Below, piece by piece: positions 1-33,640 of a stretch of DNA of 33,640 nucleotides. The notes under the pieces were generated by a model. It was not told where the DNA came from and did no database searches. It saw only the letters and a program-made list of their open reading frames with translations. Source of the stretch: Acidimicrobiia bacterium (GTDB lineage: Bacteria > Actinomycetota > Acidimicrobiia > Spongiisociales > ZC4RG35); contig JALSJV010000017.1 of assembly GCA_026989215.1 (NCBI GenBank), positions 1 to 33,640 of the forward strand, given 5' to 3'. How positions within the stretch are numbered: position 1 is the stretch's first letter; each line of letters begins with the position of its first letter. Position numbers and translations under genes: made by a program.

Positions 1-503
1 GCGACACCGACCACCTGTGCAGCGACCGTCCCCGCCGGGTAGACCCGCTTCGATTCGGGATGGGAGAACACGCCGGGGAGGTCCAGCGCCTCGATCTGCT
101 GGGCGATGTCGAGCTCCACCTGTCTCGCGAGGTAGACGAAGTCCCGCCCCGATTCGAGGGCCTCCAGCAGCTCGGCGGTGTCACCGCCCGTACGGAGCGC
201 CACCTCCTGGGCGGTGAGCAGCGGATCGTCGACCTCGTCGGGGACGGCGTAGATGCTCTTCGCCTCGACCGTCATCGCCAGGGGATCGCCGTTGCGATCG
301 AAGATCTTGCCGCGGGTGGGGGCGACGGTCTTCCGCGTGAGACGCTGGGCCAAACCCCGCTCCGCGTACTCGGCCGCCCTGACCACCTGCACCTGGATCA
401 ACCGATACCCCAGACCCAGCCAGGCGAGGACGAGAGCCAACCCGACCACCAGGAGCCGAGTGCGGATCGGGGAGGCGGCGCGGGCGGCGCGGCGTGCCGC
501 CAC
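1..503 (-). CDS. ftsI: FtsI/PBP2-type penicillin-binding protein, 5' part only
   Basis: Septal peptidoglycan transpeptidase, a class B penicillin-binding protein of the divisome; only the N-terminal 167 or so codons are in the window and the gene runs off the left edge. The protein starts with a basic stretch, then one membrane anchor at about residues 17-33, then the start of the dimerisation domain with the typical RGKIFDRNG motif at residues 64-72. The catalytic transpeptidase domain lies outside. The GTG start at 503 is preceded in frame by a TGA at 509-507 and by GGGAG seven bases upstream, so no earlier start is possible. It follows ftsL by 80 bases in the mraZ-rsmH-ftsL-ftsI order usual in Actinobacteria. 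The identification rests on this context plus the motif. Confidence 0.92.
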   Translation of the reverse strand, partial: MAARRAARAASPIRTRLLVVGLALVLAWLGLGYRLIQVQVVRAAEYAERGLAQRLTRKTVAPTRGKIFDRNGDPLAMTVEAKSIYAVPDEVDDPLLTAQEVALRTGGDTAELLEALESGRDFVYLARQVELDIAQQIEALDLPGVFSHPESKRVYPAGTVAAQVVGV

Positions 504-583
504 CGTTCAACTCCCGTGCTGGAGACGGAACCGACCTCGACCGTAGAGGTGGCTCCACCCGGCTCCAGCGCGTCGTCGGGTGA

Positions 584-985
584 TCATGGTGCTGCCGCCA
601 GCCGATCGATCTCCGCCCACCGCGGGTCGGCGTCGCGGGTGTCGACGACCACCCCGGAGACGAGCAGCGACCGGCGCTGCGTCGGGTACACGAATCCGAG
701 CTCTTCGGCGAGTGGGGCGATCCGCGCCGGGTTCTCCAGCCGCGCGATCTCCAGGCGAAGCTGGGTGTTCTCCGTCTCCGCCTGGGCGATGCGGGTCTCC
801 AGCTCGGCCAACTCGAAGGCCCCGCGGTCGAGTGCGGTCCGTGCCACCGCCAGCCCGACGAAGGCCACCACCACCACCAGGGTGAACACCATCCAAGGCG
901 CCACCGGGCGCCGACGGGGTCGCCGACCCTCGAGGACCCGCAGCCGGGGTCGTGCCGCGATCGACCGTGCCGGACGTGCCGTCAT
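584..985 (-). CDS. ftsL: FtsL-like cell division protein
   Basis: Small bitopic divisome protein, 133 residues. It has a basic cytoplasmic N-terminus, one transmembrane segment (PWMVFTLVVVVAFVGLAVA) and a periplasmic-side coiled coil rich in Glu, Leu and Arg (around AELETRIAQAETENTQLRLE). FtsL works with FtsB and FtsQ to activate FtsW/FtsI. The sequence is poorly conserved across the family, so position between rsmH and ftsI and the topology carry the call. The ATG at 985 overlaps the rsmH stop (ATGA), which implies translational coupling. An earlier in-frame start near 1141 would lie inside rsmH and is rejected. Confidence 0.88.
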   Translation of the reverse strand: MTARPARSIAARPRLRVLEGRRPRRRPVAPWMVFTLVVVVAFVGLAVARTALDRGAFELAELETRIAQAETENTQLRLEIARLENPARIAPLAEELGFVYPTQRRSLLVSGVVVDTRDADPRWAEIDRLAAAP

Positions 986-1941
986 GCCGCCACCTTCTCC
1001 GCTGCCCGGAGCCGAGCGGATCGGGCCCGGGCATTGGCCGCGATCTCGTCGGCGGAGGGCGTCACCGGTTTGGGAGTGAGGATTCGGAGCTCGGCCCGGG
1101 CCCCGCAGCCGCAGACGGGCAGCTCGGGGGGGCACACGCACTCGCCTGCACCCTCACGGAGACGCTGCTTGACGATCCGATCCTCGAGGGAGTGATAGGA
1201 GATGGCCACGCAGCGACCACCCGGCTCCAGGAGGTCGATGGCGGCATCGAGCCCGGAGGAGATCGCCGCCAGCTCGTCGTTCGTGGCGATCCGCAGGGCC
1301 TGAAAGGTCTTGCGAGCCGGATGGCCTCTCCGACGGCGAACCGCCGGGACCGCGTCGGCCACGACCTCCGCCAGCTCCGTCGTCGTGTGGAGCGGACGGG
1401 CAGCGACGATCGCCCGGGCGATCCGTTCGGCATGCGGCTCCTCGCCCCACTCCCGGAGGATGCGGATCAGGTCCTCGACGGGCCACGTGTTGACGATCGT
1501 GGCGGCGGTGAGCGGCGCCGAGGGGTCCATCCGCATGTCGAGGGGGCCGGTCTTGCGGTAGGAGAAGCCGCGGCTCGGGGTGTCGAGCTGATGGGACGAC
1601 ACGCCGAAGTCGAACAGCACCCCTCGCAGCCCGGTGACGCCGATCCCGTCGAGGAGTCGGGCGAGATCTCGGAAGTCTCCGGCGAGGAAGGTCACGCCCA
1701 AGCCCTCTGCCTGCGCTGCAGTGTCGGGGTCGCGGTCGATCGCGATCATCCTCACCCGATCTCCGAACGCGTCGAGGAGGCGTCGGGTGTGGCCCCCGCC
1801 GCCGAAGGTCGCGTCGACCACCACCCCGGGGAGGACGGGACGGAACAGCTCGACGACCTCGGCGGCCAGTACGGGCCGGTGGTAGTCGCGTCCATGTCGG
1901 TCCTCCTTCGTCGGTTCCTCTGGTTCCTGGTTCTGGCCCAT
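982..1941 (-). CDS. rsmH: 16S rRNA (cytosine-1402-N4) methyltransferase
   Basis: RsmH (MraW) methylates N4 of C1402 in the decoding centre of 16S rRNA using S-adenosylmethionine. The 319-residue protein has the N-terminal YHRPVL motif, the SAM-binding segment DATFGGGGHTRRLL, a second motif FDFGVSSHQLD, the GFSYRKTGPLDMRMD segment and the C-terminal SYHSLEDRIVK motif, all in family order. A CxCxxxLPVCGCG segment lies near the end. I choose ATG 1941. A TTG at 1968 is also in frame, and no start codon exists between 1941 and the conserved YHRP motif. The start and its G-rich ribosome-binding site lie inside the 3' arm of a long inverted repeat (separate entry). It overlaps ftsL by four bases. 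Confidence 0.95.
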   Translation of the reverse strand: MGQNQEPEEPTKEDRHGRDYHRPVLAAEVVELFRPVLPGVVVDATFGGGGHTRRLLDAFGDRVRMIAIDRDPDTAAQAEGLGVTFLAGDFRDLARLLDGIGVTGLRGVLFDFGVSSHQLDTPSRGFSYRKTGPLDMRMDPSAPLTAATIVNTWPVEDLIRILREWGEEPHAERIARAIVAARPLHTTTELAEVVADAVPAVRRRRGHPARKTFQALRIATNDELAAISSGLDAAIDLLEPGGRCVAISYHSLEDRIVKQRLREGAGECVCPPELPVCGCGARAELRILTPKPVTPSADEIAANARARSARLRAAEKVAA

Positions 1942-2034
1942 GGCCAGCCCCCCGGGCGCTGGCACCAAACAGGAAGCGGGCGGAGTCAGGGGCCTTCCCT
2001 TTGGTTCCGGGGGGCTGGCGATGGGTCAGGAACC
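1929..2034 (-). repeat. Long inverted repeat covering the rsmH start
   Basis: Two arms, 1929-1956 and 2007-2034, are reverse complements over about 27 positions with two substitutions and one single-base gap. They are separated by a 50-base loop whose ends can extend the pairing (CACCAAA near the left arm against TTTGGTT near the right). In the rsmH mRNA the 3' arm contains the run of six G that serves as ribosome-binding site and the ATG at 1941-1939. The 5' arm begins 24 bases after the mraZ stop. Because the arm carries the start, reading inward from either side gives GGLAMGQ, on the minus strand for rsmH and on the plus strand at 2012-2032. A U-tract is absent, so this is not a simple intrinsic terminator. 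Confidence 0.85.
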
Positions 2035-2058
2035 CGCCGCCAACATCGATGGGATCAC

Positions 2059-2523
2059 CTACTCGTCGATCTCGCGCTCCTCCTCGTCATCGTCTGCCTC
2101 GACCAGCTCCTGGTCCTGGCGCTCCTGCTCGCGCTCGTAGACGTCCTTGTTCCACAGCTCGATGTGGTGGTAGACGCCGACCATGTAGACGTCGGAGGGA
2201 GCATCGATGGACGCGAACTCCCGCAGCTCGGGATTGAGGCGGAGTCGCCCCTGCTTGTCGAGGATCTGCTCGGAGGCCTGCCCGAAGAAGGCCCGCTGCT
2301 TCCGTCGGTTGCGCGGGGTGGGAGGAAGTGACGAGATCTCCTCGGCCTCCCGCCGCCAGACGGACATGGGATAGACGACGAGCTGGCCGTCACGGCCCTT
2401 GGTGACCACGCAGCGGCGAGTGACGGCGTCGTCCTCGACGACCGTGAACCGGTCGCGAAAGGACGAGGGCAAGACCACCCGTCCCTTGGCGTCGACCGTG
2501 TGCAGATACGTCCCGACAAACAC
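2059..2523 (-). CDS. mraZ: Transcriptional regulator MraZ
   Basis: MraZ is a ring-forming DNA-binding protein that controls the dcw cluster, usually by repressing its own promoter. The 154-residue sequence has two SpoVT/AbrB-type half domains, the first with DAKGRVVLPSSFRDRF (about residues 11-26) and the second with DKQGRLRLNPELREF. The C-terminus ends in a very acidic tail (EADDDEEEREIDE), longer than in many homologues. The start is GTG at 2523 with GGA-rich sequence a few bases upstream; the next upstream codons hold no better start. The stop is TAG. A promoter with repeated GTGG boxes lies directly upstream, consistent with autoregulation. Confidence 0.95.
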   Translation of the reverse strand: MFVGTYLHTVDAKGRVVLPSSFRDRFTVVEDDAVTRRCVVTKGRDGQLVVYPMSVWRREAEEISSLPPTPRNRRKQRAFFGQASEQILDKQGRLRLNPELREFASIDAPSDVYMVGVYHHIELWNKDVYEREQERQDQELVEADDDEEEREIDE

Positions 2524-2563
2524 ACCACTGCTTCCGTCCGTCCGTCCGGCCTCTCGTGACCGG

Positions 2564-2612
2564 TCGCGCCACTATGCCCCACTTCGCGCCCTTTGTCAAC
2601 ACTTTCACCCAC
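2564..2612 (-). promoter_or_regulatory. mraZ promoter with 10-bp-phased GTGG boxes
   Basis: The minus strand carries TTGACA at 2599-2594, a 17-base spacer and CATAGT at 2576-2571, a good housekeeping promoter about 40-50 bases ahead of the mraZ GTG. Four GTGG-like boxes start at 2612 (GTGGGT), 2602 (GTGTTG, overlapping the -35), 2582 (GTGGGG) and 2572 (GTGGCG, overlapping the -10). The offsets are 10, 20 and 10 bases, so they fall on one helical face. Known MraZ operators are direct TGGG/GTGG-type repeats with about 10-base spacing. The assignment to MraZ is inference. Confidence 0.75.
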
Positions 2613-2712
2613 ATTGCCCCCCATTCTGCCCCTTCTCCACCCCCGACCCCCCCACCATCCACCCCACGACCCGCCGAGCCGGTAGGGTGGCGCCGCCAAC
2701 GCGGGAGGAACC
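2603..2712. other. Intergenic region with G-run tract; usp leader
   Basis: Between the mraZ promoter and usp the minus strand has six runs of three to seven G between 2608 and 2665, enough to satisfy a G-quadruplex pattern. On the plus strand TAGGGT at 2683-2688 fits the TANNNT -10 type and would give a short leader before the usp ATG at 2713; no convincing -35 accompanies it. GGGAGGAA at 2703-2710 is the usp ribosome-binding site. Confidence 0.4.
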
Positions 2713-3231
2713 ATGCATGTGCTGGTGGCATCCGACGGGAACCTGCCGGTCGACACGACCGTGGAGTTCGTCCGGCGTCTGGTCGACGACGACGGGAAGG
2801 TGACCCTCTACACGGTCGTGGAGGTCCCGCGGAGTCTCCTCGAGGACCTCCGCAGGGCCTACGAGGACATCGAGCCCGGCCCACCCGTCGACACCGACGC
2901 CGAGTACGTCTCCGCCACCGCCGCCACACCCCACCTGGCGGTGGGATGGCCCGGTGACGACACCATGATCTCCCGCTACGTGGACGACGTGACCGAGCGG
3001 CGCCTCGGACCTCTCCGCCAGGCCCTCGAGACACGGGGGATCGAACCGGAGGTGGTGGGCGAAGACGCCGAGGACGCCGCCCGGACGATCCTCGACGCGG
3101 TGAGCCGCCTCGGCGTCGACGTCCTCTGCATCGGAGCCCGCGGCCTCGGACGCTTCGAAGGGCTGCTGGGCTCCACCAGCACCAAGCTGGCCCGCCGGGC
3201 GCCGTGCCCGGTGCTCATCCTTCGCGACTGA
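2713..3231 (+). CDS. Universal stress protein (UspA family)
   Basis: Single-domain Usp protein of 172 residues. It begins with the beta-strand MHVLVASDGN typical of the nucleotide-binding alpha/beta fold and ends with a nucleotide-phosphate loop GARGLGRFEGLLGST followed by LARRAPCPVLILRD. The loop fits the ATP-binding Usp pattern G-2x-G-9x-G-S/T except that the central spacing is eight residues here. An insertion of acidic and proline-rich sequence (about residues 55-80) lengthens it relative to the usual 140-150 residues. The start has a strong ribosome-binding site (GGGAGGAA). It is transcribed divergently from mraZ and convergently with the HNH gene, so it is probably monocistronic. The partner and stress signal cannot be read from sequence. 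Confidence 0.88.
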   Translation: MHVLVASDGNLPVDTTVEFVRRLVDDDGKVTLYTVVEVPRSLLEDLRRAYEDIEPGPPVDTDAEYVSATAATPHLAVGWPGDDTMISRYVDDVTERRLGPLRQALETRGIEPEVVGEDAEDAARTILDAVSRLGVDVLCIGARGLGRFEGLLGSTSTKLARRAPCPVLILRD

Positions 3232-3237
3232 CCGGGC

Positions 3238-3741
3238 TCACGCCGAGTCGGCGAGGAGGTAGGGACGCCAGTCCGGATCGAGCGAGTAGCCCGCGCTGGC
3301 GAAGATCCAGCCGTAGCGTCGCGGGGGTCGTGGCTGACGTCGGAGCCGGAGCCCCGCCTCCGAGGGGAGTCGATCGCCCTTGTGGACGTTGCATCGCCGA
3401 CAGCAGGCGACGACGTTGTCCCAGGTGTGTTTCCCGCCCCTCGACCGAGGAACGACATGGTCGATCGACTCGGCGGGTGCTTCACAGTACTGACAGCGGT
3501 TCTGGTCCCGCCCGAACACCGCACGACGGGTGACCGGGACGACCCGACGCATCGGCACCTTCACATACGACGTGAGGCGGACCACCGACGGAACCTCGAT
3601 CTCGGCCCGTTCCGACCGCCACGACTCCCCCCGCGAGGTGACGACCACCGCCTTCTCCCGCAGGACGAGGACCACCGCCCGCCGAGTGGTGACCACCGAC
3701 AGGGGCTCGTAGCTGGCGTTGAGAACGAGGACCCGGCGCAC
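3238..3741 (-). CDS. HNH endonuclease
   Basis: Stand-alone HNH nuclease of 167 residues. The ordered motifs are CQYC (C83, C86), DHVVPRSRGG (H95), WDNVVACCRRC (N109, C114, C117) and NVHKGD (H120). This matches a zinc-stabilised beta-beta-alpha-metal fold with the H-N-H catalytic set intact. The N-terminus (RRVLVLNASYEPLSVV) is the conserved leader of a common chromosomal actinobacterial HNH family, so it need not be a mobile or restriction enzyme. No methyltransferase, intron or phage gene is nearby. The start is GTG at 3741 after AGGAGGGA. A TAGTCT at 3768-3763 could be its -10 box. The biological role is unknown. Confidence 0.9.
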   Translation of the reverse strand: MRRVLVLNASYEPLSVVTTRRAVVLVLREKAVVVTSRGESWRSERAEIEVPSVVRLTSYVKVPMRRVVPVTRRAVFGRDQNRCQYCEAPAESIDHVVPRSRGGKHTWDNVVACCRRCNVHKGDRLPSEAGLRLRRQPRPPRRYGWIFASAGYSLDPDWRPYLLADSA

Positions 3742-3762
3742 CTTGTCCCTCCTGTCCGGGCC

Positions 3763-3768
3763 AGACTA
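3763..3768 (-). promoter_or_regulatory. Possible -10 box of the HNH gene
   Basis: The minus strand reads TAGTCT at 3768-3763, 21 bases before the HNH GTG and 15-20 bases before the stop region of the preceding gene. It fits TANNNT, but no recognisable -35 lies 16-18 bases upstream. Confidence 0.3.
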
Positions 3769-3782
3769 CAAGCCGACGCGAC

Positions 3783-4373
3783 TCAGCGTTGCGTCAGCCG
3801 GGACAACGCCTCATCCACCGCCGCCCACAGTGCCTGCGTGATCCCCTCGGTGCAGAGCGCCGCGCCCACCACCGGACCTGCGTCGTCGTCGAGCGCCACG
3901 ACCAGCGCCTCGGCCTCCCCCAGGCGTACCCGCCGCACACCGAGCACCCGGGGGGCATCGATCCCGCGATCCGCGGCCTCCGCGGCCACCATCGCCTTCG
4001 CCGCCCCCATCGGTGTCGCCTCGCCCCGTCGGATGATGGTGCGCCCGTCACGCCGGAGCTCGACCTGGAGACCGTCGGCGATACGCCTGATCTCCACCGG
4101 CGCTCTCCGACGGCTCCCCGGCCGTCCCGACGGCGACCGCACCCGGATCCGGGGCGGCTCCCCGATCCCCCCGGAGCCACCCAACACGCCGATACCCTCG
4201 CGCCGCGACCGCAGGCCGTAGGCGGTGAGGATCCGGCGGATCTCGTCGAGGACCGCCGCCTCGTCGCCGTCCGCCTCCATCCGGACCTTGATACCCCTCA
4301 GGCCCTCCTCGCCGAGCTCCAGCTCGATGCCGGCGACCCCCTCCACCTGGCGGAGGCGCTCTTCGATGCTCAC
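3783..4373 (-). CDS. Two-part protein of unknown function
   Basis: Protein of 196 residues with no catalytic motif I recognise. The N-terminal part (VEGVAGIELELGEEGLRGIKVRMEADGDEAAVLDEIRRIL and on, about residues 8-55) looks like a small alpha/beta fold that pairs two strands with a helix. A Gly/Pro/Arg-rich linker (about 60-90) follows. The C-terminal part repeats a strand-helix pattern around the segment GAAKAMVAAEAADRGIDAPRV. The layout resembles conserved actinobacterial proteins of unknown function. The GTG at 4373 overlaps the stop of the preceding gene (GTGA), so the two are almost certainly translated together. An upstream ATG at 4403 would only lengthen the overlap. Function is not assigned. 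Confidence 0.75.
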   Translation of the reverse strand: MSIEERLRQVEGVAGIELELGEEGLRGIKVRMEADGDEAAVLDEIRRILTAYGLRSRREGIGVLGGSGGIGEPPRIRVRSPSGRPGSRRRAPVEIRRIADGLQVELRRDGRTIIRRGEATPMGAAKAMVAAEAADRGIDAPRVLGVRRVRLGEAEALVVALDDDAGPVVGAALCTEGITQALWAAVDEALSRLTQR

Positions 4374-4621
4374 GAGGCCGCCCTCCGCAGCCGACGTCGC
4401 CACTCCAGGTACGCGACCAGGTCGGCCGCCTCGATCCGGGCCCGCGGGTCCCCGTACACGGTCTCACGGCGCCATGCCAGGTACCGCCCATCGGGGATGG
4501 GGAGGAACGGAGGCCGCGCCCACCAACGCAGACGCACGTGGGCGGCATACGCACGCAGGGCTTCGAGCCACAGATCCGGGCGACGGCCCAGACGGCTCCC
4601 TTCGATCGATCTCCTCACCAC
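4370..4621 (-). CDS. Small basic protein of unknown function
   Basis: Protein of 83 residues, rich in Arg, Trp and Leu, with no signal peptide or membrane segment. A central segment, RPDLWLEALRAYAAHVRLRWW, predicts amphipathic helix, followed by PFLPIPDGRYLAWRRETVYGD and a C-terminal helix. I choose GTG 4621 because GGGAGG lies six bases upstream; in-frame GTG codons up to 4657 lack such a site, although a leaderless start at 4657 downstream of TAACCT (4663-4658) is possible. It overlaps the next gene by GTGA. The pair is divergent from moxR. I do not recognise the family. Confidence 0.65.
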   Translation of the reverse strand: MVRRSIEGSRLGRRPDLWLEALRAYAAHVRLRWWARPPFLPIPDGRYLAWRRETVYGDPRARIEAADLVAYLEWRRRLRRAAS

Positions 4622-4727
4622 CTTGCCTCCCAGACACACCACCCTGCCCACCCCCACAGGTTACCCGAGGCCGAAGTTCGGTCCAGGGGTAGAGTGCATC
4701 ACGACCGCGATCAGATGGAGCTCAGTG
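4622..4727. promoter_or_regulatory. Divergent promoter region with palindrome, moxR side and unknown-gene side
   Basis: The minus strand has TAACCT at 4663-4658 and the plus strand has TAGAGT at 4690-4695, both TANNNT -10 types. Between them is a perfect inverted repeat CCGAA-G-TTCGG type sequence at 4671-4681 (plus strand ccgaagttcgg). Its position between two divergent -10 boxes would suit an operator controlling both. Neither box has a good -35. On the moxR side the ribosome-binding site GGAG is at 4717-4720. Confidence 0.45.
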
Positions 4728-5705
4728 GTGGACGTGGGTATCGACGAGCGAGCCGCCTGGTTCGCCGAACGTTTCGACGCGATCGCCGGCAACGTCGAGC
4801 GGGTGATCCAGGGGAAGCGGCCGGCCATCGAGCAGGTCCTCATGTGCCTCATGGCCGAGGGTCACGCCCTCATCGAGGACGTCCCCGGCGTCGGCAAGAC
4901 CCTCCTGGCCAAGTCGATCGCCCGCTCCATCGACTGCTCCTTCAACCGGATCCAGTTCACTCCCGACCTGCTGCCCTCCGACATCACCGGGGTCTCGGTC
5001 TGGGACCGACAGCGTTCGGAGTTCGCCTTCAAACCCGGCGCCATCTTCGCCAACGTCGTGGTGGGCGACGAGATCAACCGGGCCTCCCCGAAGACCCAGG
5101 CCGCCCTCCTCGAGGCAATGGAGGAACGACAGGTCACCGTCGACGGCGTCACCCGCCCCCTCGATCCCCCCTTCATGGTCGTCGCCACCCAGAACCCCCT
5201 CGAGCACGAAGGGACCTACCCCCTTCCCGAAGCCCAGCTCGACCGCTTCATGATGCGGGTGACGCTCGGGTATCCCACCCGGGAGAAGGAGCTCGAGATG
5301 CTCGACACCCACGGGATCCGGTCGACCTTCCCCGATCTGACCCCGGTCGTCGGCGCCGACGAGGTGGTGGCGATGATCGATGCGGCCCGGCACATCCATG
5401 TCGCCCCCTCCATTCGGAGCTACCTCATCGACCTGGTGGAGGCCACCAGAAACCACACCGAGGTCCTCCTCGGAGCCTCGCCCCGCTCCGCATTGTTCCT
5501 GCAACGCGTCGCCCGGGTGCGGGCCGCGACCGAGGGACGGGCCTTCGTCACCCCCGACGACATCAAGGCCCTCTGTGTCCCCGTGCTCGAACACCGCATG
5601 GCGTTGCGCCCCGAAGCCCAGATGCGGGGAACCGACCTCCGTGACGTCCTGGCGTCGATCCTCCGCCATCTCCGGGTACCGGGGAGTACCAGGGTCGCCA
5701 CCTGA
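4728..5705 (+). CDS. MoxR-family AAA+ ATPase
   Basis: MoxR ATPases act as chaperone-like assembly or maturation factors, typically beside DUF58 and von Willebrand-type proteins. The 325-residue protein has Walker A PGVGKT, the MoxR-type segment FTPDLLPSDITGV, Walker B VVVGDEINRASPKTQAALLEAMEE, sensor 1 VVATQNP and a C-terminal AAA lid with SPRSALFLQRVAR. GTG 4728 is chosen because GGAG lies seven bases upstream; GTG 4725 and 4734 are alternatives. Much longer in-frame extension upstream is antisense to other genes and is rejected. It is the first gene of a three-gene operon with DUF58 and a transglutaminase, with stop and next start overlapping (TGATG). Confidence 0.93.
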   Translation: MDVGIDERAAWFAERFDAIAGNVERVIQGKRPAIEQVLMCLMAEGHALIEDVPGVGKTLLAKSIARSIDCSFNRIQFTPDLLPSDITGVSVWDRQRSEFAFKPGAIFANVVVGDEINRASPKTQAALLEAMEERQVTVDGVTRPLDPPFMVVATQNPLEHEGTYPLPEAQLDRFMMRVTLGYPTREKELEMLDTHGIRSTFPDLTPVVGADEVVAMIDAARHIHVAPSIRSYLIDLVEATRNHTEVLLGASPRSALFLQRVARVRAATEGRAFVTPDDIKALCVPVLEHRMALRPEAQMRGTDLRDVLASILRHLRVPGSTRVAT

Positions 5706-6883
5706 TGCTCACCGAGCGCGGCTGGGCCGTCCTGGGAGCGGGGGGGGCCGGTTTGGCGCTGTGGATCGGGTTCGGTGAGGTCGAGCTGCTGGTCACGGGG
5801 GTGCTCCTCGCCCTCGGAGTCGGGGTCGCCGCGCTCTGGAGCCGATCCGGCGCCCCTCGCGTCGAGCTCATCCGGCGTCTCACCCCCGACGCCGTCCACG
5901 AGGGCGACCAGGCCACGGTCGAGGTCGTCGTCACCAACCGCCGACGGAGATCCCTCACCGGCGTCGTCCTCCGGGACTCGGTCGGTTCCCTGGGAACCGC
6001 GACCTTCGAGGTGGGGCGGATCCGACCCGGGGAGACGGTCCACGCCCGCTACCACATCATCTGCAGGCCCCGGGGTGTCTACGAGGTCGGACCTGCCGAG
6101 ATCGTCGTCACCGATCCGATGGGGCTCACCGAGCTCGGAGGGCCTGCCGGTCCGAAGGACCGTCTCGTCGTCTACCCGGCGGTGGAGGAGCTCACCGGCT
6201 TTCCCCTGGTCCGCGGTCGCGACCCGGCCGTCCATGCCTCGCGGCCCGAATTCAGCCACCGTGGCGGTGAAGACTTCTTCACCCTCCGCGAGTATCAGAC
6301 CGGGGACGACCTCCGTCGGGTCCACTGGCCTTCGTCGGCCAAGAGGGACGAGCTGATGATCCGCCAGCTCGAGACCCCCTGGCAGGCCCGCGCCCTCGTC
6401 CTGTTGGATCTCCGAGCCCGCGCCTATGAGAACGACGCCTGCTTCGAGAAGGCGGTGCGAGGCGCGGCCTCGGTGTTCCGACATCTCGCCACCTCGGGTT
6501 TCGACGCCGAGCTCTGGGCAGGAGGCACCACCACGGTGGCTTCCGACCATTACGCGGTGGCCATGGAGCGACTGGCGGCGGCGCGGCCGTTCTCGCGCCT
6601 CGACCTCCGCACCGTGGCGGCCAACATCGGCCGCACGGGACGGGGCGGAGCCCTGTTCCTGGTCTCCGGGATCCCCGATCACGACCTCCTCGGCGTCCAT
6701 CAGGCCCTCGCCCGCGACTACCGCTCGACGATCCTGCTGTCCGCCACCGAGACCGAGACCAGTTCGACCTTGTCGTTCCAGCGAGCCGGCGTGCTCACCG
6801 TCACGGTGCGCCCGACGGACTCCTGGTCGGAGGCATGGATGATGACGACCAACCGAACATGGCACGGCGCCTCGGCTGGCTGA
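5705..6883 (+). CDS. DUF58 domain protein
   Basis: Membrane-anchored DUF58 protein of 392 residues. Two hydrophobic segments near the N-terminus (about residues 7-24 and 27-45) are followed by a beta-rich region resembling CARDB/DUF11-like folds (ATVEVVVTNRRRRSLTGVVLRD). The DUF58 core FSHRGGEDFFTLREYQTGDDLRRVHWPSSAKRDELMIRQLE lies at about residues 183-223, with a von Willebrand-like fold after it. Such proteins are presumed partners of MoxR ATPases at the membrane. The ATG overlaps the moxR stop by one base. The 3' end overlaps the next gene by 49 bases if that gene starts at 6835, so translation of all three is probably coupled. The molecular function of DUF58 proteins is not established. 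Confidence 0.9.
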   Translation: MLTERGWAVLGAGGAGLALWIGFGEVELLVTGVLLALGVGVAALWSRSGAPRVELIRRLTPDAVHEGDQATVEVVVTNRRRRSLTGVVLRDSVGSLGTATFEVGRIRPGETVHARYHIICRPRGVYEVGPAEIVVTDPMGLTELGGPAGPKDRLVVYPAVEELTGFPLVRGRDPAVHASRPEFSHRGGEDFFTLREYQTGDDLRRVHWPSSAKRDELMIRQLETPWQARALVLLDLRARAYENDACFEKAVRGAASVFRHLATSGFDAELWAGGTTTVASDHYAVAMERLAAARPFSRLDLRTVAANIGRTGRGGALFLVSGIPDHDLLGVHQALARDYRSTILLSATETETSSTLSFQRAGVLTVTVRPTDSWSEAWMMTTNRTWHGASAG

Positions 6884-9210
6884 GCGCCGCGGCGGGGATC
6901 GCCCTCGCCCTCGCCCGGATGAACCGGCTCCTGCAGCCGAACACCGGTGAAGGGCCGCCCTGGCAGCTCGTCCTGGCGGCGGCCGCGGTGCTCGGGGCGA
7001 TCTTCACCTGGACGGCGCTCACCTACCGGCTCTCCGCCTGGATCGTGGCGGCGATCGACCTCGCCGGGGTCACGGTGGCCGTCCTCCGGGTCGCCGCCCC
7101 CCAAACCCTCACGTTCGGGGTGGTCCCCACCGGTGAGACCCTGTCCACCCTGGCCGAGGAGCTGGCCTTCGCCGTCGAGCTCGTCCGCTTCGGCGCCGCG
7201 CCGGTGCTCCCCGTCGCCGGGTTGGTGGCGTTGGTGGCGGCCATCTTCTGGATGCTGGGCGCCCTGGCCGTCGCCGGCATGGCGACCGGCCGGACGCTCA
7301 TCGCCACCGTCGCTCCCCTCGTCTTCTACCTGCAACTCGCCACCCTCGACCGCGAACCCTCCGACCTGCGCTGGATGCTCGCCTTCGCGGCGGTGCTCGT
7401 CCTCGTGCTCCTGGCAGCCGCCCCCACCCGTCGACGCGGGAGCGGCCGCGTGCGCACCGTCGATGGGCGTTTCCTGCCACGGAGCGCCCCCCAGGTCACC
7501 CTTGCCGTGGCGATCGTCGTCGTCGGAGCCTCCCTCGCCGCCTCGATGGGACTGGCCAGGGCCGTCCCGAACCTCGGCGTCCTTCCCTGGCGCTCCCAAT
7601 CCGGTCTGGGCGCCGGGCTCTACGGCGGAACCTCCTTCAACCTCTTCGTCGGGCTCAAACAGAGCATCACGTCCCTGAGCGACGAGCCGATGTTCGTCGC
7701 CCGGGTCTCCGAGTCGGCCCCCGACAACTCCGAGCTGTACTGGAAGCTGATCACCCTGGACACCTTCGACGGGGTCAACTGGATGCCCTCGGCTCAGTCC
7801 TTCAGCCGACCGTACCGAGGTGGCACCCGCTGGGAACGTGAAGACTGGAAGTTCCAGGGACCGACCGTGCGGGTGGCGGCCCGCATCCGGATCGAAGGCC
7901 TGGCCGAGCAGCTCCTCCCCACCCTCTACTCCCCGGTCTCCCTCGAGAGCCCCATCCCCCTCATCTCCGAGTCCTTCAGGGTCAGAGAGGACGGGTCGAT
8001 CGGGATCGACGTCCGCACCAAGCGGGGATGGGAGTACGAGATCATCGCCGACATCCCCCAGCCCGACTTCGGAAGGTTGGCGTCCGTCGGCGGGGAGCTC
8101 TCCCCGATCTTCGCCGAAGCCGCCTCCGTGGGAGTGTTCCGGGACGACCCCGAGGGACCGTCGTTCGCCGAGAAACCCGACGATCTCGACTACTACCTCG
8201 AGCTGCCCGACGATCTCCCGGTGGGGATCCGAACCCTCGCCCGTCAGGTCACCGAAGGCGGGATCACCCGGTTCGAACAGGCCGCCCTCCTGGAGGCGTG
8301 GTTCCGAGATCCGACCCAGTTCCGCTACTCGACCGACGTCACGACCGGGTCGTCCGCCCTCGACCTGGAGGCCTGGCTGACCGATCCGAACAGCGTCAAC
8401 TACCGGGTGGGCTACTGCGAGCAGTTCGCCACGTCGATGGCGGTGATGGCCCGCACCCTCGGGATCCCCTCACGGGTGATCCTGGGCTTCGCCCCCGGCG
8501 ACGTCGAACGGGCCGCCGACGGCTCGGAGATCATCGTCGTACGGGAACGCAACGCCCACTCCTGGGTGGAGCTGTGGATGGACGACCAGGGATGGGTCCG
8601 GTTCGACCCGACCCCCCGGTCCGACAACATCAATCCGGCGACCACCCGGGACATCATCGGCTTCGACCCCCGGAACTTCATCCCCGCCCCCGAGGAACCG
8701 GAGACGGCCGCCACCCGGGCGCTCACCGGCGAACGGGACGAGCAGCGTCTCCCCGAGGGGCTCGACATCGCCTCCGGGGATCCCACCCCGGATCTCCGGC
8801 CCACCGGGTTCCGCCTGGACCTTCCCGGCTGGGTGTGGGGACTCCTCGCCCTCACCGCCACGGCCTCGACGATCCCCGGGTTCAAGCTGATCCGCCGTCG
8901 TCGACGACTTCGTCGGCTCGCCGCCGGTGACGTCACCGCCGCCTGGGAGGAGATCGTCGATCGTCTCCGAGACCTCGGCGCCGACGTGAGCGCCGACCGG
9001 ACCCCCCTGGAGATGGCGGCCGAGCACGAGCCCGCCCTCCGCCCCCTCGCCGAGGTGTACTCGGCGGCGACCTACGGTCCACCCGGCACCGTCGTGGCGG
9101 ATCCCCGTCCGCACTTCGAGACGGCCGATCGGGCCCTGCAGGATCGTTTCGAACGGTCCACCCGGATCTACAGCTGGTTCCGCCCGACGTCGCTGCGGCG
9201 ACCGCGCTGA
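6835..9210 (+). CDS. TgpA-like membrane transglutaminase
   Basis: Large integral membrane protein of 791 residues with a transglutaminase-like domain facing outside. About seven hydrophobic segments occupy residues 10-245, then a soluble domain, then one more segment at about 665-685 and a cytoplasmic tail (about 100 residues, DUF4129-like position). The catalytic triad is visible as C528 (GYCEQFATSMAVMARTLG), H575 (NAHSWVELW) and D591 (VRFDPTPR). This is the DUF3488-transglutaminase arrangement found with MoxR and DUF58. Substrates are unknown; cell-envelope proteins are likely. ATG 6835 is very close to a GGAGG (one base), so ATG 6859 is an alternative start. It ends at a hairpin shared with the convergent MerR gene. 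Confidence 0.9.
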   Translation: MDDDDQPNMARRLGWLSAAAGIALALARMNRLLQPNTGEGPPWQLVLAAAAVLGAIFTWTALTYRLSAWIVAAIDLAGVTVAVLRVAAPQTLTFGVVPTGETLSTLAEELAFAVELVRFGAAPVLPVAGLVALVAAIFWMLGALAVAGMATGRTLIATVAPLVFYLQLATLDREPSDLRWMLAFAAVLVLVLLAAAPTRRRGSGRVRTVDGRFLPRSAPQVTLAVAIVVVGASLAASMGLARAVPNLGVLPWRSQSGLGAGLYGGTSFNLFVGLKQSITSLSDEPMFVARVSESAPDNSELYWKLITLDTFDGVNWMPSAQSFSRPYRGGTRWEREDWKFQGPTVRVAARIRIEGLAEQLLPTLYSPVSLESPIPLISESFRVREDGSIGIDVRTKRGWEYEIIADIPQPDFGRLASVGGELSPIFAEAASVGVFRDDPEGPSFAEKPDDLDYYLELPDDLPVGIRTLARQVTEGGITRFEQAALLEAWFRDPTQFRYSTDVTTGSSALDLEAWLTDPNSVNYRVGYCEQFATSMAVMARTLGIPSRVILGFAPGDVERAADGSEIIVVRERNAHSWVELWMDDQGWVRFDPTPRSDNINPATTRDIIGFDPRNFIPAPEEPETAATRALTGERDEQRLPEGLDIASGDPTPDLRPTGFRLDLPGWVWGLLALTATASTIPGFKLIRRRRRLRRLAAGDVTAAWEEIVDRLRDLGADVSADRTPLEMAAEHEPALRPLAEVYSAATYGPPGTVVADPRPHFETADRALQDRFERSTRIYSWFRPTSLRRPR

Positions 9211-9232
9211 GCGACCTTCGGCGCGTCTCAGC
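9206..9232. terminator. Shared hairpin at convergent gene ends
   Basis: GCTGAG at 9206-9211 pairs with CTCAGC at 9227-9232 across a 15-base loop. The TGA of the transglutaminase gene (9208-9210) and the TGA of the MerR gene (9230-9228) lie opposite each other in the stem. There is no T-run, so if it terminates it is the tract-less hairpin type common in high-G+C genomes. Confidence 0.4.
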
Positions 9233-9728
9233 CCTCGGCGACGTTCTGTTTCTCCTCGAGGACGTCGTCCTCGACCCGGCGGATCATCTCCAGGAACGCA
9301 CCCCGGTCGAGCTCGAACCGGGTGACGTCCTCCTCGACCCTGCGGGTGATCTCGTCGATCGCGACGAAGAACGCGAGCTGGCCCTCACGCAGCGCGTCGA
9401 GGAGCTCGGACTCGTCGTCGGAGACCCGAAAGATGCTCTGGCCGTCGGTCACCAGCTTCACGCCGGCGAGATGTTCATCGAGCTCTGCGTTCCGCCGCAG
9501 ATAGTCCCAGGCCCGGCGCACCCGCTGGAGCGACATGCCGTTGTCGAGCAGGCTTCGCACCACCCTCAGGGCGACCAGGTCCCGGAAGGAGTAGAGCCTC
9601 CGGACACCGGGTCTGCCCCCGGTTCCTTGCAGCGATGGTGACACCAACCCGACCCGGTCCCAGTACCTCAGCTGATGGGGCGTGCAGTTGGTCAGCTTGC
9701 AGGCCTGCTGAGCGGTGAATCCTTCCAC
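9228..9728 (-). CDS. MerR-family transcriptional regulator
   Basis: Protein of 166 residues with an N-terminal MerR-type winged helix: FTAQQACKLTNCTPHQLRYWDRVGLVSPS is the helix-turn-helix with the characteristic RYWD, followed by the wing GRPGVRRLYSFRDLVALRVV. A helical effector part of about 90 residues follows, without a cysteine metal site or a drug-binding domain, so the ligand is unknown. It resembles the MerR-like regulators conserved in actinobacterial core genomes. GTG 9728 (or TTG 9731) follows AGAGGA by nine or six bases; ATG 9812 gives a 28-residue Arg-rich extension and cannot be excluded, because the likely -10 box is only 31 bases ahead of it. Confidence 0.85.
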   Translation of the reverse strand: MEGFTAQQACKLTNCTPHQLRYWDRVGLVSPSLQGTGGRPGVRRLYSFRDLVALRVVRSLLDNGMSLQRVRRAWDYLRRNAELDEHLAGVKLVTDGQSIFRVSDDESELLDALREGQLAFFVAIDEITRRVEEDVTRFELDRGAFLEMIRRVEDDVLEEKQNVAEG

Positions 9729-9842
9729 CAAACGCGGTCCTCTCGTCGTCCGGACGACCGGGATGCGGTGGCCGGTCGTCGTCCCTCCTCGATCGTGCCG
9801 TGGATGCCTCATGCACCCCGGCGGGCATCCGCGGCGCAGCGC

Positions 9843-9848
9843 ACTCTA
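9843..9848 (-). promoter_or_regulatory. Likely -10 box of the MerR gene
   Basis: The minus strand reads TAGAGT at 9848-9843, the same hexamer as at the moxR side (4690-4695). The -35 is not recognisable. Transcription would start near 9836, giving a leader of about 24 bases to ATG 9812 or about 108 to GTG 9728. Confidence 0.35.
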
Positions 9849-9916
9849 GCCAACGTGAACCAGCGGAGTCCGCCAGCCGGGGATTCTCTTCGGCGGGCGA
9901 CGGAACCGTCCTCTCC

Positions 9917-9955
9917 GGGCCCCATCGAAGGGCCCCGGGGGCCCTCAGGACCCCC
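9917..9955 (-). terminator. Tandem G+C hairpins at the end of the DUF3040 gene
   Basis: In the minus-strand RNA, GGGGGUCC (9955-9948) pairs with GGGCCCCC (9944-9937) with one G-U pair, and the three-base loop is exactly the UGA stop codon at 9947-9945. A second stem of GGGCCC against GGGCCC (9935-9930 and 9922-9917) follows. No T-run is present. This is a plausible tract-less terminator. The rest of 9729-9916 holds only the presumed MerR promoter. Confidence 0.55.
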
Positions 9956-10268
9956 GTCGGAACCGGATCCGCGGGCTCCGTGCGCCGCTCGGACCGAGCC
10001 CGAGCCCACCCCGGGCTCGAATGCCATGGGCGAGGGCGGTGGCCGAGACGACCATCAGCAGGAACCCGGCGACGGCGATCACCGTCGAGACCGTGAAGGA
10101 GACGAGGACGACGACGATCCCCACGACCACCCCGAGCAGGGGCAGGCGGGTGCCGAAACGGCCCGACCGGTCGATGTTTCGCACCGCGTGGGCCAGCCCC
10201 GGGTCCTCCTCGTAGAACTGGCGCTCGATCTCCGCCAGGATCCTCTGCTCACGGTCGTCCAAGGGCAT
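9945..10268 (-). CDS. DUF3040 membrane protein
   Basis: Protein of 107 residues. It begins with PLDDREQRILAEIERQFYEEDPGLA, the conserved N-terminal signature of DUF3040, a family almost confined to Actinobacteria. Two hydrophobic segments at about residues 44-60 and 64-82 form a membrane hairpin, and the tail is Arg/Gly-rich. Function is unknown. ATG 10268 is chosen because family members start at this MPL motif; ATG 10286 is in frame as well. A good -10 box TATACT lies at 10320-10315. Confidence 0.85.
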   Translation of the reverse strand: MPLDDREQRILAEIERQFYEEDPGLAHAVRNIDRSGRFGTRLPLLGVVVGIVVVLVSFTVSTVIAVAGFLLMVVSATALAHGIRARGGLGLGPSGARSPRIRFRRGS

Positions 10269-10314
10269 CCCATCACCTCGGCTCATGCGTTGCCCGTCGG
10301 GTGTCCTGGCCATC

Positions 10315-10339
10315 AGTATACGTGAGGTTCCGGCTCACG
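10315..10339 (-). promoter_or_regulatory. DUF3040 promoter -10 with adjoining inverted repeat
   Basis: The minus strand has TATACT at 10320-10315. Directly upstream sits a perfect 6-base inverted repeat, CGTGAG (10339-10334) and CTCACG (10326-10321), separated by seven bases. The repeat fills the -35 to -10 spacer and contains the dinB stop TGA (10337-10335). It could be an operator for the DUF3040 promoter, a terminator of dinB, or both. No good -35 is seen. Confidence 0.45.
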
Positions 10340-11519
10340 ATGAGGCCCGACCCTGACGCGATTCGGGTACCAGGCGCGCCGGGACGACGGCGTCCGCCCC
10401 GAACCGTTCCCGTACCGCATCCACCGCCTCGCTCACCCGCTCCCAGCCGTCGTCCGCCCCCACCTGGAGCTGGCGCGGTGCTGCAGCCGGTTCGAGGCCG
10501 CCGGCGCCGACCCCGAGGAGTCGGACCGCCCTCAGCGGCCCCACCCTGGCCAGCAGCCGACGAACGTCGTCGTAGAGCTCGGGGGTCGTCGCCGTCGGCT
10601 CCGATCGGGTGTGGGACCTGGTCACCGTCGAGAAGTCGGGGAACCGGACCTTCAGCGTGATCGTGCGGGCCCGCAGCCCCGCCCGGCGCAGCCGGTAGGC
10701 GAGCCGGTCGGTGTGTTTCAGCAGCTCGGCCTCGATGTGCGCCCGGTCGGTGAGGTCGGCCGGATACGTGCGCTCCACCGAGACCGACTTCACCTCCGAC
10801 TCGGCGACCACCGGCCGGGGATCGATCCCACGGGCCATACGGGAGAGATGGGCGCCCAGGGCGGCCCCCAGCTCACGTTCGAGAACGCGAGGTGTCAGCG
10901 CGGCCAGATCCCCGACCGTCGTCACGCCCAACCGCTCCAGCGCCGCGTGGGTGGCCTCGCCCACACCCCAGAGCGCCCGCACCGGTTTCGGCGCCAGGTA
11001 GCGCTCGACCTCGTCGACGGGCACTCGGAGCACCCCGTCGGGTTTGGCATCCGCCGACGCCAGCTTCGCCACCAACTTGGTGCTGGCGATTCCGACGGAG
11101 GCCACCAGGCCCGTCCGTTCACGGATCCTCCGTCGAAGCTCGGTGGCGACCGCCTCGGGATCCGGATGGTGAAGACGCAGCCCCGAGACGTCGAGGAAGG
11201 CCTCGTCCAAGGAGAGGCCCTCCACCCGCGGGGTGAAGGAGCGGAAGATCTCGAACACCTCTTCGGACGCCTGGACGTAGGCCGCATGGTCGGGTGCGAC
11301 CACCACCAGGTCGGGGCAGAGGCGACGAGCCCTCGCCGTCGGCATCGCCGAACGCACCCCGAAGGCCCTCGCCTCGTACGAGGCCGAGGCGACGACCCCC
11401 CTCGGCCCGGTCCCCCCCACCGCCACCGGGCGGCCCCCCAGCTCGGGTCGACGCCGACGTTCGACCGCGACGAAGAACGCATCCATGTCCACATGGAGGA
11501 TCGGCTCCGTGAAGGTCAC
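10335..11519 (-). CDS. dinB: DNA polymerase IV (Y-family, DinB)
   Basis: Error-prone translesion DNA polymerase. The 394-residue protein has the palm motifs LHVDMDAFFVAVE (first catalytic Asp at residue 11) and SLDEAFLDVSG (Asp-Glu pair), the fingers segment SYEARAFGVRSAMPT, a thumb with two helix-hairpin-helix-like segments (PVRALWGVGEATHAALERLGV), and a C-terminal little-finger domain. The C-terminus lacks a clear beta-clamp peptide such as QxxLF. GTG 11519 gives the usual short N-terminus before HVDMD; GTG 11528 is three codons earlier and also possible. I see no actinobacterial LexA box (GAAC-N4-GTTC type) upstream. It is divergent from the phosphatase gene with only 53 bases between starts. 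Confidence 0.93.
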   Translation of the reverse strand: MTFTEPILHVDMDAFFVAVERRRRPELGGRPVAVGGTGPRGVVASASYEARAFGVRSAMPTARARRLCPDLVVVAPDHAAYVQASEEVFEIFRSFTPRVEGLSLDEAFLDVSGLRLHHPDPEAVATELRRRIRERTGLVASVGIASTKLVAKLASADAKPDGVLRVPVDEVERYLAPKPVRALWGVGEATHAALERLGVTTVGDLAALTPRVLERELGAALGAHLSRMARGIDPRPVVAESEVKSVSVERTYPADLTDRAHIEAELLKHTDRLAYRLRRAGLRARTITLKVRFPDFSTVTRSHTRSEPTATTPELYDDVRRLLARVGPLRAVRLLGVGAGGLEPAAAPRQLQVGADDGWERVSEAVDAVRERFGADAVVPARLVPESRQGRASS

Positions 11520-11558
11520 CCCGGTCACGGTAGTGCGGACGAGCTCGACCCTTCGCCC

Positions 11559-11564
11559 TAACCT
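11559..11564 (+). promoter_or_regulatory. -10 box of a probably leaderless phosphatase mRNA
   Basis: TAACCT at 11559-11564 is followed after eight bases by the GTG start at 11573, so transcription should begin at or next to the start codon. There is no Shine-Dalgarno sequence between the box and the GTG. Confidence 0.5.
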
Positions 11565-11572
11565 GACCCGCC

Positions 11573-12253
11573 GTGACCCTCCGTATCCACCTCGTCCGTC
11601 ACGGCGAAGTCCACAATCCCGGCCATCTCGTCTACGCCCGCCTCGCCGGATTCGGCCTCTCGCCCCGCGGCCGGCGGCAGGCCCGGGCTGCAGCCGCCCA
11701 CCTGGCCGATCGTCCAATCGTGGCGGTGTGGTCCTCGCCGCTCCAGCGGGCCCTCGAGACCGCCGCCGAGATCGCCCTGCCTCGAGGTCTGGTGGTGCAG
11801 GTGGACGAGCGACTCGGCGAGTGGCGCCTCACGGACCGCTGGCAGGGGATTCCCTGGGACGACCTGGCCACGGTGCGGCCCGGCGAGGTCGAGGCCTACC
11901 TCGCCCACCCGCATCGCCTCCCCTTCTCCGCCGAGAGCCTCGACGACCTCGCCCGACGGATGGCCGACGCCCTCGACGACGTGGCCGCCACCTCCGGCGG
12001 GGACGTCGTCGTGGTCGGTCACCAGGACCCGCTGCAGGCGGTCCGCCTCTTCCTCACCGGGCGGCGACTGAGCGGGCTCCACGACGACAAGCCGCGCCAC
12101 GCCACGGTGATCACGTTGGAGCCGGGCGTTCCGTGGCGCGAGCGGGAGCGGTGGGATCCGCCCGATCACGACCTCCCGCCCCCCACCAACGCGGCGATCA
12201 CCTCGGCGTCGGCGGGAAACGCCAACTCCGGCAGCGCCCCGGGAGGAAAGTAG
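11573..12253 (+). CDS. Histidine phosphatase superfamily protein
   Basis: Phosphoglycerate-mutase-like enzyme of 226 residues. The signature LVRHGEV gives the phosphohistidine H10 with R9, R59 lies in SSPLQRALETA, E83 in GEW, and the second histidine H150 in VVVGHQDP, a complete catalytic set. Substrate is unknown; members act on small phosphate esters or sugars. The last about 30 residues (DPPDHDLPPPTNAAITSASAGNANSG...) are low in conserved character and are encoded by DNA that is antisense to the C-terminus of the Nudix gene. They look like a read-through tail. The mRNA is probably leaderless. Confidence 0.88.
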   Translation: MTLRIHLVRHGEVHNPGHLVYARLAGFGLSPRGRRQARAAAAHLADRPIVAVWSSPLQRALETAAEIALPRGLVVQVDERLGEWRLTDRWQGIPWDDLATVRPGEVEAYLAHPHRLPFSAESLDDLARRMADALDDVAATSGGDVVVVGHQDPLQAVRLFLTGRRLSGLHDDKPRHATVITLEPGVPWRERERWDPPDHDLPPPTNAAITSASAGNANSGSAPGGK

Positions 12254-12696
12254 CGGGCCTCGACGGCATCGTCTCCTGCGACCAGGATCCCTCCCGTCAC
12301 CCGGGCCTCGAACCACACCCCCACCGTGACCTTCGCCGGATCGTGGAAGTTGGTGGAGACCCAGACGACGTCGCCGATCTCGGCGATGAGGCCGGTCTCC
12401 TCTCGCAACTCCCGGGCGGCGGCGGCGCGGATCTCCTCCCCGTAGTCGACGTATCCGGCGGGGAGCGACCAGAGACCCGCCCGACTCGATCCGGGACCCC
12501 TCCGTACCAACAGCACCCGGCCACGGTCGTCGAACACGACGACGGCCGCGCCCACCCCGGGATCGCGGAAATGCACCCACTCGCACGACCCACAGGTCAT
12601 CCGTACCCGCCCGGCGACGGATCGGGGGACGAGACGGGTACCACACATGGGACAGAATCGGAACTCGCCCGGCCAGAGGTCCGGATGGCCACTCAT
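12166..12696 (-). CDS. Nudix hydrolase with zinc ribbon
   Basis: Protein of 176 residues. An N-terminal zinc ribbon has C15, C18, C35 and C38 (CPMCG and CGSCEW), followed by a Nudix fold with a perfect Nudix box from G81 to L103: GYVDYGEEIRAAAARELREE and onward TGL, with the metal-binding RELREE. The ribbon-plus-Nudix layout resembles NADH pyrophosphatase-like and ADP-ribose-type enzymes, but NudC-specific residues after the box are not evident, so the substrate (a nucleoside diphosphate linked to another group) is not assigned. ATG 12696 is chosen because the upstream sequence is not conserved-looking. Its 3' end overlaps the convergent phosphatase gene by 88 bases. Confidence 0.9.
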   Translation of the reverse strand: MSGHPDLWPGEFRFCPMCGTRLVPRSVAGRVRMTCGSCEWVHFRDPGVGAAVVVFDDRGRVLLVRRGPGSSRAGLWSLPAGYVDYGEEIRAAAARELREETGLIAEIGDVVWVSTNFHDPAKVTVGVWFEARVTGGILVAGDDAVEARYFPPGALPELAFPADAEVIAALVGGGRS

Positions 12697-12771
12697 GGTT
12701 TGCGTTCCGCCGCCACTCCATCGACACTCATCATCGCAACTCTGCCGCAACCCGGACAGCTTCGCCAGCCC

Positions 12772-13521
12772 ATGTTCTCCGTCTTCGTCGCCGCCGCCGC
12801 TCCCCTCCTCGCCGCCCTGGCCTGGGCGTGGGCACTGATGACCCTGGAGGGGCCGTGGTCCCGAACCGCCGCCGTCGCCATCGCCGCCGACCTCGTGCTG
12901 CTGGCGACGGTGGGGGTGATCGGGATGGTCCTGGGCCGGTCCCGCTGGGCCCGCCGCCTCTGCATCGGCACCAGCGCCGTCGGGCTCGTGGTGGGGGCGT
13001 TCCTCGCGTTCGGCCCTGCCTGGGCGGCGGCGGCCTCCCTCTCGGCCGCGGCTCTGGCGGGCCTCACCGGCCCATGGCTGAAGGGATGGGTCCGCGAGCG
13101 TCCCGCCGCCCTCGGTCCCCCCGAGGTGGCCGTCATCCTGGAGATCCTCCTGCTCGCCGTCCCGGGAATCGTGGGAGCTGCAGCGCCGACCGGGCTCGGT
13201 CCCGCCGGTGTCGTCGGGATCGTCGTGGCTCCCGTCGCCGCGTTCTGGTACGCGAAGACGGTGCGGGGGGCCGTGGTGGCGGTGCGGGTGCTCTACCCGG
13301 TCGCCGCCGTCGTCACCGGGGTCGTCGAAGGGGGATCCGCCGGGATCGTGCTCGCCCTGGCGGGGATCGTCTCCGGCGCGCTCGCCTGGACCAAAGGGGT
13401 CCTCATCGCCGCCCGACCGCTGACGCGGCGATCCGAGTCGGTGCGGATCCCGCCCGAGCTCGCGCCCCCCGAGATCCTCGAGGCCGCCGGGCTCGATGAG
13501 CGAGGGCGGCCGAAACGGTGA
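12772..13521 (+). CDS. Multi-pass membrane protein of unknown function
   Basis: Protein of 249 residues made almost entirely of hydrophobic segments: about seven, near residues 3-22, 30-52, 62-82, 85-100, 120-145, 150-165 and 180-215. A short basic loop follows the second and fourth segments. The cytoplasmic tail (about 30 residues) has PPELAPPEILEAAGLDERGRPKR. No transporter or enzyme motif is visible. ATG 12772 is chosen as the first residue before the first membrane segment; no good ribosome-binding site precedes it. It overlaps the next small membrane gene (GTGA), so the two are probably made together. Confidence 0.7.
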   Translation: MFSVFVAAAAPLLAALAWAWALMTLEGPWSRTAAVAIAADLVLLATVGVIGMVLGRSRWARRLCIGTSAVGLVVGAFLAFGPAWAAAASLSAAALAGLTGPWLKGWVRERPAALGPPEVAVILEILLLAVPGIVGAAAPTGLGPAGVVGIVVAPVAAFWYAKTVRGAVVAVRVLYPVAAVVTGVVEGGSAGIVLALAGIVSGALAWTKGVLIAARPLTRRSESVRIPPELAPPEILEAAGLDERGRPKR

Positions 13522-13778
13522 GACGACCCAACCCGTGGGTGGCGATCCCGTCGCTCCTGATGGGGCTGCTGGGCGGTGTCCTGGGGTGGATCGTCACCGA
13601 TGTGAGCTGCCGGCCCGCCTCCTGTGTCGGACTGGCACTGGTGGTCGCCGTCGGCGCCTTCCTCGTCGTCACCGTCGGCATGGCGGTGGTGGTGGTGCTG
13701 GTCCTCCGCTCCCTCGCCGAGTACCGGGAGGCCACCGCCCGGGGCGAGGAACCCCCCGGCCCGGGCTGCGAGGTCTGA
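13518..13778 (+). CDS. Small two-helix membrane protein
   Basis: Protein of 86 residues with two hydrophobic segments at about 8-28 and 37-65. Two Cys (SCRPASC) lie in the short connecting loop, where a disulfide or metal site is possible. The tail is acidic and polar. It starts at GTG 13518 overlapping the TGA of the preceding membrane gene by GTGA. I do not recognise the family; a partner role for the preceding membrane protein is inference from the coupling. Confidence 0.7.
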   Translation: MRRPNPWVAIPSLLMGLLGGVLGWIVTDVSCRPASCVGLALVVAVGAFLVVTVGMAVVVVLVLRSLAEYREATARGEEPPGPGCEV

Positions 13779-13794
13779 ACAGGAAGGTCAGGCC
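13772..13794. terminator. Shared hairpin between convergent membrane gene and fabF
   Basis: GGTCTGA at 13772-13778 pairs with TCAGGCC at 13788-13794 (one G-T position) around a nine-base loop. The TGA of the plus-strand gene and the TGA of fabF face each other in the stem, as at 9206-9232. There is no T-run. Confidence 0.4.
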
Positions 13795-15041
13795 CGACCG
13801 AGCACCAGCACCGCGTTGTGCCCGCCGAACCCGAAGTTGTTCGACATCGCGTACCGGATGTCGATCTCCCGCGCCTCGTTCGGGACGTAGTCGAGGTCAC
13901 ATTCGGGATCCGGCGTCTCGTAGTTGATCGTCGGAGGCGCCACCCCGAACCGGATCGCCATCAGACAGGCGATCGCCTCCACCGCCCCCGCCGCACCCAG
14001 CATGTGACCGGTCATCGACTTCGTCGATGAGATCGCCACCCGGCGGGCGACGTCCTCACCCAACGCGATCTTGATGGCCGATGTCTCGGTGACGTCGTTG
14101 GCGGGCGTCGACGTCCCGTGGGCGTTGACGTAGTCGATCGCTTCCGCCTCCAGGCCGGCGTCGGCGAGCGCCGCCTGCATCGCCCGTGCCGGACCCGTGC
14201 CCCCGGGACGGGGCAGCGTGATGTGGTAGGCGTCGGCGGAGGAGCCGTACCCGAGGATCTCGCCGTAGACCTCCGCCCCGCGGGCGAGTGCCCGCTCCCG
14301 CTCCTCCAAGACCAGCACCCCCGCCCCCTCCCCCATGAGGAACCCGTCCCGCTCGGCGTCGAAGGGTCGAGACGCCCGCGCCGGGTCGTCGTTCCTCGTC
14401 GAGAGCGCCCGCGCCTTGGCGAACGCGGCCATCGCGTAGTCGGTGATCCCGGCCTCGGATCCACCGGCCAGCATCACGTCCGCCGCTCCCCGCCGGATCA
14501 GCTCGGCGGCGTCCCCGATGGCGTTCGCCGAGGCGGCGCAGGCGGTGACCACACAGGTGACCGGACCCATGAGATGATGCTCGATCGACGCCAGGCCGGC
14601 GGCGATGTTCGGGATGATCTTCGGGACTCCCACCGGGCTGACCCGGTCGGGGCCCCGGGAATGCAGCACGTCGATCTCTTCGATGAACGACTGCATCCCG
14701 CCGAACCCGACGCCGGCGACCACCCCGGCGCGGTACGCCTCCTCCGAGTCCTCCCCGAAGGAGAGTCCGGCATCGGCGAGCGCCTCCCGGACCGCGACCA
14801 GGAAGTACTGGCTGAAGGGGTCGAGGCGTCGGAGCTCACGGCGTGGGAAGTGCTCCTCCGGGTCGAATCCCTTCAGCTCGGCCGCGATCCGCACGGTGTG
14901 ATCGGACGCGTCGAACCGCGTGATCGGTCCCGCCCCCGAGACCCCGGCGACCATCCGGTCCCAGGTCGTCGGGGCGTCGTTGCCGAGGGGCGTGACGGCA
15001 CCGATCCCGGTGACCACCACCCGACGTCGGTCGAGGGACAT
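13788..15041 (-). CDS. fabF: 3-oxoacyl-[ACP] synthase II
   Basis: Elongating condensing enzyme of type II fatty acid synthesis, joining malonyl-ACP to an acyl-ACP. The 417-residue thiolase-fold protein shows the full Cys-His-His set: C168 in VTACAASANAIG, H308 in NAHGTSTPAND, and H346 with K341 in STKSMTGHMLGAAGAVE. The C-terminal NNFGFGGHNAVLV glycine-rich motif is present. Length matches the family. ATG 15041 lies four bases after the acpP stop. It is the last gene of the fab cluster, ending at a hairpin shared with a convergent gene. Confidence 0.96.
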   Translation of the reverse strand: MSLDRRRVVVTGIGAVTPLGNDAPTTWDRMVAGVSGAGPITRFDASDHTVRIAAELKGFDPEEHFPRRELRRLDPFSQYFLVAVREALADAGLSFGEDSEEAYRAGVVAGVGFGGMQSFIEEIDVLHSRGPDRVSPVGVPKIIPNIAAGLASIEHHLMGPVTCVVTACAASANAIGDAAELIRRGAADVMLAGGSEAGITDYAMAAFAKARALSTRNDDPARASRPFDAERDGFLMGEGAGVLVLEERERALARGAEVYGEILGYGSSADAYHITLPRPGGTGPARAMQAALADAGLEAEAIDYVNAHGTSTPANDVTETSAIKIALGEDVARRVAISSTKSMTGHMLGAAGAVEAIACLMAIRFGVAPPTINYETPDPECDLDYVPNEAREIDIRYAMSNNFGFGGHNAVLVLGRA

Positions 15042-15045
15042 GGGA

Positions 15046-15291
15046 TCAGGCGCCGAGCTTCGAGCTCACCAGGTCGATGGCCTCTCCGACGGTGTGGATG
15101 TTCTCCGCTTCCTCGTCGGGGATCTTCACGCCGAACTCGTCCTCCAACGCCATCAGCAGCTCGACCACGCCCAGGGAGTCGACTTCGAGATCCTTCTCGA
15201 AGTCGGCGTCGGGGCTGATCTTGTCGGCGTCGAGGCCCAGTTCGTCCACCAGCACCTGGATGAGTCTGGTTTCGATCTCGGAACGATCCAT
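15046..15291 (-). CDS. acpP: Acyl carrier protein
   Basis: Acidic 81-residue carrier protein. The phosphopantetheine attachment site is S39 in the motif EVDSLGVVEL, and the four-helix ACP pattern is intact (FEKDLEVDSL, then a hydrophobic helix, then DEEAENIHTVGEAIDLV). It carries the growing acyl chain for FabD, FabH, FabG and FabF, whose genes surround it. The ATG at 15291 follows a purine-rich leader (GAGAAGAGGAGAGG). A likely promoter is embedded in the fabG stop, so acpP and fabF may be transcribed more than the upstream fab genes. Confidence 0.96.
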   Translation of the reverse strand: MDRSEIETRLIQVLVDELGLDADKISPDADFEKDLEVDSLGVVELLMALEDEFGVKIPDEEAENIHTVGEAIDLVSSKLGA

Positions 15292-15328
15292 CGTGTCCTC
15301 TCCTCTTCTCTCTCGTCGAGTCGGCCAA

Positions 15329-15334
15329 ACCCTA
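15329..15334 (-). promoter_or_regulatory. Possible acpP promoter -10 overlapping the fabG stop
   Basis: The fabG stop TAG (15334-15332) is the start of TAGGGT (15334-15329), a TANNNT -10 type. Transcription would begin near 15322, giving a leader of about 31 bases with a strong ribosome-binding site before the acpP ATG. An extra promoter before acpP would suit the high demand for ACP; this is inference. Confidence 0.4.
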
Positions 15335-16066
15335 GAGGGCCATGCCGCCGTCGACTCGGATCACCTGGCCGGTCACGTACGAGGCCTCCTCCGAACACAG
15401 GAAGCCGACCACCGCCGCGACCTCTTCCGGTGACCCGAACCTGCCCAGGGAGATCGCCCCGAGGGACGCCTCCCGCACCTTGTCGCCAAGCTCATCGGTG
15501 AGGTCGGTCGTGATGAACCCGGGCGCGACGACGTTGGCCGTGATCCCCCGGGAGCCGACCTCCTTCGCCACCGACTTGACGAGTCCGATCAGACCCGCCT
15601 TCGAGGCGGCGTAGTTGGCCTGGCCCGCATTCCCGCCGATCCCCGCCACCGATCCCACGCACACGATCCGCCCCCAACGGGCCCTGACCATGCGACGAAG
15701 CGCCACCTTGGTGCAGAGGAACGCCGACCGCAGGTTGACGGCGATCACCTCGTCGAACGCCTCGGGTGACATTCGCAGGATCAGATCGTCCCGGGTGATG
15801 CCGGCGTTGTTGACCAGCACCTCCACCGGACCCAGTTCTGCGACGACCGAATCGAACAGCCCGGCGACTGCGTCCCCGTCGGAGACGTCGGCTTCGACCG
15901 CGACGGCCCGTCCGCCCGCGCCGACGATCTCCTCGACGACCTCCGCCGCCGCCTCGGCGTTGCGGGCGTAGTTGACGGCCACCGCCATCCCCCGTCGTGA
16001 CAGCTCGACGGCCACGGCCCGGCCGATGCCACGCGACGCTCCGGTGACGAGGGCGACCCGGCTCAT
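15332..16066 (-). CDS. fabG: 3-oxoacyl-[ACP] reductase
   Basis: NADPH-dependent short-chain dehydrogenase that reduces 3-oxoacyl-ACP, 244 residues. The nucleotide-binding motif TGASRGIGRA is at residues 8-17, NNAG at 86-89, and the catalytic residues are S139, Y152 and K156 (YAASK). The C-terminal half has GFITTDLTDEL and the ending YVTGQVIRVDGGMAL typical of FabG. ATG 16066 overlaps the fabH stop (ATGA). Being in the fab cluster makes FabG far more likely than another short-chain dehydrogenase. Confidence 0.95.
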   Translation of the reverse strand: MSRVALVTGASRGIGRAVAVELSRRGMAVAVNYARNAEAAAEVVEEIVGAGGRAVAVEADVSDGDAVAGLFDSVVAELGPVEVLVNNAGITRDDLILRMSPEAFDEVIAVNLRSAFLCTKVALRRMVRARWGRIVCVGSVAGIGGNAGQANYAASKAGLIGLVKSVAKEVGSRGITANVVAPGFITTDLTDELGDKVREASLGAISLGRFGSPEEVAAVVGFLCSEEASYVTGQVIRVDGGMAL

Positions 16067-17148
16067 TCCGCCTTCTCCGGACGCCCGTAGAACTCGAGGT
16101 TGGGGGCGAGCACGTCCCACACCGAGAGGTCCGTCTCCGGGACCTGCGCGTCGGAGGTGGCGACGGGCGTCACCCGGTCCCCCCAGGTCAACGCCGCCGC
16201 CGCCCAGGTCAGTCCACCGCCGAAGGCGGCGAACACGAGCTTGGCGTGGGGTCGCACCCGTCCCTGCTCGAGCGCCTCGGTGAGGGCGACCGGGATCGTC
16301 GCCGCCGACGTGTTCCCGTAGGCGTGGATGTTGACGAAGACCCGCGACGGGTCGAGTTTCAGGCGACGAGCGGTGGCGTCGATGATGCGCTGGTTCGCCT
16401 GGTGCGGGATGAGAAGATCGACGTCTTCGGGAGCCCAGCCTGCCTGCTCGATGACGTGGAGGGAGGCCTCCCCCATCTTGGTGACGGCCCGTCGGAAGAC
16501 CTCGGGTCCCTCCATCCTGATCCCGGCCCTCCGGGGATCCCGGATCCCCGGACTCCCCACCGTCCCGAACTCGGGGACGCAGAGGATGTCCGCGACCGTT
16601 CCGTCCACCCCGAGCTCGGACGCGGCGAGCCCCACCGGCTCGTCGGTCGGTTCCAGCACCACCGCACCGGCCCCGTCCCCGAACAGCACACAGGTGCTCC
16701 GGTCGGAGAGGTCCATGACGTAGCTCAGCTTCTCCACACCGACGATCAGGATCCGATCCGCCACCCCCGCCGACACCATCGCCGATCCGGTGACGAGGGC
16801 GTAGATGAAGCCCGAGCAGTTGGCGTTCAGGTCCATCGCCCCGGCGTTCACCGCACCCAGCTTCGCCTGCACGTACGACGCCGACGCGGGGATGAGGGAT
16901 TCGGGGGTGCAGGTGGCGTCGATGATGAGGTCGAGGGCCTCGGGCTCCAACCCGGCGGCCGCCAGCGCGTGACGACCTGCCACCGTGGCGAGATCGGTCG
17001 CCTCGACGTGGGAGATCCGACGCTCCTTGATCCCCGTGCGGGTGGTGATCCACTCGTCGCTGGTGTCGACGATCCGCTCGAGGTCGGCGTTGGTGAGCAC
17101 CAGGGGCGGGAGCGCCTTTCCCCAACCGGTGATCGTGGCGTTTCGCAT
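16063..17148 (-). CDS. fabH: 3-oxoacyl-[ACP] synthase III
   Basis: Initiating condensing enzyme of fatty acid synthesis, joining an acyl-CoA primer to malonyl-ACP. The 361-residue thiolase-fold protein has C111 in NANCSGFIYAL, H249 in IPHQANQRI and N279 in HAYGNTSAATIPVAL, the Cys-His-Asn set of KAS III. At 361 residues it is somewhat longer than the 310-330 of many FabH, mainly through a C-terminal tail of about 30 residues after the GGG loop. Whether it prefers acetyl-CoA or branched primers cannot be read here; branched-chain keto acid supply nearby (ilv genes) is only suggestive. ATG 17148 lies one base after the fabD stop. Confidence 0.95.
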   Translation of the reverse strand: MRNATITGWGKALPPLVLTNADLERIVDTSDEWITTRTGIKERRISHVEATDLATVAGRHALAAAGLEPEALDLIIDATCTPESLIPASASYVQAKLGAVNAGAMDLNANCSGFIYALVTGSAMVSAGVADRILIVGVEKLSYVMDLSDRSTCVLFGDGAGAVVLEPTDEPVGLAASELGVDGTVADILCVPEFGTVGSPGIRDPRRAGIRMEGPEVFRRAVTKMGEASLHVIEQAGWAPEDVDLLIPHQANQRIIDATARRLKLDPSRVFVNIHAYGNTSAATIPVALTEALEQGRVRPHAKLVFAAFGGGLTWAAAALTWGDRVTPVATSDAQVPETDLSVWDVLAPNLEFYGRPEKAE

Positions 17149-17149
17149 C

Positions 17150-18103
17150 TCAGTCGTCTCCTCCGGGCGCGGCCATCGTAGAGAGCGCCTCCACCGCCGG
17201 CTGGATTCCCGACATCTCCGAGACCGTGACCACCCGGGCACCGGGGACGGTTCGTTTCGCCAGTCCGGCGGTGACGTCACCCGGACCCACGTGGACGAAG
17301 GTGTCGATCCCCCGACCGGCCATCTCCGCCAGGGTGTCGGCGAAGAGCACCGGAGACACGACCTGGGCGACCAGGAGCTCACGAATCCGATCGGGATCGT
17401 GGGGCCGGGCGGTGACATTGGAGTACACGGGGAACCGGGGCTCGTGGATCTCCACCCCTTCCAACGCGGCGGCGACGCGCGCGGCCGCCGGCGCCATGAA
17501 CTCGGAGTGGAAGGCTCCCGCCACCTTGAGGGGGATGACGCGACGCAGACCGAGATCCCGGGCGTGGTCACCGAGCCAACGGAGATCCTCCTCGCCCCCG
17601 GCCATGACGATCTGTCCGGGAGCGTTCACGTTGGCGACCCACAGCAGGCCGCCGTCCCCCCGCCGCCGGGCGGCGACCTCGTCGGCCAGCGCCCGGTCGG
17701 CGCCGATCACCGCCGCCATCCCCGACGGGGCGGCGGCGGCCGCCTCGGCCATCGCCCGTCCCCGCTCGGCGACGACCGCCAGAGCGTCGGTGTAGGAGAA
17801 GACGCCGGCGGCGGTGAGGGCCGTGTACTCCCCGAGGGAGTGGCCCGCCGCCGCGGAGGGGGCCAGCGGGAGGCGGGCCCGCAGCTCGGTCCACAGCGCG
17901 TAACCGAGGGCGAACAGGGCCGGTTGCGCACGGTCGGTCGCCGTGAGGGCCTCTTCGGGTCCCTTCAGACAGACATCTCGGAGCGACCAGCCGAGGATCT
18001 CGTCGGCGACGTCCCCCAGCAGATCCGGGCGTCGCTCGAACAGGTCGGCACCCATGCCGACGAACTGGCTTCCCTGCCCGGGGAACATCACCGCGATACC
18101 CAT
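17150..18103 (-). CDS. fabD: Malonyl-CoA:ACP transacylase
   Basis: Transfers malonyl from CoA to ACP. The 317-residue protein has the N-terminal FPGQGSQ motif, the nucleophile S89 in GHSLGEYTAL, the conserved arginine in ERGRAM and the histidine H199 in AGAFHSEFM. It heads the tightly packed fabD-fabH-fabG series, with one-base spacing to fabH. The ATG at 18103 is preceded by GGAGAGG five bases upstream. A TAACCT -10 box overlapping the stop of the preceding aldolase gene is the likely promoter. Confidence 0.96.
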   Translation of the reverse strand: MGIAVMFPGQGSQFVGMGADLFERRPDLLGDVADEILGWSLRDVCLKGPEEALTATDRAQPALFALGYALWTELRARLPLAPSAAAGHSLGEYTALTAAGVFSYTDALAVVAERGRAMAEAAAAAPSGMAAVIGADRALADEVAARRRGDGGLLWVANVNAPGQIVMAGGEEDLRWLGDHARDLGLRRVIPLKVAGAFHSEFMAPAAARVAAALEGVEIHEPRFPVYSNVTARPHDPDRIRELLVAQVVSPVLFADTLAEMAGRGIDTFVHVGPGDVTAGLAKRTVPGARVVTVSEMSGIQPAVEALSTMAAPGGDD

Positions 18104-18133
18104 TCGGCCTCTCCGACTCGCGTCGCGACCCCG

Positions 18134-18139
18134 AGGTTA
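18134..18139 (-). promoter_or_regulatory. Likely fab operon -10 box overlapping the aldolase stop
   Basis: TAACCT at 18139-18134 begins with the TAA stop codon of the threonine aldolase gene (18139-18137). Transcription would begin near 18127, leaving about 24 bases with the GGAGAGG ribosome-binding site before fabD. No strong -35 is seen at the expected distance. Confidence 0.5.
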
Positions 18140-19165
18140 CGGCAATGCGGCGAGGAGCCGGTCGACGTCGGCCTGATCGACGTCCCGATGGGTGACGAGG
18201 CGCCAGATACCCCCGAAGGGGGCGTTGACGAGGACGCCGGCGGCCGCGAGGCGGTCGGCGATCTCCGGGTAGGGGACGCCGAGCTTCGCCACGTCGACGT
18301 TGACGATGTTCGTCTCCACCGTGTCGAGGTCGACCGAGCCCGGGTACCGCGCGGCGAAGGCTTCGGCGAGGGACCGGGCCAGGGCGTGGTCTTCGACCAG
18401 TCGGGCTCGTTCGGCGAGGGCGATCCGAGCGGGAGCGGCGATCACCCCCACCTGCCGCATCCCACCTCCCAGCCGTTTCCGCAGATGACGAGCCTCGGCG
18501 ATCAGGTCGGCCGGGCCGCAGAGGACCGACCCGATCGGAGCACCCAGACCCTTCGAGAAGCAGAACTGGACCGTGTCCGCGCCGGCGGCGAGCTCCGTGG
18601 CGGGGACACCGAGCGCCAACGCCGCGTTGAAGATCCGGGCGCCGTCGAGATGGATCGACAACCCGTGCCTCCGCGCCGCCTCGTTCGTGGCCTCCATCAG
18701 CTCTTTCGGCACGACCCGACCACCGCTCAGGTTGTGGCTGTTCTCCCAGACCATGAGTCGGATCGCCGGGAAGAAACGCCCGGCGAGGGCCATCGCCGCC
18801 TCCACGTCCCCCGGCGTGATCCGTCCCCCTTCGGCGGGAACCGTCCGGAACGCCACTCCCGACAGGGCCGAGGCGGCTCCTCGCTCCACGTTGCGGACGT
18901 GGGCTCCTTCGTCGCACAGCACCTCATCCCCGGGGCGGGTCTGGGTCATCACCGCCAGTTGGTTGCCCATCGTCCCCGACGGCACGAACACGGCCGCCTC
19001 CTTGCCGACCGCCTCGGCCGATTCCTCTTCCAGGAGGTTGACCGTCGGATCGTCCGAATAGACGTCGTCGCCCACCTCGGCTTCGGCCATCGCCTTCCTC
19101 ATCGCGGCGGTGGGACGGGTGACGGTGTCGGAACGGAAATCGGCGATGCCGTCGGAGAAGGCCAT
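18137..19165 (-). CDS. ltaE: Low-specificity threonine aldolase
   Basis: Pyridoxal-phosphate enzyme splitting threonine or allo-threonine into glycine and acetaldehyde, 342 residues. It shows the family start DFRSDTVTRPTAAMRKAM, the VGDDVY motif, D174 in IHLDGARIFN and the cofactor lysine K205 in CFSKGLGAPIGS. Length matches LtaE. The ATG at 19165 sits six bases after a TATTCT box, so the mRNA is probably leaderless. The stop is TAA, rare here, and is part of the next promoter. Stereospecificity cannot be told from sequence. Confidence 0.93.
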   Translation of the reverse strand: MAFSDGIADFRSDTVTRPTAAMRKAMAEAEVGDDVYSDDPTVNLLEEESAEAVGKEAAVFVPSGTMGNQLAVMTQTRPGDEVLCDEGAHVRNVERGAASALSGVAFRTVPAEGGRITPGDVEAAMALAGRFFPAIRLMVWENSHNLSGGRVVPKELMEATNEAARRHGLSIHLDGARIFNAALALGVPATELAAGADTVQFCFSKGLGAPIGSVLCGPADLIAEARHLRKRLGGGMRQVGVIAAPARIALAERARLVEDHALARSLAEAFAARYPGSVDLDTVETNIVNVDVAKLGVPYPEIADRLAAAGVLVNAPFGGIWRLVTHRDVDQADVDRLLAALP

Positions 19166-19171
19166 GCTCCG

Positions 19172-19177
19172 AGAATA
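19172..19177 (-). promoter_or_regulatory. -10 box of a probably leaderless aldolase mRNA
   Basis: TATTCT at 19177-19172 is followed after six bases (CGGAGC) by the aldolase ATG at 19165, so transcription should start at or within a base or two of the ATG. The -35 is weak. Confidence 0.5.
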
Positions 19178-19195
19178 GGTGGAATCGACCGAAGC

Positions 19196-20368
19196 TCAGA
19201 GCCGGTCGAGCGCCTTGCGGATCCCCCGCACCGCCTGACCGATCCGATGCTCGTTCTCCACCAGGGCGAACCTGACGAACCCCTCCCCCGAGGGTCCGAA
19301 CCCGACGCCGGGACTCACCGCCACCTTCGCCCGATCCAGCAGGTCGAGGGCGAAGGGGAGCGATCCCATCTCCCGATACGGATCGGGGATCGCGGCCCAG
19401 ACGAACATCGTGCCCCGGGGACGGTCCACCTTCCAGCCGGTGCGTTCCAGCCCGTCGACGAGGGCGTCCCGACGCCTCCGGTAGATGGCGTTGACCTGCT
19501 CCACGTACTCGTCCCCTTCGTTGAGGGCGACGATCGCCGCGATCTGGATCGGCTGGAAGGTGCCGTAGTCGAGGTACGACTTGAGCTTGCCCAGGGCCTG
19601 CACCATCTCGGTGTTCCCCACCACGAACCCGACCCGCCACCCGGGCATCGAATGCCCCTTGGTGAGGGTGTACAGCTCGACACCCACCTCGGCCGCCCCC
19701 GGGACCTGCATCATCGACGGCGGCTCATAGCCGTCGAAGGCGATGTCGGCGTAGGCGAAGTCGTGGATCACCGCCACCTCGTGTTCCCGGGCGAAGGCGA
19801 CGAGCCGCTCGAAGAAGCGGAGGTCGACACAGCGGGTGGTGGGATTGTGGGGGAAGGAGACGATGATGACCCGGGGCCGCGGCCAGGAATCGCGGAACAT
19901 CCGTTCCAGCACCTCGAAGTAGTCCGACTCCTGGCCGATGGGGGCCTGGCGGACCTCGGCACCGGCGATGATCGGCGCGTAGATGTGGATCGGATAGGAC
20001 GGTTCCGGCACGATCGCCACGTCTCCGGGCTGCAGCAGGGTCCACAGCAGGTGGGCGAGCCCCTCCTTGGCGCCGATCGTCGAGATGACCTGGGTCTCGG
20101 GGTCGAGCTCCACCCCGAACCGGCGTCGATAGCGCTCGGCCACCGCCCGCCGCAGGTTGGGGAGGCCCCTCGAGACCGAGTACCGGTGGTTGCGCGGATT
20201 CCGGGCGGCCTCGACGAGCTTCTCCACCACGAAGGGAGCAGACGGGATGTCCGGGTTCCCGAACCCGAGATCGACGATGTCCTCCCCGGCCCGCCGGGCG
20301 GCCAGCTTGCGGCGATCCACCTCGGCGAAGACGTACGGCGGGAGACGATCGATCCGGCGGAACTCCAT
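19196..20368 (-). CDS. alaC: AlaC-like alanine aminotransferase
   Basis: Class I/II pyridoxal-phosphate aminotransferase of 390 residues. The N-terminus [15 protein letters not shown], the segment [38 protein letters not shown], and [21 protein letters not shown] match E. coli AlaC (YfdZ) closely from memory along the whole length. The cofactor lysine is K237 ([15 protein letters not shown]), with N175, D203 and R245 in expected places. It would make alanine from pyruvate and glutamate; LL-diaminopimelate aminotransferase and methionine-pathway relatives are alternatives. The ATG at 20368 lies seven bases after TAATCT, so the mRNA is likely leaderless. Confidence 0.85.
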
Positions 20369-20375
20369 CCTTCGC

Positions 20376-20381
20376 AGATTA
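20376..20381 (-). promoter_or_regulatory. -10 box of a probably leaderless alaC mRNA
   Basis: TAATCT at 20381-20376 is followed after seven bases (GCGAAGG) by the alaC ATG at 20368. The intervening AAGG could act as a weak ribosome-binding site only if transcription began upstream of it. The -35 is not recognisable. Confidence 0.5.
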
Positions 20382-20392
20382 CCGGCGGCCGG

Positions 20393-20818
20393 TCAATCCC
20401 CGGCCAGCCTGGAGACGATTCGCCGCACCCGGCTCGGCACCAGCTCGGTGGCGGTCTCCAAGATGGCCTCCACCATCTCCAGCAGGTCGCGGGGCCCGTC
20501 CCAATGCTCGAGGACGACCTCGGAGCCGGCCACCTTGATGAGATGGTTCACCGACGCCGCCACCAGCAGCAGGTCGTCGGCGAACCCGACCACGGGGACG
20601 AACTCGGGCAGCACGTCGAAGGGGGAGACCACGTAGGCGAGGGCGAGCCCGACCGCCAGCTTCGACCGTCTCGGAACCCGGGGATCCCGCAGCAGCCGCG
20701 CCAGCAGTTTCAGGAGGTTGGGCAGCATGCCCACCGTGTCCCGGAGCAGCCGGAACGCCTGCGTGGCGGCCGGGATCGCCGGGTCGATGATCTCGTCGGG
20801 CCGGAGTGGATCGCTCAT
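20393..20818 (-). CDS. DUF1232 (YkvA-like) membrane-associated protein
   Basis: Protein of 141 residues with a DUF1232 segment at about 50-95: RRSKLAVGLALAYVVSPFDVLPEFVPVVGFADDL, whose SP(F/I)D(V/L)(L/I)P core is diagnostic. The hydrophobic stretch suggests a membrane-embedded hairpin. Amphipathic helices flank it on both sides. It begins one base after the ROK kinase stop, so it is cotranscribed with that gene. The function of the family is unknown. Confidence 0.85.
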   Translation of the reverse strand: MSDPLRPDEIIDPAIPAATQAFRLLRDTVGMLPNLLKLLARLLRDPRVPRRSKLAVGLALAYVVSPFDVLPEFVPVVGFADDLLLVAASVNHLIKVAGSEVVLEHWDGPRDLLEMVEAILETATELVPSRVRRIVSRLAGD

Positions 20819-20819
20819 G

Positions 20820-21749
20820 TCACAGGAGGGTCTCGGTGGCGAGGATGGCGGCTCCCACCGCTCCGGCCAACGGACCGAAGGCGGCCGGGATCAGCGGCAG
20901 GGTCGGACGGTACTCGGCTCCCTGGAGTACCTGGGCGATGGCCCGTCGGGCCGGGTCGAGGAGATGGTCCCCGGCCTGGGCGGCGGCGCCTCCGACCACC
21001 ACCACCTCCGGGTCGAAGATCGTGACCAGGTTGGCGACCCCCCTTCCCAACCATCCGCCGACCTCTGCCAGTGCCGCTCTCGCCGCCGGATCCCCGGCGG
21101 CAGCCGCCTCGGTGAGATGCCGCCCGCCGGGCCGCTCCTCGGCGACGAGTCGGGCGAGGGCGCCGTCGGGCGCTCGGTCGGCCAGCTCGGCAGCGAGCTG
21201 GTCGAGTCGCGACCCGGACACGAACGTCTCCCAACATCCCCTGCGTCCACAGGCACAGAGCGGGCCGTCGGGATCGAGCACCATGTGGCCCACCTCCCCG
21301 GCGAAGTTCCGCCCCCGGAAGATGCGCCGGTCCACGATGAGTCCGGCGCCGATCCCGGTGCCGAAGGTGAGCATCAGGGCGTGACGGTGCCCACGGGCCG
21401 CCCCGAGGCGGAGCTCGGCCAAGGCGGCCAGGTTGGCGTCGTTGTCGACCACGGTCGGCACCCCGAGCGTCGAGGCGAGGCGTCGTCGATACGGGACGGA
21501 GCGGCCGGGAACGTGCGGACCCCAGACGAAATCCCCCTCCGGCCATGCGACGAGGCCTGCGACTCCCACCCCGACCGCCTCCGCTCCCCGGTCCACCAGC
21601 TCTCGACCCAGGTCGGCCACCGCCTCGAAGACGCCGTCGTCGGGGAGCCGCCGCATCCCGTCGTCGAGGCGCTCCGCCCCGTCCCCGAGCAGCACCCACT
21701 TGACGAAGGTCCCCCCGACGTCGATGCCGGCCACCCGCAGCCCGATCAT
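20820..21749 (-). CDS. ROK-family sugar kinase (glucokinase-like)
   Basis: Protein of 309 residues with the ASKHA fold. The phosphate-binding start GIDVGGTFVKW is at about residues 8-18, the catalytic base D104 lies in VVDNDAN, EVGH gives H155, and the ROK zinc motif CACGRRGCWE supplies C165, C167 and C172. Sugar-contact motifs suit glucose or a related hexose, but allose, mannose or N-acetyl sugars cannot be excluded. Whether ATP or polyphosphate is the donor is not visible. ATG 21749 follows an in-frame TGA of the upstream SRPBCC gene by six codons. It forms a short operon with SRPBCC and DUF1232 genes. Confidence 0.88.
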   Translation of the reverse strand: MIGLRVAGIDVGGTFVKWVLLGDGAERLDDGMRRLPDDGVFEAVADLGRELVDRGAEAVGVGVAGLVAWPEGDFVWGPHVPGRSVPYRRRLASTLGVPTVVDNDANLAALAELRLGAARGHRHALMLTFGTGIGAGLIVDRRIFRGRNFAGEVGHMVLDPDGPLCACGRRGCWETFVSGSRLDQLAAELADRAPDGALARLVAEERPGGRHLTEAAAAGDPAARAALAEVGGWLGRGVANLVTIFDPEVVVVGGAAAQAGDHLLDPARRAIAQVLQGAEYRPTLPLIPAAFGPLAGAVGAAILATETLL

Positions 21750-21767
21750 CCGAGCACGATGCGCACG

Positions 21768-22214
21768 TCAGGCGTCCCCGATCTCCTCCACCCTCCGACG
21801 CAGTCCCCGCAATGCCGTCCCGACGATCTGTTTCTCCACCTGGCGACGGAGGAACCCGGGGATGGTGAAGGCGGGCACCGCCCGGAGCGCGTAGACCACC
21901 TCGGTTCGGCCGGGCTCGATCTCGGTGAAGGTGTACGACCCCTCCATCTCCTCGATGTCGGGGCCAGGCTCGGCCTCCCAAGAGATCGACCGGGGCTCGT
22001 CGTAGGTGTAGCGGAGGACGTAGGTGATCTCCTTCACCATGCCGTCGACGACGAAACGGGCCCGGAGGGGACGGCCCCGTTCGTCGGTCTCGAGGACCTC
22101 GGTCGAGCGAATCCCGGTCGCCCACTCCGGATAGGCGGCCACGTCGGCGGCGACGGCGAAGATCGCCTCCGGCGGCGAGTCGATCTCGATGGTCTGGACG
22201 GTGTTGTCGGCCAC
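21768..22214 (-). CDS. SRPBCC (START-like) domain protein
   Basis: Protein of 148 residues with a polyketide cyclase/dehydrase-like helix-grip fold. The start VQTIEIDSPPEAIFAVAADVAAYPEWATGI is typical, followed by alternating beta strands and a long C-terminal helix (RRQVEKQIVGTALRGLRRRVEEI). Such proteins bind small hydrophobic ligands; no catalytic residues can be named. The start is GTG 22214 with GGGAG two bases upstream, and the promoter is probably TAACCT at 22244-22239. Ligand and role are unknown. Confidence 0.85.
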   Translation of the reverse strand: MADNTVQTIEIDSPPEAIFAVAADVAAYPEWATGIRSTEVLETDERGRPLRARFVVDGMVKEITYVLRYTYDEPRSISWEAEPGPDIEEMEGSYTFTEIEPGRTEVVYALRAVPAFTIPGFLRRQVEKQIVGTALRGLRRRVEEIGDA

Positions 22215-22238
22215 GGCTCCCGAATCCTCCGGGGGTCG

Positions 22239-22244
22239 AGGTTA
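22239..22244 (-). promoter_or_regulatory. -10 box overlapping the metallophosphoesterase stop
   Basis: TAACCT at 22244-22239 begins with the TAA stop of the metallophosphoesterase gene (22244-22242) and would start transcription near 22232, leaving a short leader with GGAGG and GGGAG before the SRPBCC GTG. It is the same arrangement and hexamer as at 18139-18134. Confidence 0.5.
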
Positions 22245-23039
22245 GCGGCCCACCACCCTCGTCGAGGCGGGTCCGTCCACCGGGTCGAAGCGGATCGCCC
22301 GCCGCGTCGCCCGGAAATAGCCGACGTTGACGCAGAGCGTCGACCCGACGCGCCAGCGGTGCGCCTGGGGCTGGTGGACGTCGCCGAAGAAGTGGTACCG
22401 GGGTCGCACGGAGCGAAGGTATTCGAGGATGGGCCGTGACGCCCGCTCCCGACGTCCGGTCACCACGTCGGTGTGGAGCGCCGGGACGGCGGGAGGGAGG
22501 TGGGAGCAGAGGACGTCGACGGCTCCGAGCCCGGAGAGCTTCTCCGCCATCTCCTCGTCGGTCACCTCTCCGGCGGCCCGCAGCGGCGTCTCCACCCCGC
22601 CCCCGACGAACCCGAACCGCAGCCCGTCGATCTCCACGACGTCCCCGTCGACGAAGGTCATCCCCGAGGGCAGGGCGGCGGCGAGCTGGTCGGGGCGGTC
22701 CACGTTCCCGAAGGTCACGTATCCGGTGGCTCCGTCCAGGGCGTCGGCCATCTCCTGGTACTGCCGCCGCACCGCCTCGTCGATGGCGGCTCGCACCTCC
22801 TCCCAGCGCCCGCCGATGGTCTCCACCCAGAGCGCCCGCATCCCCGCGTAGTCCCCGGCCCCCCGAAGCGCAGCCGAGCGACGCCCGAACTCGGGCCCCA
22901 GCACCTCGGCCACCGCCCCCTCTCCCGTCCGGTAGTCGACGAGGTTGATGAGGTCCCCGAGGATCAGCAGGGTCTCCCCGGCCCCGGCCACTCCGGCCAA
23001 CGCCTCGAAGGCGGCATGGACATCCGAGACGATCAGCAT
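22242..23039 (-). CDS. Calcineurin-like metallophosphoesterase
   Basis: Protein of 265 residues with the metal-ligand series D6-V-H8 (SDVH), G28-D29, G111-N112-V-D114, H180 (CSHLPP) and G219-D220-V-H222. The last motif is GDVH where most family members have GHxH, so one histidine is replaced by Asp. The N-terminus has no signal peptide, so it is cytoplasmic. Substrate is unknown; nucleotide phosphodiesters or phosphoesters are usual. ATG 23039 follows the TGA of the preceding gene by one base, which indicates coupling. Confidence 0.85.
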   Translation of the reverse strand: MLIVSDVHAAFEALAGVAGAGETLLILGDLINLVDYRTGEGAVAEVLGPEFGRRSAALRGAGDYAGMRALWVETIGGRWEEVRAAIDEAVRRQYQEMADALDGATGYVTFGNVDRPDQLAAALPSGMTFVDGDVVEIDGLRFGFVGGGVETPLRAAGEVTDEEMAEKLSGLGAVDVLCSHLPPAVPALHTDVVTGRRERASRPILEYLRSVRPRYHFFGDVHQPQAHRWRVGSTLCVNVGYFRATRRAIRFDPVDGPASTRVVGR

Positions 23040-23040
23040 C

Positions 23041-23313
23041 TCATCCACCCGGCGCCGACCATCCCGCATACCAGACGGCGACGGCGGCACCACCCGCGGC
23101 GACGACGACCTCGACCAGCACGGGCGGATCCAGCGGCGAGTACGCCGCAGCCATCCCCGCCAGTCCGAACCCGGCCACCCCCGCCACGACGCGCCGACCC
23201 CCGGTCCCGAACCGCGTCTCGGGGTCGAGACGCCCCCCGAGGGATGCCGTCAGGATCCAGGCCACGAGCGCGACCAGACCGAGAAGGGTGGCGATGGCGT
23301 AGACGGCGATCAC
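23041..23313 (-). CDS. Small three-helix membrane protein
   Basis: Protein of 90 residues with three hydrophobic segments at about 2-24, 41-58 and 65-83; the short first loop carries [19 protein letters not shown] 23313 overlaps the ilvD stop (GTGA), and the next gene starts one base after its stop, so ilvD, this gene and the phosphoesterase are probably translated from one mRNA. I do not recognise the family. Length, topology and tight packing support a real gene. Confidence 0.65.
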
Positions 23314-24983
23314 GGCGAGCCGGTCACCGCGCCCTCGTCGGCCTGACCAACCAGCCGGGCGTACTTGGCGAGCACCCCGCTCGTGTAGCGGGGCGGGCGC
23401 GGTTTCCATCCGGCCTTCCGTTCCTCCAAGGTGGTGTCGTCGACCAGCAGATCGATCGTCCTCGCCGCCACGTCCACCCGAATCCGGTCCCCCTCCTCGA
23501 CGAGTCCGATCGGGCCGCCGACCTCGGACTCGGGGGCGACATGCCCGATGCAGAGCCCGGTGGTCCCTCCCGAGAAGCGACCGTCGGTGATGAGCAGGAC
23601 CTCCTTGCCGAGTCCCGCACCTTTGATGGCGGCGGTGATCTGCAGCATCTCCCTCATCCCGGGTCCGCCCTTCGGCCCTTCGGTGCGGATCACCAGCACG
23701 TCCCCGGGCCGGATCCGATGGCCGAAGAGGGCGTCGAGGGCCTCCTGCTCGCCCTCGAACACCCGCGCGGGCCCTTCGAAGGTCTCGAAGGCGATCCCGG
23801 CCACCTTCACCACCGCCCCTCGGGGGGCGAGGCTGCCCCGCAGCACGGCGATCCCTCCCTCGGCGGCCAGCGGCTCGGAGACGGTCCTGATCACGTCCTG
23901 GTCGGTGGGGAAGGTGACGTCGGCGAGGTTCTCCGCCATCGTCCGCCCGGTCACCGTGGGGACGTCCCCGTGGAGGAGACCCTCGTCGAGGAGGGCTCGG
24001 AGCACCACGGGGACGCCGCCGATCCGGTCGAGATCCACCATGTGGTAGGTCCCGAAGGGCTTGAGGTCCCCCAGATGGGGCGTCCGCCGGCTGATCCGGT
24101 CGAAGTCGTCGAGGTCGAGGTCGACCCCCGCCTCCCGGGCGATGGCGAGGAGGTGGAGCACGGCGTTGGTGGATCCGCCCAGCGCCATGACCGTGGTGAT
24201 GGCGTTCTCGAAGGCGGGTCGGGTCATGATCTGGCGGGGACGGAGGTCGGCGTCCAGCAGACCCATCACCGCCTCTCCGGACCGGACCGCGAAGGCCTCC
24301 AGCCGGGCGTCCACCGCCGGCACCGTCGCCGAACCGGGGAGAGACATCCCGATCGCCTCCCCCACCGACGCCATCGTGTTGGCGGTGAACATCCCCGCGC
24401 ACGACCCGGCTCCCGGACAGGCCCGCCGCTCGATCTCGGTGAGCTCGTCGGCGTCGAGACGCCCTTCCGCGACCGCCCCCACCGCTTCGAAGACGTCGAC
24501 GATGGAGATGTCCCGACCCGCATAGCGGCCCGGGAGGCTCGACCCGCCGTAGAGGAAGATCGACGGCAGGTTGGTCCGGGCGGCGGCCATCAACATCCCG
24601 GGCAGGGACTTGTCGCATCCGGCGATGGTCACCATGGCGTCGAACCGCTCGGCATGCATGACGAGCTCGACCGAGTCGGCGATCACCTCCCGGGAGACGA
24701 GCGACGCCCGCATCCCTTCGTGCCCCATGGCGATGGCGTCGGAGACGGCGATGGTGCTGAACACGAGACCCACTCCCCCCGCCGCCCGCACCCCCTCGCG
24801 GGCTCGCTCGGAAAGGAACGGGCCGGTGACGTTGCAGGGGGTGACTTCGTTTCCGGCGGAGACGATGCCCACCTGGGGCTTGGACCAGTCGTCGTCGGTG
24901 AGCCCGACCGCCCGCAACATGGCGCGGGCGCCCGCCTTCGCCAACCCGTCGGTGACCTCGTGGGAGTGGATCTTGCGCGCCAT
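23310..24983 (-). CDS. ilvD: Dihydroxy-acid dehydratase
   Basis: Iron-sulfur enzyme that dehydrates 2,3-dihydroxyisovalerate and 2,3-dihydroxy-3-methylvalerate, the fourth shared step of valine and isoleucine synthesis. The 557 residues include cluster cysteines C50 (TPCNVTG), C123 (GCDKSLPG, with K125 as the likely carbamylated lysine) and C195 ([16 protein letters not shown]). The three-Cys pattern suits a [2Fe-2S] enzyme. It lies on the opposite strand about 2.8 kb from ilvBNC. ATG 24983 is only seven bases after TAACAT, whose TAA is the queG stop, so the mRNA is likely leaderless. Confidence 0.96.
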
Positions 24984-24990
24984 GGCGACG

Positions 24991-24996
24991 ATGTTA
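24991..24996 (-). promoter_or_regulatory. ilvD -10 box overlapping the queG stop
   Basis: The queG stop TAA (24996-24994) is the start of TAACAT (24996-24991). Seven bases (CGTCGCC) separate it from the ilvD ATG, giving a leaderless transcript. The -35 would lie inside queG and is not obvious. Confidence 0.5.
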
Positions 24997-26133
24997 CGAG
25001 CCGGTCGGTGTCGGTGGGGAGGAAAATCCCTCCGGGGTGGCGACCGGAGACCCGCTCCGCCAGACCCGGAGCTCCTCCGCCACCTCGGGGGCGGGGTCTG
25101 CCGCCAATCCCTCGGCGTGCACCTCCAGGGCCTCGGGGTCGAGCCGACCCAGGGCCCAGACGGCGTGGGACCGCAGGATCGGGTCGGGATGGCCCAGGTA
25201 CCGGATCAGCGCCGACACCAGCTCCCGGTCGCCGACGTTGCCGACGGCCACGAGGGCGTTCCGTCGGAGGATGTTCGGATCGTGCCGGGGGATGTAGAAC
25301 CGGGCGAAGGTCTCGAGCAGCTCCTCGTCGGTGGCGGCCAGCACCCAGCCCAGGTCGACACGACCCCGACCCTCCGCGGCCGTGACGAGGCTTCGCCGTC
25401 CCGGCGGACAGGCCTCCAGACAGTCGTCGCATCCGTAGAAGCGGTCACCCATCGGCTCCCGCAGGTCGCGGGGGATCGCACCGGGGGCCTGAAGCCAGTA
25501 GGCGAGGCAGCGGCGGGCGTCGAGGACTCCCGGGGCGACCAGGGCGCCCGTCGGACACGCGGGCAGACACGCCTCGCAGCGTCCGCAGTCGCGCCGCATC
25601 GGCTCGTCGGGCTCGAGCAGGGCGTCGGTGACCACCGAACCCAACAGCAGCCACGGTCCCTCCCCGGGCGCGAGGACCATCGTGTTCTTTCCCCACCATC
25701 CGACCCCGGCCCGGACCGCGGCGGCACGGTCGACGAGACGGGAGTCGTCGACGAGGACCTCGGCCCGATGCCCGGCCGCCCGGAGGATGTCGGCGACGGA
25801 GGCGAGGGCCCGCCGGAGCGGCACGTAGAAGTCGTCGACGGCGAAGCGGGCGATCCGCCCCTGCCCGGGTCGACCAGGGCCCGGCGACCCGGCCGCGGGG
25901 AGGTACGGGTAGGAGGCGACGACGAGGCGCTCCGCCCAGGGGAAGCTCCTCCTGATGTCGGTGGCCCTCGCCGGGTCACGGAAGGTGAATCCGAGCCGAG
26001 CCGACATGCCGGTGCGCCTGCGCTCCCGGAGGGCGGTCTCGGTCTCGGTGAAGGGTTCGACCGAGGCCACTCCGAGCCCCGCCAACCCGGCCCGGGCCGC
26101 CACCGCGTCGATCCGTGCTCGGAGGTCGCCCAT
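24994..26133 (-). CDS. queG: Epoxyqueuosine reductase
   Basis: Cobalamin-dependent iron-sulfur enzyme that reduces epoxyqueuosine in tRNA to queuosine. The 379-residue protein has an N-terminal reductase domain with [23 protein letters not shown], where the likely proton-donor Asp is D129 or D130. Two [4Fe-4S] sets follow: C183-x2-C186-x2-C189-x3-C193, and C209 with C235-x2-C238-x3-C242. A C-terminal HEAT-like part ([23 protein letters not shown]) binds tRNA in homologues. No other queuosine gene is in the window. RBS GGAGG precedes ATG 26133, and TAGCCT at 26148-26143 may be a -10. The stop TAA forms the next promoter. Confidence 0.92.
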
Positions 26134-26154
26134 CGGCCTCCGAGGCTAGAGGAC

Positions 26155-26382
26155 TCAGCCGGTGGCGGAGCGGGGCGGCCGTCCCGGGACGAGGCGCAGG
26201 CGTGGCACGAGGCCGGCCTCCGCCAGGGCATCGATCGCCTGACGTTCCTCGGCCTCGAGGACGAGGGGTCCCGCCTGGGCGGTCAGGTAGGTGACGACGC
26301 AGTCGTCACAGGCGGCAGTCTCCGCCATGAGACACGCGGTGCAGTCGATGACGAGGGAGGTGTGGGGGTCGTGGTGGTTCAT
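26155..26382 (-). CDS. Small four-cysteine protein of unknown function
   Basis: Protein of 75 residues with an N-terminal pair of knuckles, C14-x2-C17-x7-C25-x2-C28 (CTACLMAETAACDDC), able to bind zinc or an iron-sulfur centre, then a helical tail and an Arg/Pro-rich end. Similar small proteins occur in actinobacterial genomes, but I know no function. AGGGGG is directly upstream of ATG 26382. It ends 21 bases before queG, itself an iron-sulfur enzyme; cotranscription is likely, and a functional link is inference. Confidence 0.65.
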   Translation of the reverse strand: MNHHDPHTSLVIDCTACLMAETAACDDCVVTYLTAQAGPLVLEAEERQAIDALAEAGLVPRLRLVPGRPPRSATG

Positions 26383-26384
26383 AC

Positions 26385-26413
26385 CCCCTACTCATACCGT
26401 GGACCTGTGACAA
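26385..26413 (-). promoter_or_regulatory. Possible promoter of the small Cys-rich gene
   Basis: TTGTCA (26413-26408), a 17-base spacer and TAGGGG (26390-26385) on the minus strand. The -35 matches TTGACA in five of six; the -10 lacks the final T and would sit two bases from the ATG, so the true -10 may be TATGAG (26396-26391), with poor spacing. Confidence 0.3.
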
Positions 26414-26423
26414 GAATCCGCCC

Positions 26424-27617
26424 TCAAGCTCCGATCCACTCCGTCAACGCCGTCGCCCAGAGGGTGATGGCTCCTGCCGCCTCGGTCCGTTCCCGAACCT
26501 CCCGGTCGGAAGAGACGACGACCGTCGGCACGGCGGCTCCCTCCACGGCCTCCACGAGGGCGTCGTCGGCGTCCGGCACGTACCGGATCTCCACGCCCGG
26601 CGTGGTGACGACGTCGGGCGCATGGGAGCTGTCGTAGAACAGGACGACTCGCAACGGCCCCTCGGCGGTCCGCCACAGGCGCCGCAGGTACGCCTCCAAC
26701 TTTCGCCGGATGCCCTCGTCGGGCGAACCGTCCGCCATCTCGAACGCCACGTTGTGGCCGTCCACCAACAGCACCAGCGGACCCGCCCAGCGACGCACCC
26801 ATTCGATCGCCGCCGCCTCGTCGGGACGGACACCTCCCGGCAGCGCCGACACCTTGGGGGATTCGGCATGCACGCCCCGACCGACGACTCCCACCTCGAG
26901 GGATGCCACCAACCGGTCGAGGTCCCGAGCCAGTTCGAAGGGGTCGGTCCGCGACCACCCGTATCCAGCGGGCTCGTCGTCTCCGCGGCGGTGTCGACGT
27001 CGGAGCCGTTCCCGAAGACCGACCATCTGCCGGTCCGAGGCCATCAGCTCCTCCTCCAACCGAGCTCGTTCCTCCTCACTTCGGGCGAGTTCGGCCCGAA
27101 GGCGGCTCACTTCCCCGGCCAGCTCGTCCACCCGCCGCCGGGAACGTCGCAGACGGTCCTCCGTCGCCCGTCGTGCCGCCTCCTCCACCTCGGCGACCCG
27201 TGTCCGCATCTCCTCACGGGCCCGTCGCAGCGCCTCCGTCGTCTCCGCCAGCTCCTCCTGCAGTCGCGTGATCTCGGCGCGGTACCGCTCCTCCGATCGT
27301 CGTTCCTGCCGTGCCAGGATCTCCTCGCAGAGCCCGGCCATCTGCCCCTCCCAGCCCGCCGGTCGCTCCAAGAAGAGCTGCGATGCCCGGGACGGAGGAT
27401 CGTCCCCTGCCTCCAGATGCTCGAGAGTCCGGCTCCGCAGCCATTCCGAGCCGTCGAGTTCCTGCAGCAGGGACCGCAGCAGCGGGGCGGGGAGACGGCG
27501 GGCAGATGACACCGCCACCCTCCGCAGCTTCGCCGGGACCTCCGATGCGTCGAGCTCGTCGAGGGCCCGACGGGCGGCGGCGACCGCCGGTGCCAGCAGC
27601 TCGTCGGGGATGTCCAT
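26424..27617 (-). CDS. Coiled-coil protein with C-terminal NYN (PIN-like) nuclease domain
   Basis: Protein of 397 residues in three parts. An N-terminal helical region (about 1-85) is followed by a long heptad-rich coiled coil (about 95-205, rich in Glu, Arg and Leu), a linker, and an NYN/YacP-like domain (about 278-397). The acidic residues expected for a metal site are D286 (LLVDGHNVAF), D329 (FYDSSH), D349/D351/D352 (PDADDALV) and D371 (SSDREV). YacP-type NYN proteins are candidate endoribonucleases acting on structured RNA. ATG 27617 is six bases after a CATACT box, so the mRNA is likely leaderless. It is divergent from ilvB, with start sites about 65 bases apart. RNA target is unknown. 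Confidence 0.82.
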   Translation of the reverse strand: MDIPDELLAPAVAAARRALDELDASEVPAKLRRVAVSSARRLPAPLLRSLLQELDGSEWLRSRTLEHLEAGDDPPSRASQLFLERPAGWEGQMAGLCEEILARQERRSEERYRAEITRLQEELAETTEALRRAREEMRTRVAEVEEAARRATEDRLRRSRRRVDELAGEVSRLRAELARSEEERARLEEELMASDRQMVGLRERLRRRHRRGDDEPAGYGWSRTDPFELARDLDRLVASLEVGVVGRGVHAESPKVSALPGGVRPDEAAAIEWVRRWAGPLVLLVDGHNVAFEMADGSPDEGIRRKLEAYLRRLWRTAEGPLRVVLFYDSSHAPDVVTTPGVEIRYVPDADDALVEAVEGAAVPTVVVSSDREVRERTEAAGAITLWATALTEWIGA

Positions 27618-27623
27618 GGCCCC

Positions 27624-27629
27624 AGTATG
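27624..27629 (-). promoter_or_regulatory. -10 box of the NYN gene
   Basis: CATACT at 27629-27624, six bases before the ATG at 27617, identical to the -10 of the divergent ilvB promoter. The -35 region (27652-27647) overlaps the ilvB -35, so the two promoters share DNA and could interfere with each other. Confidence 0.5.
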
Positions 27630-27649
27630 CAGACCGAGGCGCCGAAACC

Positions 27650-27678
27650 TTGCATCCCCCGGGCGGATCGGGCATACT
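27650..27678 (+). promoter_or_regulatory. ilvB operon promoter
   Basis: TTGCAT (27650-27655), a 17-base spacer and CATACT (27673-27678). Transcription should start at about 27684-27686, within a few bases of the leader-peptide ATG at 27688. This leaves no room for a Shine-Dalgarno sequence. Confidence 0.7.
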
Positions 27679-27687
27679 GCGCGCCTG

Positions 27688-27717
27688 ATGAACGCGACCA
27701 TTCTCGTACTTCCGTAG
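27688..27717 (+). CDS. ilvL: ilvB leader peptide MNATILVLP
   Basis: Nine-codon reading frame M-N-A-T-I-L-V-L-P followed by TAG. It holds one codon for isoleucine (ATT), two for leucine (CTC, CTT) and one for valine (GTA) in a row at 27700-27711, the three end products of the operon. ATT, GTA and CTT end in A or T and are rare in this genome, which should sharpen pausing when the charged tRNA is low. It is too short to be found by length alone; the composition, the promoter just upstream and the following terminator make the case. It probably starts on a near-leaderless mRNA. The symbol is used by analogy. Confidence 0.85.
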   Translation: MNATILVLP

Positions 27718-27781
27718 CGCACACGCCCTTCCGACAACGGCGTGTGCGCTCCCGATGCCCTCCCGACCAGGAGGGTTTTTT
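27717..27781 (+). terminator. ilvB attenuator: pause hairpin and intrinsic terminator
   Basis: A perfect 11-base stem pairs GCGCACACGCC (27717-27727) with GGCGTGTGCGC (27739-27749). A terminator stem, CCCTCC (27758-27763) with GGAGGG (27770-27775), is followed by six T (27776-27781). A stalled ribosome on the Ile/Leu/Val codons would cover the left arm of the first stem. The freed GGCGT (27739-27743) can then pair with ATGCC (27755-27759), which takes bases from the terminator's left arm. This third structure is short and is my inference. ilvB starts 22 bases beyond the T-run. Confidence 0.85.
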
Positions 27782-27803
27782 CGTTCCCGAACCAGGATCC
27801 ACC

Positions 27804-29513
27804 ATGAGCACGATCACCGGCGCCCAAGCTCTCATCACCGCCCTCGAACACGAAGGGGTCGACGTCGTCTTCGGCGTCCCCGGCGGAGCGATCCTCCCCG
27901 CCTACGACCCCCTCCACGAGAGCCCGATCCGCCACATCCTTGCCCGTCACGAGCAGGGCGCCGGCCACATGGCCGAGGGCTACGCCTGGGCGACGGGCCG
28001 GGTGGGGGTGGCGATGGCGACCTCCGGACCCGGCGCCACCAACCTGGTGACGCCGCTGGCCGACGCCCTCATGGATTCGGTGCCCCTGGTGGCGATCACC
28101 GGCCAGGTCCCCACCTCGTCGGTCGGCAACGACGCCTTCCAGGAGGCGTACACCACCGGGATCACGATGCCCGCCACCAAACACAACTACTTCGTCACCG
28201 ACGTCGACGAGATCGCTCAGGTGGTACGGGAGGCATTCCACATCGCCTCCACCGGACGCCCCGGTCCGGTCCTCATCGACCTCCCCAAGAACGTCCTCAA
28301 CGCCACCACCACCTGGCGCGACCCCGGTGCGGTCTCTCTCGCCGGGTACAAACCCACGGTGGAGGGACATCCCCGCAGGGTGAAGGAGGCGGTGGAGCTG
28401 ATCACCGAGGCGCAGCGTCCGGTCCTCTACGTCGGCGGCGGGATCATCAAGGCGAACGCCGCCGCCGAGCTGCGGCGTTTCGCCGAAGTGACCAACGTGC
28501 CGGTCACCACCACCCTCATGGGGCGGGGAGCGTTCCCCGACGACCACCGGCTCGCCCTGGGGATGCCGGGCATGCATGGCACCTACACCGCCATCACCGC
28601 CCTCCAGAAGGCCGACCTCCTCATCGCCATCGGGGTCCGCTTCGACGACCGGGTGACCGGCAAGGTGGAGACCTTCGCCCCCCACGCCAAGGTGATCCAC
28701 GTGGACGTGGACCCGGCCGAGATCGGCAAGGTCCGTACCCCCGACGTCCCCATCGTCGGCGACGCCCGACGGGTCCTCGGCCAGCTCCTCGAGGCCTGGG
28801 CCGGTCGGGAGACCCCGGATCGCCAGCCGTGGCTGGACACGATCGCGGCGTGGAAGCGGGACTTCCCCCTGCGCTACGACCAGCGGCCCGACGGTCCGAT
28901 CAAGCCCCAATTCGTCATCGAGGAGCTGTACCGTCTCACCGGCGGCGACGCCACCCTGGTCGCGGGGGTCGGCCAACACCAGATGTGGGCGTCCCAGTTC
29001 TGGCGGTTCTCCGACCCGCGACGCTGGATCAACTCCGGTGGACTGGGGACGATGGGGTTCGCCATCCCCGCCGCCATCGGCGCCAAGGTGGGTCGACCCG
29101 ACGACCTCGTCTACGCCATCGACGGGGACGGCAGCTTCCAGATGACCTTCCAGGAGCTGATCACCGCGGCCGACGAGGGGATCCCGATCAAGGTGGCCGT
29201 GTTCAACAACCAGTCCTACGGGATGGTCACCCAATGGCAGAAGCTGTTCTACGGCGGCAGGCTCTCCGCCTCCGTGCTGGGTGACGGCGTGGACTACGTC
29301 AAGGTCGCCGAAGGTCTCGGCTGTGTCGGTTTCCGGGCGGAGACACCCGACGAGGTGGCACCGACCCTGGAGAAGTCCCTCGCCGTCGACGATCGGCCCG
29401 TGGTCGTGGAGCTGGTGGTGGACCCCGACGAGATGGTGTTCCCGATGGTGCCCGCCGGAGCCTCCAACGACGAGGTCATCCTCGGCCCCGACGACCTGGG
29501 GAGGAGCTCGTGA
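27804..29513 (+). CDS. ilvB: Acetolactate synthase large subunit
   Basis: Thiamine-diphosphate enzyme making acetolactate or acetohydroxybutyrate, the first shared step of branched-chain synthesis. The 569 residues contain the catalytic E50 (ARHEQGAGHMAEGYA), the FAD/substrate region (GRGAFPDDHRLALGMPGMHG) and the TPP motif from G441-D442-G443 to NN (GDGSFQMTFQELITAADEG and on to FNNQSYGMV). The length fits the anabolic AHAS. ATG 27804 follows the attenuator, with AGGA seven bases upstream. It overlaps ilvN by four bases (GTGA). Regulation by leader-peptide attenuation is likely. Confidence 0.97.
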   Translation: MSTITGAQALITALEHEGVDVVFGVPGGAILPAYDPLHESPIRHILARHEQGAGHMAEGYAWATGRVGVAMATSGPGATNLVTPLADALMDSVPLVAITGQVPTSSVGNDAFQEAYTTGITMPATKHNYFVTDVDEIAQVVREAFHIASTGRPGPVLIDLPKNVLNATTTWRDPGAVSLAGYKPTVEGHPRRVKEAVELITEAQRPVLYVGGGIIKANAAAELRRFAEVTNVPVTTTLMGRGAFPDDHRLALGMPGMHGTYTAITALQKADLLIAIGVRFDDRVTGKVETFAPHAKVIHVDVDPAEIGKVRTPDVPIVGDARRVLGQLLEAWAGRETPDRQPWLDTIAAWKRDFPLRYDQRPDGPIKPQFVIEELYRLTGGDATLVAGVGQHQMWASQFWRFSDPRRWINSGGLGTMGFAIPAAIGAKVGRPDDLVYAIDGDGSFQMTFQELITAADEGIPIKVAVFNNQSYGMVTQWQKLFYGGRLSASVLGDGVDYVKVAEGLGCVGFRAETPDEVAPTLEKSLAVDDRPVVVELVVDPDEMVFPMVPAGASNDEVILGPDDLGRSS

Positions 29514-30013
29514 AACACACCCTCTCGGTGCTCGTCGAGAACCGTCCCGGGGTCCTCGCCCGGGTCGCCTCCCTCCTCGCCCGCCGTGGCTTCAACATCC
29601 ATTCCCTGGCGGTGGGCCCCACCTCGGAGCCGGGCATGTCGCGGATGACGATCGTCGTCGACGCCCCCGAGCTGGAGCAGGTGAAGAAACAGCTCCACAA
29701 ACTGGTGAACGTGGTCCGGATCACCGAGCTCGACCCGGCGAACTCGCTGGAGCGGGAGATCATGCTCGTCCGGGTGGCCGCCCCTGCCGGCAAGCGAGGC
29801 GAGGTGTTGGAGATCGCCTCCATCTTCAAGGCGACGGCCGTCGACGTCGGACCGTCCTCGATGTGTTTTCAGATCTCCGGCACACCTGCCAAGATCAACG
29901 ACTTCCTGGACCTGGTACGGCCCTACGGGATCGTCGATCTCGTGAAGTCGGGACGGATCGCCATGGCCAGGGAGCAGAAGACGAAACCCGGTCGGCTGCG
30001 AGCGGTCAACTGA
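29510..30013 (+). CDS. ilvN: Acetolactate synthase small regulatory subunit
   Basis: Regulatory subunit of 167 residues with an N-terminal ACT domain (about residues 3-78: [33 protein letters not shown]) that binds valine for feedback inhibition in homologues, then a C-terminal domain typical of IlvN/IlvH. GTG 29510 overlaps the ilvB TGA, giving equal production of both subunits. ilvC starts ten bases after its stop. The Gly and Asn residues of the ACT effector site (about position 28) look conserved (GFNIHSL), so feedback sensitivity is expected but not proven. Confidence 0.96.
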
Positions 30014-30023
30014 AGGACATCCG

Positions 30024-31028
30024 ATGGCGACGATCTACCACGACGACGACACGAACCCCGAGGTCATCAGGGCCCGCAAGGTGGCCGTGATCGGGTTCGG
30101 CTCCCAGGGCCACGCCCACGCCCTCAACCTCTCCGATTCGGGCGTCGACGTCGTGGTGGGCCTGCGGCCCGGATCGTCGAACCGGGAGACGGCGGCGGAG
30201 GAGGGGTTGACGGTGATGGACGTCCCCGACGCCGCCGCCTGGGCCGACGTGATCATGCTGCTCGTCCCCGACCAGCACATGGCCGACCTGTATCACGAGC
30301 AGATCGCCCCCCACCTCTCCTCCCGGGACGCCCTCATGTTCGCCCACGGGTTCAACATCCACTACGGCACGATCCAGCCTCCCGACGACGTGGACGTGCT
30401 CATGGTCGCCCCGAAGGGACCGGGACATCTCGTCCGCCGAACCTACACGGAGGGCTCCGGCGTCCCCTGCCTGTTGGCCGTCCACCAGGACGCCACCGGC
30501 GGCGCCCGGGAGCTGGGCCTCTCCTACGCCTGGGCGATCGGGGGTGCCCGGGCGGGCGTGCTGGAGACCACCTTCAAGGAGGAGACCGAGACCGACCTGT
30601 TCGGCGAGCAGGTGATCCTCTGCGGAGGCGTGTCGGCGCTCATCCAGGCCTCCTACGAGACGTTGGTGGAGGCCGGCTACCAGCCGGAGTCCGCCTACTT
30701 CGAGACGCTCCACGAGCTCAAGCTCATCGTCGACCTGCTGTATGAGGGGGGTCTGTCCTGGATGCGCTACTCGATCTCCGACACCGCCGAATACGGCGAC
30801 TACACCCGGGGTCCCCGCATCGTCACCGAGGAGACCCGCAACGAGATGCGGCGGGTGCTGGAGGAGATCCAGTCGGGTGCCTTCGCCCGGGAATGGATCG
30901 CCCAGGCGAAGGAGGGCGCCCCGTTCCTCCTCGAGCAGCGTGAAGCGCAGCGGAGCTCCGAGATCGAGCGGGTCGGGCGGGAGCTCCGCCGCCTGATGCC
31001 CTTCCTCACCCCCAAGGAGCCGTCATGA
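30024..31028 (+). CDS. ilvC: Ketol-acid reductoisomerase
   Basis: Class I KARI of 334 residues; it isomerises and reduces acetolactate to dihydroxyisovalerate. The nucleotide motif [13 protein letters not shown] is at residues 24-36, H108 is in [10 protein letters not shown], and the metal ligands are D191 and E195 (ETDLFGEQ). The cofactor loop at about 46-55 reads [10 protein letters not shown]; the conserved NADPH-binding Ser of the GSxS pattern is Asn53 here. The third member of the ilvBNC operon, it ends with TGA overlapping the ATG of the leuA leader peptide. Confidence 0.97.
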
Positions 31029-31096
31029 GGCCGCGGCACCGCCTGGGTTCCGGATCCGGGGGGTTGCTGGCGCTTTCGGGGCCGGGCGAGGCCTGA
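31025..31096 (+). CDS. Probable leuA leader peptide with LLAL run
   Basis: A 23-codon frame beginning at ATG 31025, overlapping the ilvC stop (ATGA), so ribosomes leaving ilvC can start it without a separate binding site. The start is basic (MRPRHR), then comes a Gly/Ser stretch and, at codons 14-17, Leu-Leu-Ala-Leu (TTG CTG GCG CTT, 31064-31075), with another Leu at codon 7; TTG and CTT are uncommon here. It ends at TGA 31094-31096. Leucine richness directly before leuA, plus two following hairpins, suggests leucine-sensing attenuation. No ribosome-binding site supports an independent start, so this is less certain than the ilvB leader. Confidence 0.6.
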
Positions 31097-31143
31097 GCCT
31101 CGACCCGGCCACCCCGACCGGCGCGGCGTCGTCGCGCGCCGGT
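31080..31143 (+). promoter_or_regulatory. Two strong hairpins in the ilvC-leuA leader
   Basis: Stem A pairs 31080-31092 (GGCCGGGCGAGGC) with 31097-31110 (13 base pairs, one bulged A at 31103); its four-base loop CTGA is the end of the leader peptide including its stop. Stem B pairs ACCGGCGCG (31117-31125) with CGCGCCGGT (31135-31143). A rival pairing of TCGGGG (31076-31081) with CCCCGA (31112-31117) would break both. Stem B lacks a T-run, so termination there would need a tract-less mechanism, or it acts on translation. The leuA ribosome-binding site GAGGAG (31172-31177) lies beyond. Confidence 0.6.
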
Positions 31144-31184
31144 GTCCCGACTCTCCGTATCTCCACTCCCCGAGGAGCACACCC

Positions 31185-32686
<1,502 letters not shown>

Positions 32687-32690
<4 letters not shown>

Positions 32691-33640
32691 CGACCTTCCG
32701 CATCGCCACCATCCCCGGCGACGGCGTCGGGCCGGAGGTCACCGCCGAGGCGACCAAGGCGCTCCGGGCCGCCGGCGGCCGCTTCGGGTTCGACGTCGAG
32801 TTCACCGAGTACGACCTGGGAGGCAGGCGTTATCTGGCCACCGGGGAGGTGCTGCCCGACTCGGTGGAGGAGGAGCTGGCGTCCCACGACGCCATCCTGT
32901 TGGGGGCGGTCGGCACCCCCGAGGTTCCGCCCGGCGTGCTGGAGCGGGGGCTGCTGTTGCGCCTCCGCTTCGACTTCGACCTCTACGTCAATCTGCGTCC
33001 GGTGAAGCTGTACGACGGGGTTCCCACCCCGGTCGCCGGGCTCACCCCGGACCGCTGCGACCTGGTGGTGCTGAGAGAGAACACCGAGGGTCTGTACGCC
33101 GGCGCCGGGGGGTTCCTCCGCCGGGGAACACCCGACGAGTTGGCGACCCAGGAGTCGCTCAACACTCGGTTCGGGGTCGAACGGATCGTCCGCGCCGCCT
33201 TCGAATGGGCCCGTTCCCGCCGCGGGCATCTCACCCTGTGCCACAAGACGAACGTGCTGACCTTTGCAGGCGACCTGTGGCAGCGGACGGTGGACGAGGT
33301 GGCGGCGGAATATCCCGACGTGGAGACGGCCTACGTCCACGTCGACGCCGCCTGCCTGTACCTGGTGACCCAGCCGGAACGCTTCGACGTGGTCGTCACC
33401 GACAATCTGTTCGGAGACATCATCACGGACCTCGGTGCCGCCGTGCAGGGTGGGATGGGTCTGGCGGCCTCCGGCAACATCGACCCCGAACGCCGATATC
33501 CGTCCCTGTTCGAGCCCGTGCACGGGTCGGCGCCGGACATCGCCGGACGAGGTTGGGCGAATCCGGTGGCCGCCGTGCTCTCCGCGGCGCTCATGCTCCG
33601 TCACCTGGGCGCCGCGGACGCATCGACGGCGGTCGAGGCG
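32687..33640 (+). CDS. leuB: 3-isopropylmalate dehydrogenase, 3' end outside window
   Basis: NAD-dependent oxidative decarboxylase of the leucine branch, 318 codons seen before the window ends. The start is GTG 32687, overlapping the leuA TGA. Motifs include the N-terminal [11 protein letters not shown], the substrate-binding [11 protein letters not shown], the catalytic region with [14 protein letters not shown] (metal-binding Asp residues) and the NAD site [13 protein letters not shown]. The order and spacing fit LeuB rather than isocitrate or tartrate dehydrogenases, and the neighbours settle it. Confidence 0.96.

Follow-up and report, generated by a model that had tools for sequence, protein, structure and literature searches.

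The region in front of ilvB in the window, by which we mean the whole 33,640-nucleotide stretch of Acidimicrobiia DNA analysed here, very likely holds a transcription attenuator whose sensor is a run of isoleucine, leucine and valine codons in a nine-residue leader peptide. The fuller explanation, in which a ribosome translating this peptide governs transcription of the operon ilvB-ilvN-ilvC-leuA through all of the steps set out below, seems to us a likely one. The element is real and conserved, probably a functional ribosome-mediated attenuator of a known kind, in a compact form which under our folding models gives a negative result in the test that defines a classical antiterminator.

The Leader Region in the Window

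All features discussed here lie on the forward strand. A sigma-70-like promoter, with counterparts of similar layout in relatives, many of which have a better −35 box, occupies positions 27650–27678 and consists of TTGCAT (27650–27655), a 17-base spacer and CATACT (27673–27678). The spacing from the −10 box places the probable transcription start 0–5 bases 5′ of the leader ATG, i.e., at 27683–27688. The leader open reading frame (27688–27717), whose last codons are conserved among relatives, encodes MNATILVLP: ATG at 27688–27690, then AAC GCG ACC ATT CTC GTA CTT CCG, and the stop codon TAG at 27715–27717. Its presumed control codons, ATT CTC GTA CTT (Ile Leu Val Leu; 27700–27711), are supported by their conserved position in 50 of 50 leaders and by codon bias, and lie upstream of the following hairpin, termed H1, rather than inside its 5′ arm. 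H1 (27716–27750) overlaps the stop codon and has 12 base pairs, formed by arms 27716–27727 and 27739–27750 around a loop of 11; it is supported by covariation and opens with ribosome position in folding. After a gap of 6 bases follows an intrinsic terminator (27757–27781), found by sequence and by a terminator scan and having counterparts in relatives, with a 7-base-pair stem (arms 27757–27763 and 27770–27776) and six T at 27776–27781.

The operon genes downstream were named by NCBIfam: ilvB, acetolactate synthase large subunit (27804–29513; TIGR00118, 797 bits, cut-off 538); ilvN, acetolactate synthase small subunit (29510–30013; NF008864, 203 bits, cut-off 119); ilvC, ketol-acid reductoisomerase (30024–31028; NF004017, 537 bits, cut-off 336); and leuA, 2-isopropylmalate synthase (31185–32690; TIGR00973, 642 bits, cut-off 599).

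Most of these parts had been named in the original prediction, and the promoter, the nine-codon peptide, the six-T terminator and the two short sequences GGCGT (27739–27743) and ATGCC (27755–27759), proposed as antiterminator partners, are all present; the hairpin is present too, with a stem of 12 base pairs and a loop of 11 in place of the 11 base pairs described. A generic promoter scan of the window does not list the leader promoter, whose −35 box equals the consensus in 3 of 6 positions, and the terminator scan of the region finds 1 terminator where 0.5 is expected by chance; the window alone is therefore weak evidence, and conservation must carry the case. No Rfam leader family reaches its gathering cut-off in the window, the best sub-threshold one by score being Phe_leader (24.9 bits versus 55).

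Genomes, Loci and Row Selection

Loci of ilvB were collected by IlvB from 60 related genomes and from the contigs of named genomes, the latter comprising 80 records mostly titled Acidimicrobiia or other Actinobacteria, with a few carrying other labels. The 110 ilvB loci gave 99 distinct upstream regions, 82 of which had both a terminator and an open reading frame, and 69 of these (67 distinct) were kept. The scan rule found no terminator in 14 upstream regions and the ORF rule no ORF in 3; among the terminator-less regions, some (L075, L098 and L101, for example) have a leader that inspection by eye reveals, L060 and L062 have none, and L040 is masked. Geometry filters and a hand-made list of seven rows (L064, L078, L079, L080, L083, L087, L094) together removed a further 13. 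Fifty of the 69 kept rows come from L001–L062, and 38 of those 50 form the alignment A1; L016 is identical to L014 and was merged with it, so that L001–L019 amount to 18 rows. Leader codons are numbered backwards from the stop, −1 being the last codon.

A second set consists of the loci of the element itself: 32 from relatives and 80 among the class matches listed, 112 in total, of which 110 have a leader by rule. The two exceptions, L181 and L269, both stand before cimA and each has two Ile codons near the end. Eight of the 40 element regions fetched (L194–L201, ilvB again) were left out, and 10 of the 52 ilvB leaders in this set are identical to rows of the first. Gene labels at these loci are the best tblastn match to six reference proteins, with the kind that resembles 3-isopropylmalate dehydrogenase (leuB-like) read from translations. 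The 8 leuA rows were misparsed by the terminator rule, their hairpin spacing reaching 19, and were excluded from folding.

Conservation and Covariation Across the Class

The covariance model made for the element, which draws on 38 ilvB leaders, most of them from these same genomes, and gives rough E-values, has matches in 54 of the 60 relatives (E 0.01) and in at least 209 of 296 genomes of the class Acidimicrobiia at the same threshold, many of the class matches being weak. Phylum-wide, 21 of 296 genomes match at E 0.001, 8 inside the class and 13 outside.

What is conserved most clearly is the end of the leader. Ile, Leu or Val occupies codons −2, −3 and −4 in all 50 leaders kept from L001–L062 and codon −5 in 45 of them, and in the closest rows the leader ends (ATT/ATC)-CTC-GTA-CTT-(codon)-stop and its stop codon sits at the H1 base. 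The full peptide MNATILVLP is found only in a genome of the same genus (G001; rows L002/L031), the ILVL run just 5′ of the stop being kept more widely. The original prediction had named a lack of conservation of the nine codons in relatives as a refutation; this applies in part, since the last of them are strongly conserved and the first are not.

The stem of H1 shows covariation. Over 38 rows, 89.2% of its cells are paired (76.5 in shuffles), 49 cells are changed on both sides (15.2 in shuffles), and the covariation is 0.397 (0.193 in shuffles, and 0.05–0.17 when the stem is slid), with 0 of 500 shuffles reaching the observed value in each case. The number of H1 pairs with two-sided change, 8 of 11, does not exceed the shuffles in these 38 rows (mean 6.6, 89/500). 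The hairpin starts at −1 to +2 of the stop in 63 of 69 rows and has a median stability of −19 kcal/mol (38 rows). A special constraint on its 3′ arm, whose U and G bases vary less than the 5′ arm, was considered and dropped, because G-U pairs are tolerated and account for the lower variation.

Three genomes of family f8, which belongs to the same order (G040, G047 and G053, 96–98% complete), have neither a good ilvB match nor the element, which suggests loss of the branched-chain pathway there; the element is present in two further f8 genomes, G157 and G255.

The Leader Codons as Probable Sensor

The leaders favour codons that the ilvB genes use little. With the expectation taken from the ilvB genes of the same genomes, and counting the last eight codons of the 50 leaders, which are related rows, GTA makes up 50 of 61 Val codons (2.8 expected), CTT 42 of 120 Leu codons (7.1 expected) and ATT 19 of 54 Ile codons (4.4 expected); in the 38 A1 rows alone, GTA accounts for 39 of 47 Val codons. 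In the window's own ilvB the same codons are nearly absent (GTA 1/59, CTT 1/42, ATT 0/30), which agrees with the rare codons remarked on at the outset. By this measure, the rare leader codons are selected. GTA stands at −3 in 27 leaders, −5 in 17, −4 in 5 and −2 in 1, and since its position thus varies relative to H1, it is the codon that is kept, not a fixed position in the RNA. The genome has 43 tRNA matches, with one gene each for tRNA-Val(UAC), tRNA-Leu(GAG) and tRNA-Ile(GAU); Elf and colleagues are said to have provided a theory in which certain isoacceptors make sensitive sensors.

In relatives, the same cassette is also found before cimA, leuA and the leuB-like gene (L162–L193 and L222–L301), and the codons follow the product. 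Counted over the last seven codons, the leaders before cimA (n=44) contain 149 Ile, 3 Leu and 3 Val codons, and those before leuA (n=8) contain 35 Leu, 2 Val and 1 Ile, while before ilvB (n=52) there are 116 Leu, 105 Val and 33 Ile, or 89, 90 and 23 without the 10 rows shared with the first set. Before the leuB-like gene (n=6) the counts are 13 Ile, 8 Val and 4 Leu. One gene of each new kind was checked by NCBIfam, and was recognized as citramalate synthase (682 bits, cut-off 450), 2-isopropylmalate synthase (802 bits, cut-off 697) and 3-isopropylmalate dehydrogenase (487 bits, cut-off 393), respectively. This matching of codons to operons, read from sequence, is the strongest evidence that the codons would act as the sensor. 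Together with the conservation and the codon bias, it backs the ilvB attenuator that was originally proposed.

Two further leaders deserve mention. A second ilvB in the window's genome, 64% identical, is preceded by a leader MNLDLIIIH with a hairpin and a terminator (G000, contig C66, 20451–20543, minus strand; L141); its three Ile codons in a row imply that the second acetohydroxyacid synthase (AHAS) may be tuned to isoleucine. The ilvB leaders of loci L103–L110 are of a different type and layout; several of them repeat GTA codons ahead of a GGCGC/GCGCC hairpin.

Proposed Leaderless Entry of the Ribosome

In all 18 rows of L001–L019, a −10-like hexamer ends 9–13 bases before the leader start. 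Over the 69 ilvB rows this distance is 8–13 bases in 42, 24–35 in 14 and other in 7, with no hexamer found in 6. A promoter was found before 38 of 44 cimA leaders, 37 of them at 6–11 bases from the start, and before 37 of 52 leaders in the class-wide ilvB set, only 16 of which lie at 6–14 bases.

Pairing with the anti-Shine-Dalgarno sequence is weak at the near-leaderless starts (median +1.0 kcal/mol, with 2 at −4 or better; 40 of 42 rows, all but L096 and L099), intermediate in the other class of leader (median −3.5, 15 rows) and clear at the ilvB starts themselves (53 found, median −5.7, 40 at −4 or better). The rows with the −10 box at 24–35 bases form a second class of leader (L020, L028, L043, L047, L050–L052, L054–L059 and L061), so that near-leaderless and leadered versions of one attenuator coexist.

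Sequence spacing thus supports transcription beginning on or beside the ATG in the neighbourhood of the window and in the cimA leaders, but not in every ilvB leader; the claim of a transcription start within a few bases of the leader ATG is supported for L001–L019 by promoter spacing and does not extend to ilvB leaders generally. This manner of entry had also been thought unusual, which it is not, because the transcription start of C. glutamicum ilvBNC is described as lying one base from the leader ATG (PMC11857589).

Folding of H1 and the Search for an Antiterminator

The footprint of a ribosome reaches 12 bases from its A site. Folding was performed at equilibrium with a hard mask of this size, and under these conditions the pair probability of H1 depends steeply on where the ribosome stands, with medians over the 69 leaders of 0.98 at codon −4, 0.81 at −3, 0.48 at −2, 0.02 at −1 and 0 at the stop. 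For most of the stall positions the distance to H1 downstream is thus about one footprint, and the hairpin opens once the ribosome has reached the stop. Counted over any partner, pairing of the H1 3′ arm is still 0.38 with the ribosome at the stop, since the arm, once freed, pairs weakly elsewhere.

Equilibrium folding of the whole leader, terminator included, was rejected as a test of antitermination because the proven attenuator thrL of E. coli also gave a terminator probability of 1 in every ribosome state. In the test that replaced it, only the RNA up to the terminator loop was folded, with E. coli thrL as the positive control. The control passed: the terminator 5′ arm of thrL is held with probability 1.0 on the ten codons scanned to the last ACC, then falls from 0.75 to 0.16, and reaches 0.01 at the stop. 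Among the 69 leaders, by the same test, the arm is held at 0.5 or above in none at codons −5, −4 and −3, in 2 at −2 and in 12 at the stop, the medians being 0.12, 0.08, 0.08 and 0.14 on −5 to −2 and 0.31 at the stop. In the window it is paired with probability 0.02 on the Ile codon, 0.03 on Leu, 0.08 on Val, 0.27 on the second Leu and 0.51 at the stop. The second set behaves alike, the numbers of leaders at 0.5 or above on −5 to −2 and at the stop being 0, 0, 0, 0 and 7 of 52 for ilvB, 0, 0, 0, 1 and 7 of 44 for cimA, and 0, 0, 0, 1 and 4 of 6 for the leuB-like gene. Applied to L103–L110, presumed attenuators of a multi-hairpin type, the folding test showed no clear switch.

From equilibrium folding and one positive control, an antiterminator thus seems to be absent at the stall. 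The suspicion that the mechanism might differ from the enteric model is in line with this result, as folding finds no pairing that holds the terminator arm when the ribosome is stalled.

Proposed Mechanism

We propose that RNA polymerase starts at or within about 5 bases of the leader ATG, and that a ribosome loads at the 5′ end to translate MNATILVLP. When charged Ile-, Leu- and Val-tRNA are plentiful, the ribosome would soon stand at the UAG, where its leading edge would cover the 5′ arm of H1; H1 would open, the RNA up to the terminator would be free, and the terminator would fold, turning the operon off. When one of these tRNAs is short, the ribosome would halt on ATT, CTC, GTA or CTT, with its leading edge at or just inside the base of H1, which would be wholly or largely folded. 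The folded hairpin would then take up RNA between ribosome and polymerase, leaving some 10–19 free bases instead of 39, and the stalled ribosome would sterically keep the terminator from closing, leading to read-through. This last link, from a folded H1 to read-through by drawing the ribosome near the polymerase, is offered tentatively, as a possibility that we favour without expecting it to be right.

Extended to the whole class, the proposal becomes one of attenuators that have no antiterminator and use a hairpin about one footprint past the sensing codons as a distance ruler, a generalization that is speculative. With the ruler folded, the free RNA would shrink to some 9–17 bases, and the stalled ribosome would be jammed against the polymerase so that the terminator is blocked; with the ruler open and the ribosome at the stop, about 28 bases (39 in the window) would be paid out and termination would proceed. 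The cassette would be re-tuned by a few codon swaps: to Ile for cimA, to Leu for leuA, and to all three amino acids for ilvB.

In E. coli, a terminator few bases past the stop is described as almost fully repressed by the ribosome, with maximum termination beyond ~27–30 bases, and the distance threshold as strongly sequence-dependent (0.8 at 18 bases in one series against 0.12 at 17 in a second; PMC4824070). When H1 is counted as having zero length, which ignores the size of a 12-base-pair helix, the median distances from A site to terminator over the 69 leaders are 15, 12 and 9 bases at codons −5, −4 and −3, and at codon −4 the distance is below 27 in 65 of 69. From the stop, with H1 open, the median is 28 (10–90%: 22–36), and no more than 36 of 69 first-set rows exceed 27, as do 31/52 (ilvB), 23/44 (cimA) and 1/6 (leuB-like) rows of the second. 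The window itself has 19, 16, 13 and 10 bases in the stalled states and 39 with H1 open. The distances fit a steric block of the pyrBI type in part. By these numbers, a hairpin that takes up the slack is possible.

Alternative Explanations

Pause hairpins are a standard part of attenuators. H1 could be one, bringing polymerase and ribosome into step, with read-through then set kinetically by polymerase speed and terminator folding; a stable hairpin directly 5′ of the terminator, with the median of −19 kcal/mol given above, is what this explanation would call for. It gives no sign to the response by itself, and it does not account for the finding that in 50 of 50 leaders the stop adjoins H1 and is preceded by Ile, Leu or Val codons at −2 to −4; we consider it unlikely, if still the best of the alternatives.

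H1 might instead be the antiterminator itself, overlapping the base of the terminator in a low-energy exchange, like the shared GCC of C. glutamicum. The geometry has the same sign, H1 being folded when the ribosome stalls, and the stems as scanned do overlap by 1–2 bases in 17 of 69 rows, eight of which are of the AT-rich Actinomarina type. In the window, however, the two stems are 6 bases apart, a gap of at least 1 base is present in 49 of 69 rows, and the terminator arm is not lost to the terminator at the stall, which makes this reading improbable.

In a classical attenuator, GGCGT/ATGCC, the pairing put forward originally, or some other pairing of the H1 3′ arm with the terminator 5′ side would be the antiterminator. 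Published models of actinobacterial ilvB leaders do contain alternative hairpins (PMC11857589, PMC13236596), and the five pairs are possible in the window and in G001. Among the 38 rows, however, all five form only in this same-genus pair (L001 and L002) and four of the five in 7 more, so that the pairing between 27739–27743 and 27755–27759 is not conserved, and in none of the 38 is the duplex between the two sides better than shuffles (p<0.05). GGCGT and ATGCC are, moreover, freed only when the ribosome nears the stop, as in a well-fed cell, which is the wrong sign for an antiterminator; the terminator 5′ arm is likewise held in 0 of 69 leaders at −5 to −3 and in 12 at the stop, opposite to the 1.0 of the stalled thrL control. 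We regard the classical pairing as quite improbable here.

The leader frame is nearly stop-free from 27715 to 27781 and in the homologous stretches, and the other frames are not. This could reflect a leaky UAG, with read-through ribosomes traversing H1 and the terminator and thereby setting basal expression. Of all the stop triplets between leader stop and terminator end, those in the leader frame number 0 of 57 in the 69 ilvB rows, 3 of 32 in the second set, and 1 of 27 after both sets are thinned to <0.85 similarity; two apparent ones, L240 (a tandem stop) and L298 (terminator end misparsed), were set aside. TAG serves as the leader's stop codon in 44 of 50 rows, while at these loci ilvB itself terminates with TGA in 45 of 50, and the read-through frame of the window ends in the TGA of ilvB's ATGA. 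Against this, the rows are related, L165, L166 and L294 break the stop-free rule, and the TAG is explicable by the pairing of its G at the base of H1. Past the terminator, the stops by frame are unbiased in the first set (21, 24, 27) and low in the leader frame in the second (15, 24, 33), so that the effect reaches beyond the stretch ahead of the terminator; the offset between the leader and ilvB frames varies (19, 16 and 15 of 50 rows), and a leaky stop has no link to starvation. It is accordingly a very improbable account. A frameshift that would fuse the leader to ilvB was rejected too: in the window the reading frame of ilvB stays open for a long way upstream, but the frames are unrelated across the 50 rows.

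That the reading frame arose by chance, with the terminator in a leader that is unregulated or otherwise regulated, could lean on the S. coelicolor ilvB leader, in which codon changes were without effect as told in PMC1262725, but is made highly implausible by the matching of codons to operons, the codon bias and the conservation.

Comparison with Known Attenuators

The closest known relatives are actinobacterial. In the descriptions of C. glutamicum ilvBNC and of the ilvB-II motif, an ilvB leader peptide one base from the transcription start, control codons of which GUA and CUU are named as conserved, and a hairpin before an intrinsic terminator are found (PMC11857589, PMC10272879); the window has the like, its start beside the peptide being predicted from promoter spacing. 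In C. glutamicum the peptide is 15 residues long and a GCC is common to the antiterminator and the terminator base, whereas the window, compared by description only, has 9 residues and an H1 that overlaps the stop and lies 6 bases off the terminator. In the account of M. tuberculosis ilvB1NC, GUA is likewise regulatory, and a hairpin that is masked while the ribosome stands at the stop can form when it stalls on LVVI (PMC13236596). That leader is 166 bases long, with mutually exclusive anti-terminator and terminator; no exclusive pairing was found here. The direction of the H1 switch agrees with what is described for M. tuberculosis ilvB1 (PMC13236596) and C. glutamicum (PMC11857589). As far as the C. 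glutamicum account goes, leaderless ilvB attenuation is already known, and the window's family is not new in kind.

Searches of a collection of open-access papers found no paper on leader-peptide attenuation in Acidimicrobi*, none by title, among the matches listed, on citramalate synthase with isoleucine codons, and, in a narrow search, none on attenuation without an antiterminator.

Enteric attenuators, of which thrL was folded here, share with the window the leader codons for the regulated amino acids and the intrinsic terminator. They differ in that thrL holds the terminator arm in its antiterminator at the stall (1.0), compared with 0.02–0.08 on Ile, Leu and Val in the window, and in that the control codons of the window lie upstream of H1 and not within it.

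The pyrBI attenuator of E. coli senses pyrimidine supply through polymerase speed. It resembles what we propose for the window in that a nearby ribosome is reported to block the terminator sterically (PMC4824070), and differs in that, in the window, codons would stop the ribosome and H1 would make up the distance.

Significance

These findings would extend near-leaderless or leaderless attenuation from a few studied actinobacteria to a large and mostly uncultured class. They also present a natural codon-exchange experiment, in which one RNA cassette stands before four kinds of genes of one pathway and its codons follow the product. If the antiterminator is truly missing, the family would allow the control of termination by a hairpin, through the distance between ribosome and polymerase, to be tested directly.
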